From the NCBI GenBank assembly GCA_029561455.1, contig JAKQIY010000068.1:124001-188000 (forward strand): a stretch of DNA of 64,000 nt, given 5' to 3'. Of the stretch, positions 1 through 64,000 are shown in pieces; the first letter of the stretch is position 1; every line of letters begins with the position of its first letter. Source of the stretch: a bacterium. GTDB taxonomy: Bacteria > Zhuqueibacterota > Zhuqueibacteria > Residuimicrobiales > Krinioviventaceae. Under the pieces are notes generated by a model, which searched no databases, had not been told where the DNA came from, and saw only the letters and a list, made by a program, of their open reading frames with translations. Made by a program: the position numbers and the translations under genes.

Positions 1-1
1 T

Positions 2-430
2 ACCGATGATCTGGTTGAAATTAAAGCCGGGAAAAAGATCAGCAGCATTTTTGAGGAAGATGGGGAAGAGGCATTTCGTAACCTGGAAACCCAAGTTTTG
101 CAGGATATTGCCGCTAAACGGCAATTAGTTATTTCCCTGGGCGGCGGCGCTATTATCCGCGAACAAAACCGGGCGCTGTTGAAACAAAGCGGTATTTTGA
201 TCTGTTTAACCGCGCCGGTTGAAATTCTGGCGCAACGCATTGCGATGAAATCGCACCGGCCGCTGATGGCCAACCTTTCCGGCCCTGAATTACAAGCTAA
301 AATCGCCGCAATGCTGCGCGACCGTGAACCATATTATAAACAAGCCGACTATACTGTTGTTAATGACGGAGTACTGAATATTAAACAACTGACCAGTTCA
401 TTATTCAATAAAATGTGTAATGATGTATGA
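2..430 (+). CDS. aroK: Shikimate kinase, C-terminal part (5' end outside window)
   Basis: The frame is open from the first bases of the window and ends at TGA 428-430, so this is the last ~142 residues of the protein. The visible part starts in TDDLVEIKAGK followed by IFEEDGEEAFRNLE, the shikimate-binding region of shikimate kinase, and continues with LGGGAI and the lid segment RPLM. The P-loop lies upstream and is not seen. The enzyme phosphorylates shikimate at the 3-OH in chorismate synthesis in the cytoplasm. It overlaps aroB by 4 bases (ATGA at 427-430), the classical aroKB arrangement, so the two are probably translationally coupled. A start at TTG 98 would cut off conserved sequence, so the gene is partial rather than short. 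Confidence 0.93.
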   Translation, partial: TDDLVEIKAGKKISSIFEEDGEEAFRNLETQVLQDIAAKRQLVISLGGGAIIREQNRALLKQSGILICLTAPVEILAQRIAMKSHRPLMANLSGPELQAKIAAMLRDREPYYKQADYTVVNDGVLNIKQLTSSLFNKMCNDV

Positions 431-1521
431 ATAAACTAGTAGTAAACCTGGATAACCGTTCCTACCCGATATACATCGAACCGGCAATTTTTAAAGAAAC
501 CGCGTCATTACTTGGCCAATTCGACTCCGGCAAGGAGTTTTTTATTATTACCGATAGCAATGTCCGGCCACTGTATGGCGATGTGCTGTTTGACTCGCTG
601 CGCAATGCCGGTCTCTCTCCACAATTACTGGTTGTTCCCGCCGGAGAACACTCTAAATCCCTGCAGGTCGCGGAAGATTTGTATACACAACTGCTCGCGG
701 CGCGGGTCACCCGTCAATCTAAAATCATTGCTTTGGGTGGCGGCGTTATCGGTGATCTGGCTGGATTTGTTGCCGCAACCTTGTTGCGTGGTGTACCATT
801 TATCCAGATACCCACAACCCTTTTGAGCCAGGTCGATAGCAGCGTCGGCGGCAAAGTCGGCATCAATCATCCACTGGGGAAAAATCTGATCGGTGCTTTT
901 TATCAGCCGCAGTTGGTCATCATTGATCCCCTGGTTTTAAAAACGCTGCCAATCCGTGAAATTAAAGCCGGTTTGGCCGAAGTTATCAAGTATTCCTTTA
1001 TCGCCAACGCCGGTTTTTTTAAGCAATTATCCGCATCTATCACTGATATTATTAATCTCAATGATTTAATGTTGGTGCAGGACATAATTTCCACATGCTG
1101 CCAAATTAAGGCTGAGGTAGTTGCCAAAGATGAAAGAGAATCCGGTTTACGCGCCATTCTCAATTTCGGGCATACGATTGGTCATGCGTTGGAAACTGTT
1201 ACCAATTACGACTATTTTTTGCATGGTGAAGCGGTAGCGCATGGTATGCGCGGGGCATTATACCTGTCTTTTTTACATCAGTATATCAATAAAAATGAAC
1301 TGACCCGGGCCTGTGCGCTAATTGCCAGCCTGGAACCGCCTGCCATCCCCACACATATAACCGGTGAAGCGCTTGTGCAGGCCATGAGTAAGGACAAAAA
1401 GCGCTCCGATAAAGGCCAGTTGTGGATTTTACTGCAAAAAATCGGTCAGTATGATATGAACCGCAATGTTCCTGCCGAAATGGTAAAAGAAGCAATTGAT
1501 TTTATCCTAACGGGGAACTAA
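427..1521 (+). CDS. aroB: 3-dehydroquinate synthase
   Basis: 364 residues, the usual AroB length. The enzyme converts DAHP to 3-dehydroquinate using NAD+ and a divalent metal. Seen in the sequence: the NAD-binding segment [10 protein letters not shown] (residues 104-113), [13 protein letters not shown] (135-147), and the metal ligands Glu185 (in LAEVIKYS), His249 (in NFGHTIGH) and His266 (in HGEAVAHGM). All are intact. The ATG at 427 overlaps the aroK stop, and aroQ follows 16 bases after the stop, so aroK-aroB-aroQ looks like one transcription unit covering three steps of the shikimate pathway. Confidence 0.97.
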
Positions 1522-1537
1522 CAAACAAGGAATTATT

Positions 1538-1978
1538 ATGCTAAATATATTGGTTATTCACGGTCCAAACCTTAATTTACTGGGCGAACGCGAACCGGAT
1601 GTATATGGATGTTTCACCCTGGATGATGTAAATAAGCAAATCACCACCCTGGCTCAGCAATTGGACATGACCGTAAGGATATTTCAATCCAACCACGAGG
1701 GGAATATAATCGATTTTATTCATGAAAACCGCAAATGGGCGCATGGCATCGTCATCAACCCCGGCGCCTTTACCCATTACAGTTATGCCCTGCGCGATGC
1801 CATTGCCGGCGTGCAGCTTCCGGCTGTAGAGGTTCATATCTCCGATATTTACAAGCGCGAAGAATTCCGTAAAATATCGGTGATCAAACCGGTTTGTATC
1901 CACCAGGTTTCCGGTAAAGGTATAAACAGTTACCTGGAAGGCATTCAGTTCCTGGAAAATTATATAAAATCGCTCTGA
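1538..1978 (+). CDS. aroQ: Type II 3-dehydroquinate dehydratase
   Basis: 146 residues, typical for the small dodecameric type II enzyme, which removes water from 3-dehydroquinate to give 3-dehydroshikimate. It opens with [12 protein letters not shown], with the catalytic Arg18 and Tyr23, continues with NPGAFTHYS (74-82, substrate-binding Asn74) and [14 protein letters not shown], in which His100 is the expected general acid. The start ATG at 1538 has AAGGAATT upstream. It follows aroB by 16 bases and completes the local aroKBQ unit. No aroC, aroE or aroA is present here. Confidence 0.96.
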
Positions 1979-2089
1979 GGGGTTTGGTTATCTGGTCACG
2001 CCAATACAGCAGCTTGGAATTATCGCATAAAAAGCTGTTGCTTATTCGCCGCAAATATTTTATATTTTTTGCCATCAAGCGGAGATGAT

Positions 2090-3802
2090 ATGAAGAACCA
2101 GGAAATAGCTGAAATATTTACCCGCATGGCGGATATACTGGAATTTAAAGGCGAAAATGCTTTTAAAGTGAATGCCTATCGCAAAGCCGCACGCGTTCTG
2201 ACGGATTTAACCGCCGATATTGAAGACTTGTACAATAACAAGCAATTAGGGGAGATACCTGGCATCGGCCAGGCTTTGCAGGGTAAAATCGAGGATTATC
2301 TCCTTCATAACCGTATTAGCCAATACGATGCTTTACTTAACGATATTCCCAAAGAGTTGTTCTCACTGTTGAGTATTCCCAATTTCGGACCGCGTACGGC
2401 GGCGCTGGCATATCAAAAACTGGGTGTGCAAACCCTGGCCGACCTTGAAAAGGTCATACAAAACGGCGATCTGGTGAAACTACCGGGCATGGGCGAAAAA
2501 AAAGTTGACAAGATCCACAGGGGCCTGGAATTAATTAAAGTATCGCAAACCCGCATTTCAATCGCCGTCGCCCAGTCGATTATCGATCAGGTTATTTCCT
2601 GGCTAGGTGAAAAGGCCGGTACACAGATAACACGTATTACGGCCGCCGGTTCCGCGCGTCGCGGCAAAGAAACAGTACATGGTATTGATATTCTCGCAGA
2701 AACCCCGGACGGCGCCGCGGTATTGCAGCTCTTTACCCAAATGCCGAATGTAACGGAAATAACCGGCGCCGGCGATACCAAAGCCAGCGTTATTCTCGAA
2801 AACCGTTACCAGGTCGATTTGCGCGCCATTCCCGCTGCCAGTTATGGCGCCGCCCTGCAATATTTCACCGGCTCGCAGGCGCATAATATTAAACTGCGCG
2901 GCATTGCCCGCGACCGGGGATTAAAAATCAATGAATACGGCATATTTAACGAGCACGGTAAAATCGGCGGCGAACAGGAAGAGGATATTTATCGCCTCCT
3001 GGGTATGCCCTGGATAGAACCGGAATTGCGTGAAGATCGCGGTGAAATTGAAGCGGCGCTGCAAAACCGCTTGCCGCATCTGGTTACCCTGGATGATATT
3101 AAAGCCGATTTGCACATCCATTCTACCTATAGCGATGGACAGTTGTCGGTTGCAGAAATGGCGGAAACAATACGCTCCCTGGGTTATCAATACATGGCCT
3201 TTTGCGATCATTCCCGTAGCGCTTTTTATGCCAACGGCCTGGATGAAAACCGGTTGCTTCAGCAACTTGAAGAAATTCGCCGCCTCAATGAGCGTTATAG
3301 CGACTTTGCCATTTTAGCCGGGACGGAAACGGACATTTTACCGGACGGCTCGCTGGACTTTCCTGATCATATCCTGAAAAAACTGGATTTTGTAATCGCT
3401 TCTATTCACAGCGCCTTTGAGACCGACCCCACCGGGCGCACCATTGCGGCTATGAAAAATCCTTATGTCGATGTGATCGGGCATCCCACCGGCAGGTTGA
3501 TCTCGCGGCGCGAAGGTTTTGCGCTTGATATTGACCGGGTGATTGCCGTTGCCGCTGAAACCGGCACCGCCCTGGAGATCAATTCCTATTGGGATCGACT
3601 CGATTTGTCCGATCTGCATGTTAAACGCGCCATTGAACAGGGGGTAAAAATCTGCATTAATACCGATTCGCACCAGGCCGCTCACCTGACGATGATGGAA
3701 TTCGGGGTTGCGACCGCCAGGCGAGGGTGGGCGGAATGTAAAGACATAATTAACACCCTGCCGCTTGAACAATTTCGCGCCCGGCAAAAACGGAATCGCT
3801 AA
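2090..3802 (+). CDS. polX: Family X DNA polymerase with PHP domain; first catalytic Asp replaced
   Basis: 570 residues from ATG 2090, chosen because GGAG sits at 2081-2084; an upstream TTG at 2069 has no ribosome site. The order is helix-hairpin-helix DNA-binding motifs (IPGIGQALQGKIEDYL and LPGMGEKKVDKI), a family X nucleotidyltransferase core (GSARRGKETV at 187-196) and a C-terminal PHP metallohydrolase domain (DLHIHSTYSDG, CDHSRS, ASIHSAF, IGHPTGR, NTDSH). Bacterial PolX acts in base-excision repair with gap filling and 3'-5' exonuclease activity from the PHP domain. The metal-binding motif, normally GDxD, reads HGID here, so the first catalytic aspartate is Gly198, while Asp200 and Asp243 (VDLR) remain. 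The PHP motifs look complete, so the nuclease may be active while polymerisation is doubtful. Confidence 0.9.
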   Translation: MKNQEIAEIFTRMADILEFKGENAFKVNAYRKAARVLTDLTADIEDLYNNKQLGEIPGIGQALQGKIEDYLLHNRISQYDALLNDIPKELFSLLSIPNFGPRTAALAYQKLGVQTLADLEKVIQNGDLVKLPGMGEKKVDKIHRGLELIKVSQTRISIAVAQSIIDQVISWLGEKAGTQITRITAAGSARRGKETVHGIDILAETPDGAAVLQLFTQMPNVTEITGAGDTKASVILENRYQVDLRAIPAASYGAALQYFTGSQAHNIKLRGIARDRGLKINEYGIFNEHGKIGGEQEEDIYRLLGMPWIEPELREDRGEIEAALQNRLPHLVTLDDIKADLHIHSTYSDGQLSVAEMAETIRSLGYQYMAFCDHSRSAFYANGLDENRLLQQLEEIRRLNERYSDFAILAGTETDILPDGSLDFPDHILKKLDFVIASIHSAFETDPTGRTIAAMKNPYVDVIGHPTGRLISRREGFALDIDRVIAVAAETGTALEINSYWDRLDLSDLHVKRAIEQGVKICINTDSHQAAHLTMMEFGVATARRGWAECKDIINTLPLEQFRARQKRNR

Positions 3803-3817
3803 GTAAAAGGATCATGC

Positions 3818-4591
3818 TTGCCCCGGAAAGATAAACGGATATTTGTCAGAACCTATAAAGCAATCAGTAAATTTTTATTTCTGGATCGTTTTTTTGCTAA
3901 ATCTGGTTACCTGATGAGCAGCCGCACACCGTTCTATGGTTTATTGAGCACCATACCGTTACTGCTGGTCTATGAATTCATGACGTTATTTACCGGCAAT
4001 TACAGCGACTATAGTGTTCGCAATTTCGCCGAGATCATCTTCAAAGAACTGCTCGATCAATTCGGTATTCATGGCACATTTGCCATTGCCTTGTTTATAA
4101 TCTGCGTGGCCACTCTTATCTTTTACCTGCAGGATCGCAAAACCCTTGAATTCCATTTTCATTACCTGCTCATGATCATGCTTGAAGGCGGTCTCTATGC
4201 GGTTATTTTTGGCTACCTGGCTTCTACTGTTACTTCATTATTATTTCTTAGTACCATACCGGCTGCAGACCCCGGCCTGGAAATTATGCTTTCGCTGGGC
4301 GCCGGTTTCTATGAAGAATTGATTTTCAGGGTTTTTTTGTTTTCCGGTTCCGCCTATACCCTGGTGTTTTTGAAGATGCACCCGGTTAAAGCCTGGCTGC
4401 TGGCAGCATTATTTTCTTCACTTATCTTTTCATGGTGTCATTATCTCAATGGCGAACCATTTACTTTTAGCGGCGCATTTTTCCGGTTTTTTATGGCAAT
4501 TTTATTATGTATATTATATAAAGTTCGTGGTTTTGGCGTTGTTGCTTATACTCACGCCATTTATGATTTAATGGTCATTTATTACCGATAG
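3818..4591 (+). CDS. CPBP-family intramembrane metalloprotease
   Basis: 257 residues from TTG 3818, preceded by AAAGG at 3806-3810; an ATG at 3814 is out of frame and stops after six codons. The protein is strongly hydrophobic with about six to seven predicted membrane segments. It carries the three CPBP (CAAX protease/bacteriocin-processing) motifs: EELIFR at 166-171, a His at 208 in FSWCHYL, and HAIYD at 246-250. Members cleave within the membrane; their substrates are rarely known. It lies 15 bases after polX and 3 bases before mltG, so it is probably cotranscribed with both. Confidence 0.85.
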   Translation: MPRKDKRIFVRTYKAISKFLFLDRFFAKSGYLMSSRTPFYGLLSTIPLLLVYEFMTLFTGNYSDYSVRNFAEIIFKELLDQFGIHGTFAIALFIICVATLIFYLQDRKTLEFHFHYLLMIMLEGGLYAVIFGYLASTVTSLLFLSTIPAADPGLEIMLSLGAGFYEELIFRVFLFSGSAYTLVFLKMHPVKAWLLAALFSSLIFSWCHYLNGEPFTFSGAFFRFFMAILLCILYKVRGFGVVAYTHAIYDLMVIYYR

Positions 4592-4594
4592 TTT

Positions 4595-5644
4595 ATGAAA
4601 CAAAAGTTAATCAAGTATTCCTTAATACTGCTAGTATCTCTGTTTATTGTTACCGGACTGATCTTGTTGTATCTGTTTCACTGGCCGTTTATTCAGTCTG
4701 CCGAAACGGAAAAAACCGATATTATTGTTAACCGGGGTGATACATTTTCCCTGGTTTCAACGCGGCTGCTTGAACAGGGTATTATCCGCAACCGGAAGAA
4801 TCTCCTCCTGGCAGCCCGGTTGACCGGCGCTACCACCAAGATCAAAGCCGGAAAATTTACCCTGCCGCTGCATTCTTCCAATTACCGGGTATTAACCACT
4901 TTAACCAGGGGAGCGGAAAATTTTATCAAAGTAACCATTCCGGAAGGAACGACCTCCTGGAAGATCGCTTCTATATTGCAAGCCAAGTTAAGCATCGATT
5001 CTGTAAAGTTCATCAGCCTGGTGCATGCCCCGGCTTGTCTTGAAAAATATAAAATTTATGCCCATTCCCTGGAAGGTTATCTCTATCCTGAAACATATTA
5101 CTTCACTTTTGGTCTGTCCGAAGAACAAGTAATAGACCAGTTTGTCCACCAATTTTTTCAAAATGTTACCGATTCGCTGATTCGCGCCGGTGAACAATAC
5201 AATTTTTCCCTTAATCAGATCGTAACCCTGGCTTCAATTATTGAGGGTGAAGCCATGCTGGACAGTGAAATGGTATATATCTCTTCGGTATACCATAACC
5301 GCTTACGCACCGGCATGTTATTGCAAGCTGATCCTACAATTCAATATGTCCTGGCCGATAAACCGCGCCGCTTGTTAAACCGCGACCTTGAAATTGAATC
5401 TCCTTACAACACCTATAAATATACCGGTTTGCCTCCTGGCGCCATTGGTAGCCCGGGCATCAATGCGATCCGCGCTGCCGTTTACCCGGCAAACAGTGAT
5501 TATTTTTATTTTGTAGCCGATGGTAAGGGCGGCCACATTTTCAGCGCAACTTTACGCCAACATGTTAACGCCAAGCATCAATTCAATAAAATTCGTCGCC
5601 AGGTCGCCCGTGAAAAACGCCTGAAAGGACAAGCGCAACAGTGA
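4595..5644 (+). CDS. mltG: Endolytic murein transglycosylase MltG
   Basis: 349 residues. An N-terminal membrane anchor (about residues 7-29) is followed by a LysM-like region (NRGDTFSLVSTRLLEQGI) and the YceG/MltG catalytic domain. The catalytic glutamate is Glu217 in ASIIEGEA, and the family segments SVYHNRL, ADPTIQYVL and YTGLPPGAI follow. MltG cuts nascent glycan strands at the inner membrane and so sets where chain growth stops. The stop overlaps the next start by 4 bases (GTGA, 5641-5644), coupling it to the helicase gene. Confidence 0.95.
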   Translation: MKQKLIKYSLILLVSLFIVTGLILLYLFHWPFIQSAETEKTDIIVNRGDTFSLVSTRLLEQGIIRNRKNLLLAARLTGATTKIKAGKFTLPLHSSNYRVLTTLTRGAENFIKVTIPEGTTSWKIASILQAKLSIDSVKFISLVHAPACLEKYKIYAHSLEGYLYPETYYFTFGLSEEQVIDQFVHQFFQNVTDSLIRAGEQYNFSLNQIVTLASIIEGEAMLDSEMVYISSVYHNRLRTGMLLQADPTIQYVLADKPRRLLNRDLEIESPYNTYKYTGLPPGAIGSPGINAIRAAVYPANSDYFYFVADGKGGHIFSATLRQHVNAKHQFNKIRRQVAREKRLKGQAQQ

Positions 5645-7836
5645 AAAATACTCTGGACTGGATATATTCCGATTTAAATGAGGAGCAACAAAAGGCAGTC
5701 TGCGAGGTGGATGGCCCTGTGCTTATTCTTGCCGGCGCCGGTAGCGGCAAAACCCGGGTTCTGACCTACCGAATCGCCCATATTTTAGCCAGCGGTAAAG
5801 CGGAACCATACCAGATTCTGGCAATGACCTTTACCAATAAAGCCGCTGCCGAAATGCGCGAACGGGTACAAAAACTGGTCCCGGAAATGATTTCGGGAAT
5901 GTGGATCGGTACGTTTCATTCCCTGTTTGCCCGCTTGTTACGCTATGAGGGTGAGAAGCTGGGATATGATAGTAATTTTTCCATCTATGATGTGGACGAT
6001 CAGCTTACCCTGGTGAAAATGATCCTTGAAGAACTGGCATTACCAGTGCAAAATATAACTCCCAAAACTATAAACCAGCGCATCAGCGCCGCCAAAAATG
6101 ATATGATCTTGCCGGCCGAGTTTGCTGAAAATATTAATAATCCGGTTGAAGAAATCACCGCCAAAGTTTATACGCGATATGAAAAAAAGCTACTGGAATT
6201 GAATGCAATGGATTTTGATGATCTGCTCATCAAACCGATCATCTTGTTCGAACAATTCCCGGATGTTAAAATGCATTACCAGGATAAATTTCATTATATC
6301 CTGGTCGATGAATACCAGGATACCAACCGGGCGCAGTATAATGTATTACGTTTATTGGCCGGTAAACGCCGCAATATTTGTGTGGTTGGCGACGACGATC
6401 AATCCATCTACCGTTGGCGCGGTGCCGATGTTCGCAATATTCTGGAATTTGAACTGGATTATCCGAAATGCCACAAATTCCGCCTGGAACAAAATTACCG
6501 ATCCACAAAAAATATTCTGGCGGTTGCCCATTCCGTCATTCAAAATAACATAAAACGGCACAGTAAAAAATTGTGGACCGAACGCCCTGAAGGCGACAGC
6601 GTTACGCTGATGAATGTTGTAGACGAGCGGGAGGAAGCCCGTTATATAGTTAACCAGATCGGTGGTGAATTTCGCAAAGCCGAGCGGCGTTTTTATGATT
6701 TTGCCGTTCTCTATCGCACCAATGCCCAGTCCCGCGTTATTGAAGATGCATTACGGCTGGACGGTATTCCTTATATCATTGTCGGCGGCGTGAAATTCTA
6801 TGAACGCAAGGAAGTAAAGGATGTATTGGCTTATTTGAAGGTATTGGTCAATCCCGCTGATGTCATCAGTCTAAAGCGAATAATCAATTTCCCACTGCGT
6901 GGAATTGGCGAGTCTACTGTGGTCAAACTGGAAAAATTTGCCGAGGATAAACGTATTTCCCTGTACAAAGCCCTGGAAATTGTGGAAACAATCCCTGAAA
7001 TACCTGCCAAAGCATCTGCCGGTATTACATCATTTTACAAATTACTGAACAAATACCGGTCACTGCGCAGTGAATTACCACCGGCAGAAATTGCCACCTC
7101 TTTACTTGAAGAGACTGGAATTTTAAAGCTATACAAAGATGATAACTCGGTCGAATCGCAAACCCGCGCTGAAAACATCCGCGAATTGATCGTTGCCCTG
7201 GTTGAATTCAGCAACAACGCCGGACCGGAAGCGCGGCTGGAAGAGTTCCTGCAGCAGGTATCCCTGATTACCGATATTGATACCTGGGATGACCGGAAAA
7301 ACGCCGTCACCCTGATGACTTTGCATGCTGCCAAAGGACTGGAATTTCCGGTGGTTTTCATAACCGGACTTGAAGAAGGATTATTTCCGTTATCCCGTTC
7401 GATCGACGATCCCCTGGCGCTCGAAGAAGAACGGCGATTATTCTATGTTGGCGCCACCCGCGCCAAAGATAAATTATATTTAACCTGGGCCAAGAACCGC
7501 CGCAAATATACCGAAAACCCTGCCCAGGTAAAATCCCGTTTTATTAAAGAACTTGACCTTCGTTTTATCGAGAGCGTAGCCAGTCGGGCGGCTAAAACAC
7601 CGCCGGTAACGCAAACCCGTATTAAATATGGCGCCAATGACATGCCGGATTATGAAAACCAGTCCCAGGAAGATCAGGAATTTCAGATCGGCATGCGGGT
7701 CAAGCATCAGGTCTTTGGTAAAGGCACAATTTTAAAAATTGAACGTGGTTATGGAACAATCAAATTAATGATATTGTTTGATAGAGAAGGCGAAAAACGC
7801 CTGGTATATCCGTATGCAAAATTGGAGATCCTCTAG
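5641..7836 (+). CDS. pcrA: UvrD/PcrA-type superfamily I DNA helicase
   Basis: 731 residues from GTG 5641. Superfamily 1A helicase motifs are in order: Q-motif region (LNEEQQKAV), Walker A GAGSGKTR, motif Ia TFTNKAAAEM, motif II VDEYQDTN, motif III VGDDDQSIYRWRGAD, motif IV QNYRS, motif V TLHAAKGLEFPVVF and motif VI EERRLFYVGATRAK. The C-terminal tail (VKHQVFGKGTI) matches the PcrA/UvrD tudor-like domain that contacts RNA polymerase in other bacteria. It is a 3'-5' helicase in repair and rolling-circle replication. It overlaps mltG by 4 bases, and its stop overlaps the next start by one base. Confidence 0.95.
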   Translation: MKNTLDWIYSDLNEEQQKAVCEVDGPVLILAGAGSGKTRVLTYRIAHILASGKAEPYQILAMTFTNKAAAEMRERVQKLVPEMISGMWIGTFHSLFARLLRYEGEKLGYDSNFSIYDVDDQLTLVKMILEELALPVQNITPKTINQRISAAKNDMILPAEFAENINNPVEEITAKVYTRYEKKLLELNAMDFDDLLIKPIILFEQFPDVKMHYQDKFHYILVDEYQDTNRAQYNVLRLLAGKRRNICVVGDDDQSIYRWRGADVRNILEFELDYPKCHKFRLEQNYRSTKNILAVAHSVIQNNIKRHSKKLWTERPEGDSVTLMNVVDEREEARYIVNQIGGEFRKAERRFYDFAVLYRTNAQSRVIEDALRLDGIPYIIVGGVKFYERKEVKDVLAYLKVLVNPADVISLKRIINFPLRGIGESTVVKLEKFAEDKRISLYKALEIVETIPEIPAKASAGITSFYKLLNKYRSLRSELPPAEIATSLLEETGILKLYKDDNSVESQTRAENIRELIVALVEFSNNAGPEARLEEFLQQVSLITDIDTWDDRKNAVTLMTLHAAKGLEFPVVFITGLEEGLFPLSRSIDDPLALEEERRLFYVGATRAKDKLYLTWAKNRRKYTENPAQVKSRFIKELDLRFIESVASRAAKTPPVTQTRIKYGANDMPDYENQSQEDQEFQIGMRVKHQVFGKGTILKIERGYGTIKLMILFDREGEKRLVYPYAKLEIL

Positions 7837-10800
7837 TGGTAAAATTTAAATACTTTACACTTTTATTTTGTTTAATAGCGCTTGGCAGCCTTTTCGGGCA
7901 GCAAATCAATCTTCAGGAAGATGAAGATTTCCGTTTTGCCCAGCAATTACAGGACAAGGGTATGTATGATCTGGCGGCCCAGCAATTTCTTAAATTTACT
8001 GAAAACTACCCCGGCAGTTTGAATTCACCGCAGGCTTTTTTTTATGCCGCACAAAGCAATGAAAAAATCGATAGCCTGGCAACTGCCGCCGCTATTTATC
8101 TGCGTCTGCTGATGCAATACCCGCAATCTGCTCTTACCGACCAGGCGCTGGTCAATCGCGGTAAAATTCTGGCAAAAGCAGGCGAGCCTTTGAATGCAGC
8201 ACTGACGTTTGAGCGGGTCAAGTTATTTGCCGCTAAAAGCGGCTTGATTCCTGAAGCACAATTACTGGCAGCGCGGGAGTATATGAAAATTGATAAACAA
8301 ATCAATGCTCTCGATGCTGTAAATTATGTGTTAGAAAGCTATCCCACTCATCCGTTGCGTTTTGAAGCATATTTAGTGGCCGCAGAAATACATGGTAAAA
8401 ATGGCGATTTTCAACTTGCCTTTAATGCACTGGATAAAATATCCGGCCCCCGCCTTGAAGACGACCTGGCATTCCGCACCGGATTGTTAAAAGCCGAGTT
8501 GTACTCCCGCTCCGGTCGATACAGCCAGTCCGATAGCCTGCTGAGCGCGATTGTAAAAAGCGGCGTTAGCGGCGCATATACGGGCGAAGCGGCAATCCTT
8601 CTGGCAACATCCCTGCAACATCAGGGTGACTACCGGCGCTCATCGGATATTGTCAATAGTTTGTTGGGTAAATCATTACCGGCAGCAAAAACCGCCCGCC
8701 TGCAATTAATTTTGGCTGATAATTTTTATTTAACCGGTGATTTTGAGCAAGCCCGTCTGTCATTAGAAAAAATTTCCAAACCGGCGCTGGAGCAAAACTA
8801 TCAATATGCGCTGGAATTCCGGTTGGGTATTATCAAACAAAAACTCAACCGCACTAGTGACGCAATGACGCATTTTCGCGCGGTTGTAGAAGACAGCTTG
8901 TGCAGCAATACGATCATTCAGGAAAAAAGTGTGCTCAGCCTGGCAACACTGCAGGCCGGGGCTGGACACTCCCTGCAGGCCTGCCGGTTATTGCAGGAAA
9001 AAATTATAGATGAGCGATTCAAGGCGTTCCATGATGAACTCATTTATGAATCAGGTAACATCCAGAATAATATATTGCATGATCGGGAAGGGGCGCGGCG
9101 CAGCTATGCTGCTATTGCAACGGTTGATCCATGGAGTCCGTTTCTCGATGACGCGCAATTACAAATCGCCCGCAGTTATGAAGCGGATAATGACATAACC
9201 GCTGCCATAACGGAATATCTGCGGTTTTTATCCTTATTCCCCGGCGCCGATGAATTTGAAAATGTGCAGATCCGTCTCGATATGCTACAAAAATTCGCGC
9301 CGCCTTCTTTATCACAATTTCAGCAAGCATTTGCCCTGATGCTGAGCCGCACACAAAACCCAACCGCAGATGCCAATGATCCGTTGCAGTTGGTAAAAAC
9401 GACTGTCTCTGTATTGCACGATTATCCCCGCGCATTGGCTTTGGTACAGCAAACAATGAATGACCTGCCGGCCGATAGTCCCGAACTGCCGGAACTCTAT
9501 TATTATAAAGCGTTTTGTTACAGCGCCCTGGCGGAAAAATATATCCTCGAGAACCAACCGGTCAAAGCTGCCGAGAATCAGGAATTAATGCAGCAAACGA
9601 TTCAACTCATGCAAAGTCAGTATCCTGGCAATTACTTGACCGGCAAGGCATTGTATCATTCACTTAAAGTAACGCTTCTAACGATAGATTCGCCGGCAAC
9701 CCGTATTCCATTGTTGGAAGCGGCATTAACCAATTTGCCAGCCGATTCGCGTTGTGACAGTTTGAAGCACGATCTCAGTCTGCTATTGGTTAAAGAGATC
9801 ATCAAAGCCGGGGACAATACCGTCGATTGGCTTAAACTCCAAAAGGCCAATGTCATTTGCGCCGATGTCATCAGCAAACAACCGGCGCCCGATATTTATG
9901 CCGGTATGCTGTTGAGCAATGCCCATATTTTATATAAATTGGGCGAAACCGATAGCGCAGTTGTATTGCTCAAAAAATCAATAATATTGAATCACAATGC
10001 CACGATCCTCGATTCCAAATTGCTGCTGGCGGATATTTATGTGGAACGTGGACAACCAGAGTTATCCATATTATTATTGCAGGATATCGTCGATCATTAT
10101 TTCTATTCCGGGCGCAGCTATGCCGCCAAATCCCGTCTTATCGGTTTATTCATAGAAAAAGGTGAACCTGCTAAAGCCCGGACGATCATCAATCGTGACA
10201 TACCGGCTATTCCGGAAGAATTACGGCCGTTTTTTACCGATCCGGTGATCGATGAAGAATTGCTGTGGATGTATACACAGTTACAACTTGATCCCCAAGA
10301 TCCGCTGCAAGCGATCAGCGCTTATCGTAATTACCTGTATAATACAAAAACCGGTAAATATCGCGCACCGGCGTTGATGGCTTTGGGAGATCGCTCTGCC
10401 GCCATGAATAATTTTGAAATTGCCCTTGGTCATTATGACGAATTAATTGCGCTTTTTCCGCAGGATAGCAGTGCACAAACGGCAAAAACAAAAATTGCCG
10501 ATATGTTTTACACCCAGGGTGCCTGGGACCAGGCCCGCAGTCATTATGCTGCGATCAAAAATCAATTAACCGGTGACCTGGCCGTTCATGCTTATGCACG
10601 GGAGATCATTTGTGATTATAAACTGGATAATCTCAATCGCGCCAAAGCGCTGGCCAATGATTTCCTCAAGAAATATCCGAATAATGTGAACGAAGCGCTG
10701 TTTATGTATGAAGAAGGCGAATATTTTGTCCGCCAGAAGGAATTTGAACCGGCTGAAAAATTGTTCAAGAACCTTTCGAAAAAATTTGATCAAGTACCGC

Positions 10801-11543
10801 AAGGCGCCAAGGGAGATTTGGGTTTGGGTCGTATGTATATCATCACCGGTAAACCGGAGGACGCATTAAAAATACTTACCCAGATACCGGAAAAATACCA
10901 GGACACGGAGTTAGTTGCTACCGGTTATCTTTACCTGGCCACATTTTATTATGAAAACCGGCTGCTGGCGCAGTGTATTTCCGCCTGCGAAAATGTTATA
11001 AAAATACAAAAACCCGGGCTGCTGCATTCCCAGGCTATGGATTTTCTGATCAAATGCTATGATGATTTTCGTCTCAAAGACAAAGCCATTGCTACAATTC
11101 GCGACTATATCACTCTTTACCCGGATGCGCCGGATGTGCTGACCAAAAAGATCCAAACCGGCATCTTTTTATATGATTTAAAAGATTATGAACGGGCCAT
11201 TACTCAACTCAAACAACTCAAACCGTTGGTCAATGCCGAAGAAGAGCCCGAAGTACAGTACTGGATAGCCAAATCGTATGCCGACAAGGGCGAAACCGAA
11301 CAGGCAATAGTAGAATTTCTCAAAGTAAAATATCTCAGCAAACCCACCAAGCTGCCCTGGGGCGTAACGGCATTATATGAAGCAGGTCTGGCATACCGGA
11401 AACTGGGTAATTATAGCAAGGCGATAGAATTATTAAACCAGGTGGTACGGGAACGCGGCGCAACCGATAACATCGGCAGGGCCGCCGGGGAACGCATCAA
11501 AGAAATTGAACAGGATATGCAACAGGGCGCAGTTAATGGATAA
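7836..11543 (+). CDS. Large secreted or envelope tetratricopeptide-repeat protein
   Basis: 1235 residues from GTG 7836, which shares one base with the preceding TAG and has GGAG at 7824-7827. An N-terminal signal peptide (hydrophobic residues about 7-20, ending near LFGQQ) indicates export. The rest is many degenerate TPR-type helical repeats, for example AAQQFLKFTENYPGS near the start and YSKAIELLNQVVRERG near the end. There is no catalytic domain. Such proteins act as scaffolds at the envelope; FCB bacteria often carry giant TPR proteins of unknown role. The 3' end overlaps nadC by 8 bases. The function cannot be named from sequence. Confidence 0.85.
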   Translation: MVKFKYFTLLFCLIALGSLFGQQINLQEDEDFRFAQQLQDKGMYDLAAQQFLKFTENYPGSLNSPQAFFYAAQSNEKIDSLATAAAIYLRLLMQYPQSALTDQALVNRGKILAKAGEPLNAALTFERVKLFAAKSGLIPEAQLLAAREYMKIDKQINALDAVNYVLESYPTHPLRFEAYLVAAEIHGKNGDFQLAFNALDKISGPRLEDDLAFRTGLLKAELYSRSGRYSQSDSLLSAIVKSGVSGAYTGEAAILLATSLQHQGDYRRSSDIVNSLLGKSLPAAKTARLQLILADNFYLTGDFEQARLSLEKISKPALEQNYQYALEFRLGIIKQKLNRTSDAMTHFRAVVEDSLCSNTIIQEKSVLSLATLQAGAGHSLQACRLLQEKIIDERFKAFHDELIYESGNIQNNILHDREGARRSYAAIATVDPWSPFLDDAQLQIARSYEADNDITAAITEYLRFLSLFPGADEFENVQIRLDMLQKFAPPSLSQFQQAFALMLSRTQNPTADANDPLQLVKTTVSVLHDYPRALALVQQTMNDLPADSPELPELYYYKAFCYSALAEKYILENQPVKAAENQELMQQTIQLMQSQYPGNYLTGKALYHSLKVTLLTIDSPATRIPLLEAALTNLPADSRCDSLKHDLSLLLVKEIIKAGDNTVDWLKLQKANVICADVISKQPAPDIYAGMLLSNAHILYKLGETDSAVVLLKKSIILNHNATILDSKLLLADIYVERGQPELSILLLQDIVDHYFYSGRSYAAKSRLIGLFIEKGEPAKARTIINRDIPAIPEELRPFFTDPVIDEELLWMYTQLQLDPQDPLQAISAYRNYLYNTKTGKYRAPALMALGDRSAAMNNFEIALGHYDELIALFPQDSSAQTAKTKIADMFYTQGAWDQARSHYAAIKNQLTGDLAVHAYAREIICDYKLDNLNRAKALANDFLKKYPNNVNEALFMYEEGEYFVRQKEFEPAEKLFKNLSKKFDQVPQGAKGDLGLGRMYIITGKPEDALKILTQIPEKYQDTELVATGYLYLATFYYENRLLAQCISACENVIKIQKPGLLHSQAMDFLIKCYDDFRLKDKAIATIRDYITLYPDAPDVLTKKIQTGIFLYDLKDYERAITQLKQLKPLVNAEEEPEVQYWIAKSYADKGETEQAIVEFLKVKYLSKPTKLPWGVTALYEAGLAYRKLGNYSKAIELLNQVVRERGATDNIGRAAGERIKEIEQDMQQGAVNG

Positions 11544-12390
11544 AATTTTGCTTGATTCTGCACACGCCCTGATCAGACAGGCGCTGGCAGAAGATATGGG
11601 GAGTCGCGGCGATATTACTACTTTAGCTATCTGTCCGGTACAAAAGGTAATGATGGCTAAAATCATTGCCAAACAAAACGGAGTAATTGCCGGCGGCGGT
11701 ATTGCCGCGCAGGTTTTTACCATTCTTGACCCCGCTATAACAGTTCAAATCCTGATTCAAGATGGAGTTGAGGTGAATAGTCAGGATACTATTATATCGA
11801 TCACCGGTCCGGCCGCCAGTATTTTGCAAGCCGAGCGCACTGCTTTGAATTTTTTAGGCCGGCTGTCCGGTATTGCCACAATGACCAGCCAATTTACTGA
11901 ACAAATCAAAAACAGCCGAGCCCGGATTCTGGATACCCGGAAAACCATTCCCGGTATGCGGCTGCTGGAAAAATATGCCGTGAAATGCGGCGGGGGAGAG
12001 AATCATCGCCTCGGCCTGTATGATATGTTCCTGATCAAGGATAATCACATTGCTTCCGCCGGTAGTATCACCACGGCGGTTCGGGCCTGCCGTAATTATA
12101 TGCAAAAACACAATTTCACAGCCGAAATTGAGGTAGAAACCCGCAATCTGGCGGAAGTGCAGGAAGCCCTTGATCTTCACGTCGACCGGATTATGCTGGA
12201 TAACATGTCCACAACACAAATGCGGGACTGTGTCGAACTGGTTGGTGACCGCATACCTCTCGAAGCCTCAGGAAATGTTACCCTTGATCGTATCGCGGCA
12301 ATAGCCGCCACCGGCGTTGATTACATATCAATAGGCGCGCTCACTCATTCCGCCCCCAATTTTGACGTCAGTCTGTTGTTTGTTGAATGA
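11536..12390 (+). CDS. nadC: Nicotinate-nucleotide pyrophosphorylase (quinolinate phosphoribosyltransferase)
   Basis: 284 residues from ATG 11536. This start gives the normal family length and an ACAGGG ribosome site; an upstream start at 11506 would lie inside the TPR gene. NadC makes nicotinate mononucleotide from quinolinate and PRPP in NAD synthesis. Seen: AEDMGSRGDITT, ERTALNFLGRLSGIAT, the quinolinate-binding DTRKTIPGMR, KCGGGENHRLGL, IKDNHI, EVETRN, LDNMS, EASGN and SIGALTHS, all intact. It overlaps the TPR gene by 8 bases and is the last gene of this run. No nadA or nadB is in the window. Confidence 0.96.
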   Translation: MDKILLDSAHALIRQALAEDMGSRGDITTLAICPVQKVMMAKIIAKQNGVIAGGGIAAQVFTILDPAITVQILIQDGVEVNSQDTIISITGPAASILQAERTALNFLGRLSGIATMTSQFTEQIKNSRARILDTRKTIPGMRLLEKYAVKCGGGENHRLGLYDMFLIKDNHIASAGSITTAVRACRNYMQKHNFTAEIEVETRNLAEVQEALDLHVDRIMLDNMSTTQMRDCVELVGDRIPLEASGNVTLDRIAAIAATGVDYISIGALTHSAPNFDVSLLFVE

Positions 12391-12701
12391 TCTGCCTGTC
12401 CCTGCCTGAAGCGCCGCGATTTACTTAATTACTTCCTTTTTTACAGCAGGATCGACCATTTTAAAATAATCAGGAACGAAATTCACCGGATTACGTAATA
12501 GTGATATGAACCAATTTGTAATCAAAAAGACTGCCATATTTACGGACATGCGCCAAAATGTCACAAACCAACAGAAACATAAAAATATTTAATATCATAT
12601 AAATTATAGAGATAACAAAAAGCAATATTAGAATAATTATTGGAATAGATTTTGCTCAATATTCGTTTTAAACATTTACTATTGTATTTTTGAGGAAGTT
12701 C
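12391..12701. other. Intergenic region upstream of the ClpX-like gene
   Basis: This 311-base stretch has no confident gene. The last 120 bases are very AT-rich and should hold the promoter of the AAA+ gene. No clear terminator follows nadC. A short minus-strand frame lies at 12421-12549 and is listed separately. Confidence 0.5.
12421..12549 (-). CDS. Possible 42-residue membrane peptide or gene remnant
   Basis: A minus-strand frame from ATG 12549 to TAA 12421 encodes 42 residues: a hydrophobic N-terminal half (MAVFLITNWFISLL) followed by a polar tail (YFKMVDPAVKKEVIK) that looks like a true protein C-terminus. The frame stays open upstream to 12593, without a better start. No good ribosome site precedes the ATG. 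It is convergent with nadC. It may be a small membrane protein, the remnant of a longer gene, or chance. Confidence 0.22.
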   Translation of the reverse strand: MSVNMAVFLITNWFISLLRNPVNFVPDYFKMVDPAVKKEVIK

Positions 12702-14231
12702 ATGAAAGCTGAAAATAACAAGATACCGACACCGGAAGAATTACAACGCGATGTAGCAGAATTTTTAAAAGAAAAATATGGTAAAAATGTCATTATTCCC
12801 CCGGAGCCGAATGCCGTTGGTTCCGATCCCGGCGCTGGCCGTGAAGGGAAAAAAGAGACGTTTAAAATAAATTTCGATTTAAAACCAACTGAACTGGAGC
12901 GCTATTTAAAGAAATTTGTTGTCGGTCAAGATGAAGCCCTGGAAATTCTTTCTACCAAAATTTGCACCCATTTCAATCGCATGAAGTATGAAAAGGCCCA
13001 TCCGGAAGCGGAGGAACTGGTCGGCGGTATAAAGAGCAATGTGTTAATGATCGGGCCCACGGGCGTCGGTAAAACCTATTTACTTAAACTGATCGCCAAA
13101 AAGATAGGCGTGCCGTTTGTCAAAGGCGACGCTACCAAATTTAGCGAAACCGGTTATGTGGGCGGCGATGTTGAAGACCTGGTACGCAATCTTGTCCATG
13201 AAGCTAATGGCGACATATCTATAGCTGAATATGGTATTATTTACCTGGACGAAATTGATAAAATCGCGTCCACCGGCAACGGTTATGGCCCTGATGTTTC
13301 ACGCGGCGGTGTGCAGCGCAACCTGCTTAAACTGATGGAAGAAGCTGAAGTCGATTTGAAAACCCCGCACGATCTGGCGGCGCAAATGGAGGCTGCTATG
13401 GAAGCGCAGCGCACCGGCAAAGTAACCCGGAAAAAGATCAATACCAAAAACATCCTGTTTGTTATGAGCGGCGCTTTTTTCCAGTTGGGCGATATTATTA
13501 AACGCCGGCTCAACCAACAGCCCATCGGTTTCCAGGCTGATAATGCACAATTAACCAATCCTGCGGATACTGTCGAAGTGTTGAAAAAAGTTAAAACCGA
13601 GGATTTGATTAAATTCGGTTTTGAATCCGAGTTTATCGGCCGGTTACCGGTCGTTGTAACACTCAATTCGCTGGATGTGGAAGGATTGTACCAGATACTG
13701 AAAAGCGCCAACAGTTCAGTTATCCAGGGCAAAAAACGCGATTTCAGCGCTTATGGGATCGACATAAATTTTGAAGACGGCTCCCTGCGCAAAATTGCCG
13801 AAATGGCATTCCAGGAACAAACCGGCGCGCGCGGCCTGGTGAGCGTGGTCGATCGCCTTATGTTGCGCTATGAAAAAATATTACCAGATACAGAAATAAA
13901 GGAATTGCGCTTTACCGAGAAAATGATCGAAAAGCCGGATGATGAACTGGATAAAATTTTAACCAGCTATTATATAAAGAAATTCCAGAAACGTTTTTTG
14001 GTAACTAATGGTATTGTCATAGTATTCACGGAAGAGGCGATCAGAATCCTTAAAACTATGGCCAAAGCAAACGACATTACCCTGGAAGAAGAATGCAGTA
14101 ATATGTTGCGGGATTATGAATACGGGCTGCGTCTGCTGGGCGCCGAAGAGTTTACGGTCGATGAATCTATCGTTCGTGAGCCCAAAAAACGTCTTGAAGA
14201 ATTGATAAAAAAAACGTATGAAAAAAAGTAA
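12702..14231 (+). CDS. ClpX-like AAA+ unfoldase without zinc-binding domain
   Basis: 509 residues from ATG 12702, with GAGGA at 12692-12696; a TTG at 12690 would put the ribosome site inside the gene. The core is of ClpX/HslU type: Walker A GPTGVGKT (118-125), pore loop GYVG (151-154), Walker B IIYLDEID (179-186), the arginine-finger region SRGGVQRNLLKLMEEAEV and sensor 2 TGARGLVSVVD. An IGF tripeptide at 275-277 sits where ClpX carries its ClpP-docking loop. The N-terminal ~65 residues have no cysteines, so the ClpX zinc-binding domain is absent, and an extra C-terminal region of about 100 residues is present. It is probably a second, specialised ClpX partner for ClpP. It is followed by its own terminator, so it seems monocistronic. 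Confidence 0.85.
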   Translation: MKAENNKIPTPEELQRDVAEFLKEKYGKNVIIPPEPNAVGSDPGAGREGKKETFKINFDLKPTELERYLKKFVVGQDEALEILSTKICTHFNRMKYEKAHPEAEELVGGIKSNVLMIGPTGVGKTYLLKLIAKKIGVPFVKGDATKFSETGYVGGDVEDLVRNLVHEANGDISIAEYGIIYLDEIDKIASTGNGYGPDVSRGGVQRNLLKLMEEAEVDLKTPHDLAAQMEAAMEAQRTGKVTRKKINTKNILFVMSGAFFQLGDIIKRRLNQQPIGFQADNAQLTNPADTVEVLKKVKTEDLIKFGFESEFIGRLPVVVTLNSLDVEGLYQILKSANSSVIQGKKRDFSAYGIDINFEDGSLRKIAEMAFQEQTGARGLVSVVDRLMLRYEKILPDTEIKELRFTEKMIEKPDDELDKILTSYYIKKFQKRFLVTNGIVIVFTEEAIRILKTMAKANDITLEEECSNMLRDYEYGLRLLGAEEFTVDESIVREPKKRLEELIKKTYEKK

Positions 14232-14259
14232 AAAATTATTACATTTATTTTAACCGCAA

Positions 14260-14292
14260 GGTCGTTTCAGAAGTATTGAAACGGCCTTTTTT
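14260..14292 (+). terminator. Rho-independent terminator after the ClpX-like gene
   Basis: A 10-bp stem (14260-14269 with 14277-14286, one G-T pair) with a 7-base loop is followed at once by a run of six T. It lies 28 bases after the stop codon. Confidence 0.85.
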
Positions 14293-14433
14293 AATATGAT
14301 TTTTTTCAGTTTTTTTTTTAAATTATCCATTAAACCAGACCTGACCGCACAACTGACAAATATCACTATCCAGCGCCGGATATTTAATGGTTCAAACCCT
14401 GAGTAATCTCATCATAAAACAGGTGGATAAACA

Positions 14434-14928
14434 ATGGATTTTTTTACAGTTTTGAATAAACGCGGCAGCGTTCGCCAGTTTACCGATAAACCGGTGCCCC
14501 GTGAAATGTTGGAAATTATCGTCAATGCGGCGCGCAAGGCGCCAACCGCCAACAACATTCAGCCGTGGGAATTTATTGTCATTACCCAACCCGAAATGTT
14601 ATTGGCCATTGCAGCTCATACTGATCATGGCCGATTCATTCAGGATGCCCCGGCGTGTATCGCCGTATTTTGCGCCGATACCAAATATTATCTTGAAGAC
14701 GGCTGCGCGGCGGTTGAAAATATCCTGTTGGCGGCAACCGCGCTTCATTTAGGCGCATGCTGGGTTGCCGGTGATAAAAAACCCTATACCGAACAGATTG
14801 GCGCACTATTACAAGCGCCGGAAAAGTTCCGGCTGGTGGCATTGATACCACTGGGTTATCCGGTCAATGCGATTGAGCCGCGGGAAAAACGCCCGTTAAA
14901 TGCTGTTATTCACTGGGAAAAATTTTAA
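14434..14928 (+). CDS. Nitroreductase-family FMN oxidoreductase
   Basis: 164 residues from ATG 14434, with AGGTGG upstream. It shows the FMN-binding start of the nitroreductase fold, KRGSVRQFTDKPVP, then ARKAPTANNIQPWEF, and the later segments DGCAAVENILLAATALHLGACWV and IPLGYP. Family members use NAD(P)H and FMN to reduce nitroaromatics, quinones or flavins; some are dehalogenases or BluB-like. The substrate cannot be told here. It is 7 bases before uvrC, so the two may share a message. Confidence 0.88.
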   Translation: MDFFTVLNKRGSVRQFTDKPVPREMLEIIVNAARKAPTANNIQPWEFIVITQPEMLLAIAAHTDHGRFIQDAPACIAVFCADTKYYLEDGCAAVENILLAATALHLGACWVAGDKKPYTEQIGALLQAPEKFRLVALIPLGYPVNAIEPREKRPLNAVIHWEKF

Positions 14929-14935
14929 ACGCGCT

Positions 14936-16780
14936 ATGGCTGATCTGCAGGAAAAACTGGATAATCTTCCCAAAAAACCCGGCGTTTATATATTCAGGGA
15001 TAAAGCCGGGGAGATCATTTATATCGGCAAAGCAAAAATCCTGCGCAACCGGGTGCGCTCCTATTTCCAGGAAAGCCGCACCCCGGACGCCAAAACCGCG
15101 CGCCTGGTTAAGCGCATACATGACCTGGAAACGATTATTACCGATTCGGAAATGGAAGCGTTGATCCTGGAAGCCAACCTGGTGAAGGAAAATAAACCAC
15201 GTTATAATATCAATCTCAAAGACGACAAGAGTTTTCCCTATATCCGGGTAACCAACGAACCCTATCCGCGCATTTTTCCAACCAGGAAAATGGTGCGTGA
15301 CGGTTCCCGGTATTTTGGACCGTATACGGATGTCTATTCATTACGAACAACATTGAAATCAATCAAACGTATTTTTCCGGTTCGTTCCTGTAATTATAAT
15401 TTAAGCGATGATCTTATTCAGAAAGGTAAATTCAAAATTTGCCTGGATTATCACATAAAACGCTGTCATGGACCGTGCGAAGGCCTGGTGTCGCAGACTG
15501 AATATAACCGGGTCATTGAAAATGCCGCTAAATTCATTCAGGGCCGTACAGCACAGGTTGAAGAAGACATGACTGCGCAAATTAAAAAACTGGCGGCAGA
15601 ATTGAAATTTGAACAAGCCGCCCGGTTGCGCGATCAATTAAAATCCTTTGAGATGTTTAAGCAGCAGCAAAAAGTTCTCGATCAGTCATTGACCGACCGC
15701 GATCTGATCGCCCTGGCCCGGCAAGATAATGACGCTTGTTGCGTAATATTCAAAGTACGCGATGGCAAGATAACCGGCAGACAACATTTTTACCTGGATA
15801 ATGTTCTGGATGAACCTGTCGGTTCGATAATGAACACTTTTATCAAACTCTACTATATTAAAGCCGATTTCGTGCCCCGGGAAATTGTTGTTCAGGTAGT
15901 AATAGATGATCGGGAAATTATGACCGACTGGCTGGCGCAAAAGCGGGGTGACCGGGTTGAACTAGTCATTCCTGAAAATAACGACCGCGCCAAACTGCTG
16001 GAGATGTGCGCTAAAAATGCCGGTTTGCTGCTCGATGAATTGATGCTGCAAAAACATAAAGTCCGTGATTTTATTGCCGGTTCGGTTAAAGCCTTGCAGG
16101 ACGCCCTGAATCTGGCGGTTGCACCCAAACGCATTGAGGGCTTTGATATATCCAACATACAGGGCACAAACCCGGTTGCCTCGATGGTTTGTTTTATTAA
16201 CGGCAAGGCAGCCAAAGGCGAATACCGGCGCTTTAAAATTCGCGTCAAGGAAACGCCTGATGACTTTGCCATGATGCATGAAGCCGTGTTCCGCCGGTAT
16301 TCGCGTTTACAAAAGGAAAACAAACCCATGCCGGACCTGATTCTTATCGACGGCGGCAAAGGCCAGCTTGGCGCTGCAACCTCTGCCCTGGAAAAACTCG
16401 CTATTAAAGACCAGCAGATCATCTCCCTGGCCAAGCGGCTGGATGAAGTATTCATCCCCGGCATACCGGAAGCCCAGAACATCCGGCGCGATTCTGCGGC
16501 GCTAAAATTGTTGCAGCGCGTCCGCGACGAGTCGCATCGTTTTGCCATCACCTTTCATCGCTCCTTGCGGGACAAGCAAACATTATCCTCGGTTTTGGAG
16601 CAAATACCCGGTGTTGGCGCCGGCAGGAGGGAGCAACTGTTGAAAAGTTTGGGGTCGGCAAAGCTTGTTAAATCGGCTTCAGTTGAAGAATTAACAACCG
16701 TTCCCGGCATTTCCGGGAAACTGGCGCAACAAATTTATGATTATTTTCATCCCGGCGAAAACACACCGGCCAAACAATAA
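14936..16780 (+). CDS. uvrC: Excinuclease ABC subunit C
   Basis: 614 residues from ATG 14936. The frame is open back to TTG 14900, but homology starts at LDNLPKKPGVYIF, so the internal ATG fits better, though its ribosome site is weak. Domains: GIY-YIG nuclease (GVYIF...IIYIGKA, about 15-90), Cys-containing region (CHGPC), UVR motif for UvrB binding (about 205-240), RNase H-like 5'-incision domain (EGFDISNIQG, DLILIDGGKGQLGAA) and two C-terminal helix-hairpin-helix motifs (IPGVGAGRREQLL, VPGISGKLAQQI). UvrC makes both incisions in nucleotide excision repair. UvrA and UvrB are not in the window. Confidence 0.97.
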   Translation: MADLQEKLDNLPKKPGVYIFRDKAGEIIYIGKAKILRNRVRSYFQESRTPDAKTARLVKRIHDLETIITDSEMEALILEANLVKENKPRYNINLKDDKSFPYIRVTNEPYPRIFPTRKMVRDGSRYFGPYTDVYSLRTTLKSIKRIFPVRSCNYNLSDDLIQKGKFKICLDYHIKRCHGPCEGLVSQTEYNRVIENAAKFIQGRTAQVEEDMTAQIKKLAAELKFEQAARLRDQLKSFEMFKQQQKVLDQSLTDRDLIALARQDNDACCVIFKVRDGKITGRQHFYLDNVLDEPVGSIMNTFIKLYYIKADFVPREIVVQVVIDDREIMTDWLAQKRGDRVELVIPENNDRAKLLEMCAKNAGLLLDELMLQKHKVRDFIAGSVKALQDALNLAVAPKRIEGFDISNIQGTNPVASMVCFINGKAAKGEYRRFKIRVKETPDDFAMMHEAVFRRYSRLQKENKPMPDLILIDGGKGQLGAATSALEKLAIKDQQIISLAKRLDEVFIPGIPEAQNIRRDSAALKLLQRVRDESHRFAITFHRSLRDKQTLSSVLEQIPGVGAGRREQLLKSLGSAKLVKSASVEELTTVPGISGKLAQQIYDYFHPGENTPAKQ

Positions 16781-16824
16781 AAATTGATATATAAATAATT
16801 TTAATAATTGAAATGGAGTTGAAA

Positions 16825-18084
16825 ATGACCTCAAAAGTAAAAAAAGTAGTACTCGCGTATTCCGGCGGCCTCGATACTTCCATCATCATTCCCTGGCTCA
16901 AGGAAAATTACGGTTGTGAAGTGATTGCATTTGCCGCCGATTTGGGACAAGGTCAGGAACTGAACGGCCTGGAAGAAAAAGCCATAGCCACCGGCGCCAG
17001 CAAATGCTATATAGAAGATTTACGCAAGCCGTTTGTTGAAGAATATATCTGGCCGACCCTTAAAGCCGGCGCTATTTATGAAGAAAAGTATTTACTGGGC
17101 ACTTCGTTTGCCCGGCCAATTATTGCCAAACGCCAGGTGGAAATTGCCAATGCCGAAGGCGCCGATGCCGTAGCACATGGCTGCACCGGCAAGGGTAACG
17201 ACCAGGTACGTTTTGAACTGACTTATAAAGCATTCAACCCCAAGTTACGCGTTATTGCGCCCTGGCGCGAGTGGAATATCCGCTCCCGCGAAGACGCGAT
17301 CGCTTATGCTGAAGAACGCAAGGTGCCGATCACCGCTTCCAAGGAAAAAATTTACAGCAATGACCGTAATATCTGGCATATCAGTCATGAAGGCGGCGAC
17401 CTGGAAAATCCCTGGAACGCCCCAAAAGACGAAATGTTTGTATTAACCAAATCACCGCAGCAGGCCCCGGATAAACCAACTACCGTGGAAATTGAATTTT
17501 ATAAAGGAGTGCCGATCGCCGTTAACGGCACCCGTATGGATTCGGTGCAGTTAGTCCAATTGCTTAATGTCATTGGCGGCGAGAACGCCATCGGCAGGAT
17601 CGACCTGGTGGAAAACCGTCTGGTCGGCATGAAATCACGCGGCGTTTACGAATGCCCGGCAGGAACTATTTTATACCGCGCTCACCAGGAACTGGAAAGT
17701 CTGGTACTGGATCGGGAAATTATGCATTTTAAAGAAATGCTGGCGCCTAAATATGCCGAGTTGGTCTATTATGGAGAATGGTACACACCATTGCGTGAAG
17801 CGCTCGATGCGTTTGTCGAATCGACCCAGCAAAATGTTACCGGCACAGTGCGGTTCCAGTTGTACAAAGGCAATGTCATGTCGGCCGGAGTCAAGTCCCC
17901 ATACTCGCTCTATCGTGAAGAACTGGCTACCTTTGGCAAAGAAGATGTTTACGACCAGACCGACGCCAAGGGCTTTATTAATTTATTCGGGCTGCCGATC
18001 AAAGTACGCTCCCTGGTGGAACTTGATTGGGGACGTAAAGCCGGCTATAACGAACCCGATTATACCATATTCAAAAGGGATTAA
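16825..18084 (+). CDS. argG: Argininosuccinate synthase
   Basis: 419 residues from ATG 16825; GGAG at 16815-16818 decides this start over the ATG at 16813. It joins citrulline and aspartate with ATP to form argininosuccinate. The ATP pyrophosphatase P-loop YSGGLDTS is at residues 12-19, followed by [22 protein letters not shown] (citrulline/aspartate site), SREDAIAYA and [13 protein letters not shown]. argH follows after 5 bases, so argGH form an operon for the last two steps of arginine synthesis. Confidence 0.97.
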
Positions 18085-18089
18085 TAGTA

Positions 18090-19472
18090 ATGAAAAATCC
18101 GGACAAGATCTGGGGCGGTCGATTTAGTCAAAAAACCGCGTCGCTGATGGAAGAATTCAGTTATTCGATTGCATACGATCAAAAATTGTTCGTAGCGGAT
18201 ATTGCTGTGAATAAAGCCTGGGCGCAGGCGCTGGTTCAAGCCGGTATTTATACCGATCAGGAAGCTGCGCAAATCGGCGAGGCGTTGGAGTGCATTCAGA
18301 AGGATTTTCTTGCCGGGGAATTAACATTTTCCCCGCGTGATGAAGACATCCATTCCGCCAATGAACGTTGGCTGACCGAACGCAGCGGCGATCTGGGCGC
18401 CCGCATCCATACCGGCCGCAGCCGTAATGACCAGGTAGTAACCGATCTGCGCATCTATTTACGCGGCCAGGCGGACCTGCTGCGCGATGCTCTGTGTAAC
18501 GTACAACAGGTATTGACGGCTACTGCACAACAGCATATCGAAACCATCTTTCCGGGACAAACACATTTGCGCCAGGCACAGCCGGTGTCCCTGGCGCATT
18601 ATTTTTTGGCGCTGGTTTTTCAACTGCAACGTGATAAGGAGCGGTTGTTGGACGCCAGGCAGCGCATGAATAAAATGCCGCTTGGTTCCGGGGCTATCGC
18701 CGGCGCAGCATTTACAATCGACCGGCTAAAGCTGGCAAAAGAACTGGGGTTCGATGCGCCCACCGAAAACAGTTACGACGCCACCTCGGATCGCGATTTT
18801 GTGATTGAACTGCTATACGTTTGCGCCCAGATCATGCTGCATTTATCGCGCATCGCCGAGGATTTAATCATCTGGTCTTCGGAAGCGCTGCGGTTTGTTG
18901 AAATTAATGAACAATATGCCACCGGCAGCAGCATGATGCCGCAAAAAAAGAATCCCGATTCCCTGGAACTGATACGCGGTAAATCGGCGCGGGTGATTGG
19001 ACAACTGGTAACCGGTTTGACCCTGATGAAGGGCATCCCGACCGCGTATGTCCGCGACCTGCAGGAAGATAAAGAACCGGTGTTCGATGCCATGCAGCAA
19101 ACCATCCTGTCCGTGCAGATCATGTCCGGGGTGTTGTCCACAATTGTTATAAACCGCCAAAAGATGACTGCCGCTCTCGACCCGGCATTATATGCAACCG
19201 ATGTCGCCGATTACCTGGTGCGTAAGGGAATGCCCTTCCGTAAGGCGCATGGCGTGGTCGGGTCGCTGGTCAGCATGGCGGAAAAGCAGCAAGTTGCCCT
19301 GTCAAAGCTTGATTTACACGATTATCAGTCCATTTCGCCGTTGTTTGAGCAAGACCTTTATTTGTTATTCGACCCCCTCGCATCTGTAAACCGCCGTAAT
19401 ATCAGCGGGGGCACGGGTACGCAGTCCATCCAGCAACAGTTGCTTCTGGCGGAGGATCTCATCAACGCCTAA
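18090..19472 (+). CDS. argH: Argininosuccinate lyase
   Basis: 460 residues, the usual length. It cleaves argininosuccinate into arginine and fumarate. Seen: WGGRF at the start, EDIHSANERWLTE, HTGRSRNDQV, PGQTHLRQAQPVS with the catalytic His region, and the fumarase/lyase superfamily signature GSSMMPQKKNPD at about residues 279-290, which carries the mobile-loop serine. It is directly downstream of argG. No terminator is seen after it; 252 gene-free AT-rich bases follow before the beta-propeller genes. Confidence 0.97.
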   Translation: MKNPDKIWGGRFSQKTASLMEEFSYSIAYDQKLFVADIAVNKAWAQALVQAGIYTDQEAAQIGEALECIQKDFLAGELTFSPRDEDIHSANERWLTERSGDLGARIHTGRSRNDQVVTDLRIYLRGQADLLRDALCNVQQVLTATAQQHIETIFPGQTHLRQAQPVSLAHYFLALVFQLQRDKERLLDARQRMNKMPLGSGAIAGAAFTIDRLKLAKELGFDAPTENSYDATSDRDFVIELLYVCAQIMLHLSRIAEDLIIWSSEALRFVEINEQYATGSSMMPQKKNPDSLELIRGKSARVIGQLVTGLTLMKGIPTAYVRDLQEDKEPVFDAMQQTILSVQIMSGVLSTIVINRQKMTAALDPALYATDVADYLVRKGMPFRKAHGVVGSLVSMAEKQQVALSKLDLHDYQSISPLFEQDLYLLFDPLASVNRRNISGGTGTQSIQQQLLLAEDLINA

Positions 19473-19724
19473 AATAAACCGGAACTTTATTGTTATTTAA
19501 AAGTTAATTAAACAATCATTAAATTTTCGGCGTCAAGACACAGCGACACTAATGCTCAAAAATATAATATGTTATCTGCTTAATAAATGCATTACAAAAT
19601 AATAACCAGGTAGAGAAATTCATGCAAATAACGGCAAAATAACTATATTTTACAATAATTTACAATATACTGCTTTTCTTTTTGACAGATTAGATTTAAA
19701 TTTTTTAAAATTTAGGAGATACGA

Positions 19725-20954
19725 TTGAGAACAAAACATTTATTAAGCATACCGGTTGTTTTACTGGTGTTGGTTTCCCTGGTTTACGGGCAAGTTGATT
19801 CGCAATGGCGCGGCCCGAATCGCGACGGTGTTTATCCGGAAAAAAATTTATTGAAAAGCTGGCCGACCGCCGGACCAACCTTATTATGGGAAGCTACCGG
19901 TTTGGGTCAGGGACATTCTTCTGTCGCTGTCACTGCCGATAAAGTTTTTGTTACCGGCATGTTAGATAAAACCGGTTATTTATTTGCATATAATACAAGT
20001 GGCAAGTTACTATGGAAAAAAGCTTATGGTGCTGAATGGACCGGCGATTACCCCGGCGCGCGAACAACTCCTGCTATTGTCGGAAAAAATTTATACATAA
20101 TCAGCGCTTATGGTGTTGTTTCCTGTTTTGATATTACAACCGGCAACCTGGTTTGGTCAGTGGATGCTGTAAAAACCAATAATGGTAAAGTTATTCAATG
20201 GGGTATTGCCGAATCACCGCTGATTGATGGGAATCGTGTTTTTGTTACCACCGGTGGTTCTAATGCCGGTCTAGTTGCGCTGGATAGAATGACTGGAAAA
20301 CTGATCTGGAAAAGCACAAATTATAGTGAACCTTCTGCCTATTGTTCACCGGTTATTGTTACACATAATAATATACATTTGCTCCTCACCATGACGCAAA
20401 AATCCATTGTCTGTCTGAATGCCGATAACGGCGAATTTTATTGGTCTTTTCCACATGTAACGGACTGGGATATCAACCCCAACACACCCTATTATAAAAA
20501 CGGCAATATCTTTTGCGCCAGTGGATACGGAACAGGCAGTGTTATGTTAAAACTGGCCGCCAATGGCAAAAGCGTTACCGAGGTATGGCGAAATAAAACT
20601 CTTGATCCCAAGACCGGCGCATTTGTTGTAGTGGGTGGTTATATTTATGGCTCCGGAGATAAAAAGCGTCACTGGCAGGCGTTAAAATGGGAAGACGGCG
20701 TGAGCCAATATCAGTCCCGTGAACTTGGCAATGGTAATGTGATATACGCCGATGGTATGCTCTATTGTTATTCGGAAAAAGGAGAAATGGCGCTGGTGAA
20801 AGCGGATCCCACCAGTTTCAAGGTAGTAAGTGTTTTCCCAATAACCAAAGGCACTGATCAACACTGGGCGCATACAGTCATTAGAGACGGCAAGCTGTAT
20901 GTCCGGCATGGCGATACTCTGCTGGTGTATTCAATCGCTGCCCCGGTGAAATAA
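19725..20954 (+). CDS. Exported PQQ-type beta-propeller repeat protein (1)
   Basis: 409 residues from TTG 19725, chosen because AGGAG lies at 19714-19718 and no ATG fits. A signal peptide (about residues 1-23, ending near VYGQ) is followed by WRGPNRDGVYPE and repeated blades of the form GKLLWKK, GNLVWSV, GKLIWKS and GEFYWSF, typical of PQQ-like beta-propellers of the BamB/WD-like superfamily. PQQ in the family name does not mean the cofactor is bound: no vicinal Cys pair or other quinoprotein dehydrogenase active site is seen. It is the first of a tandem series of paralogues and probably opens the long cluster that includes ferredoxins and NuoEF. Its exact role is unknown. Confidence 0.85.
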   Translation: MRTKHLLSIPVVLLVLVSLVYGQVDSQWRGPNRDGVYPEKNLLKSWPTAGPTLLWEATGLGQGHSSVAVTADKVFVTGMLDKTGYLFAYNTSGKLLWKKAYGAEWTGDYPGARTTPAIVGKNLYIISAYGVVSCFDITTGNLVWSVDAVKTNNGKVIQWGIAESPLIDGNRVFVTTGGSNAGLVALDRMTGKLIWKSTNYSEPSAYCSPVIVTHNNIHLLLTMTQKSIVCLNADNGEFYWSFPHVTDWDINPNTPYYKNGNIFCASGYGTGSVMLKLAANGKSVTEVWRNKTLDPKTGAFVVVGGYIYGSGDKKRHWQALKWEDGVSQYQSRELGNGNVIYADGMLYCYSEKGEMALVKADPTSFKVVSVFPITKGTDQHWAHTVIRDGKLYVRHGDTLLVYSIAAPVK

Positions 20955-20982
20955 CCCGGATTAAGAGATGTGGAGTTTATGT

Positions 20983-22242
20983 ATGAAGATATTTAAAACA
21001 GCGTCCTGGATGAAGTTATTAACCGCGATTATTGTTTTATTAGTAATCCAAAACTGTTACGCTGCCGACTGGCCGCAATTTCGCGGTCTGAATCGCAATG
21101 GTCATTCCCCGGAAACCGGCCTGCTTAAATCCTGGCCGACCGGCGGTCCAAAATTGTTGTGGTCGGTAAACACGATTGGTCCCGGCAACTCTTCAGCAGC
21201 GGTAGCCAATAATAAATTATATATTACCGGTATGTTCGATAAACAAGAATACCTGATGGCCTTTGATCTGACCGGCAAAATGCTCTGGAAACAAAAGTAC
21301 GGCGAGCCGTGGTTGCAATCCTTTCCCGATCCACGGTGTACACCAACTGTAGACGGTGACCGTGTGTATGTGATCAGCGGGGTTGGACAACTGGTTTGTT
21401 TTGACGCCACTAGCGGCGTACAAAAATGGGCGGTGCATGTTGTTGAACGCTTTAAAGGTGAATATGATCGCTGGGGTATTTCGGAATGCCTGCTGGTGGA
21501 TGATAAAAATGTCTATTGCACGCCGGGCGGCCCCGATGCCACTGTTGTTGCTTTGAATAAACTAAACGGCAATACGGTTTGGGCTTCAAAAGGCTTAAGC
21601 GACAAGTCCAGTTACTGTAATCCCATCTTTATTGAACATGGCGGGAAAAAGATCATTTCAACAATGCTGGAAAAATCGTTTGTCGGTATCGATAGCAAAA
21701 CCGGCAAGCTGTTGTGGAAAGAAAATTTAAAGGATTTTTGGCCGAAGAATGGCTCCATTAATCCCACCTCGCCGGTTTATCATGATGGCTGCATTTTTAT
21801 CAGCGAAGGATACAATTCCGGCAGTGCCATGTTCGAGCTATCCGCCGATGGAACCAGAGTCACCCGTAAATGGGTGGATGACGTTCTGGACATCCATCAT
21901 GGCGGCGCTGTATACATGAACGGGTATGTTTATGGCGCTAACTGGAGAAACAACAGTACCGGTAACTGGGTCTGCCTGGACTGGAAGACCGGCAAAGTAA
22001 TATACGAAGAAACCTGGCATTGCAAGGGTTCGATCATTGCCGCCGACGGAATGCTTTATTTATATGATGAAAAAGATGGTTATGTCGGTCTGGTTCGTCC
22101 TGATCCAAACAAATTCGACCTGGTCAGTTCTTTTGCCATAACCCAGGGCAGCGGGCCCTTCTGGGCGCATATTTCCATTGCTAACGGCATTATGTATATC
22201 CGGCATGGCGAGTCATTACAGGCATTTCAGATAAAAGCTTAA
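20983..22242 (+). CDS. Exported PQQ-type beta-propeller repeat protein (2)
   Basis: 419 residues from ATG 20983; TGGAG at 20971-20975 favours this start over ATG 20968. A signal peptide (hydrophobic about residues 10-27, ending near NCYAAD) precedes WPQFRGLNRNGHSPETGLLK, the same opening as the preceding protein. Blade motifs include GKMLWKQ, GVQKWAV, GNTVWAS and GKLLWKE. The two proteins align along their whole length by eye, including the closing WAH.....G.LYIRHG segment, so they are tandem duplicates that have diverged. The gap between them is 28 bases, consistent with one message. Function unknown; presumably periplasmic. Confidence 0.85.
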   Translation: MKIFKTASWMKLLTAIIVLLVIQNCYAADWPQFRGLNRNGHSPETGLLKSWPTGGPKLLWSVNTIGPGNSSAAVANNKLYITGMFDKQEYLMAFDLTGKMLWKQKYGEPWLQSFPDPRCTPTVDGDRVYVISGVGQLVCFDATSGVQKWAVHVVERFKGEYDRWGISECLLVDDKNVYCTPGGPDATVVALNKLNGNTVWASKGLSDKSSYCNPIFIEHGGKKIISTMLEKSFVGIDSKTGKLLWKENLKDFWPKNGSINPTSPVYHDGCIFISEGYNSGSAMFELSADGTRVTRKWVDDVLDIHHGGAVYMNGYVYGANWRNNSTGNWVCLDWKTGKVIYEETWHCKGSIIAADGMLYLYDEKDGYVGLVRPDPNKFDLVSSFAITQGSGPFWAHISIANGIMYIRHGESLQAFQIKA

Positions 22243-22295
22243 AAAACGTTTTACTTGTTTGCAATACCAAATAGTTGTACATTTATTTGCATAAT

Positions 22296-22327
22296 GGTGC
22301 GTTTCTTTACCGGGCGCACCATATTTT
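22296..22327 (+). terminator. Hairpin with T-rich tail, probable terminator
   Basis: A 6-bp GC-rich stem (GGTGCG 22296-22301 with CGCACC 22315-22320) and a 13-base loop are followed by ATATTTTTT. It sits between the second and third beta-propeller genes and may end or attenuate the first transcript. Confidence 0.55.
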
Positions 22328-22354
22328 TTAACTAACCGATCCTGTTAACTCTTT

Positions 22355-23770
22355 ATGAATTATAAATTATTCATCAAAATAATTCCGATCGTTTTTATCC
22401 TGTTGGCGGCAGGATTTGCCGGATTTTGGTTTTTTTATGATCCCACCGCGCGGTTTTCCGAAAGCGTTCCGGGAATGGATAACCGCCCTGAGCGTTCCGG
22501 GGGACTTTTATCCACGGTGAAAATCGGCGAGTTCTTTCAGCGGTTTAACGGGGTGGCAGCGCAATTGCGCGGTTCCTGGCCGCGTTTCCGGGGTAGTAAT
22601 TTTGATAATTTCAGTAACGAAACTGCAAACATGAACTGGGCCGGCGGTGCTCCAAAAATATTATGGTCGGTTGAACTTGGCGAAGGTCATGCAGCCCCGG
22701 CAATTCATAAAGGGCGAGTTTATGTTTTGGATTATGATGAAGCCAACCATGCCGACGCCCTGCGTTGTTTTTCACTGCTGACCGGCGAAGAAATATGGCG
22801 GCGCTGGTATAATAATCCCATGAAGCGGAATCACGGCTTGTCACGCACAATTCCTGCTGTTACCGATAAATATGTAATTACAATCGGCCCGCAATGTCAT
22901 GTTATGTGTGTGGACGCCGATTCCGGCAGTTTTCGCTGGGGCATCGACCTGGTGCAGCAATACAATGCCCAGGTGCCGCTCTGGTATACCGGCCAATGCC
23001 CGCTTATTGACGATTCGCTGGCCATCATTGCCACTGGGGGAGATGCACTAATGATTGCGGTCAGTTGTAAAACCGGTCGGGTGGTGTGGAGTACTCCTAA
23101 TCCCGGTAACTGGCAAATGTCGCATTCTTCGGTAATACCGGTTACCTTTCATAATAAAAAAATGTATATCTATTGTTCCATTGGCGGTATTGCAGGCATT
23201 TCCGCAGCCGGAGAGGATGTGGGACAGATAATCTGGCAATCCACCGCCTGGAGTCATAATGTTATCGCGCCGTCGCCGGTATTTATGGAGGACGGCCGCA
23301 TTTTTGTTACCGCCGGTTATGGCGCAGGAGCTATGTTGCTGCAATTAAGAGAAGAAAATAATGTCTGGTCGGCTGAGGTAATTACCAAAACCCTGCCCAA
23401 AGACGGTCTTTCCTCCGAGCAGCAGACCCCGATCCTGTATAAAGGCCACCTGTTCTGCGTTTTGCCCAAAGACGCCGGGCCGCTGCGCAACCAATTTGTA
23501 TGCTGCAATCCGCAGGATATTACCAAATATGTATGGACCAGCGACAAGACCAATCGTTTCGGATTAGGCCCGTTTATATTTGTCGATAATAAATTTTTTA
23601 TCCTCAGCGATGAAGGCGAACTGACTGTTATCGAGGCAAGTATCAAAGGATATAAACAACTTGCCCGCGCTAAAGTGCTTGAAGGCCCCGATGCCTGGGG
23701 GCCGATTGCCGTTGCCGATAGCCGGATGCTGTTGCGCGATTCAAAACGGATGGTCTGTATTGAAATTTAA
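22355..23770 (+). CDS. Membrane-anchored PQQ-type beta-propeller protein (3)
   Basis: 471 residues from ATG 22355. An N-terminal membrane segment (about residues 7-28, IIPIVFILLAAGFAGFWFF) without a clear cleavage site suggests an anchored protein facing the periplasm. After a linker the propeller starts at WPRFRGSNFDNFSNE (about 75) and shows blades such as GEEIWRRW, GSFRWGID, GRVVWSTP and GQIIWQS. It differs from the two upstream paralogues by the anchor and linker. No cofactor site is evident. A hairpin lies upstream, so it may have its own promoter in the 112-base gap. Confidence 0.82.
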   Translation: MNYKLFIKIIPIVFILLAAGFAGFWFFYDPTARFSESVPGMDNRPERSGGLLSTVKIGEFFQRFNGVAAQLRGSWPRFRGSNFDNFSNETANMNWAGGAPKILWSVELGEGHAAPAIHKGRVYVLDYDEANHADALRCFSLLTGEEIWRRWYNNPMKRNHGLSRTIPAVTDKYVITIGPQCHVMCVDADSGSFRWGIDLVQQYNAQVPLWYTGQCPLIDDSLAIIATGGDALMIAVSCKTGRVVWSTPNPGNWQMSHSSVIPVTFHNKKMYIYCSIGGIAGISAAGEDVGQIIWQSTAWSHNVIAPSPVFMEDGRIFVTAGYGAGAMLLQLREENNVWSAEVITKTLPKDGLSSEQQTPILYKGHLFCVLPKDAGPLRNQFVCCNPQDITKYVWTSDKTNRFGLGPFIFVDNKFFILSDEGELTVIEASIKGYKQLARAKVLEGPDAWGPIAVADSRMLLRDSKRMVCIEI

Positions 23771-23875
23771 AAAAGTGTAAATATTAAGGATTGTCTTTTT
23801 GTTAAACCTGTATTATATGATCTTTTTTTATCCGCTTTTATCGATCAAATCCTGCTTTTTCACAGGAGGTGATTT

Positions 23876-24871
23876 ATGAAAATACAATCAGGACGCAAAA
23901 CACTGGCGACTGTGCTGGTGATGCTGGTCATTGCTGCAACAATTACCTGGCTCGGTTATCATTCACTCACCCGCAAACCGGCGCCAACCGGCGATAATCC
24001 ATTCGAATATGATATAGAAACCTATCGCCACGTTCCGGAAGAAATGATCCGCTATACGCAAATCAGGCAAATACCGGTTAACCTGGATAAACTCCTGGCC
24101 CTGGCAGTCGCTGCCGACAAACGTATTTGTGTTAGCGGCGATAACAAGATACTCCAATATGATGCTGACGGAAAAATAGCGCGCTCTTTTAATCTTACCG
24201 CGTCTGCCCAATGCCTCGCCATTGCTAGTAATTATCGGCTATTTCTCGGAGTGGGTAATCATATAGAAATATACGATACCACCGGCGCTCTGGTCAAACG
24301 CTGGCCGCCTTTTGATGCCAATTCCTTTATTACATCACTTGCAGTGACCCATGAAGCCGTATTTGCTGCCGATGCCGGTAAACTGATAATCCTGCGTTAT
24401 GACCTGAACGGGAATTTGCTCAACAAAATAGGGGAGAAGGATACAACGCGCGATATTCCCGGTTTCATCATACCCAGTCCCTATTTTGATGTCGCGGTTG
24501 ACCCGGATGGCTTTATCTGGGGCGCCAATACAGGTCGGCTATTGCTGGAAAATTTTACCCCTGAAGGTGGGCCGCGTTCTCACTGGGGAACATCTTCCAT
24601 GCGCATTGAAGGATTTAGCGGCTGTTGCAACCCATCGCATTTCGCCATCCTGTCCGACGGCAGTTTTGTTACCGCCGAAAAAGGTCTGGAACGGGTCAAG
24701 ATTTATGACCGGGCCGGGCAATTCATTGCAGTTGTCGCGCAACCTTCTTTATTCCGGCAAGGTACAGCCGGCCTTGATCTTGCAGTTGACAGTGATGATT
24801 GTATTTATGTCCTGGATTCGGGCGCCCGGCAGGTGCGGATCTTTCAACATAAAAATTCTATTAACGGTTAA
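23876..24871 (+). CDS. Membrane-anchored NHL-type beta-propeller protein with CCNP motif
   Basis: 331 residues from ATG 23876, preceded by an almost perfect ribosome site AGGAGGTGA at 23864-23872, the strongest in the cluster. An N-terminal membrane segment (about 10-28) is followed by NHL-like repeats (ILQYDADGKIARSF, IEIYDTTGALVKRW, ILRYDLNGNLLNKIG, VKIYDRAGQFIAVV, IYVLDSGARQVRIF). A GCCNPSHFA motif near residue 244 with adjacent cysteines stands out and could bind metal or form a disulfide. The next gene starts 4 bases after the stop, and the whole following set is tightly packed, so this looks like the first gene of the redox operon. Function unknown. Confidence 0.75.
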   Translation: MKIQSGRKTLATVLVMLVIAATITWLGYHSLTRKPAPTGDNPFEYDIETYRHVPEEMIRYTQIRQIPVNLDKLLALAVAADKRICVSGDNKILQYDADGKIARSFNLTASAQCLAIASNYRLFLGVGNHIEIYDTTGALVKRWPPFDANSFITSLAVTHEAVFAADAGKLIILRYDLNGNLLNKIGEKDTTRDIPGFIIPSPYFDVAVDPDGFIWGANTGRLLLENFTPEGGPRSHWGTSSMRIEGFSGCCNPSHFAILSDGSFVTAEKGLERVKIYDRAGQFIAVVAQPSLFRQGTAGLDLAVDSDDCIYVLDSGARQVRIFQHKNSING

Positions 24872-24875
24872 AACT

Positions 24876-25076
24876 ATGCTGACACGCCAAGAATTTATTA
24901 CTTCGCTGTTCCGTTACCTGATCGCCGCTATTCTGGTTGTTGTTTCTGTGTTACTAACAGGCAGAAAAAGAGTTTCACCGGCCCAGGGACAGCCATGTGC
25001 CAGGCAAAACCGGTGTAACGGGTGTTCCCAGGACGGCCATTGCCCTTATCAGCCGGCGTCGGGAATTTCCAGGTAG
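24876..25076 (+). CDS. 66-residue Cys-rich single-pass membrane protein
   Basis: From ATG 24876, 4 bases after the previous stop, to TAG 25074-25076. The peptide has one membrane segment (about residues 11-28, LFRYLIAAILVVVSVLL) and then a short tail with four cysteines at 41, 47, 50 and 56 (CARQNRCNGC then SQDGHC), a pattern able to hold an Fe-S cluster or another metal. Positive charges just after the membrane segment (GRKR) would tend to keep the tail in the cytoplasm, but this is uncertain. It is followed after 39 bases by the Tat-exported ferredoxin. I do not recognise a named family; position and cysteines suggest a small electron-transfer or assembly subunit. Confidence 0.65.
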   Translation: MLTRQEFITSLFRYLIAAILVVVSVLLTGRKRVSPAQGQPCARQNRCNGCSQDGHCPYQPASGISR

Positions 25077-25115
25077 ACAGAAATTAAAAATGTAATGTGA
25101 TAGGGATATTTTACC

Positions 25116-25721
25116 ATGAAAGAAGCTGACGAAAAACCGGTGCATCGCCGGCAATTCATTAAAGCGGGTTTGCACACCACTGCGGCGCTGGCCATCGGTG
25201 GTTTAGCCGGCATGGCATTGAGCAAATCCGCGCCCGCTAACCTGGTATGGCAAATCGATCCTGATAAATGTATTCAATGTGAACGTTGCGCAACCAATTG
25301 CGTGTTGAATCCTTCGGCGGTAAAATGCGTTCATAAATACGCCATGTGTGGTTATTGTGACCTGTGCGGCGGCTATCACCGGCCCGGAACCAAAAATCTC
25401 GATACCGCCGCCGAGAGCCAGCAATGTCCCACCGGCGCAATAAACCGTACTTTTATTGAAGAACCCTACTTTCAATATACTATTGATGAAAAGTTATGTA
25501 TCGGCTGCGGCAAGTGCGTCAAAGGCTGCGGTTCTTTCGGCAACGGCTCGTTGTTTTTGCAAGTGCGGCATGACCGCTGCGTCAATTGTAATGAATGCGC
25601 CATTGCTAAAAGTTGTCCGGCTGATGCTTTTGTGCGCGTCCCCGCCAATAAACCATACCTTTTTCGCGGTGGTGTGGCCGGCGCCGAACCACCCAACCCG
25701 TTAAGCGGAGAAGCATCGTGA
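25116..25721 (+). CDS. Tat-exported multi-cluster ferredoxin
   Basis: 201 residues from ATG 25116. The twin-arginine signal HRRQFIKAG (residues 10-18) followed by a weakly hydrophobic Ala/Gly stretch points to export of a folded, cofactor-loaded protein to the periplasm. Cysteine groups of 4Fe-4S type follow: CIQCERCATNC, CVHKYAMCGYCDLC, CIGCGKCVKGC and CVNCNECAIAKSC with a distal QQCPTGA, enough for three to four clusters. Related subunits (NrfC/HybA/DmsB type) carry electrons between a membrane partner and a periplasmic enzyme. Its stop overlaps the start of the NapH-like gene by 4 bases (GTGA 25718-25721), which makes that protein the likely membrane partner. Confidence 0.9.
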   Translation: MKEADEKPVHRRQFIKAGLHTTAALAIGGLAGMALSKSAPANLVWQIDPDKCIQCERCATNCVLNPSAVKCVHKYAMCGYCDLCGGYHRPGTKNLDTAAESQQCPTGAINRTFIEEPYFQYTIDEKLCIGCGKCVKGCGSFGNGSLFLQVRHDRCVNCNECAIAKSCPADAFVRVPANKPYLFRGGVAGAEPPNPLSGEAS

Positions 25722-27022
25722 AAAAACAGTTTATCATCCTTTGTTTTCTTTTCGCTTTGAGCGTGGAATTCACTTTTGCTGTTGAACAGCGTTTTCCTCG
25801 TCCGGATTTTGAATCAGGGTATGTGCAGCCGGAACCGACCAGCCCGGCTGCCCGCGCCGCCGCCTGGCAATATATAGATATTGCGGTATTGATACTGACT
25901 CTTTCGTTATCCTCCTGGCTGGTTTTGCAGCGCCGCTCCCGAAATTTAATTTTTACCCTGATGCTGTTTTCCCTGTGGTATTTCGGTTTTCATCGCCAGG
26001 GCTGTATCTGTCCGGTGGGTTCCATACAGAATGTCGTGGCCGCTTTGTTTGATCCTGCTTATGCTATACCGGTTACGGTAGTGGTCTTTTTTATTGTCCC
26101 GTTGATCTTTACCTTGTTTTTTGGTCGCACCTTTTGCGCCGCAGTTTGTCCGCTCGGCGCACTTCAGGATGCGGTGATCGTTAAACCGCAAAAAATACCT
26201 GCCTGGTTGAACCAGGTATTGGGTCTGATCCCGTACCTGTATCTTGGCTTTGCCATCCTCTATGCCGCCACCGGCGCAGCATTTCTTGTTTGCCGTTTTG
26301 ACCCGTTTGTCGGTTTTTTCCGGTTCGGATTTAACGAAGGCATGTTTATATTCAGTATTATAATTATTCTCATCGGCATGTTCATTGCCCGGCCGTATTG
26401 TCGGTTTTTATGTCCCTATGGCGTATTGTTAAAATGGCTGTCGATGCTGTCGAAAAAGCACGCCACAATAACTCCAAATGAATGTATCCAGTGCCATCTC
26501 TGCGCCGATTCATGTCCGTTCGAAGCGATTCAGATCCCCACTCCGGATAAATATCCCGGCGATACGACCAGAACACGGCGGCAACTATACTTGTTGCTGG
26601 CATTGACGCCGCTGATTGTTTTAATCAGCGCCTGGTCGTTCTCAAATTTGTCGGTTTTACTTTCACGGGAACATTATATTGTGCAGCTTGCCGAACAAAT
26701 TCGCCTTGAAGATAGCGGACAGGCAACATCTATTACCGATGCCAGTAAAGCATTTCGCGGCGCCGGCGCTACAACGCAGGAGTTATACCTGCAGGCCGCG
26801 CAGGTACAGCGCCAATTTAAAACCGGCTCCTGGCTGTTAGGCGCATTTATTGCCCTGGTTTTTATGATGAAATTGATCTACCTGCAATTCTGGCGGCGGC
26901 GAACAGATTATGAACCGGATCGGGCTAATTGCTTTAGCTGCGGTCGTTGTTACGCGGCGTGTCCGAAAGAACATGAACGTTTACGTGAATTACAAGGAGT
27001 ATTATACAGTGAAGATATTTAA
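25718..27022 (+). CDS. NapH/NosR-like membrane ferredoxin
   Basis: 434 residues from GTG 25718. A signal-like first segment is followed by about five or six further membrane helices. Between helices lie the paired CxxxCP motifs typical of the NapH/NosR/CcoG group: CICPVG, FGRTFCAAVCPLGALQD and ARPYCRFLCPYG. A 4Fe-4S motif CIQCHLCADSCP sits near residue 250, and a second, CFSCGRCYAACP, near the C-terminus after the last helix. Such proteins pass electrons from quinol or a ferredoxin across the membrane. It overlaps the Tat ferredoxin gene and the next beta-propeller gene, so the three are translationally coupled. Confidence 0.88.
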   Translation: MKKQFIILCFLFALSVEFTFAVEQRFPRPDFESGYVQPEPTSPAARAAAWQYIDIAVLILTLSLSSWLVLQRRSRNLIFTLMLFSLWYFGFHRQGCICPVGSIQNVVAALFDPAYAIPVTVVVFFIVPLIFTLFFGRTFCAAVCPLGALQDAVIVKPQKIPAWLNQVLGLIPYLYLGFAILYAATGAAFLVCRFDPFVGFFRFGFNEGMFIFSIIIILIGMFIARPYCRFLCPYGVLLKWLSMLSKKHATITPNECIQCHLCADSCPFEAIQIPTPDKYPGDTTRTRRQLYLLLALTPLIVLISAWSFSNLSVLLSREHYIVQLAEQIRLEDSGQATSITDASKAFRGAGATTQELYLQAAQVQRQFKTGSWLLGAFIALVFMMKLIYLQFWRRRTDYEPDRANCFSCGRCYAACPKEHERLRELQGVLYSEDI

Positions 27023-28718
27023 TGCGGAACATATTCCGGCAGCGCAAAAGGTATTACAAAGAATCGCGCTCATTGCGGCGGTATTCATATTTGTGATCAG
27101 CGCTTTTTTTATTCTTAATTATATTCAATTAAAAGCCAATCCACCCCTTAAAAGCCCGGCGCTGGAAAAGTTATATGTTCAACTCGACGCCGATCCCAAC
27201 AATGCGGAACTGCGCGAGCAAATCCGCGCGCTGGATCTGCTGGCCCGCAAGGCTTATTTTACCCGGCAATGGCAGGTCAATTTTGGAGGTTATATGTTAC
27301 TTGCCGCCCTGGTGATTTTGTTACTTGCCATTAAATCCATTAGTTCCATGACTATAAAATACCCCGAATTACCGAAAACCACCGGCACTAGCTGGGAAGT
27401 GCGCCTGATGACGCAGAAATGGGTTGGACTAGCCGGTATTATTTTGCTGGTATCGGTTTCCGCCCTGGCGCTGTTAACCCGGCGGGAGATGAAAACCGCA
27501 GCATTTGCCCAACCGCCGGCGCCGCCGGCCGCCGTAGTCGATTTTAAAATACCCGAAGCGGCAGATATTGAAAGTAACTGGCCATGTTTTCGCGGCCCGT
27601 GGGGGCTGGGCATTGCGCATTACGATAATGTACCGCAACGCTGGGATGGCGCAAGCGGAGAAAATATCATCTGGAAATCGCCAATTCCCGCTCCCGGTTT
27701 CAATTCGCCGATCTATTGGAACGGGAAGATTTTTACAAGCGGCGCCGATGCAACGATTCGCAAGGTTTATTGTTACGATGCCCAAACCGGCAACCTGTTG
27801 TGGCAGCGTGATGTGACCAGTATTCCCGGCTCGCCGACGGAATCTATTAAAGTCGCCGATGATACCGGCTATGCCGCGCCCACCATGACAACAGACGGTA
27901 ATTTTGTATTTGCAATTTTTGCCAATGGCGACCTGGTTTGTTTCGACTTTAACGGCAATACAGTCTGGGCAAATAACCTTGGCGCGCCGGATAACCATTA
28001 CGGTCATTCATCATCATTAATTATACACCGCGACCTGCTGCTCATCCAGTACGATCATTCTGCGCAAGCCGGATTACTGCTGGCATTACGGGCGAATACC
28101 GGCGAGCAGGTATGGGAAGCTCCGCGTGAAATGGGCCTTTCGTGGTCTTCGCCCATCCTGGTCAATACCGGCAGCCGCTGGGAAGTGATCCTGAGCGCCA
28201 ATCCGAACGTGATATCGTACAATCCCGAAACCGGCGAAGAGTTGTGGCGGGTTGAATGTCTGGGCGGCGAAGTGGGTTCATCCCCGGTCTATGCAGATGG
28301 TTTTGTCTATGCCGCCAATGACGGCGCCAAACTGGCTGCGATCAAATTAGGCGCCACTCCGGAAATTGTGTGGGAATTTAATGACGATTTGCCCGACGCC
28401 GCCAGTCTCCTGGCAACTAAAGATTATGTTTTTGTACCAACCAGCTATGGGGCCATGTCCTGTCTGGATGCTAAAAGCGGTGAAAAATACTGGCTGCATG
28501 ATTTCGATTCGGGGTTTTATGCTTCGCCGGTTTTGGTTGGCGATAATGTTTATATTATGGATATGGACGGCGTAATGCAGATATTCAAAGCCGATAAAGA
28601 GTTTACCCTGGTCAGTTCGGCCAGTCTTGGTGAAGCGGCAACCACAATCCCGGTCGTCATGGATAATCGTTTATATATTCGCGGTTCGGAAAATTTATAT
28701 TGCATTGGAGAAAAGTAA
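27009..28718 (+). CDS. Polytopic membrane protein with C-terminal PQQ-type beta-propeller (4)
   Basis: 569 residues from GTG 27009, chosen because AGGAG lies at 26995-26999; it overlaps the preceding gene by 14 bases. The N-terminal ~170 residues hold three membrane segments (about 16-37, 95-112 and 140-157). The rest is a beta-propeller starting WPCFRGPWGLGIAH with blades such as GNLLWQRD, GNTVWANN, GEQVWEAP, GEELWRVE and GEKYWLHD. The odd number of helices would place the propeller across the membrane from the N-terminus, presumably in the periplasm. The fusion of a small membrane module with a propeller between the NapH-like and NuoEF genes suggests a structural subunit of one complex. Confidence 0.8.
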   Translation: MKIFNAEHIPAAQKVLQRIALIAAVFIFVISAFFILNYIQLKANPPLKSPALEKLYVQLDADPNNAELREQIRALDLLARKAYFTRQWQVNFGGYMLLAALVILLLAIKSISSMTIKYPELPKTTGTSWEVRLMTQKWVGLAGIILLVSVSALALLTRREMKTAAFAQPPAPPAAVVDFKIPEAADIESNWPCFRGPWGLGIAHYDNVPQRWDGASGENIIWKSPIPAPGFNSPIYWNGKIFTSGADATIRKVYCYDAQTGNLLWQRDVTSIPGSPTESIKVADDTGYAAPTMTTDGNFVFAIFANGDLVCFDFNGNTVWANNLGAPDNHYGHSSSLIIHRDLLLIQYDHSAQAGLLLALRANTGEQVWEAPREMGLSWSSPILVNTGSRWEVILSANPNVISYNPETGEELWRVECLGGEVGSSPVYADGFVYAANDGAKLAAIKLGATPEIVWEFNDDLPDAASLLATKDYVFVPTSYGAMSCLDAKSGEKYWLHDFDSGFYASPVLVGDNVYIMDMDGVMQIFKADKEFTLVSSASLGEAATTIPVVMDNRLYIRGSENLYCIGEK

Positions 28719-28724
28719 TTTACC

Positions 28725-31085
28725 ATGTCCCAGGAGTTGCTGCTTTATGATATAGATACTCTAGTCGAATCCATCGGCAAAGGCCCCGATGCCGTTATTC
28801 CGATTTTGCAGGCTATACAAAATAAATATCGCTACCTGCCGCAAGCGGCTTTGCAGCGGGTCTGTGAAATTACCGATATTACCCCGGCTGCCATAACCGG
28901 GGTTGCTTCTTTTTATTCGCAATTTCGTCATCAACCGGTGGGTGAGCATACTATTCACGTCTGCATCGGCACCGCCTGTCATGTCAAAGGGGCGGAACTG
29001 GTTTATGAGTCGTTTCAGCGCTTTCTAAAAACCGACCCGATTACAGATACCGATCCATCCCGAAAATTTACCTTGCAAAAAGTCGCTTGCCTGGGCTGTT
29101 GCACCCTGGCGCCGGTTGTACAAATTGACACTGTTACCTACGGCCATGTGCAGCCGGAAGGAATTCCCGGCATAATCCAGGATTTCAGTAAATTCGTTCG
29201 CAAGACCGCAACAAAGGGATTAAAAAGGAACACGAATCATGTCCGCCGCGAGGGTGAAATCCGTATCGGACTGGGTTCATGCTGCATTGCCGGCGGCAGC
29301 GGCCAGGTGCAGGAAGCGTTGCTGCAAACCCTGAGCGAACAAAATATCCATATCAATGTCAAACGTGTCGGCTGCGTTGGGATGTGTCATCAAACCCCGC
29401 TGGTAGAAATTGCCCTGCCGGGGAAAAAACCGGTGGTTTACAATAAGGTGCAGCCCGGCGACATTCTGGCGATTATTCATAATCATTTCCGTCCACGGGG
29501 GATCTATAGCATCACCGGCTCGCTTAACCGGTTTATGGATTCATTGATCGCCGACCGCACCGATACGGAAATAAAAAAATATCCCCTGGATATGCGCGAT
29601 CAGCCGGTTGCCGGTTTTTTAGGGCCGCAGGTACATATTGCTACTGAAAATTACGGTATTATCGATCCGCTCGATCTTGACGAATATCGTCGTCATGGCG
29701 GTTTTACCGCGCTCGAAAAATGTTTGCTTCATTCTACACCGGATGAAGTGATCGCGACCATTAAAAACAGCGGCTTGCGCGGACGCGGCGGCGCAGGATT
29801 TCCCACCGGCATGAAGTGGGACCTGGTTAAAGTCCAGCACAATCCGGATAAATATATTATTTGCAATGGCGATGAGGGCGACCCCGGCGCGTTCATGGAT
29901 CGCATGCTGCTGGAATCGTATCCTTACCGCATTATCGAGGGGATGATCATCGGCGCTTATGCAGTTGGCGCGCATACGGGTTATTTATATATCCGCGCCG
30001 AGTATCCCCTGGCTGTCCGGCGCATCAACCAGGCCCTGGATAATTGCCGCCAGGCCGGTATATTGGGAAATAATCTATTAAACAGTTCCTTCTCGCTGAC
30101 TTTGCAAGTCAAGGAAGGCGCCGGGGCGTTTGTCTGCGGCGAGGAATCGGCGCTGATCGCATCTATGGAAGGTAAACGCGGTATGCCGCGCATTCGTCCG
30201 CCGTTTCCATCGGAACAGGGCTTGTGGGGCAAACCGACCCTGGTGAATAATACCGAGACGTTTGCGCTGGTGTCGTGGATATTCCGGCATGGCGCCGAGA
30301 ATTTTGCCAAATTGGGAACACTGCGCAGCAAAGGCACCAAAGTATTTGCCCTGGCCGGAAAAATTAACCGCGGCGGCCTCATCGAAGTGCCGATGGGCAT
30401 CACGATCCGCGAGATTGTAGAAAATATCGGCGGTGGAATTGCCGGCGGAAAAACATTCAAGGCGGTGCAGATCGGCGGCCCGTCCGGCGGTTGTGTGCCC
30501 GCAGAACTGGCCGATATCGGCATCGACTATGAGGCCCTCACCGGCGTCGGCGCGATGATGGGCTCCGGTGGATTGCTGGTGATGGATGAAAATGACTGCA
30601 TGGTCGATATTGCCCGCTATTTCCTGAGTTTTACCCAGGATCAATCCTGTGGTAAATGTACCTTTTGCCGCATTGGCACCCGGCGTATGCTGGATATTCT
30701 GGAACGGCTCTGCGCCGGCCAGGGCACGGAACAAGATATTATCAACCTTGAATACCTGGCCGAGAAAACCCGCCAGGGCAGTCTATGCGGATTGGGCAAA
30801 TCCGCGCCGAATCCAATTCTGACTACATTAAAGTACTTTCGTCATGAATATGAAGAACATCTTGACGGTTATTGCCGGGCAAAAAAATGTAAAGCCCTGA
30901 TCACCTACCAGGTTAACGACAATTGTAACGGTTGTACTCGCTGCGCCCAAAATTGCCCGGTGAATGCGATCACTTTAATTCCATATCAGAAACATAGTAT
31001 AGACACATCGGTATGTATCCGTTGCGATACATGCCGCCAGGTATGCCCGGTTAACGCTGTGGAGGTACACTCATGTGCCAGATAA
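28725..31085 (+). CDS. NuoE-NuoF fusion: NADH-binding diaphorase subunit
   Basis: 786 residues. In order: a NuoE-like thioredoxin-fold 2Fe-2S domain (about 1-165, with CIGTAC and CLGCC), a second thioredoxin-like domain (about 175-265, GSCCIAGG and CVGMC), NuoF with FMN site GLRGRGGAGFPTG, NADH site NGDEGDPGAFMDR, SLBB-like region and 4Fe-4S motif SCGKCTFCRIG (about 300-700), and a C-terminal two-cluster ferredoxin (CNGCTRCAQNCP, CIRCDTCRQVCP). This is the HydB/HndC-like layout of electron-bifurcating hydrogenases and related dehydrogenases, with the usually separate NuoE subunit fused in front. It oxidises NADH or reduces NAD+. No hydrogenase catalytic subunit is nearby. It overlaps the next gene by 13 bases. 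Confidence 0.92.
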   Translation: MSQELLLYDIDTLVESIGKGPDAVIPILQAIQNKYRYLPQAALQRVCEITDITPAAITGVASFYSQFRHQPVGEHTIHVCIGTACHVKGAELVYESFQRFLKTDPITDTDPSRKFTLQKVACLGCCTLAPVVQIDTVTYGHVQPEGIPGIIQDFSKFVRKTATKGLKRNTNHVRREGEIRIGLGSCCIAGGSGQVQEALLQTLSEQNIHINVKRVGCVGMCHQTPLVEIALPGKKPVVYNKVQPGDILAIIHNHFRPRGIYSITGSLNRFMDSLIADRTDTEIKKYPLDMRDQPVAGFLGPQVHIATENYGIIDPLDLDEYRRHGGFTALEKCLLHSTPDEVIATIKNSGLRGRGGAGFPTGMKWDLVKVQHNPDKYIICNGDEGDPGAFMDRMLLESYPYRIIEGMIIGAYAVGAHTGYLYIRAEYPLAVRRINQALDNCRQAGILGNNLLNSSFSLTLQVKEGAGAFVCGEESALIASMEGKRGMPRIRPPFPSEQGLWGKPTLVNNTETFALVSWIFRHGAENFAKLGTLRSKGTKVFALAGKINRGGLIEVPMGITIREIVENIGGGIAGGKTFKAVQIGGPSGGCVPAELADIGIDYEALTGVGAMMGSGGLLVMDENDCMVDIARYFLSFTQDQSCGKCTFCRIGTRRMLDILERLCAGQGTEQDIINLEYLAEKTRQGSLCGLGKSAPNPILTTLKYFRHEYEEHLDGYCRAKKCKALITYQVNDNCNGCTRCAQNCPVNAITLIPYQKHSIDTSVCIRCDTCRQVCPVNAVEVHSCAR

Positions 31086-32656
31086 CAATCAACGGCGAAA
31101 CCGTCAATGTAGCAAAAACCAGCACCATATTGCAAGCCGCCAGGCAACTGGGGATCACCATTCCGACGCTGTGTTACCTGGAAGGGCTGGAACCGTTTAC
31201 CTCATGTATGCTGTGCGTGGTTAAAGAGCAGAAAAGCGGCAAATTACTGCCTTCGTGTTCGGCGCGCGTGCAGGAGGGTATGATCATCGAGACTGATTCC
31301 GATGAAGTCCAAGCCGCCCGCCGTGATGCCCTGGAGTTATTACTCAGCGAACATATTGGCGATTGCGAGGCGCCATGCCAAAAAGGCTGCCCGGCGCACA
31401 TGAACATTCCGCAAATGCTGCGGCAAATTGCCGCCGGCGAACTGGATAAAGCGATACTCACGATTAAAAAAGATATAGCCTTGCCGGCTGTATTGGGCAG
31501 GATATGTCCCGCGCCCTGCGAAAAAGTATGTAACCGGGCAAAAATTGATGAACCGGTTTCTATTTGTCTTTTAAAGCGTTACGCTGCCGATGCCAATCTT
31601 GATTCTTCAGTGTCATATATTCCCGCTTCTTTGCCACTTACCGGCAAAAGAGTAGCGATTATCGGTTCCGGGCCGACCGGTTTGGCCGCCGCTTTCCATT
31701 TATTACAATACGGCCACGCCTGCGATTTATATGATCAAAACGAAGGAGCGGGAGGGACGCTGCGTTACGGCGTCGATCCGGATAAATGTCCTGCCAGTGT
31801 ACTGGACAGTGAAATAGCAGTCATTGCCAAACTCGGCGCGCGATTTATTTTGCAGAAAACCATCGGCAAGGATATTGCTTTTGCCGAATTGAGGGGAAAT
31901 TATGATGCAGTAGTTCTGGCCACCGGGGTGATTGACGACTCGCTTGCCGCGCTCACCGGCGTTCCCTTTATTGCCGGTAAAGGATTCGCTGCCGATGCCA
32001 AAACCTTTGTTACCGGCGTCGCCGGGGTCTTTGCCGGGGGCAGCGCGGTGCGTGAAAGCCGGATGGCTATCCGCTCGGTAGCGCAAGGGAAAACGATTGC
32101 ATATTCTATACATCTCTATTTGCAAAAAAAGGACATAGCGCCGCTTGCCGGTCGTTTTAATTCGAGCATCGGTAAGTTAACTATAGATGATCTGCAAGCA
32201 ATGTTGAAACTGGTCAATACCGGTTCCCGCAAATCCCCGGCCGATACCGACACCGATTGCCTGACGGCGGCAGAGGCGGTGTATGAAGCCTCGCGCTGCC
32301 TGCGCTGCGATTGCCGTAAACCTGAGGGGTGCAAATTACGTCAATATTCCGAAGAATATAACGCCGATCAAAAACATTATCCCAACATTAACCGTAAGAA
32401 TGTAGAATTGATCGATCAGCACAATACGGTTATTTACGAACCCGGCAAATGTATTAAATGCGGCATTTGCGTGCAAATAACGGAACGATCGGCAGAGAAA
32501 CTTGGCCTGACCTTTATTGGTCGTGGATTTAATGTAAGAATTGGTATACCATTCAACAGCGAATTGGCTGCCGGTCTAAGCCGGGTGGCTGAAGAGTGCG
32601 TACTCAATTGTCCCACCGGCGCCCTGGCGCATAAAAAAGGCGAGGAAAAACAATGA
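31073..32656 (+). CDS. 2Fe-2S/4Fe-4S flavoprotein, GltD-like but lacking the NAD(P)H domain
   Basis: 527 residues from ATG 31073. An N-terminal plant-type 2Fe-2S ferredoxin domain (Cys 34, 45, 48 and 62) is followed by the GltD-type cysteine region (GDCEAPCQKGC at 96-106, CPAPCEKVC at 145-153) and an FAD Rossmann domain (IGSGPTG 197-203). After VLATG (281-285) the sequence passes within about 30 residues to the closing FAD motif GVFAGGS (318-324). The ~150-residue NAD(P)H-binding domain of GltD/NfnL is missing, and the usual FAGGD ends in Ser. A C-terminal region adds RCDCRKPEGC, CIKCGIC and a late Cys. It probably receives electrons from the fused NuoEF rather than binding NAD(P)H itself. 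Confidence 0.85.
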   Translation: MCQITINGETVNVAKTSTILQAARQLGITIPTLCYLEGLEPFTSCMLCVVKEQKSGKLLPSCSARVQEGMIIETDSDEVQAARRDALELLLSEHIGDCEAPCQKGCPAHMNIPQMLRQIAAGELDKAILTIKKDIALPAVLGRICPAPCEKVCNRAKIDEPVSICLLKRYAADANLDSSVSYIPASLPLTGKRVAIIGSGPTGLAAAFHLLQYGHACDLYDQNEGAGGTLRYGVDPDKCPASVLDSEIAVIAKLGARFILQKTIGKDIAFAELRGNYDAVVLATGVIDDSLAALTGVPFIAGKGFAADAKTFVTGVAGVFAGGSAVRESRMAIRSVAQGKTIAYSIHLYLQKKDIAPLAGRFNSSIGKLTIDDLQAMLKLVNTGSRKSPADTDTDCLTAAEAVYEASRCLRCDCRKPEGCKLRQYSEEYNADQKHYPNINRKNVELIDQHNTVIYEPGKCIKCGICVQITERSAEKLGLTFIGRGFNVRIGIPFNSELAAGLSRVAEECVLNCPTGALAHKKGEEKQ

Positions 32657-33804
32657 AAATCAAGTATGTTATTCTTTTTGTTGTTATCATGTCGTTACAC
32701 TGTCGATCCGGGAACCAGGCCGGCTCGGGCGCAAGCGCCACTGCACATGACTGGCCGGTGTTTCGCGGCGATACCCGCTTATCCGGCGTAGCATCCGGCA
32801 CATTATCAACCGCGCTGAAATTATTGTGGAAATTCAAAACCGGCGATCAGATCACTTCTTCGCCGGTCGTTCAGGATTCCCTGGTCTATATCGGCTCCGG
32901 AGATGGATATATCTATGCAATAAATATCACTACGGGTCAGCCGGTCTGGAGTTTCAATACCGGCGATGCCGTTGAAGCGCCGCCCCTGGTTTACGATTCT
33001 TTAGTATTTGTCGGCTCTATGAATAATAACCTTTATGCCCTGAATGCCCGCACCGGCGATTCGGTATGGGTGTATCAAACCGGCGACCGGATCATGGGTT
33101 CCGCCAATCTCATTGCCGGCGATGCCGACCAAACACCGCGAATTATTATCGGCAGTTACGACAATGTAATGCACTGCGTTGATCTACAAACCGGCGCTAA
33201 AATTTGGAGTTTTACCACCGAAAGTTATATCAATGGCGCCCCGGCTACCGATGGCAAACAGGTCATCTTTGGCGGCTGTGATGCACAACTGTATGTTCTG
33301 TCCGCCGCTACGGGAGAAAAACTGTCTGCGGTCAATACCGATTCCTATATAGCCGCCTCCCCGGCGATGGCAGATCATTTTGCTTACCTGGGAAACTATG
33401 ATGATAAAGTGCTTTGTATTGATCTCAAAGCAGAAAAAATTATCTGGGAGTATAAAAGCGAATCAAACAGCGCGCCGTTTTTTTCTTCACCGGCTGTTGA
33501 CGACAAACATGTGGTCGCCGGATCGCGCGATAATAACCTATACTGCCTGAACCGCGCCACCGGCAAATTACGATGGGTATTCCACACCCGCGATGAAGTG
33601 GATAGTTCGCCGGTGATCTGCGACAATAAAGTGGTAACCGGTTCCGGCGATGGCAATTTATATATGGTCGATCTTGATAATGGCGAACTGCTCTGGTCGT
33701 ATGACCTGGCCAGCACGATCACCGGCTCTCCGGCGGTTGTCAACGGAATGGTTTTTATCGGCGCGGAAGATAGTTACCTTTATGCATTTGGAGAGACGGA
33801 ATGA
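32653..33804 (+). CDS. Exported PQQ-type beta-propeller protein (5), possible lipoprotein
   Basis: 383 residues from ATG 32653, overlapping the previous stop by 4 bases. The signal peptide ends at Cys17 in MSLHC; this is not a classical lipobox, so lipid attachment is only possible. The propeller starts WPVFRGDTRLSG and is very regular, with seven or eight blades of about 40 residues: LLWKFKTGD, PVWSFNTGD, SVWVYQTGD, KIWSFTTES, IIWEYKSES, LRWVFHTRD and LLWSYDLAS. It resembles BamB-like outer-membrane proteins in repeat layout. It is coupled by overlaps both to the flavoprotein and to the glycosyltransferase genes. Confidence 0.85.
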   Translation: MKIKYVILFVVIMSLHCRSGNQAGSGASATAHDWPVFRGDTRLSGVASGTLSTALKLLWKFKTGDQITSSPVVQDSLVYIGSGDGYIYAINITTGQPVWSFNTGDAVEAPPLVYDSLVFVGSMNNNLYALNARTGDSVWVYQTGDRIMGSANLIAGDADQTPRIIIGSYDNVMHCVDLQTGAKIWSFTTESYINGAPATDGKQVIFGGCDAQLYVLSAATGEKLSAVNTDSYIAASPAMADHFAYLGNYDDKVLCIDLKAEKIIWEYKSESNSAPFFSSPAVDDKHVVAGSRDNNLYCLNRATGKLRWVFHTRDEVDSSPVICDNKVVTGSGDGNLYMVDLDNGELLWSYDLASTITGSPAVVNGMVFIGAEDSYLYAFGETE

Positions 33805-35108
33805 AAATCGTTCACATTGTGCCGGGATCGGGTGACACGTTTTATTGTCAAAATTGCATGCGCGATAACTCGCTGGTCAAAGAATTGCGCAAAAGAGGAC
33901 ATGAAGTCGCTATTGTACCCATGTACTTGCCGGTCAATATCGATGAGCCGGAAAAAAATTATTTTGGCGATACCCCGGTTTTTTACGGGGCGATCAATAC
34001 CTATTTAAAACAGGTTATGCCGCTTTATCGTAAAGCCCCGGTGTGGCTGGAACGGCTGATGGATTCGAAATTTTTGCTCAATATGGCCGCTCATAAAGCC
34101 GGTTCAACCCGCGCCGCCGGTTTAGAACAAATGACCATTTCCATGCTCAATGGCGAACATGGCAACCAGTCTACTGAATTGCAGCACCTGGTGGATTGGT
34201 TACAGAACCATGAAAAACCTGATGTCGTGCATCTTTCCAATGCCCTGTTACTGGGCCTGGCCGGAAAAATCAAACGCGATCTGGACATTCCGGTTTTTTG
34301 TTCATTACAGGATGAAAACCAGTGGATTGACCCCATGGAACCACAAGCCCGCCAACAAGTTTGGGACCTGATGGCGGAAAAGAGCCGGGACGTGGCCGCT
34401 TTTACCGCGGTGAGTAATTATTACGCGGCGCAAATGCAGCATACTATGCGCATCCCTGCCGATAAATTACATACCATATATATCGGCGTCAATATGGATG
34501 GTTTTATGTCTCATTCTCTGCCGTTCAATCCGCCAGTGATCGGCTTTTTATCCCGGTTGTGCGAATCGCAGGGACTCGAAATCCTCATCGAAGCCTTTTT
34601 ATTATTGAAAAAAGCAGTGGATTTAAAAAATGTCAAACTGCACCTGATGGGCGGTTACACTGCGGATAATGAACCGTTTCTGAAACAACAGCAACAAAAA
34701 TTGTATGACGCAGGTTATACCGATGATTTGACAATCTTTTCCGGTTTCGATCATGATCATCGCCGCGAATTTTTGCAGCAACTCACCGTCTTATCGGTGC
34801 CGGTCCCCAAAGGCGAGGCTTTCGGCACATTTTTGATCGAAGCCTTTGCCGCAGGTGTGCCGGTTGTACAGCCCAATCTCGGCGCTTTTCCTGAAATTGT
34901 TGCCAGTACCGGCGGCGGCATTATTTATAACGAAAACACCCCATCCGGCCTGGCTGAAGCGCTGGCAAAACTGCTGCGCGATCCAGTTCATGCCCAATCC
35001 CTGGGCGACCTGGCCGCCCGTAATGTCGCAACGCATTTTAGTATTGCTAAAATGGCGCAGGAAATGGAACAATTGTATTGTAAATTTGTTACTTGTGCAA
35101 AAGATTAA
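33801..35108 (+). CDS. GT4-type glycosyltransferase
   Basis: 435 residues from ATG 33801, overlapping the previous stop (ATGA). It has the GT-B fold layout: an N-terminal acceptor domain starting MKIVHIVPGSG, and a C-terminal donor domain with VIGFLSRLCESQGLEILIEAF, KLHLMGG and the EAFGTFLIEAFAAGVPVV segment, matching the retaining GT4 E-x7-E nucleotide-sugar motif. Its substrate cannot be read from sequence. An unusual cysteine pair (CQNCMRDN) occurs near residue 17. Placement in the redox cluster may be accidental, but the overlap indicates cotranscription. Confidence 0.85.
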   Translation: MKIVHIVPGSGDTFYCQNCMRDNSLVKELRKRGHEVAIVPMYLPVNIDEPEKNYFGDTPVFYGAINTYLKQVMPLYRKAPVWLERLMDSKFLLNMAAHKAGSTRAAGLEQMTISMLNGEHGNQSTELQHLVDWLQNHEKPDVVHLSNALLLGLAGKIKRDLDIPVFCSLQDENQWIDPMEPQARQQVWDLMAEKSRDVAAFTAVSNYYAAQMQHTMRIPADKLHTIYIGVNMDGFMSHSLPFNPPVIGFLSRLCESQGLEILIEAFLLLKKAVDLKNVKLHLMGGYTADNEPFLKQQQQKLYDAGYTDDLTIFSGFDHDHRREFLQQLTVLSVPVPKGEAFGTFLIEAFAAGVPVVQPNLGAFPEIVASTGGGIIYNENTPSGLAEALAKLLRDPVHAQSLGDLAARNVATHFSIAKMAQEMEQLYCKFVTCAKD

Positions 35109-35121
35109 AAAAGGAATTACT

Positions 35122-35805
35122 GTGCTGCTTCAGGTTAATAACATTATGAAAAGTTATCCCGCTGCGGATAACCGTTCTGCGCTGATTATACTCAATAATG
35201 TTTCCCTTGCTGTCGATACCGGCGACTCTATCGCTATTGTCGGCCCATCAGGTTCCGGGAAAAGCACCCTGCTGAATATTATCGGCGCATTGGATAAACC
35301 AACCTCGGGACAAGTGTTGTTAAATGACCGCGATCTGTCCGGTTTAAATCAAGATCAACTGGCTGAGGTTCGTAACCGGGAAATTGGTTTTATTTTTCAG
35401 CAGCATCATTTATTACCGCAATGTACATTGTTAGAAAATGTGCTGGTTCCGGTATTGGCGCAAAAAAGACCTGATCTCAATGCGGCGCGTGCCCGGGCGT
35501 TACAACTGATCGCCCAGGTAGGACTGGAAGAGCGCCTGCATCATCGTCCCGGTCAACTTTCCGGTGGCGAATGTCAGCGGGTAGCGGTAGTTCGCGCCCT
35601 GCTCAATCGTCCCAAACTGCTGCTTGCCGACGAACCAACCGGCTCGCTCGATCACCAGTCTTCACTCAACCTGGTACAACTATTAAACGCGTTGCAGCAG
35701 AATGAACAATTAGCGTTAATTATGGTAACGCATTCCCGCGAACTGGCGGAAAAAATGGCGTGTATTTATCACTTGCAGGATGGACATTTACACCGGGAAA
35801 AATAA
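35122..35805 (+). CDS. ABC transporter ATP-binding protein, LolD/MacB type
   Basis: 228 residues from GTG 35122, with AAGGA at 35111-35115; the frame is open much further upstream, but that lies inside the glycosyltransferase gene. Motifs: Walker A GPSGSGKST, Q-loop FIFQQHHLLPQ, signature LSGGECQRVAVVRAL, Walker B LLLADEPTGSLD and H-loop VTHS. The length and the LLPQCTLLENVL region are typical of LolD/MacB/FtsE ATPases, which power FtsX-type permeases. The permease follows after 5 bases. Confidence 0.94.
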   Translation: MLLQVNNIMKSYPAADNRSALIILNNVSLAVDTGDSIAIVGPSGSGKSTLLNIIGALDKPTSGQVLLNDRDLSGLNQDQLAEVRNREIGFIFQQHHLLPQCTLLENVLVPVLAQKRPDLNAARARALQLIAQVGLEERLHHRPGQLSGGECQRVAVVRALLNRPKLLLADEPTGSLDHQSSLNLVQLLNALQQNEQLALIMVTHSRELAEKMACIYHLQDGHLHREK

Positions 35806-35810
35806 CCGCT

Positions 35811-38800
35811 ATGCTGTTACACTATATAAAAAACAGTTTCTTGTTCTATTTTAAACGCCAGCATTTGCCGGTTATACTGGGAACAGCGCTAAGCTGCGGT
35901 ATTTTGACCGGAGCGTTAATTGTCGGCGATTCGGTCAGTTACAGCCTCCGACAAACGACCCTGAACCGGCTCGGCAAAACAGAATACGCTCTTTATAGCG
36001 GTGAACGGTATTTTCGTCCCGAACTGGCAGATGAAATCGGCGCAGATTTACAGGTACAAACCGCTCCTGTATTACAATTAAGCGGGATCGTCATGACCGG
36101 CGGCGGCGAAAACCGTCTCAATAACGTGCAGATCAACGGAGTTGACGACCGCTTTTGGGCTATGGCGTCAAAGGACTATTCATGGCCGGATAGTTCCGCG
36201 AACCTGGCAGCAATCAACGCCAGACTGGCGCGAAAACTGGCGCTGCATGTTAATGATGAACTGGTCGTGCGGCTCAATAAAATCGAATATTTCCCGCTCG
36301 ATGCGCCATTTGCACAAGATACTCATAACAATGTTGCCCTGCGCGTCATTGTCGGCGCTATACTCGATGAACGACAACTGGGCTCCTTCAATCTGAAAAA
36401 CACCCAGGCGCCGCCATTTAATGTGTTTATACCCCTGACCACCTTGCAAAACGCTGTGGCTACCGACAAAGCCAATATGATCCTTGTTGCAGAAAGTGGG
36501 GACAGTCATTGGCAATTGGAAAACGTTAACCAGGCATTGCAGAATAACCTGCAACTCGCCGATGCCGGTTTATTACTTCGAACCACCGCCGTAACAAACA
36601 AGATAGAATTATTGTCAACTCGTATTTTTATCGAACCGGCTATTATTTCATCTGTTCAACAATCCGGTTTGGACTATCAACCAGTTTTTACATATTTTGT
36701 TAACCAATTACTGTCAACTAAAAGTAGTACCCCATACTCATTCATATCGGCGCCGGGATTGCCGCTGACGCCTGCGACAATGCCGGATAGCTGTATCATT
36801 CTCAACCAATGGGCGGCTGACGATTTACAGGCCCGAATTGGCGACAAGCTCACTCTCAATTACTATGTTTTAGGAACCGGCCGTGATCTTTTACAGCAAC
36901 AGGCCGGCTTTACTGTCTATAAAATTCTGCCCATGCAGGGGATAGCCCTCGACCGGGACCTGATGCCATTGATTCCCGGACTTGCCGATGCGGATAATTG
37001 CCGGGATTGGGAGCCGGGCGTCCCCATCGACCTGGATAAAATTCGCAAAAAGGATGAAGACTATTGGGATACCTGGCGGGGAGTACCCAAAGCGTATGTA
37101 ACATTGGCTAAAGCGCAGGAATTGTGGGGCAACCGGTATGGCAATCTTACGGCGCTGCGTTTTTCCAACTTATCGGCAGCTATTGATTCGGCGATCCTCG
37201 CCAATGTAAAGCCGCAATCGGTCGGGCTGTTTTTCACCCCGGTGCGACAAGAAGGGCTTTTCGCCAGCGACAATGCCCAGGATTTTGGCGGATTGTTTTT
37301 GGGCCTGAGTTTCTTTATTATCATTGCCGCACTTGTATTGACCGGTCTACTATTCAGTTTTGGACTGGAAAATCGCGCCACTGAAACAGGTTTGCTTTTG
37401 GGACTCGGTTTTACCACTCGCCGTGTTAAATTTATGTTTTTTATAGAGTTTCTGGCAGTCGCAATTCCCGGTACATTAGCCGGTTTACTGTTCGGTATTC
37501 TTTATAATCAGGCTGTGTTATGGGGCCTGGGAACCTTATGGCAGGATGTGGTTGGCGAACCTCTGCTGATGCTGCATATTGTGCCGCGCACTCTGTTAAC
37601 CGGCTTTATGGTCAATCTGGTTCTTATTAGCTGTATCATTGGTTTTATCTTGTACAAGCAATCTTTAAAATCAGTGACTGATTTACAGCGCGGCTTGAGC
37701 CGGTACACAACTTTAGCATCATCTCGATCAACGCTCATTTCATGGCTTGTCGCCTTCGGTTCTCTGACCGGTGTTACGGTTATTTTACTGCTTTCCAATC
37801 CCGGACGCGGCAAGGAAGCCGCGACCATCTTTTTCGCCGCCGGGTCGTTACTGTTGCTGGCGGCTCTTGCAGGTTGTTATATTTTCCTGAGCAGACTCCA
37901 CCGGAATAATCGTCAATCCAGTTTAACCCTGGCAAACCTGGGAATAATGAACAGTATACGTAACAAAAAGAATAGTCTGGTTATAATTGGATTACTGGCC
38001 ACAGGAATATTTATGGTTATTGGCGAAGGCGCCAACCGGCACGGCACATTACTCAACGCAGAGAAAAGAACCTCAGGCACCGGCGGTTTTGCTTTTTGGG
38101 GCGAAACCGTCTCCCCGGTATTGCATAATTTAAATGATGAAAATGGGTATACCTGGTTGAATTTTACTGCGGACGAAGCGTCACAGGTTCAATTTGTGCA
38201 ATGCCGCCTTAAAGAAGGAGATGAAGCAAGCTGCTTAAACCTCAACATGGTAAAGCAACCCAGGATTTTGGGCATTTCACCCCGGGAACTAGATCGACGC
38301 GCCGCTTTCACTTTTGTTAAAACCCTGCCGCACATTGATAGCGCACATCCGTGGCTGGCTTTGTCTAAACCGTTGGGCGAGAATATTATTCCCGCAATTG
38401 TAGATCAAACCGTTCTCACCTGGAATCTGTATAAAGAAATTGGCGATACTCTCTACTATCAAAGTGAAAACGGTGATTCCTTAAAGTTATACATTATAGG
38501 AAGCCTGGCAAACTCTGTATTCCAGGGACATGTATTAATAGCGGATTCGCTCTTTACCGCCAAATTCCCGACCATTGGCGGCACTAAAGTCTTTTTAGCT
38601 GATGTTCCAGATTCCCTGCGCGCCTCTGTAGAGAAAAAGTTGAATTTTACATTACAGAATTATGGCCTGGAACTGGCAACTGCGCCGCAGCGACTGGCGA
38701 CTTTTCATAAAATTGAAAATACCTATTTATCAATCTTTTTGATGCTGGGGGGATTGGGCTTGCTGCTGGGCAGTATCGGCCTGGGAATTGTAGTCATTCG

Positions 38801-39101
38801 CAACGTTTTGGAACGTCGCGCGGAACTGGCTTTGCTGACTGCGATTGGTTTTACACCGCGTCCTATCTACAAATATATTATGTCCGAATATGTTTTCTTG
38901 CTGGTTGCGGGTATCGCTGCCGGAACCGGCGCTGCGCTCCTTTCCATTTTACCGGTACTGTTCACGCCAGGCTCACAGCCGCCGGTTCTTTCAATTATCA
39001 TAACCATTATGTCGCTATTTGCATGTGGCTTTTTATGGATATACCTGGCAATTAAACTGGCATTGCGCCAGCAATTATTACCGGCATTGCGCAACGAGTA
39101 A
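35811..39101 (+). CDS. Large FtsX-domain ABC transporter permease
   Basis: 1096 residues from ATG 35811; the ribosome site is weak and coupling to the ATPase gene is likely. One N-terminal membrane helix (about 20-40) leads into a ~450-residue extracytoplasmic region. Then follow a first FtsX domain (three helices, about 495-625), further helices near 640-690, a second extracytoplasmic region (about 740-960) and a second FtsX domain (about 975-1090). Two FtsX domains in one chain with long external parts fit the class that extracts lipoproteins or exports peptides or lipids. With the preceding LolD-like ATPase it forms a complete transporter. The cargo is unknown. Confidence 0.85.
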   Translation: MLLHYIKNSFLFYFKRQHLPVILGTALSCGILTGALIVGDSVSYSLRQTTLNRLGKTEYALYSGERYFRPELADEIGADLQVQTAPVLQLSGIVMTGGGENRLNNVQINGVDDRFWAMASKDYSWPDSSANLAAINARLARKLALHVNDELVVRLNKIEYFPLDAPFAQDTHNNVALRVIVGAILDERQLGSFNLKNTQAPPFNVFIPLTTLQNAVATDKANMILVAESGDSHWQLENVNQALQNNLQLADAGLLLRTTAVTNKIELLSTRIFIEPAIISSVQQSGLDYQPVFTYFVNQLLSTKSSTPYSFISAPGLPLTPATMPDSCIILNQWAADDLQARIGDKLTLNYYVLGTGRDLLQQQAGFTVYKILPMQGIALDRDLMPLIPGLADADNCRDWEPGVPIDLDKIRKKDEDYWDTWRGVPKAYVTLAKAQELWGNRYGNLTALRFSNLSAAIDSAILANVKPQSVGLFFTPVRQEGLFASDNAQDFGGLFLGLSFFIIIAALVLTGLLFSFGLENRATETGLLLGLGFTTRRVKFMFFIEFLAVAIPGTLAGLLFGILYNQAVLWGLGTLWQDVVGEPLLMLHIVPRTLLTGFMVNLVLISCIIGFILYKQSLKSVTDLQRGLSRYTTLASSRSTLISWLVAFGSLTGVTVILLLSNPGRGKEAATIFFAAGSLLLLAALAGCYIFLSRLHRNNRQSSLTLANLGIMNSIRNKKNSLVIIGLLATGIFMVIGEGANRHGTLLNAEKRTSGTGGFAFWGETVSPVLHNLNDENGYTWLNFTADEASQVQFVQCRLKEGDEASCLNLNMVKQPRILGISPRELDRRAAFTFVKTLPHIDSAHPWLALSKPLGENIIPAIVDQTVLTWNLYKEIGDTLYYQSENGDSLKLYIIGSLANSVFQGHVLIADSLFTAKFPTIGGTKVFLADVPDSLRASVEKKLNFTLQNYGLELATAPQRLATFHKIENTYLSIFLMLGGLGLLLGSIGLGIVVIRNVLERRAELALLTAIGFTPRPIYKYIMSEYVFLLVAGIAAGTGAALLSILPVLFTPGSQPPVLSIIITIMSLFACGFLWIYLAIKLALRQQLLPALRNE

Positions 39102-39304
39102 TGTAAAAATTACAAAACCGGCTTGCTGCATTTGTAATATATTTAGTAATTTCATCATCATTCCATACAAATCTCTTGCTTTTTTGTAAAATAGTGATAT
39201 TTTAGATTCATCAAACGGTGTATCCTCAATTTAGTTTTTCAATGTACAGTTTTCGGGGTACCGGGTTGGAATGGCAACTGGTTCAGAACGTGGGACGATG
39301 AATT

Positions 39305-40843
39305 ATGCTAGCTCAAGTATTAAGCGGCGCTGTACTGGGTATTAATGCGTATATTGTCAAAGTTGAAGTTCATTTGGAGGGACAATTACCCAAGTTTTTC
39401 ATGGTTGGTTTACCGGATGGCGCAGTGCGCGAAGCCAATTTCCGGGTCGAAGCGGCCGTTAAAAATTCCGGTTTAAGGTTTCCGCAAAAGAAAATTACCG
39501 TCAACCTGGCCCCGGCCGATATCCGCAAGGAGGGGGCAGCATTTGACTTACCAATTGCTATCGGTATACTGGTAGCCGCCGGTACTGTTCAACCGGACAG
39601 GTTACAGGATTACCTGATCCTGGGCGAGCTCAGTCTTGACGGCAGCCTGCGTCCGACCAACGGCTCGCTTTCGATTGCCACCGAAATTGTAAAAAACAAA
39701 ATTCGCGGACTTATTATCCCTGAAGAGAATGCCCGCGAAGCAGCGATGGCCCGCGACCTGCAGGTCATACCGGTAAAAAACCTCAATGAAGCCATAAATT
39801 TTCTCAATGGCGATGACAGTTATAAACCCTACCAGGTCAATTTACAGGAAATTTTTTCCAATCATCAGAATTACCAGGTCGATTTTCTGGATGTGAAAGG
39901 GCAGGAGCATGTAAAACGCGCCCTTGAAGTCGCTGCGGCCGGCGGACATAATATTGTGATGATTGGCCCACCCGGTTCCGGTAAAACCATGCTTTCCAAA
40001 CGTATACCCACCATTCTGCCCGATATGACCCTGGAAGAAGCGCTGGAAACCACTAAAATTCATTCGGTGGCCGGACTTTTACCGGCGAACCAGGCATTGG
40101 TAGCCACACGGCCGTTTCGCTCGCCGCATCATACCATCAGCGATGCCGGCTTGATCGGCGGCGGTAATATCCCTAAACCGGGCGAAGTCAGCCTGGCCCA
40201 TCACGGGGTTTTATTTCTCGACGAATTGCCGGAATTTAAAAAGAATGTTCTGGAAGTAATGCGTCAGCCCCTGGAAGACGGTCATGTTACCATCTCGCGG
40301 GCGGCTTTGTCGCTAACCTACCCTGCTGAATTTATGCTGGCGGCGGCGATGAATCCCTGTCCCTGCGGGTATTATACAGATCCCAATAAGGAATGTACCT
40401 GTTCGGTTCCGCTTATTCAGCGGTACTTGTCACGAATATCCGGCCCGCTGCTGGATCGTATCGATATTCATATCGAGGTGCCGGCGGTGAAATACAAAGA
40501 ACTGAGCAGCCAGGAGACCGGCGAACCTTCAGCCAGAATCCGCGCCCGTGTAGAACAGGCCCGGCACATTCAACTGGAACGCTTTAAAGATAGTCCCCAT
40601 CTGTTTTGCAATGCGCGCATGAATTCCAAAGAAATACGCCGCTATTGCACTATTAATGAACAGGGACATGAATTATTGAAAATGGCTATAACCAAACTGG
40701 GGCTATCGGCGCGGGCGTATGACCGGATTTTAAAAGTTGCCCGTACTATTGCCGATCTGGAAGGAGGTGGGACGATCTTACCCGAGTATGTCAGCGAAGC
40801 GATCCAGTACCGCAGTCTGGACCGGATCGGCGTCTTTCACTAA
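39305..40843 (+). CDS. comM: ComM/YifB-type Mg-chelatase-like AAA+ helicase
   Basis: 512 residues from ATG 39305. An N-terminal Lon-protease-like S5 fold ([13 protein letters not shown]...[24 protein letters not shown]) is followed by the Mg-chelatase AAA+ core with Walker [10 protein letters not shown] (about 219-227), Walker [11 protein letters not shown], the zinc-like segment [15 protein letters not shown] and the C-terminal segment [18 protein letters not shown]. ComM is a branch-migration helicase that helps integrate incoming single-stranded DNA during natural transformation; many non-competent bacteria also carry it. It stands alone here, with gene-free stretches on both sides. Confidence 0.93.
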
Positions 40844-41339
40844 TAAAAAACCCTGTACCAGGTAACGCTGCTGTAAAGAACCCTTTCGTCACAGTGGGCA
40901 CCGCCTGACCGTTTTTTACTTCCTAGACTTTTGCAAGTAGGCCTGTAATACACTGCCAGAGCTAAATTCCCATGCTATAGGTGTTGGTTCTTTTTTGCTA
41001 ATTACCTGGTTACAGGGATTCTCTCATGAAAATTTGATAAAATCTTGTTACAATGTCAAGTTAAAAATTACATATCAGATAAAATAACCAGTAATTACCG
41101 GAAATAAAACCTGATTAAAAAGCGTATTATAAAGAACAAGTATGCCGCATAGTAGATTATTAAACTGAACACTTGATAACACATTATTTTATTGCATATA
41201 ATTTCAGCGCTAGCTAATTTCAAAGAACCTGTAAAAAACGATATCATTTCAATTGCAGAAAGTATTTGGCATTAATCGAATTAATTATTATTACCAGGCA
41301 GTTAGGGGTCCTTTTATGAAAAAGTGAAGGATATGAATA
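40844..41339. other. 496-base gene-free region between comM and nfeD
   Basis: No coding frame is supported here. The first third contains the nested inverted repeat described separately (40851-41017). The remainder (41018-41339) is strongly AT-rich and should hold the promoter of the nfeD-slipin pair, but I cannot pick convincing promoter boxes. Confidence 0.6.
40851..41017. repeat. Nested inverted repeat, possible structured RNA or small mobile element
   Basis: The outer arms CCCTGTACCAGGTAA (40851-40865) and TTACCTGGTTACAGGG (41002-41017) pair along their length with one bulged base. Inside them AAAGAACC (40875-40882) pairs perfectly with GGTTCTTT (40986-40993), and CAGTG (40892-40896) can pair with CACTG (40951-40955). 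The unpaired spacers between the outer and inner arms are 9 and 8 bases, almost symmetrical. The whole 167 bases could fold into one long branched structure. No flanking target duplication is evident. Confidence 0.55.
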
Positions 41340-42650
41340 ATGCGCAAAATAAAAATAATACATCAAACTCTACTAGTACTAACAATTCTGATAGTTATTT
41401 ATTCCCCGTTATCATTCGCTCAGGATGGCAAAGTATTAAAGATAATTATCAATGGAGATATTAACCCGGCTTCGGCGCAATACATTGTCGATAATATCAA
41501 ACGGGCGGAACGCGAGAATTATGAATGTTTACTGATCGAGATGGATACACCCGGCGGCTTGCTCGAATCGACTAAAACAATTGTCAAGACGATTTTAGCC
41601 GCACAGGTTCCGGTGGTTATGTATATTTCGCCAAGCGGTTCCGGGGCGGTCTCGGCCGGGGTTTTCATTACCATGGCGTGCCATATTGCGGTCATGGCTG
41701 AAGGCACCAACATCGGCGCTGCGCATCCGGTCGGTATTGGCGGACAGCAGGACTCATCCCAGGTTATGGGCGAAAAAGTAACCAACTATGCTTCTTCGTG
41801 GATGCGCGGTATCGCCGAAAAACATGGCCGTAATGCAGATTGGGCGGAAAAAGCCGTACGCGAAAGCGTTTCCATCAACGAGGCGGAAGCGCTGCGTATT
41901 AACGTTATCGACCTGATTTGTCCCACCCAGGACAGCCTGCTGGCCGCAATTGACGGCAGAACAGTAAAACTGGAAGGTGATAAAACCAAAACCTTGAACA
42001 CCCGAAATGCTGTGGTTGAAACTTCCGAAATGAACTGGCGGCACCAGATCCTCAATAAAATTTCCAATCCCACAATCGCTTATATATTGTTAATGCTGGG
42101 CATTTACGGCCTGTTTTTTGAATTGTCAAATCCCGGTTCAATTTTACCGGGTGTTGCCGGCGGAATTTTCCTGATCCTCGCTTTATTTGCCTTGCAAACC
42201 CTGCCGGTGAATACCGCCGGTGTTCTTTTGATCCTTTTTGCCATTATTTTATTTATTCTGGAGGTTAAAGTGACCAGCTTCGGCATCCTTACAATCGGGG
42301 GAATTATTGCAATGTTTCTCGGCTCGATCATGTTGTTCGACCAAACCCCCGGTTTTCCGGTTATGGTGGACTGGCGGGTTGCCCTGACGGTTGCCCTGGC
42401 GACAGCGGCGTTTTTTGTCTTTGCTTTGGGTATGGCAGTCAAAGCGCGGTTGACCCAGCCTAAAACCGGCCTGGAGGGACTGATCGGCGAGACCGGCGAA
42501 GCGCTTACTGTAATCAAAGACCAGGGCAGCGTTGCCGTGCATGGTGAAATATGGCAGGCAGAATCCACGGAACCCATTAAAAAGGGTGAAAAAATTGTTG
42601 TCCGGGCTGTTAACGGCTTGGTAATGACAGTTGAAAAATTTAAAAAGTAA
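41340..42650 (+). CDS. nfeD: NfeD-family membrane serine protease (ClpP-like fold)
   Basis: 436 residues from ATG 41340, with GAAGG at 41326-41330. A signal peptide (about 8-27, ending near SFAQD) is followed by a ClpP/SppA-fold domain: LLIEMDTPGGLLEST, then YISPSGSGAVSAGVFI with the catalytic serine and TNIGAAHPV. Four membrane helices (about 240-360) and a C-terminal OB-fold NfeD domain (GLIGETGEAL...GEIWQAES...) complete the long NfeD type. In archaea the homologous protease cleaves the C-terminal part of its stomatin partner. The slipin gene follows after 30 bases, the standard pairing. It acts at the inner membrane in membrane quality control. Confidence 0.92.
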   Translation: MRKIKIIHQTLLVLTILIVIYSPLSFAQDGKVLKIIINGDINPASAQYIVDNIKRAERENYECLLIEMDTPGGLLESTKTIVKTILAAQVPVVMYISPSGSGAVSAGVFITMACHIAVMAEGTNIGAAHPVGIGGQQDSSQVMGEKVTNYASSWMRGIAEKHGRNADWAEKAVRESVSINEAEALRINVIDLICPTQDSLLAAIDGRTVKLEGDKTKTLNTRNAVVETSEMNWRHQILNKISNPTIAYILLMLGIYGLFFELSNPGSILPGVAGGIFLILALFALQTLPVNTAGVLLILFAIILFILEVKVTSFGILTIGGIIAMFLGSIMLFDQTPGFPVMVDWRVALTVALATAAFFVFALGMAVKARLTQPKTGLEGLIGETGEALTVIKDQGSVAVHGEIWQAESTEPIKKGEKIVVRAVNGLVMTVEKFKK

Positions 42651-42680
42651 AAAACCGCTTTAATTATCAAGGAGGTAAAA

Positions 42681-43436
42681 ATGCAACCCCTAATTGTGAT
42701 CGTTGTTTTGCTTGTATTATTGCTGACCAGCGCTATCAAAGTATTCCGCGAATATGAGCGCGGCGTTATTTTCAGACTAGGTCGTCTGGTCGATTATAAG
42801 GGCCCCGGCATATTCTTTATTATCCCGATCATTGACCGGGTCGTCAAGGTCAGTTTACGGGTAGTTACCCTGGATGTGCCTACCCAGGACATTATTACCA
42901 AAGACAATGTCTCCATCAAAGTGAATGCGGTTATCTTTTACCGCGTTGTTGAACCGAGTAAAGCAATTGTTGAAGTGGAAGATTATTTATATGCTACTTC
43001 GCAATTAGCGCAAACTACTCTGCGCAGCATTTTGGGCCAGGCAGAACTGGATGAATTGCTGGCGGAACGGGATAAGATCAACCAGGAATTGCAAAAAGTT
43101 ATCGATAAGCATACCGATCCCTGGGGTATAAAAGTGGTATCGGTTGAAGTCAAGCATGTGGACTTGCCGCCTGATATGCAGCGCGCCATGGCTAAACAGG
43201 CTGAAGCAGAACGCGAACGGCGCGCCAAAGTGATTCATGCGCTAGGCGAGTTTGAAGCATCCGAAACCCTGGCCAAAGCCGCCAATGTTATTTCCAAACA
43301 CCCACAGGCCCTGCAATTGCGCTATTTGCAGACCCTGTCCGAAGTCGCTTCGGAAAATAATTCCACCACCATCTTTCCGGTGCCGATTGATCTGATTGGG
43401 CCATTCCTGGAAGGAAAATTGAAAAAGGATAAATAA
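42681..43436 (+). CDS. Slipin (stomatin/prohibitin, SPFH family)
   Basis: 251 residues from ATG 42681, with a strong AAGGAGG at 42669-42675. A single N-terminal hydrophobic hairpin (about 3-19) is followed by the SPFH/band-7 domain ([47 protein letters not shown]) and a charged helical region ([20 protein letters not shown]). Slipins form ring-like membrane assemblies and partner with NfeD. Directly downstream of nfeD, so the two form an operon that probably ends at the hairpin 43444-43468. Confidence 0.93.
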
Positions 43437-43443
43437 TTATTCC

Positions 43444-43468
43444 AGCGCCGGGCAATCGGCCCGGCGCT
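43444..43468 (+). terminator. Strong hairpin after slipin, terminator-like
   Basis: A perfect 10-bp GC-rich stem (43444-43453 with 43459-43468) with a 5-base loop lies 7 bases after the slipin stop. The following bases are GAAATTTG, so the T-run is poor; it may work as a transcript end or as a stabilising 3' hairpin. Confidence 0.55.
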
Positions 43469-43663
43469 GAAATTTGTCGTCCCGGCAAATAAAAAATCCC
43501 CGAAATCCATCACTCTGCAATTTATCTCCCGGAATTTTACGTCATCATGCCGGGTGTCAGGGTATAATTAATCAGGGTTTTATATAACATTCAGATTTAT
43601 TTTGAATTCTTTATCGGTTTCCTGCATCAAATAAATAAAGGCTGGCAATTTATAGGAGAAACT

Positions 43664-43819
43664 GTGGATAATATGACCCTGATCGTGTTTATTGTTGTGT
43701 GGATTTTGTTACAGAAATTTATTTTGCCCCGGCTAGGCGTGCCCACCTGAATGTCCAATTCCTGTGATCTTCCGGTGGAAGATAAAAAAAAGAATAATGA
43801 GTTGATGGAGGAGAAGTAA
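43664..43819 (+). CDS. Candidate small membrane selenoprotein (in-frame TGA at 43748-43750)
   Basis: GTG 43664, with AGGAG at 43654-43658, opens a frame that encodes a membrane helix (MTLIVFIVVWILLQKFI) and then LPRLGVPT. It meets TGA at 43748-43750 and continues in the same frame as MSNSCDLPVEDKKKNNELMEEK to TAA at 43817-43819. Read through, it makes a 51-residue protein with UGA at position 29 and Cys at 34 (U-x4-C). A perfect 7-bp hairpin with loop GGT lies at 43767-43783, its loop 23 bases after the TGA, as expected for a bacterial SECIS. The FmdB-type gene starts 6 bases after the TAA and its ribosome site lies within the last codons of this frame, so both halves sit naturally in one operon. 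If TGA is a plain stop, this is a 28-residue peptide plus dead sequence. Function unknown. Confidence 0.6.
43767..43783 (+). promoter_or_regulatory. SECIS-like hairpin downstream of the in-frame TGA
   Basis: ATCTTCC (43767-43773) pairs perfectly with GGAAGAT (43777-43783) around the loop GGT. Known bacterial SECIS elements have a short stem and a small loop with a G among its first two bases, placed about 16-37 bases after the UGA. Here the loop begins 23 bases after it and starts GG, so spacing, loop size and loop sequence all fit. The hairpin lies inside the coding frame, as in bacteria. Confidence 0.6.
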
Positions 43820-43825
43820 CAATCT

Positions 43826-44041
43826 ATGCCAATCTATGAATACAAGTGTGCACACTGTAACCATATTTTTGAAGAGTTTCAAAAGTCCGGTGAAACCGGC
43901 GCTAATCTCAAATGCCCGGCCTGCGGAGCGACGGCCCCGGAAAAAATGTTTTCATCATTTGCCGCTTCCGGACTCGGCCACACGGCTTCCGGTTCCGGAT
44001 CTTCGTCAGGACATTCCTGCGGCTCCGGCGGCTTTGGCTGA
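43826..44041 (+). CDS. FmdB-family zinc ribbon protein
   Basis: 71 residues from ATG 43826; the ribosome site GGAGGAGAAG at 43807-43816 lies inside the preceding candidate selenoprotein frame. MPIYEYKCAHCNHIFEEFQ and LKCPACG give two Cys pairs of a zinc ribbon, followed by a flexible Ser/Gly tail with one more Cys (GHSCGSGGFG). The family is named after FmdB, found beside formamidase genes and proposed to be a regulator, but its real role is unknown. It probably forms a two-gene operon with the upstream small gene and ends at the hairpin 44052-44070. Confidence 0.88.
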   Translation: MPIYEYKCAHCNHIFEEFQKSGETGANLKCPACGATAPEKMFSSFAASGLGHTASGSGSSSGHSCGSGGFG

Positions 44042-44051
44042 GCGCATCGCT

Positions 44052-44073
44052 AAAGAACCGGTGGTTCTTTTAA
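44052..44073 (+). terminator. Hairpin after the FmdB-type gene
   Basis: AAAGAACC (44052-44059) pairs with GGTTCTTT (44063-44070) around loop GGT, followed by TAA. The T-rich side is part of the stem. It lies 11 bases after the FmdB stop and probably ends that transcript. Confidence 0.5.
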
Positions 44074-44277
44074 TTACTCCACGTTATTTCCGCAACCATG
44101 ATTAAGTTCTGTGCAGAAATAACGATTTAAATATATCTTTTCAGGTTTTAGATTATAACCGGACTCGTTCCGGGAAATAAGTGTTTTTTTTCATACAGTA
44201 GTATCGTGTTAATGAAAAAACCGGAAAAGCTATAAATTATCCTTGATTTTTAAACCATTGATTAATACTTTATAACC

Positions 44278-44300
44278 AAGGCAAGTTCACACTTGCCTTT
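44278..44300 (+). promoter_or_regulatory. Hairpin in front of the small membrane protein gene
   Basis: AAGGCAAG (44278-44285) and CTTGCCTT (44292-44299) form a perfect 8-bp stem with a 6-base loop, ending 23 bases before the next ATG. The short T-run after it (TTAATTTA) could make it a weak terminator, or it is a leader hairpin. Confidence 0.4.
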
Positions 44301-44322
44301 AATTTATGACCGGATGTAATTT

Positions 44323-44526
44323 ATGAAAAAAATATATCGTATACTTTTAGGCGTTATAATCGGCGGCGCATTGGGCTTCGCTTATTATTATTTTATCGGC
44401 TGCAAATCCGGCGCTTGTCCCATTACCGGCAATCCCTGGATCAGCACGCTTTATGGCGCGGGTATGGGAGTTCTTTTTACAATGCCCGGTACCCCCAAAA
44501 AGGCCGGCAGCAGCCAGAATAGTTGA
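44323..44526 (+). CDS. Small membrane protein with GC..GxCPI motif (DUF6132-like)
   Basis: 67 residues from ATG 44323. Two membrane segments (about 5-22, ILLGVIIGGALGFAYYYF, and 41-54) flank the loop CKSGACPITGNPW, with two cysteines four residues apart. The layout and the CPITGNP segment resemble short Cys-containing membrane proteins that I recall as DUF6132; I am not certain of the family number. Proteins of this type often lie beside redox or rhodanese genes. Here a pentahaem cytochrome c follows after 24 bases, so the two may be cotranscribed and related in function. Confidence 0.7.
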   Translation: MKKIYRILLGVIIGGALGFAYYYFIGCKSGACPITGNPWISTLYGAGMGVLFTMPGTPKKAGSSQNS

Positions 44527-44550
44527 TAAACAAGTAAAATTGAGGGACTG

Positions 44551-45678
44551 ATGACCATTAAACGCATAATACTCCTGGTGCTTGTACTAGCCGGAGCAAG
44601 TTTTTCCCAGGTTATTACCTCCGCACAGGAATGCAAGGACTGCCATTCGGTCATTTTTAATCACTGGCAAAAATCCCGTCATGCTTTATCGACGACGGAG
44701 CGGAGTCAAATATACCGGGCGATGTTTTCAGAAACCGATCAGGCGTCCCGGGCTGCATGTCAAAAATGCCATGAACCTTTAACCTCACCTGGGTTTGCCG
44801 ATCTCACCGGACCGAGGTTGCGCCAGGAAGGTATTACCTGCGATTTTTGCCATGCTACCGAATTGACCGGCAGCGGTTCAAATACTTGGTTCAAAGTTCT
44901 ACCCGGCAATGTCAAAACCGGTCCTTATAAGGATGCAATTCCCACTGCTCATGGCTTTAAATATTCAGCCGACCTTGGCAAGTCCTCATTTTGTCTGACC
45001 TGCCATAAAAATGATGATAACCCGCATGGAATAACATTTATTAACCTGGAAAAAGAATGGAAAAAAAGTTCCTATCATAAACTGAACATCACCTGCCAGG
45101 ATTGTCACATGCCGGCTATCAGTGGTATTACGGCCGAACTGGGAAAACTGCGCGACGAAACCTACAATCACCAGTTTTATGGCGGATTTAATAGTGAAAT
45201 TCTAACCGATTGCATCAAGCTAGATTTGCAAGCCGACAAAACCGGAAATGATTATTACCTGACCGTAAAAATCAGCAACCGAACCGCAGGACACGGCATC
45301 CCCGGCGCCTCGCCATTGCGGATGATTATTTTAAATATCGACGCCAAAGATGAATTGAAACAAACAGTGTGGAAAAATTATTACAATAATCCCCTCAAAG
45401 AAGACCCGCAGGGTGTGTTTATGAAGCTGTTTGAAGATCAAAACGGCCGCGCTCCGGCGCTGTTTTGGAAAGCCGCCGGTGAACGGTTCGATTCGCGTTT
45501 AATGCCGGATGAAGAACGGGTTTTAAAATATACCCTGCAAAACATCCCCGCCAAAACCATACAGGCTACAGTGGTTTATTATATTGCGCCGCCGCCATTG
45601 CTGCGTGAATTGAATATTACCGGTTCTTCGTATATTAAAACCAAAACGATTACCACCGCATCAATTACCTTACCATAA
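44551..45678 (+). CDS. Periplasmic pentahaem cytochrome c (cytochrome c554-like)
   Basis: 375 residues from ATG 44551. A signal peptide (about 5-20, ending near SFSQ) is followed by five CxxCH haem c sites: CKDCH 28-32, CQKCH 70-74, CDFCH 97-101, CLTCH 148-152 and CQDCH 182-186. The CKDCH..IFNHWQKSRHA opening is shared with cytochrome c554-type multihaem domains. The C-terminal half (about 200-375) has no haem site and looks beta-rich, perhaps a binding domain. Likely an electron carrier or a small reductase in the periplasm. No dedicated maturation genes are nearby. It ends at a strong bidirectional terminator. Confidence 0.9.
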   Translation: MTIKRIILLVLVLAGASFSQVITSAQECKDCHSVIFNHWQKSRHALSTTERSQIYRAMFSETDQASRAACQKCHEPLTSPGFADLTGPRLRQEGITCDFCHATELTGSGSNTWFKVLPGNVKTGPYKDAIPTAHGFKYSADLGKSSFCLTCHKNDDNPHGITFINLEKEWKKSSYHKLNITCQDCHMPAISGITAELGKLRDETYNHQFYGGFNSEILTDCIKLDLQADKTGNDYYLTVKISNRTAGHGIPGASPLRMIILNIDAKDELKQTVWKNYYNNPLKEDPQGVFMKLFEDQNGRAPALFWKAAGERFDSRLMPDEERVLKYTLQNIPAKTIQATVVYYIAPPPLLRELNITGSSYIKTKTITTASITLP

Positions 45679-45717
45679 AAAAGCCCGTGACTGTGAAAAA
45701 GTCACGGGCTTTTTTTT
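45677..45717. terminator. Bidirectional terminator between cytochrome and TonB receptor genes
   Basis: A perfect 16-bp stem, including the A and T runs (45677-45692 with 45700-45715), closes a 7-base loop and is followed by T residues in both directions. It lies between two convergent genes and overlaps the end of both, so it serves both transcripts. Confidence 0.92.
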
Positions 45718-48094
45718 AATATTGTAGTTGCCAACGAAATACAAAATTCCGTCCGGGCTCCATAGTGATCGCACCCCGGTTGGTGGAAAGATGGTTACGA
45801 TAGGATTTATCGGTTATATTTTCAATACCCAGGGTGAAACGGTTATCCAGTGACAGAAACTTTAGGGGATCGGTAGTCAGATGCAGGTTAAATGTTGTGT
45901 AACCACCAGTTTCGTATTCCCAGTCGGCAATGCGATCTTGTCCGGCGTACATAATAGCTGTTGCCTGGTAATTAATATACCGGATCACCCGGCCGGCAAG
46001 TCCTGCCCGGCCATTGAATGGCGCGATCAGTGGCAGCGGCACATCTTTATAGGTATCCTGTCCATGCACCCAGGCGGCGCCGCCGAATATCTGTAATTTG
46101 ATGTTAATGAAATACTGCACATCCAGATCGAATCCATACAACTCGGATGAACCGATATTGGTATTTTTCAGGGCATTGCGGCCTTCATGAGTTGACGGCA
46201 TTTCCACAACTTGATTTACAAGCCGGTTCAGGAATATGTCGCCGATGAATACGACCCGGTCATGATGAATTCGCACACCCAGATCGGTAAAAGTCCCGGT
46301 CTCCGGCTTCAACTCCGGATCGCCGATTTTAACCAGACTGCCCAGGTCGAGATAGGAATAACGTTCTTCCAGGTAGGGGGCACGGAACGACTTGCCCAGG
46401 GAGAATGACCAGTCGATATGCCGGGTCATTTTATATAATAATCCCAGGTTGCCGCTCCAGGAATGATTTTGCGCTTGCTTTTCTTGCCACAACACCGCCT
46501 GGTTTGCCGGAGAGTCGTTTCTTACACCATTAACAATTTGATACCAGGGATTTAGTGTTTCCTCATTGTTAATATCAATTTTATCGTAACGTCCACCCAG
46601 GGTCAGCGATATGTTTTTTAAGACTGAAAACTCATCCTGCAGGTAAACGCCGGCGCTGCGATAAGTGGAAATCGGCAGGGGCCGTTCACCGACAACCTGG
46701 GTAATTGACTGCTTGACCTCGCCGGTTGCCGGATTAAGAACATCAACTCGCAGATTTTTTTCGCGCTGGCTATCCAGTTCCTTTAGCCAGGCGTCGAGTC
46801 CGGCAATCACATGATGGTCATGCAGTAAAATCCAGTCTGTTTGCAGATTAACACCGCGGGCATCGTGGATAGCGTGGGGAGTTACGCTCAGAACATTGAT
46901 CCTTTTGGGCGGCTGGCCATTGCTTGCCGGGACATTAGTGACAGTATGGGGTATATTTTCCACATCACGCCAGATCTTTTGCTGGTAATATTTAACTGAC
47001 ACTAACGGCAAAACCGACAGCAAATTGCTGACCCGGTACTCGGCGCTGTACAATTCCCGCTTTTCCATGCGGTAACGCACATCGGCAATATCGGGAAACA
47101 GGGGATAGCCGCCGGGAATGCCAACATCATTCGCCAAAAAACGCTGATAATTGAATTTCAGTTCATGATTTGACAGGAAACGGAGGCCGGTTTTAGCGGC
47201 AATGTTTTCATCGCGGAACTGGCTGTTGGGTATTTCACCACTGGGAGTCGTTACATTTTCCGCGCTGCGTTTCATAGTGCTCAGCGACGCATACCAATGC
47301 GCGGCGCCGCCACTGAGCATTGCATAACCGGAACCGCTATTGTTTACCGAACTATAACCGCTATTAATATTCACATGGTAATAGGGTTTGCTGTTATAAT
47401 AGCCGTCATGGGTAATTACATTTACTACGCCGCCTACCGCCCCGGTGCCATATAACGAAGATGCCGCGCCCTTGACAACCTCGATCCGATCTACATCCTG
47501 CACATCGATCATGGAGAGCCCGGCTGCCAGGTCGGTTGCCGTATCGATGCGGTTGCCATCGACCAGCAGCACGACATTATTGCGGGAGAGTCCACGAATA
47601 TTAACATGTGTGCCCCACATACCATCGCGGGCCAAGGTAACGCCCGGTTGGGTATCAAGAGCTCCGGCAACATCCTGCGGTGCCGTTTTCATAATATCAT
47701 CTTTATCAACAACATTTAGCGGCATGGAAACATCCTGGAGATGTTTTTCATAGCGGGTGCCGGTAATAACGATTTCCTGCAGGGGAATTGTCATCGGCTG
47801 CATAGTAACAGTTAACCGGGCGGTTTCTTCCCCGGCAATCCGCACAGTTACCGTTTCCGGGCGGTACCCTATACAGGTAAAATGCACTTTGTATTCGCCG
47901 GGAGAAAGCGAGGTAATTCGAAATACGCCATCGTTATCCGAGGCCGTACCGTTTTGCTTATCCATCAACTTGATGTTAACGCTGCCCAGCGCCTGGTCAT
48001 GATCTGAACTTTTTACAACACCTTCAATGGAACCGGCAAAACTCATCGTAATAAATAGTAATGCATTGAAAATAATAGTCAATAGGGTTTTCAT
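45716..48094 (-). CDS. TonB-dependent outer-membrane receptor with carboxypeptidase-like domain
   Basis: 792 residues from ATG 48094 (minus strand), with AAGGATA upstream; a GTG one codon earlier is less likely. Signal peptide (about 1-20, ending MSFAGS), a carboxypeptidase-regulatory-like beta-sandwich (about 21-100, SIEGVVKSSDHDQALGSV), TonB box/plug region (EIVITGTRYEKHLQDVSMPL, LDTQPGVTL, NIRGLSRNNVVLLVDG, GAASSLYGTGAVGGVVNV) and a 22-strand barrel ending in an aromatic residue. This resembles the FCB type of siderophore, vitamin B12 or metal-chelate receptors. It lies 45 bases after the TM1266-type regulator gene, suggesting regulation or function linked to iron or Fe-S cofactors. Confidence 0.93.
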   Translation of the reverse strand: MKTLLTIIFNALLFITMSFAGSIEGVVKSSDHDQALGSVNIKLMDKQNGTASDNDGVFRITSLSPGEYKVHFTCIGYRPETVTVRIAGEETARLTVTMQPMTIPLQEIVITGTRYEKHLQDVSMPLNVVDKDDIMKTAPQDVAGALDTQPGVTLARDGMWGTHVNIRGLSRNNVVLLVDGNRIDTATDLAAGLSMIDVQDVDRIEVVKGAASSLYGTGAVGGVVNVITHDGYYNSKPYYHVNINSGYSSVNNSGSGYAMLSGGAAHWYASLSTMKRSAENVTTPSGEIPNSQFRDENIAAKTGLRFLSNHELKFNYQRFLANDVGIPGGYPLFPDIADVRYRMEKRELYSAEYRVSNLLSVLPLVSVKYYQQKIWRDVENIPHTVTNVPASNGQPPKRINVLSVTPHAIHDARGVNLQTDWILLHDHHVIAGLDAWLKELDSQREKNLRVDVLNPATGEVKQSITQVVGERPLPISTYRSAGVYLQDEFSVLKNISLTLGGRYDKIDINNEETLNPWYQIVNGVRNDSPANQAVLWQEKQAQNHSWSGNLGLLYKMTRHIDWSFSLGKSFRAPYLEERYSYLDLGSLVKIGDPELKPETGTFTDLGVRIHHDRVVFIGDIFLNRLVNQVVEMPSTHEGRNALKNTNIGSSELYGFDLDVQYFINIKLQIFGGAAWVHGQDTYKDVPLPLIAPFNGRAGLAGRVIRYINYQATAIMYAGQDRIADWEYETGGYTTFNLHLTTDPLKFLSLDNRFTLGIENITDKSYRNHLSTNRGAITMEPGRNFVFRWQLQY

Positions 48095-48139
48095 CACAGT
48101 TATCCTTTATAAATTATTATTCGATGTACACTGGTTTTT

Positions 48140-48412
48140 TTATTCTTGTGTAACAGATTTGGCAAATACGGTCTTGACGGACACATTTTCAATTTGCCCG
48201 ATCTTGCCGGTCATGGCGCCTACCTGATCCGTATCTCCATCGACAATAAGTGAAATGATGGAAAGATTACGTTCCCGGTAGGGGAGACCTAACCTGCCAA
48301 TGATGATCGAAGAATAATCGTGAAGGATTTCGTTGATGATTTTGTAGGCATCGTGCTGATCCTGAATTATGATAGCCACAACGCCTATTCTGCGGTTTTG
48401 GGGGTCTGTCAT
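48140..48412 (-). CDS. TM1266-type iron-only hydrogenase system regulator (ACT-like)
   Basis: 90 residues from ATG 48412 (minus strand), with AAGGAG upstream. The sequence VVAIIIQD....KINEILHDY, IIGRLGLPYRERNLSIISLIVDG and KIGQIENVSVKTVFAK matches the small NikR-C/ACT-like protein typified by TM1266, usually found next to [FeFe]-hydrogenase maturation genes (hydEFG) and called an iron-only hydrogenase system regulator. It has no DNA-binding domain of its own, so its mode of action is unclear. Here it is separated from any hydrogenase gene and precedes a TonB receptor. It implies the genome encodes an [FeFe]-hydrogenase elsewhere. Confidence 0.85.
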   Translation of the reverse strand: MTDPQNRRIGVVAIIIQDQHDAYKIINEILHDYSSIIIGRLGLPYRERNLSIISLIVDGDTDQVGAMTGKIGQIENVSVKTVFAKSVTQE

Positions 48413-48708
48413 TCTTGCTCCTTAATGTCAGGTTTTGCAACCCTTCATTGTAGATTAATTGTGAACATTTTATTGTTTCAAGAGTTTCAATCTTGTATTT
48501 ATTGCCAGTTAAATATCGGCATTATTAACACAAAATTGAAATTAAATTTAGTCATTTTTCTTTGCTAAATCAATAAAAATTTTCTGTGAAATACTGAGAA
48601 TTCAACTTGATATTCGTTTGTCAAAAACAATCAGTTCTTGCTCATCATAGCGCTTGACTCTTAACGGCCTATTTTCTATATTTTAATATCAATTATTTTG
48701 GAGTAGCT

Positions 48709-49413
48709 ATGCAAAAATTCTCTGTGGTGTTTTTATCCCTGGTTTTTTTGACTCTTTTATCCATTTTGGAGTGCATGAATTCCGACATTAAAATACAAAA
48801 TGATATATCCTCCCATAATCTGCAAATCAAGTTCCTGCCGGATGAAAACAAGATCATTGCTATTGACACTCTGCAAATCAAATACCTGAGTGAGACCAAT
48901 GACATTTATTTTTACCTGCATGATTCATTAAAGGTTGATAAGATTATTGTTGGCAACCAGACAGTTACCTGGGAAATTTTGGAAAAAGCCAGATACAGCA
49001 ACAGCAAGGATTTTCAATTTATCCGCAAGCTGATGAACTCGGATCATGTTAATTTATACAAGGTGCATTTACCGCTCTCGCTGTTCCCGGAAATAATGCG
49101 CATATATTATGAGGGTGAATTTTGTGAACTGACTGCCGCCTCTGTTCCGGCCAATGCGCTGCAAAGTAATGAATGTTGCATTAACAGCGAACGTATCAAT
49201 CTGCACGGCAGCCAGTTCTGGTACCCATCCCTGCCGGATTCGCGCGTGACCTATAAATTGATCACCCTGACCCCGGTCGATCTTGAAGTTGCAACCCAGG
49301 GCGAACTTGTTCTGACAGAACAAAACGAGGATTCCCTATTGTGTATCTGGGAACAGAAACAACCCATAGAGTTTATTACACTTACGGCTGCAAAGAAACC
49401 TGTTAAATCATAG
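48709..49413 (+). CDS. Orphan exported protein resembling the N-terminal domain of M1 aminopeptidases
   Basis: 234 residues from ATG 48709, with TTGGAG upstream. A hydrophobic signal segment (about 5-20) ends at a Cys (SILEC), perhaps a lipoprotein signal. The rest is beta-rich and follows the N-terminal saddle domain of M1 peptidases: an early strand pair (HNLQIKFLPDENKIIAIDTLQIKYL), then LHDSLKVDKIIVG, and WYPSLPDSRVTYKLITLTPVDLEVATQGEL. The protein ends before the zinc site would begin, and no HExxH frame follows within the next 180 bases, so it is either a true stand-alone domain or a truncated gene. It has no close functional partner in its surroundings. Confidence 0.6.
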   Translation: MQKFSVVFLSLVFLTLLSILECMNSDIKIQNDISSHNLQIKFLPDENKIIAIDTLQIKYLSETNDIYFYLHDSLKVDKIIVGNQTVTWEILEKARYSNSKDFQFIRKLMNSDHVNLYKVHLPLSLFPEIMRIYYEGEFCELTAASVPANALQSNECCINSERINLHGSQFWYPSLPDSRVTYKLITLTPVDLEVATQGELVLTEQNEDSLLCIWEQKQPIEFITLTAAKKPVKS

Positions 49414-49596
49414 ACTGGTCGTTTATTACAAATTTGTATTCCATAAGAAATTTTTATAACTATGCCCGTCCCGATCAAGTCCGCTCTAATCTACCACACC
49501 CGGTTTTACCCGTAAATATATTTCTATATTCAATGAGACTATTTTTTCACATATAGATAATGGTTGTGAACCACAAAGAAAATAATGAGGACATTT

Positions 49597-50628
49597 ATGC
49601 AAAAAATGCAGGCGTTGGTTAAAAAATACCGGGAACCCGGTTTGTGGCTGGAGGAAATGCCGGTTCCGGAAATCGGTAATACAGATTTACTGGTAAAAAT
49701 CAAAAAAACCGCGATCTGTGGTACGGATGTGCATATATATAAATGGGACGACTGGTCGCAGCGCACCATAAAAACCCCCATGATCATCGGCCATGAATTT
49801 GTCGGAGAAGTTGTTGCAAAAGGCCAAAATGTTACCCGTTACCAGGTCGGCGACCGGGTCTCCGGTGAAGGCCATATCGTGTGTGGCGTCTGTAGAAGCT
49901 GCCGGGCCGGGCGCGGACATTTATGCACCAATACAATCGGTATTGGCGTCAATCGTGACGGCTGTTTTGCCGAATATCTGTGCCTGCCGGCATCAAACGC
50001 CTGGAAACTGAGCTCCAATATCCCCGATGAAACCGCTGCGTATTTTGACCCCTATGGCAACGCCACCCATTCCGCGCTTTCTTTCGATCTGGTTGGTGAA
50101 GATGTCTTGATCACCGGCGCCGGGCCGATCGGCTGTATGGCTGTGGGCATTGTCAAACACGTTGGCGCCAGGAATGTCGTCATCACCGATGTAAATGATT
50201 ATCGGCTCAACCTGGCACGCAAAATGGGCGCGACCCGCGCTATTAATGTGCAGCAGACCTCAATAGAAAACTGCCGTAAAGAACTGGGGCTGATCGGCTT
50301 TGACATCGGTTTGGAAATGTCCGGCAACCCGGTGGCGTTTGAGTCCATGCTGGAAAATATGTATCACGGCGGCCGTATAGCTTTGCTGGGTATTCTGCCC
50401 GGTCAGGCGTTGATTAACTGGGAACAGATCATTTTTAAAGGACTGACTATTAAAGGCATCTATGGTCGTGAGATGTTTGAAACCTGGTACAAAATGGAAA
50501 CCATGCTGCAAAGCGGACTGGATATTTCTCCGGTGCTAACACATCGCTTTCCGTTTCAGGATTTTCAAAAAGGTTTCGATGCCATGCTGTCCGGCAATTC
50601 CGGTAAAGTAATACTTGAGTTTGAGTAA
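49597..50628 (+). CDS. tdh: L-threonine 3-dehydrogenase
   Basis: 343 residues from ATG 49597; GAGGA at 49587-49591 decides this over the ATG at 49585, and it matches E. coli Tdh (341). It oxidises threonine with NAD+ to 2-amino-3-ketobutyrate. The catalytic zinc site has Cys41 and His66-Glu67 (in CGTDVHIY and IGHEF), and the structural zinc has Cys96, 99, 102 and 110 (CGVCRSC...C). The Rossmann motif GAGPIG follows near residue 174. kbl, the next enzyme, lies 230 bases downstream. Confidence 0.95.
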
Positions 50629-50858
50629 ATATGGTTTTATAATATGGAAAAAATACAAATTATCAGTTTATTGAAGATTTAAAATTGAAAATCGGTTGTC
50701 CCATTAAAGCGACACTCTGTTGGTGAAATGAAAAAAATTTTTCATCCGACCAGCCGATCTTGTACATTGACAGGTTGACTAACGTTAATCGAGATATATC
50801 AGGTGAAAAAGAAATTTACTTCATGTAATACATTAAAACGGTTAATGCCGGAGGGTGT

Positions 50859-52049
50859 ATGTTTGGAAAAATGAAAATTGATCTGCAAAACCAGTTGCAG
50901 GAAATCCGTGATGCCGGCCTCTACAAACAGGAACGGATTATCGCCAGTTCGCAAGGCGCGCGTATACAAGTACAATCCGGTCAGAAGGTTTTAAACTTTT
51001 GCGCTAATAATTATCTAGGCCTTTCCGGCCATCCACGGGTAGTTGCTGCGGCGCAAAAGGCAATGGAGCAGTGGGGCTTTGGTTTATCTTCCGTGCGGTT
51101 CATTTGCGGTACCCAGGAAATTCATAAAACTCTGGAAGCTAAGGTATCGCAATTCCTAGGCACTGAGGATACTATCTTGTACGCCGCCTGTTTCGACGCC
51201 AACGGCGGAGTTTTCGAACCGTTCTTTGACAAGGATTGTGCGATTATAACCGACGAACTGAACCATGCCTCGATTATCGACGGTATTCGCCTGGCCAAAG
51301 CTCAGCGCGCGATATATAAACACTGCGACATGACCGACCTGGAAAATAAATTACAGGAATTTGCTGCCGCCAAATACCGGATCATTGCCACTGATGGAGT
51401 TTTCTCGATGGATGGCGATATAGCCCCGCTGCAAAAGATTTGCAACCTGGCGGATAAATATGACGCACTGGTCATGGTGGATGACTGCCATGCCACCGGT
51501 TTTATGGGTAAACGAGGACGCGGTATTACCGAGCATTGCGATGTAATGGGCCGGGTTGATCTGATCACCACTACTTTTGGTAAAGCCCTGGGCGGCGCTT
51601 CCGGCGGTTGTGTGAGCGGCAGAAAAGAATTGATCGAGTTCCTGCGTCAGAAAAGCCGTCCCTATTTGTTCTCCAATTCGCTGGCCCCGGCCATTACCGG
51701 CGCAACTCTGGCCGTTCTGGACATGCTCTCGGAATCAACTGTCCTGCGCGACAAGCTGGAAGAGAATACCACATATTTCCGGGAAAAAATTTCCGGGCTG
51801 GGATTTGATATCAAACCCGGCATCCACCCAATAGTTGCCGTTATGCTCTATGATGAAAAAAAAGCGCATCAAATGGCGGAACGTTTACTCGCCGAGGACA
51901 TATATGTCATCGGTTTCAGTTACCCGGTCGTACCGCGTGGTTTGGCCCGCATTCGCGTACAAATTTCCGCCGCGCATGAAAAAGCCGACCTGGATAAACT
52001 GCTGCAAGCTTTTGCACTAGTTGGCAGGGAAATGCAAATTATTAAATAA
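50859..52049 (+). CDS. kbl: 2-amino-3-ketobutyrate CoA ligase (glycine C-acetyltransferase)
   Basis: 396 residues from ATG 50859, with GGAGGG just upstream. A PLP-dependent alpha-oxoamine synthase: [53 protein letters not shown] and the PLP lysine Lys242 in [13 protein letters not shown]. It cleaves 2-amino-3-ketobutyrate with CoA into glycine and acetyl-CoA. With tdh it completes threonine breakdown. The 230-base gap to tdh is longer than usual for this pair, so kbl may have its own promoter. Confidence 0.95.
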
Positions 52050-52088
52050 TTGTTACTTATCATCATTAACATATTTTCGGAAAAAATT

Positions 52089-53144
52089 TTGTCACGAACA
52101 ATTACCAAACAAGTCACAGTTGGAAACGTCGGAATCGGTGGGGGCGCGCCGGTTTCAGTCCAGTCCATGACCAATACCAAAACCGCCGATGTGCAGGGCT
52201 CGATCGCACAAATAGACCGCCTGGTTAACGCCGGCTGCCAGATCGTAAGGTTGGCTGTACCAGATCAGGACTCGGTGCAGGGTTTTGCGGCAATTAAAAA
52301 AGCGGTTACCGTACCGCTGGTTGCCGATATTCACTTTGATTACCGTCTGGCGCTGGGCGCTATGGATGCCGGCGCGGATAAAATCCGTATCAATCCCGGT
52401 AACATTGGCGACCGTGAACGCATTCGCCAGGTCATACAAAAAGCGGTTTCCTGTAATATACCGATCCGGGTTGGCGTGAATTCCGGTTCCATCGAAAAAT
52501 CGATTTTACAAGAGGAGGGAGGCGCTACGGTTGCCGCCCTGGTGAAAAGCGGTTTAAAAAACATTGCTATTTGCCGGGAATTCGGCGCGGAAAACCTGGT
52601 ATTATCCCTCAAATCATCCGATGTTTTGAAAACCATCCAGGCTTACCGGATGGCGGCGCAGCAAACCAATGTGCCCCTGCATATCGGCGTAACCGAAGCG
52701 GGGACGCTGCGGTCGGGTACGGTCAAATCCGCAATTGGCCTGGGTATTTTATTAGCTGAAGGTATTGGCGATACCCTGCGGGTGTCGCTGACCGGCGACC
52801 CGGTGGATGAAGTGATTATCGGTTTTGAAATTCTGAAAAACCTCGATTTATATCCGCACGGCATTAATATAATCAGTTGTCCCACCTGCGCCCGCACCGA
52901 AATCGATTTGATCAGCCTGGTAACTGCAATAGAAAAAAAACTGGCCGGAGAAAAAAGACGTTTGACTGTGGCGATCATGGGATGCGCGGTAAACGGCCCC
53001 GGTGAAGCTAAAGAAGCGGATTTGGGCATTGCCTGCGGTAAACACAGCGCCATATTGTTTAAAAAAGGGAAAATTATCCGTAAAATTGCCGAACAAGATA
53101 TTGTTGCATCATTAGTCGATGAAGTCAAAAACTGGCAAGACTAA
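52089..53144 (+). CDS. ispG: 4-hydroxy-3-methylbut-2-enyl diphosphate synthase
   Basis: 351 residues from a probable TTG at 52089; the frame is open back to 52050, but homology begins at SRTITKQVTVGNVGIGGGAPVSVQSM. The start is uncertain, since the ribosome site is weak. IspG is a 4Fe-4S enzyme of the non-mevalonate isoprenoid pathway. TIM-barrel segments VPLVADIHFDYRLAL, KIRINPGNIG and IRVGVNSGSIE are followed by the C-terminal iron-sulfur domain, with Cys in ISCPTCART and GCAVNGPGEA. This is the short bacterial form without the inserted domain of plants. Confidence 0.95.
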   Translation: MSRTITKQVTVGNVGIGGGAPVSVQSMTNTKTADVQGSIAQIDRLVNAGCQIVRLAVPDQDSVQGFAAIKKAVTVPLVADIHFDYRLALGAMDAGADKIRINPGNIGDRERIRQVIQKAVSCNIPIRVGVNSGSIEKSILQEEGGATVAALVKSGLKNIAICREFGAENLVLSLKSSDVLKTIQAYRMAAQQTNVPLHIGVTEAGTLRSGTVKSAIGLGILLAEGIGDTLRVSLTGDPVDEVIIGFEILKNLDLYPHGINIISCPTCARTEIDLISLVTAIEKKLAGEKRRLTVAIMGCAVNGPGEAKEADLGIACGKHSAILFKKGKIIRKIAEQDIVASLVDEVKNWQD

Positions 53145-53264
53145 CTGCGTCATATTTACAAACTGTTGCATAATTATAATAAACAAAACACTGTGATTTT
53201 TTTGAAAAAATTTGTATTTTAATCTGATATGATAAATGCTATTATTTAACCGGAGGTTGATGTT

Positions 53265-53807
53265 TTGAGCAAGTATACAAAATTTTCTATTTTGGCTGCA
53301 TTTATATTGGCCTTATTACCGATACAAACCCTATTCGCCCAGGAATTATCGTCGAAAATGTATTTAAAAGTACCGGAAGAAAACCTGCGCACAGCGCCGG
53401 GCGGTAAAAAAATGGGCTCGCTGCTGCAAGGCACAGAAATGTCGGTTATTCTGGAACGCGATAACTGGGTTAAAGTGCAAATAACCGGCTGGATATGGAA
53501 AGGATCATTAAGCAGCGCTGCGCCGGTGGATGCCGCAGGCGAATATCGCGCCCTGCATATACTGGTTAAGACCCGCGCCGAAGCTGAGGACATATTAAAA
53601 CAGCTCAAAGCGGGCCAGGATTTCTCCGAACTGGCTAAAACCAAATCCATTTCTCCCAGCGCTGCCAAAGGCGGCGATCTGGGCTTTTTCGACAAGGGCG
53701 ATTTTGCTGCGGAAATTGAAAATGAAATCCTGAAACTAAAGGTCAATGAAGTCGGCAGCATCGTCGAAACTAAAAATGGCTTTAATCTTTTCAAGCGATT
53801 AAAGTAA
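53265..53807 (+). CDS. Exported SH3-parvulin peptidyl-prolyl isomerase
   Basis: 180 residues from TTG 53265, with GGAGG at 53252-53256; the ATG at 53260 stops after two codons. A signal peptide (about 7-26, ending near LFAQE) is followed by a bacterial SH3-like domain (about 33-85, NLRTAPGGKKMGSLLQGTEMSV) and a parvulin rotamase domain (about 92-180, RALHILVKTRAEAEDILKQL, GGDLGFFDKG, ETKNGFNLFK). The combination suggests a periplasmic folding helper with a wall- or protein-binding part. No chaperone gene lies beside it. Confidence 0.88.
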   Translation: MSKYTKFSILAAFILALLPIQTLFAQELSSKMYLKVPEENLRTAPGGKKMGSLLQGTEMSVILERDNWVKVQITGWIWKGSLSSAAPVDAAGEYRALHILVKTRAEAEDILKQLKAGQDFSELAKTKSISPSAAKGGDLGFFDKGDFAAEIENEILKLKVNEVGSIVETKNGFNLFKRLK

Positions 53808-53873
53808 TACCAGGCGGTATAACCGGTAAACATCATATACCGGTCATTGTTTTGTTCTTTATAATGGATAAAT

Positions 53874-54560
53874 ATGGCATCAACGAGTCCGGTTTTATTA
53901 GTCATACCGGTTTTTAATGAAGAGCGATTTATCGGAGAATTGTTAGACCGGGTGCACCGGATCGTTAAACCGGGCAATATCCTTGTCGTCAATGACGGCT
54001 CGACGGATAACACGGCGGCAATCCTGTCACAACTGCCGGTTAATATACTGACCCATAGTCAAAATCGCGGTAAAGGCGCGGCCCTGCTGTCCGCAATTCG
54101 CTATGCTCAGGAGCATCGCTATAGCTGGATATTGACTATGGATGGCGACGGTCAACATCAAACCGGGCAAATTGACGCTTTTTTGCAGGCAATTGCCAAC
54201 GATCAGGCCGATATAATATTGGGAAACCGGCAAAAATGGGGTGTAAAAATGCCGTTTCACCGTATTCTCAGCAACGGGATAACTTCGATTATACTTTCCC
54301 TGTGTTCCGGTATGCAAAGGATCCATGACAGCCAGTGCGGATTTCGCGCTATGCGTGTGACGTGCCTCGATCGCGCTTTATTCCGTGAAATGGGATTTCA
54401 GTTTGAATCTGAAATGATCCTGCGGCTGGGTAAACAACAGTGCCGTTTCCTGGAAATTCCTGTAGAAACACGATATGGCAGCGAATCCAGTTCTATCCAC
54501 CTGGTTAACGATACAGTGAAATTTATAAAATTGGTAATTAAAAGTTTTTTCTGGAATTAA
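53874..54560 (+). CDS. GT2-family glycosyltransferase, polyprenyl-phosphate sugar transferase-like
   Basis: 228 residues from ATG 53874. GT-A fold: VIPVFNEERFI, VNDGSTDNT, NRGKGAALLSAI, the metal-binding MDGDGQH, GNRQKWGVKMP and DSQCGFRAMR. This is the short DPM1-like form, without a membrane domain, that transfers a sugar from a nucleotide donor to polyprenyl phosphate. The next gene follows after 25 bases and encodes a membrane protein, though not an obvious partner. Exact sugar unknown. Confidence 0.88.
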   Translation: MASTSPVLLVIPVFNEERFIGELLDRVHRIVKPGNILVVNDGSTDNTAAILSQLPVNILTHSQNRGKGAALLSAIRYAQEHRYSWILTMDGDGQHQTGQIDAFLQAIANDQADIILGNRQKWGVKMPFHRILSNGITSIILSLCSGMQRIHDSQCGFRAMRVTCLDRALFREMGFQFESEMILRLGKQQCRFLEIPVETRYGSESSSIHLVNDTVKFIKLVIKSFFWN

Positions 54561-54585
54561 TGAACTAGGAAAATATGGAGTATAA

Positions 54586-55083
54586 ATGACTGAACAAATA
54601 ACGACATTTCTATCCTCGTTACCTAAAGAAGTAATAACTATCATCATCTCAACACTACCTATAATCGAATTGCGCGGCGCTATTCCCTGGGCCCTGGCGC
54701 AACCGCCGATTGGCGGTGGTATGTCAATTTTTTCGGCAGTCTTTTTTGCAATTTTAGGGAATATGATCCCGGTAATTCCTTTGTTATTATTTTTTGATAA
54801 AATATACAATTGGCTCAAACCCTATCCCCGGTTTAACCGTATTTTCGAATGGTTATTTGCCCGAACCCGCAAAAAAGGCAAAATGATTGAAAAATATGAA
54901 TTTTGGGGACTGGTAGTCTTTATCGGTATTCCCTTACCTATGACCGGGGCGTGGACCGGCACTCTGGCTGCCTATATTTTTGGATTAAATTTTTGGAAAT
55001 CTGTGCTTGCTGCAATTTTTGGCTTGCTTATGTCCGCAACAATTGTTACATTATTAAGTTTAGGGATTTTGCAAATATTTTAA
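54586..55083 (+). CDS. COG2426-type small membrane protein (putative small multidrug export family)
   Basis: 165 residues from ATG 54586, with four or five membrane segments. The conserved ELRGAIPWAL near residue 28 and GIPLPMTGAWTGTLAAYIFG near residue 110 are typical of the COG2426 family, labelled as small multidrug export proteins on thin evidence. A basic loop (ARTRKKGKMIEKYE) separates the halves. The stop codon lies 5 bases before the tRNA-Pro gene. Confidence 0.85.
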   Translation: MTEQITTFLSSLPKEVITIIISTLPIIELRGAIPWALAQPPIGGGMSIFSAVFFAILGNMIPVIPLLLFFDKIYNWLKPYPRFNRIFEWLFARTRKKGKMIEKYEFWGLVVFIGIPLPMTGAWTGTLAAYIFGLNFWKSVLAAIFGLLMSATIVTLLSLGILQIF

Positions 55084-55088
55084 CCTTA

Positions 55089-55163
55089 CGGGGCGTAGCG
55101 CAGTCCGGTTAGCGCGCCTGCTTCGGGAGCAGGAAGTCGGTGGTTCGAATCCACTCGCCCCGA
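55089..55163 (+). tRNA. tRNA-Pro (anticodon CGG)
   Basis: The acceptor stem CGGGGCG (55089-55095) pairs with CGCCCCG (55156-55162), with discriminator A at 55163. The anticodon stem CCTGC/GCAGG encloses the loop TTCGGGA, giving anticodon CGG (55124-55126) for codon CCG. The T-arm GGTGG-TTCGAAT-CCACT is present. CCA is not encoded. It may be cotranscribed with the preceding membrane protein gene and is closed by a terminator four bases downstream. Confidence 0.96.
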
Positions 55164-55166
55164 CAT

Positions 55167-55198
55167 GGCTCAACAACGCTGGTTGTTGAGCCTTTTTT
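55167..55198 (+). terminator. Rho-independent terminator after tRNA-Pro
   Basis: An 11-bp perfect stem (55167-55177 with 55182-55192), a 4-base loop and six T follow the tRNA at once. Confidence 0.92.
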
Positions 55199-55509
55199 AT
55201 TTAATATTCTGTCATTTATCATCGTCGGTTATTTCTTGATAAATCACTATAACTGACCTTTTTGATACTATAAAAACTATATAGTTATCGCTCAATCGTG
55301 GACCTGTTTTATTTTATTATTTTCCGCATTATCAACAGTTGGTAACTATATATCAATATACAAACAAGGAAATATCCCGTCATCGCTTCTAAACCCGACT
55401 AATCATCCTTCAGTAACGTGGGATATAATTAATTCATTTTCAATATAATCGTTGATACCGTATATCAATTTAGCACGTTAATAAAACTCTCATTACAATG
55501 GGGTTTAAC
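55199..55509. other. Gene-free region upstream of the PKD/T9SS protein
   Basis: 311 AT-rich bases without a supported gene. A 12-base perfect palindrome AACTATATAGTT occurs at 55275-55286, with a partial copy (TAACTATATA) near 55344; this could be an operator, but nothing else supports it. The promoter of the large downstream gene should lie here. Confidence 0.45.
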
Positions 55510-58500
55510 ATGAGTAGAATTTACGTTGTTTTAGTGATCCTTTTTGTCACGGTGGCTTGTCTTTCCCAACCCTCAAAAAATTCTGAAAATGAAAGACCCG
55601 TTGCCTATGCCGGGCAGGATATCATTACTTTTTCAGGTCAAAAGACAACTTTTTATGGAAGCGGCTCTAGTCCGGAAAATGATATAACGTTTTATGAGTG
55701 GGATTTCGATGGCGACAGGCATGTGGATTATCGCTCGACTATTTACGGCCCAGTTGAGTATAGCTACCCGTTTCCTGGGTCATTCCAGGCGATATTAACC
55801 GTCCACGATATATCCGGCAACCATGCCACTGATGCTGTTCATGTGCAAGTGCGCAGTGGCGCCGGTCCCCAGGAGTATGCAACCTTGCCGGACAAGATTC
55901 CTGCAAAACCCACGCAAATCGCCGCCGCTGATGAAACTGTCGACAAATATGTCATTCTGCTAAACGGCTCCTCTGAAGCGCGCTTTTGGAATGATATGAC
56001 TTTTATGTATTATGACATGCTACAAAATTTTTATAATTTTAAACCTGCTTCAATATTTGTTTTTAATTATGATGGTTTAAATCCCTCCGGTTCTAATCCG
56101 GATAATTTAATTGATTATCCGGCTACAAAGATCGATCTTGACGCTGTGTTTACAGATCTTGAACAAATTTGCGACACCAATGACCAGGTGTTTATATTCA
56201 CTACCAGTCATGGATATGGGTATGACGGACCAGAATCAGTTTATTATGGCTATTTATCAGCTCGGGCTTCGGTCGATCATAATGACAACGATAAGGATTA
56301 TCTTGAAAATGATTTTAAACTCCGCAGTCTGTTTACCGGCGGCGATTACCGCCGTAATCATGGCATGGATAATTGGGCATGCCGTAAAGAATACTACACA
56401 TCCAAAAATTCTTTTAATTATTATCGTAATAAATATGTCAGCCATTTTACCAATATCTATTTTGAGAACCAGGGCACAGTCAGTGATAATGATGTTTTTA
56501 TCGAACGGTTTGTCGACTACTTGAAAGGGGACACAAATAAAGACGGCTATATCAGTTCAATGAGTGGAGCCGAATATGATTATGACGGGGATGGAAATCC
56601 TCCGTATAATCCCGCAACTGGTGTTTATGATGAAGATGACTGGGGGACAATCGATGAATTAATAGATAATTATAATTATGCCGGAACCAGTGTACCGGGC
56701 AATAATTATATGCTGTTTGATGCCGGCCTCGACAATCATCTGGATATTGATATAAATTATAACATCAATTACCTGGAAGCTGACGGAACGGATACGGATA
56801 ACCAGGGCTTATATGATGGTTTGGATGTCAATGATGACGGTGATATGAATGATTGGGTTAGTATCGATGAAGCTGTTATGATGTACGATGGCCTATTATT
56901 TGATGACCAACTGGCCGAAATGGCCGCCAGGCTGCCGGTACAAGCAATGACCTTTACGTTTATGAACTGCTTTAGCGGCGGTTTTATCAACGATCTGTCA
57001 AGCACAAACCGGGTTATTATGACCCCAACTACTGAAGAATTATCGTCCTGGGATAATGATTTTATCCGCAATGTAATCTGGGCGCTTAAAAAATCGGATA
57101 ATTATAATATTCCAGTCGATGCTGATGATGACAATAATGGTTTTATTTCATTTCGGGAGGCTTTTAATTTTTCTGCAGTTCATGACCCGCATCATAATGA
57201 AACACCAATGTATGATGATAATGGCGATCACATCGGACACTCCTATCCGGTACCGTCTGGCGGAGACGGGTATTTTGGTAACAGTGTATACCTTTATCAG
57301 TTTCCAAAACCGGTTGCCAATTTTCAGGCATCACCGGTTAGCGGTATATTCCCATTGCTGGTTCATTTTACCGACCGTTCAACCGGTTTTATTGATAAGT
57401 GGGAATGGGATTTTGGCGATAATGCCTCAGGTTCAGAGCAGAATCCTGATCATACTTTTAATTATCCCGGTACATATACAGTCTCTCTAACCGTTTCAGG
57501 GCTTGGCGGCAGTCACCGGGTGGTAAAAAATTCCCTCATCACCATCGGCTATCCACCGCCGGTTGCGGATTTTTCTGCTTTTCCGGTTTCAGGAATAATG
57601 CCGTTAACCGTACAATTTTCATCGTTATCGACTGGTTTTATCCAAACCTGGCTATGGAGTTTCGGAGATGGTGTCTTTAGTAATCAACAAAATCCACTCT
57701 ATACCTATAACAATCCCGGCAACTATTCCGTTAATCTCAGTGTTGTCGGTCCGGGGGGCAGCGATCAATTAAACAAGGAATCGTATATTTCTGTTTTGTA
57801 TCCTCCACCAGCCGCTGAATTTACTGCCGAACCGACATCCGGCGTCATACCATTAACTGTGCAATTCACCAATTTTTCAACCGGTCAAATATCTTCGTAT
57901 TTGTGGAAATTCGGTGACGGGGATTCCAGTGTAACCCCAAATCCCACGCATACCTATACAATTGCCGGTTCATATTCCGTCAGTTTATATATAAGTGGGC
58001 CGGGAGGCAATGATAGTATCACAAAGGAATCTTTAATTACAGTTATGCCACTAGCTCCCCATGCAGATTTTACTGCGGCACCGGTAAGCGGCCCCAGGCC
58101 CTTGATTGTACAATTCACCAGCCTGGCTTCCGGTTTCATTGATTTGTGGCTATGGAAATTCGGTGACGGCGATTCCTGCGCAACACAAAATCCTGTTCAT
58201 ACATATACCAGCGCCGGCAGTTATTCAGTTAGCTTGACTGTAAACGGGCCGGGGGGGAGCCATCAGTTGACAAAACCCGATTTCATAAGTGTCACATTAC
58301 CTTTGCCACTAGTCGATTTTAGCGCCGCTCCATTATCCGGCCCCTTTCCGTTAACTGTACGTTTTACCAATTTATCCAGCGGCGATATTCACACCTGGTC
58401 ATGGCGATTCGGGGATGGCGATTCCAGTTCGCTTCAAAATCCTGAACATACATATCTTGATTCCGGCAAGTATACAGTCAGTTTGCAGGCAACAGGACCG

Positions 58501-59436
58501 GGAGGGAGTCAAGAGTTGGTTAAAGAATACTATATTCAAGTTACCGTGCAACCGCCTGTTGCTGAATTTACTGCAACTCCGGTTTCAGGATATTGTCCGC
58601 TAACTGTTAAATTTGAAAATATGTCAAGCGGTGAAATAACCACATGTTTGTGGAAATTTGGCGACGGTGATTCCAGTACTCTGATGAATACCGAACATAC
58701 CTACAGGTCATGTGGAAAATTTTCCGTCAGCTTTATGGTTTCAGGGTCCGGTGGAATTGATATTAAAGAAAAAACCGATTATATTCATGTTAAACCTCCT
58801 AAATTTCCACAAATTTCTATTACCCCTCATGCCTTTGTCTATTATTTGAATGAAGAGGATTTACCCATTAAAGACAGTCTGATCATTTCCAACCTGGGTG
58901 ATACTACATTACAGGTTTCGGGCATAGAAGCAACTGTCGACTGGATCTCTATTCCAGAACCTGCAAACCTCGTACTTGCACCCGGGCTAGCCAGGGCGCA
59001 AGTATTTATTTTAAACAATAGTAATGAATTTACTAATGACATTTATAACAGCAACATTTTAATCCACAGCAATGATCCTGATTCGGCGATTTCGATAATT
59101 CCGGTGGTGTTGCATTTAGCGACATCAATTTCGGCTGTCAATATCTCCGGGGTACCGGATAATTATGAATTATCCCAAAACTATCCCAATCCCTTTAATT
59201 CTTCAACGAGTTTATTAGTGGGAATGCCTCATAGCGGACATGCTGCCATATCGATCTTTACTATGCAAGGTAAACTCATTAAAACAGTGCTCAATACCCG
59301 GTTAAACTCCGGGTATCATAGTATAGCCTGGAATGGTACAGATAAACAGAACCTGGCCGCGCCATCAGGAATTTATGTTTTACATTTTCAGTCCGGTAAT
59401 TTTAGTAAAAATATTAAAATGATCTTGCTCAAATAA
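55510..59436 (+). CDS. Giant secreted C13-like cysteine peptidase with PKD repeats and type IX sorting domain
   Basis: 1308 residues from ATG 55510, with GGGG upstream at 55500; ATG 55498 is an alternative without a ribosome site. Signal peptide (about 5-20, VTVACLSQ), one N-terminal PKD-like domain (about 30-115), a caspase-fold region of legumain (C13) type with candidate catalytic His234 (TTSHGYG) and Cys487 (MNCFSGGF), and Asp/Asn-rich calcium-type loops between them (DHNDNDKD, GDTNKDGY, DYDGDGN, DVNDDGD, DADDDNNG). Six tandem PKD domains of exactly 83 residues follow (599-1096), then an Ig-like domain and a type IX sorting domain from about 1218 (SQNYPNPFNSS). It would cross the outer membrane by T9SS and act at the surface, as a peptidase or adhesin. 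Confidence 0.9.
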   Translation: MSRIYVVLVILFVTVACLSQPSKNSENERPVAYAGQDIITFSGQKTTFYGSGSSPENDITFYEWDFDGDRHVDYRSTIYGPVEYSYPFPGSFQAILTVHDISGNHATDAVHVQVRSGAGPQEYATLPDKIPAKPTQIAAADETVDKYVILLNGSSEARFWNDMTFMYYDMLQNFYNFKPASIFVFNYDGLNPSGSNPDNLIDYPATKIDLDAVFTDLEQICDTNDQVFIFTTSHGYGYDGPESVYYGYLSARASVDHNDNDKDYLENDFKLRSLFTGGDYRRNHGMDNWACRKEYYTSKNSFNYYRNKYVSHFTNIYFENQGTVSDNDVFIERFVDYLKGDTNKDGYISSMSGAEYDYDGDGNPPYNPATGVYDEDDWGTIDELIDNYNYAGTSVPGNNYMLFDAGLDNHLDIDINYNINYLEADGTDTDNQGLYDGLDVNDDGDMNDWVSIDEAVMMYDGLLFDDQLAEMAARLPVQAMTFTFMNCFSGGFINDLSSTNRVIMTPTTEELSSWDNDFIRNVIWALKKSDNYNIPVDADDDNNGFISFREAFNFSAVHDPHHNETPMYDDNGDHIGHSYPVPSGGDGYFGNSVYLYQFPKPVANFQASPVSGIFPLLVHFTDRSTGFIDKWEWDFGDNASGSEQNPDHTFNYPGTYTVSLTVSGLGGSHRVVKNSLITIGYPPPVADFSAFPVSGIMPLTVQFSSLSTGFIQTWLWSFGDGVFSNQQNPLYTYNNPGNYSVNLSVVGPGGSDQLNKESYISVLYPPPAAEFTAEPTSGVIPLTVQFTNFSTGQISSYLWKFGDGDSSVTPNPTHTYTIAGSYSVSLYISGPGGNDSITKESLITVMPLAPHADFTAAPVSGPRPLIVQFTSLASGFIDLWLWKFGDGDSCATQNPVHTYTSAGSYSVSLTVNGPGGSHQLTKPDFISVTLPLPLVDFSAAPLSGPFPLTVRFTNLSSGDIHTWSWRFGDGDSSSLQNPEHTYLDSGKYTVSLQATGPGGSQELVKEYYIQVTVQPPVAEFTATPVSGYCPLTVKFENMSSGEITTCLWKFGDGDSSTLMNTEHTYRSCGKFSVSFMVSGSGGIDIKEKTDYIHVKPPKFPQISITPHAFVYYLNEEDLPIKDSLIISNLGDTTLQVSGIEATVDWISIPEPANLVLAPGLARAQVFILNNSNEFTNDIYNSNILIHSNDPDSAISIIPVVLHLATSISAVNISGVPDNYELSQNYPNPFNSSTSLLVGMPHSGHAAISIFTMQGKLIKTVLNTRLNSGYHSIAWNGTDKQNLAAPSGIYVLHFQSGNFSKNIKMILLK
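57304..58797 (+). repeat. Six tandem 249-base PKD-domain repeats
   Basis: Repeat units start at 57304, 57553, 57802, 58051, 58300 and 58549, each exactly 249 bases (83 codons) with no insertions or deletions. Each encodes a PKD fold with SG...PL.V.F....SG, W.FGD, NP.HTY, G.Y.VSL and GPGGS motifs. DNA identity between units is moderate, so they are diverged protein repeats rather than recent copies. Confidence 0.9.
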
Positions 59437-60105
59437 GAGGATAAAAAGGTTCTATATTGTTTGTAAGGGTAATTCTCCTGCTATTTTAAGAACAAGGATT
59501 CAGTCATATTAGTTTTTAAGACCTGGTTAATGTAACTTTTTGTTGAGCAACAATAATTACATTAAACTTGTGTTTATAGAAAATATTGCCTGCCATTCAA
59601 ATAACAACCTTTTAAACTAAAAAATTAGTAAATAAAACTGCTATCAATAAGACCTATAATAACAATCATTTGAATGCTTTTCTCCGCGTTCTCGGCGTCC
59701 TCTGCGGTAAAATATAAGAATGAAACCGCAGTGAACCCAGAGGACGCAGAGGGAAAAAAGAGTAAAGACTTTCCAAGTCTTTTATATTTAAACGATTATG
59801 GAAGCAAATAGAGTTCTTTTTTGCCTTTTAAATTTTAAACAATAGTTTATTATGCAAAATTACCCACTGAAAACCATATAGAATAGAGCCGATAAAAATA
59901 GCCGAACTGAATGATTGTAAATCACAAAACTATTCCGTTATACCCATCCGGTATTATTTTCGTTTTGCAATTCGGGGCATACATTTATCGAGTATATCGT
60001 AATCGGTTCAATTTATAATTTGAAAATTTAAAAATTTATATTAAATTGTCATTCATTAATATAAATCGTTCAACCGTTTATCAGATAAAGAATCAGGAAA
60101 GTATC
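59437..60105. other. 669-base gene-free region before leuS
   Basis: No supported gene. The region is AT-rich except for a GC-rich palindromic element at 59677-59760, listed separately. The part nearest leuS (about 59950-60105) should hold the leuS promoter, possibly with a leader; I see no T-box features (no clear specifier hairpin or TGGNACC core). Confidence 0.55.
59677..59760. repeat. Imperfect palindromic intergenic element of the CTCTGCG/CGCAGAG type
   Basis: The left arm ends GGCGTCCTCTGCGGT (59694-59708) and the right arm begins ACCGCAG (59725-59731) and continues CAGAGGACGCAGAGG (59738-59752). CTGCGGT and ACCGCAG are perfect complements, and the outer parts (CTTTTCTCC... and ...GAGGGAAAAAAG) also mirror each other, with a small asymmetric insertion in the right arm. 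Such elements recur between genes in many environmental bacterial genomes. It may be a nonautonomous element or a recombination product; no terminal target duplication is evident. Confidence 0.55.
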
Positions 60106-62565
60106 ATGGCCGGAATTTTGGATTTTGCAGAAAATGAGAAAAAGTGGCAAAAAAGGTGGGAAGAAACTCAACTCTATAAAGTGGACTTGTCCAATAACAA
60201 TAAAAAACTTTATTGCCTGGTAATGTTTTTATATCCCAGCGGCGATAAACTGCATATCGGGCACTGGTATAATTACGGGCCCACTGATACCTGGGCGCGT
60301 TTTAAACGGATGCAGGGTTACAATGTCTTTGAACCAATGGGTTATGATGCGTTCGGATTACCGGCAGAAAATTATGCTATAAAAACCGGCAAACATCCGG
60401 CGACCAGTACGGAAAACAATATCAATTTTATTCGCGGCCAACTCAAAGCCATGGGCGCTATGTACGACTGGGATAAAGAGATCAATACAAGTTCGCCGGA
60501 ATATTACAAATGGACGCAATGGCTGTTCCTGCAACTCTATAAAAACAAACTGGCCTATCGTAAAAAAGCTTCGGTCAACTGGTGCCCCAGTTGTCAAACT
60601 GTACTGGCGAATGAGCAGGTAGTAGAGGGCCATTGCGAACGTTGTGACAGTGAAGTGATCATGAAAGATCTTGAACAGTGGTTTTTCAAGATCACCGATT
60701 ATGCCGAACGGCTTTTAGAAGGCCACGACCGTATCGACTGGCCGGAAAAGACCATTACTATGCAAAAAAACTGGATCGGCAAAAGTGTCGGCGCCTTGAT
60801 CAAATTCCAAGTGGCCGATCTGCAGGAAACCATTGAAATATTTACTACCCGGCCGGATACGGTTTTTGGCGTTACCTATATGGTACTTGCCCCGGAGCAC
60901 CCGCTGGTTGACAAATTAACCTCCCCGGAGAACCGCCAGGCGATCAATGACTATATCCTGCAAACCCGCAAAGCCCGCGAGATTGAACGTTTGTCCACCG
61001 AGCGGGAAAAGACCGGCGTATTCACAGGCAGTTACTGTATAAATCCCCTGAATAACGAAAAAGTGCCGGTCTGGATAGCCGATTATGTATTATATACTTA
61101 CGGCACCGGCGCGGTGATGGCTGTGCCGGCGCATGATGAACGTGATTTTCAATTTGCCCACAAGTATAATCTGCCAATTCGAGAAGTGATAAGCAAAACC
61201 GGCAAACCATCTAATGTAGAACTTGAAGCAGCTTATGTAACTCCTGGTATTATGGTCAATTCCGGGCAATTCAACGGCACGGAATCGGTCGCCGGCAAGC
61301 AGGCAATAATCGATTGGCTTGTACAGCATAATATGGGTAATGCCAAAATTACTTACAAGCTGCGGGATTGGCTGATTTCACGACAGAGATACTGGGGCGC
61401 GCCAATACCGATCATTTATTGTCCCACTTGTGGTGAAGTGCCGGTTCCGGAAAAGGACTTGCCAGTGCAACTCCCTGAAAAAGTTGATTTTACAGGGCGC
61501 GGTAAATCACCGCTGGTAACCAATCCGGACTTTGTTAATACCAAATGTCCCAAATGCGGCAAGCCGGCAACCCGTGAAGTAGATACTATGGACACTTTTG
61601 TATGTTCATCCTGGTATTTTTTACGCTATCCCAATCCACATTTGCAGGATAAAGCTTTTAATTCACAGCTTGCCAATGCCTGGCTGCCGGTCGATCAGTA
61701 TGTCGGCGGGGCGGAACACGCGGTCATGCACCTGTTATATGCGCGATTTTTCACCAAAGCGCTGTATGATTTCGGTTTGATCAATTTCGATGAGCCGTTT
61801 CAACGCCTGGTGCACCAGGGAACGATCACCAGTAACGGCGCCAAAATGTCCAAGTCGCGCGGTAACGTAGTCAATCCCGATAAATTTGTCAACGAATATG
61901 GCGCCGATACTTTCCGTATGTATATGATGTTCATGGGCGCTTATGAAGATGGCGGCGACTGGAGCGATGAAGGGATCGTCGGTATTCACCGGTTTGTAAA
62001 AAGGGTTATTCGTCTCTTTGAGCAAACCCTTGAAAATAAACCACTTGTAGATGGTTATGACGATGCCGTCATGCCGGTAATCCGGCAAATGCATTATGCC
62101 GTTAAATATGCCACGCAGGATCTGGAACGATTCCATTTTAATACCGCAATCAGCCGGATTATGGAATTTGTTAACCAGATCTATTTGTATATCCAGGACA
62201 CACCACCGGAAAAACAATCTAAATCCTTGTTAAATCAAGTATTATATACACTAGTTCGGTTAATGGCGCCGTTTACGCCGCATATTGCCGAAGAGTTGTG
62301 GGAACAACTTGGCAAGCCATACAGTATTTTTAACGCTGCCTGGCCGGATTATGATGAAAACATGTTGACGCTGGATACAATTAACCTGGGAGTGCAAATA
62401 AACGGTAAAATCCGCGCCCAGATAACCGCGCCTGCCAATGCAAATGATGAAGAAATGATCAAGATAGCGCTCAATGATGAAAAAGCGCGGCCGCACCTGG
62501 AAAATAAAACCATCGTTAAACAATTTATTATTCAAAAGAAACTGGTAGTATTTGTCGTTAAATAA
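60106..62565 (+). CDS. leuS: Leucyl-tRNA synthetase
   Basis: 819 residues from ATG 60106, with AGGA at 60095-60098; the frame is open to 60046, but homology begins at the ATG. A class I synthetase charging tRNA-Leu: HIGH motif in KLHIGHWYNYG, zinc-like pairs CPSC and CERC, the editing domain with FTTRPDTVFGVTYMV and AVPAHDERDFQFA, CPTC/CPKCG pairs, the leucine-specific WLPVDQYVGGAEHAVMHLLYARF, the KMSKS motif intact in GAKMSKSRGNVVNP, and the C-terminal anticodon-binding domain. It stands alone and is followed by a strong terminator. Confidence 0.97.
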   Translation: MAGILDFAENEKKWQKRWEETQLYKVDLSNNNKKLYCLVMFLYPSGDKLHIGHWYNYGPTDTWARFKRMQGYNVFEPMGYDAFGLPAENYAIKTGKHPATSTENNINFIRGQLKAMGAMYDWDKEINTSSPEYYKWTQWLFLQLYKNKLAYRKKASVNWCPSCQTVLANEQVVEGHCERCDSEVIMKDLEQWFFKITDYAERLLEGHDRIDWPEKTITMQKNWIGKSVGALIKFQVADLQETIEIFTTRPDTVFGVTYMVLAPEHPLVDKLTSPENRQAINDYILQTRKAREIERLSTEREKTGVFTGSYCINPLNNEKVPVWIADYVLYTYGTGAVMAVPAHDERDFQFAHKYNLPIREVISKTGKPSNVELEAAYVTPGIMVNSGQFNGTESVAGKQAIIDWLVQHNMGNAKITYKLRDWLISRQRYWGAPIPIIYCPTCGEVPVPEKDLPVQLPEKVDFTGRGKSPLVTNPDFVNTKCPKCGKPATREVDTMDTFVCSSWYFLRYPNPHLQDKAFNSQLANAWLPVDQYVGGAEHAVMHLLYARFFTKALYDFGLINFDEPFQRLVHQGTITSNGAKMSKSRGNVVNPDKFVNEYGADTFRMYMMFMGAYEDGGDWSDEGIVGIHRFVKRVIRLFEQTLENKPLVDGYDDAVMPVIRQMHYAVKYATQDLERFHFNTAISRIMEFVNQIYLYIQDTPPEKQSKSLLNQVLYTLVRLMAPFTPHIAEELWEQLGKPYSIFNAAWPDYDENMLTLDTINLGVQINGKIRAQITAPANANDEEMIKIALNDEKARPHLENKTIVKQFIIQKKLVVFVVK

Positions 62566-62585
62566 TTAAAATAAACTATATGAAC

Positions 62586-62627
62586 AAAAAGCGGAATAAT
62601 TGGACTAAAAATTATTTCGCTTTTTTG
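62586..62627. terminator. Terminator after leuS, likely bidirectional
   Basis: A 16-bp stem (62586-62601 with 62610-62625, one G-T pair) encloses an 8-base loop, with A residues before and six T after. It ends leuS and could also stop the convergent TPR gene, whose stop lies 212 bases away. Confidence 0.85.
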
Positions 62628-62839
62628 TTTTTAGCAGGTAATCAAAATAAAAAAAAAGGGGTAAGAAATGTTGTCAAGTTTTGCTCAAAAGGATGATACA
62701 GACAGGCTATGAACCGGAGGAGGATTGATATTTGCAAGTTAACATAACTAATATTATGCACAAATATTCAGGATTTGGATTTTCGGCAGGTAGCTGCCTG
62801 GTTTGATAATTTACATATTATTAACAAGTTAGCTTTTTG

Positions 62840-64000
62840 TTATCCCGTTATCTCCTGCATGGCTTCACGGGCTTTGTTTTTTAACGGCGATTTGAATTTT
62901 GACCAGATAATCTCTTCAAAATTTTCCAACGCCTTGTCGTTTTGTCCCAGCTTTTTCAAGGTTATCCCCAGGTGATAACGCGCCGTCAAATTATTGGGAT
63001 TCAATTTTACGGCATCTTCAAGAAAATTCAATCCTTCGTTCCATTTATCCTGATAAATAAAACTTTTGCCGATCAGGGTTAAAATAATACTGTCCTGTTT
63101 ACCCAGTTCCACAGCATGACGCGCCGCATCGCCGGCTTCGGCATAGCGTTCCAGGTGGTCGTAAATAATTGCCGCCTGTTTATAGAATATAGCATTGTTT
63201 TCGGTCTCGTACGAAAGCGCTCTGGTAATCGATTCGACGGCATTTTCCAGGCTGCCGTTGCGGGCCTGACTCGACGCCAGCGACGCCCAAACATCCGCAT
63301 CGTTTTTATTGTATTTCAGGTATTCCTGGTATGCATCAATCGCTTTATCATAATTGCCGTCGATGAAGTACTGATAACCTTCGGCATACAACGTGTTAAC
63401 ATATTCAGGAATTTGTTCTTCGGTTGCTTCTTCAGGTTTAACCGGCTGCTGATCCGCTGCCGGTTTGATGTTCTCGGTAAAATCCAGACTTGCCAGTAGT
63501 TGTCGGGCCATCTTGCCAAAATTACCTTCCGGATCGAGTTTGACCACTACATTATAATAGCGCTCGGCATTCTCATAATCCTTTTTACCATGGTAAATTT
63601 TACCCATGCCCAGGTATGCCTTGATCTCTTTGGGCGAACGTTCGATAGCGCGATCAAAGCAGCGAATCGCTTCGTCAAATTTACGTAGTATACTGTATAA
63701 AGCTCCCAGGTTCACCCAGGCCTGCACATTGCTGTTATTCAGCAACAACCCGGTGCGCATGAATTCCTGGGCTTTTTCATACTGACGCATTTTGGTATAA
63801 ATACTGCCCAGCACAAAACAGGAACGGTAATAAACCGGACAAATACGCAGCGACTCCAGGCAGCAATTAATGCCTTCATCATTCTTTTGAGCGCCGATAA
63901 ATGCCAGTCCCAGGTTATAATGGTAATCCGGGTCGATCGGATTGATCTCGATAGCGTTGGCCCAGCATTGCAGCGCTTCGGTAAACTTTTTTTCGCGGAT
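62840..64000 (-). CDS. Tetratricopeptide-repeat protein, N-terminal part outside window
   Basis: The minus-strand frame stays open to base 64000, so this is the C-terminal ~386 residues of a longer protein. It contains eight to ten regular TPR units (for example CWANAIEINPIDPDYHYNLGL, AIRCFDRAIERSPKEIKAYL, AIDAYQEYLKYNKNDADVWA, GLNFLEDAVKLNPNNLTARY) with a Glu/Pro-rich spacer (QQPVKPEEATEEQIPEYV) between repeat blocks. A GTG at 63814 could be mistaken for a start, but the upstream frame encodes more TPR sequence. No catalytic domain is seen. Likely a scaffold protein; partners unknown. Confidence 0.88.
   Translation of the reverse strand: MREKKFTEALQCWANAIEINPIDPDYHYNLGLAFIGAQKNDEGINCCLESLRICPVYYRSCFVLGSIYTKMRQYEKAQEFMRTGLLLNNSNVQAWVNLGALYSILRKFDEAIRCFDRAIERSPKEIKAYLGMGKIYHGKKDYENAERYYNVVVKLDPEGNFGKMARQLLASLDFTENIKPAADQQPVKPEEATEEQIPEYVNTLYAEGYQYFIDGNYDKAIDAYQEYLKYNKNDADVWASLASSQARNGSLENAVESITRALSYETENNAIFYKQAAIIYDHLERYAEAGDAARHAVELGKQDSIILTLIGKSFIYQDKWNEGLNFLEDAVKLNPNNLTARYHLGITLKKLGQNDKALENFEEIIWSKFKSPLKNKAREAMQEITG

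Follow-up and report, generated by a model that had tools for sequence, protein, structure and literature searches.

A short open reading frame on the forward strand at positions 43,664 to 43,819 of the window (the whole stretch of 64,000 nucleotides analysed here) almost certainly represents a family of membrane selenoproteins of about 50 residues, which the comparison of sequences places in no fewer than three bacterial phyla and which has apparently not been catalogued. No experiment has been performed and the incorporation of selenium is inferred; on the evidence laid out below, we are nevertheless highly confident that the in-frame UGA of this gene (43,748–43,750, forward strand) is recoded as selenocysteine (Sec). 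The adjoining FmdB gene seems to terminate with a selenocysteine of its own, for which we have a candidate codon.

The small gene and its homologues

The small gene lies between an NfeD/SPFH pair upstream and an FmdB-family zinc-ribbon gene downstream. Its GTG start at 43,664 is preceded by AGGAG, and its TAA stop (43,817–43,819) adjoins the ribosome site of the FmdB gene. Between them are encoded a single hydrophobic helix, the segment LPRLGVPT-U-MSNSC and a charged tail, the full translation being VDNMTLIVFIVVWILLQKFILPRLGVPT-U-MSNSCDLPVEDKKKNNELMEEK, where U, residue 29, corresponds to the TGA. An earlier note on this DNA had given coordinates for the start, TGA, stop and hairpin, all of which proved exact when the window was rechecked. 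Its reading of the UGA as selenocysteine is supported by the conservation of the TGA, the existence of Cys forms, the Sec machinery of the genome and a conserved SECIS-like hairpin.

A single-sequence search over 99 relatives returned matches down to E 4e-20, nearly all with one TGA at the same place, a pattern that is far above chance. A profile search of 82 genomes from the window's phylum detected the small family in 53, the codon being TGA in 51, TGC in one (G006) and TAA in one (G040). A second phylum contributes one genome with the TGA form (G087), and a third (that of G088) contributes 16 out of 39, all with TGA. In total, 68 genomes from three phyla, the window's own included, have TGA at the identical codon, and Cys replaces it in seven loci (L046, L050–L055). 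The earlier note had named homologues with Cys or TGA at position 29 as support for its reading, and both kinds exist. Homologues ending at LGVPT, which it would have taken as refutation, are not characteristic of the family; only the TAA form of G040 ends there.

Cys forms were sought in named genomes with a pattern that demanded Cys, near relatives being left out. They were found in a deltaproteobacterium, a Planctomycetales bacterium, two Kuenenia bins and bins labelled Chloroflexi and Cyanobacteriota. SelB was not over the cut-off in four of the six genomes with these named Cys forms. The other two, G141 and G145, encode Cys forms that keep a hairpin, CTGCTC-GGTT-GAGCAG or GCTGCTC-GGTC-GAGCAGC, similar to the ones found in L095 and L102, both Sec forms. 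It looks like a SECIS element left after replacement of Sec by Cys, which is an inference, as the encoded peptide is also similar. Four further matches of the scan (L056–L059) were dropped, the short motif having occurred by chance in unrelated frames.

In an alignment of 30 sequences the L, P, G, T, U/C and the C five residues further on are invariant, and the whole segment after the helix, LP[KR][LM]G[VI]PT-U-[ML]-S-x-x-C, is nearly so. The fifth codon past the TGA is TGC or TGT (Cys) in 48 of the 53 homologues, and the pN/pS of the small gene is 0.46 for the five codons after the TGA versus 0.51 before it.

Hairpin, selenocysteine machinery and decoding of the TGA

Seventeen nucleotides past the TGA begins a perfect 7-bp stem on the forward strand (43,767–43,783), in which ATCTTCC (43,767–43,773) pairs with GGAAGAT (43,777–43,783) around a GGT loop (43,774–43,776). 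The resemblance of this hairpin to a SECIS element, already pointed out in the earlier note, was borne out by its covariation, by pairing beyond the needs of the peptide and by its presence at the same position in another phylum. The covariation set comprised 45 ungapped sequences, eight Sec forms with a hairpin in another register having been left out. The seven stem pairs of the window are kept in 88.6% of its cells, and double-sided changes affect 60 cells versus 17.5 in shuffles. The covariation score of 0.557 (versus 0.233) was reached by 0 of 500 shuffles, and the signal was destroyed when the partner was slid by one base. Because the stem lies inside the coding region, synonymous-codon randomisation was also run on all 53 sequences; it gave 4.36 pairs (sd 0.13), fewer than the 5.60 of the real sequences. 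Stems such as GGGCCCGA-GGA-TCGGGCCC occupy the same position in the third phylum over a different peptide (CxxEDR, not CDLPxED); the predicted hairpin structure is kept where the protein sequence changes.

The earlier note was right that the window holds no selA, selB, selC or selD. SelA (571 bits), SelB (345 bits), SelD and a tRNA-Sec, the last called by both a covariance model and ARAGORN, are present elsewhere in the genome, so the absence of selB or tRNA-Sec, which would have counted against recoding, can be set aside. SelD itself carries an in-frame TGA, within KCAGUASK, followed by the hairpin GCAGTTTT-GGA-AAAACTGC, whose loop is of the same type as that of the small gene's hairpin; it serves as an internal positive control for what the SelB of this organism may accept. 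SelB was under the cut-off in nine genomes with the TGA form; seven of them have SelA and the remaining two are assemblies 73–78% complete.

Could the locus instead contain two short genes, a helix peptide ending at the TGA and a second product restarting at the ATG of TGAATG? Forty of the 53 homologues do have an ATG directly after the TGA, but in 12 of 53 the codon at this place is not ATG, GTG or TTG, and restart is consequently ruled out as a general explanation. Neither does it agree with the Cys forms, each of which is one continuous gene with the frame running straight through the site, with the retention of TGA itself in 51 of 53 members of the phylum and in every member from other phyla, or with the conservation of the hairpin as RNA. 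We thus regard restart as very improbable. Still less credible is a TGA that is merely leaky or is decoded as a standard amino acid, for instance Trp. The frame stays open beyond the TGA, as such decoding would have it, but the replacement residue in homologues is Cys and never Trp, the SECIS is conserved, and TGA is a normal stop in the window, since five of its long ORFs terminate with it. Insertion of selenocysteine remains the preferred reading. That the TGA is translated follows from the similar selection on the codons at both sides, the exclusion of restart and the uninterrupted Cys forms.

The two Cys forms from SelB-bearing genomes whose GGTT/GGTC-loop hairpins at the SECIS position may be fossil SECIS elements are L051:2501–2689 and L055:2–181.

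A candidate second selenocysteine in the FmdB gene

The FmdB-family zinc-ribbon gene occupies 43,826–44,053 on the forward strand when it is read through a TGA (44,039–44,041) to the TAA at 44,051–44,053. It matches TIGR02605 with 65.9 bits (curated cut-off 31.3) as well as PF09723, and alignment confirms the assignment; it has two CxxC pairs. The TGA lies in the C-terminal context GGFG-U-AHR and, judging from the comparison of tails that follows, is a candidate Sec codon. The earlier note, which held for the features of the small ORF, had overlooked it.

The stop through which the FmdB frame was read is TGA in 36 of 36 intact copies, from which the Cys form of G004 and a frame-broken copy of G061 had been set aside; the long ORFs of the window terminate with TAA in 30 cases, TGA in five and TAG in three. 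F-[TSG] always precedes this TGA, and the codon after it encodes Gly in 20 copies, Ala in 15 and Ser in one. A second in-frame stop follows 1–3 codons beyond in all 36, and all have a Cys 5–9 residues before the TGA, giving the tail motif C-x(5-9)-U-[G/A/S]-x-stop. The hairpin just after the TGA has a mean score of 16.2 over the 36 loci versus 6.5 ± 0.84 in dinucleotide shuffles. Its representative in the window, the candidate second SECIS AAAGAACC-GGT-GGTTCTTT (44,052–44,070, forward strand), lies for the most part past the true FmdB stop. The tail of the G004 protein (L036), SCAGGCCCGN, has Cys at about the Sec site, and paralogous FmdB proteins terminate in Cys, e.g. SCSGCTSKNCASCH.

If FmdB simply ended at 44,039–44,041, the hairpin could be a transcription terminator, and in the window the stem is indeed followed by a short T-rich stretch. 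Most of the stems, however, lack a T run. Such an ending would also have to accommodate a stop that is TGA in every copy although TAA dominates among the long ORFs of the window, a following residue confined to G, A or S, the further stop and the preceding Cys found throughout, and the Cys-terminated FmdB proteins of relatives. We find it improbable and favour a C-terminal selenocysteine.

About 45 genomes of the window's phylum carry this TGA-tailed form, FmdB-U, the tails having been read for most but not all of the 82. Across the 82 genomes, FmdB-U and the small selenoprotein are both present in 41 and both absent from 27, one being found without the other in 10 and 4 (Fisher p = 2e-9, relatedness ignored). 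No match to FmdB was obtained in plasmids, and none to the small protein in viral contigs or plasmids; viral contigs gave FmdB matches.

Animal thioredoxin reductase has a C-terminal GCUG. Like FmdB-U, it thus has Sec near the C-terminus with a Cys nearby; the two proteins are unrelated, and the Cys–Sec spacing is longer in FmdB-U. An FmdB-family selenoprotein was reported earlier from the GOS survey, with a CxxU/UxxU motif in two reads (PMC2398784; PMC13188914). It is a member of the zinc-ribbon family to which the downstream gene of the window belongs, and is likewise described as containing Sec. FmdB-U has C-x(5-9)-[GP]F[TSG]-U close to its C-terminus instead, and in our alignment the residue three places before U is not Cys, so that the CxxU motif is absent; an overlap of the two groups is nevertheless not excluded.

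In G040, TAA stands at the small-protein site (L105, G040:C54), and a separate FmdB-U (L226, G040:C153) is without its Cys and strong hairpin. Joint decay of the two genes is possible there, although SelA and SelB are present.

Gene neighbourhood and possible function

Linkage identifies two further recurrent neighbours on the forward strand, a DUF6132 small membrane protein with GCKSGACPIT (44,323–44,526; PF19628) and a multihaem c-type cytochrome (44,551–45,678; PF13435). The SPFH/Band 7 protein upstream (42,681–43,436, forward strand; PF01145) is linked in the window's order only. In loci of the window's phylum, FmdB-U is directly downstream of the small gene in most cases and DUF6132 is present in many, up to about 600 nt away on either side, with the multihaem cytochrome beyond; a CoA-disulfide-reductase-like flavoprotein belongs to the cluster in G001, G013 and G020. 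Thioredoxin is immediately downstream of the small gene in five of seven loci tested in the third phylum, and the FmdB-U gene of G060 is directly preceded by a thioredoxin-like ORF containing WCAPC, read by eye. The gene order in the deltaproteobacterium is thioredoxin, DUF6132, small Cys protein, DsbD-thioredoxin. Among 94 neighbouring proteins, thioredoxin is the commonest Pfam domain (8 members). Other forms of the small family adjoin rhodanese-YgaP, MBL-rhodanese, DsrE, TauE, sulfur-transport, DUF302 and ArsR genes, the ArsR-type regulators being those next to L053, L054 and L109.

The mean charge is -1.0 before the helix and +1.04 after it (25 members), which suggests that the tail is cytoplasmic (N-out/C-in), a topology predicted from the helix flanks alone. 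Structure modelling of six sequences placed the helix at residues 2–23, with a mean pLDDT of 64.5 and poor confidence beyond the helix.

We propose that SelB-dependent recoding of the UGA, directed by the hairpin 17 nt downstream, would yield a 51-residue single-span selenoprotein with its conserved U-x4-C segment, just after the helix, presumably facing the cytoplasm. There, U29 and C34 would probably form a reversible selenenylsulfide, which is an inference. The small gene is usually beside FmdB-U, and thioredoxin takes the FmdB-U slot in another phylum; a membrane-anchored relay is inferred, with thioredoxin or FmdB-U at one end, membrane partners such as DUF6132 and DsbD at the other, and reducing equivalents or sulfane sulfur passing between them. 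A thiol/sulfur redox role is proposed because of the thioredoxin, DsbD, rhodanese, DsrE and disulfide-reductase neighbours. Since function is inferred from neighbours only, the assignment of the small protein as a membrane-anchored selenol/thiol relay is tentative, falling a little short of an even chance, and the same evidence makes sulfur as its substrate possible at best. A two-selenoprotein relay, in which the U-x4-C protein and FmdB-U exchange electrons or sulfane sulfur directly and FmdB-U replaces thioredoxin, is speculative and somewhat unlikely.

The tail might, on the other hand, serve in metal handling or regulation, for example as a site for zinc or heavy metals that it has in common with FmdB, and not in a redox relay. 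FmdB is a zinc ribbon and three of the small-family loci (L053, L054, L109) have ArsR-type regulators beside them, which would suit this role. However, ArsR-type regulators sense persulfides too, and the thioredoxin, DsbD, rhodanese, DsrE and disulfide-reductase neighbours favour thiol redox. We consider a metal-handling or regulatory tail unlikely, without dismissing it.

No Pfam or NCBIfam model covers the small protein, and Rfam gave chance matches only, with no model for the small gene. A table of prokaryotic selenoproteins from 2026, with 119 families and subfamilies (PMC13188914), is without a single-helix U-x4-C family of some 50 residues, and a full-text search of open-access papers found no description of the small family, by which an earlier mention is not excluded. 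The family has in common with other bacterial selenoproteins the use of UGA as Sec, a downstream SECIS, Cys homologues and Sec machinery, but is unlike every tabulated family (PMC13188914). The rhodanese/DsbD fusion-like TsoB (NF045694) has a tabulated UxxxxU spacing equal to that of U-x4-C and shares the sulfur and DsbD context, but is a large fusion protein; the small family itself matches no NCBIfam model. The small protein is a new family within a known class, the selenoproteins; the operon with two Sec codons is more surprising.

This analysis adds one well-supported selenoprotein family and probably also a variant of the common zinc ribbon FmdB that carries a Sec tail. The two genes have been overlooked because a TGA splits or truncates very short genes. 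As each is present in over half of the genomes sampled from the window's phylum, selenium use there is likely to be underestimated. FmdB, DUF6132 and the tiny membrane protein, whose roles are all unknown, gain one shared testable hypothesis, and if the two-selenoprotein relay is true, a whole small-protein redox chain escapes current annotation.

None of the papers searched describes DUF6132. This protein (GCxSGxCPIT; also L050:2251–2460) accompanies Sec and Cys forms alike, and in L247 (G034:C75) it is followed by a Sec-tailed FmdB without the small selenoprotein in between. On the reverse strand of the window, a TonB-dependent-receptor-like protein (45,716–48,097) faces the operon, and a similar ORF is at the same place in G001.
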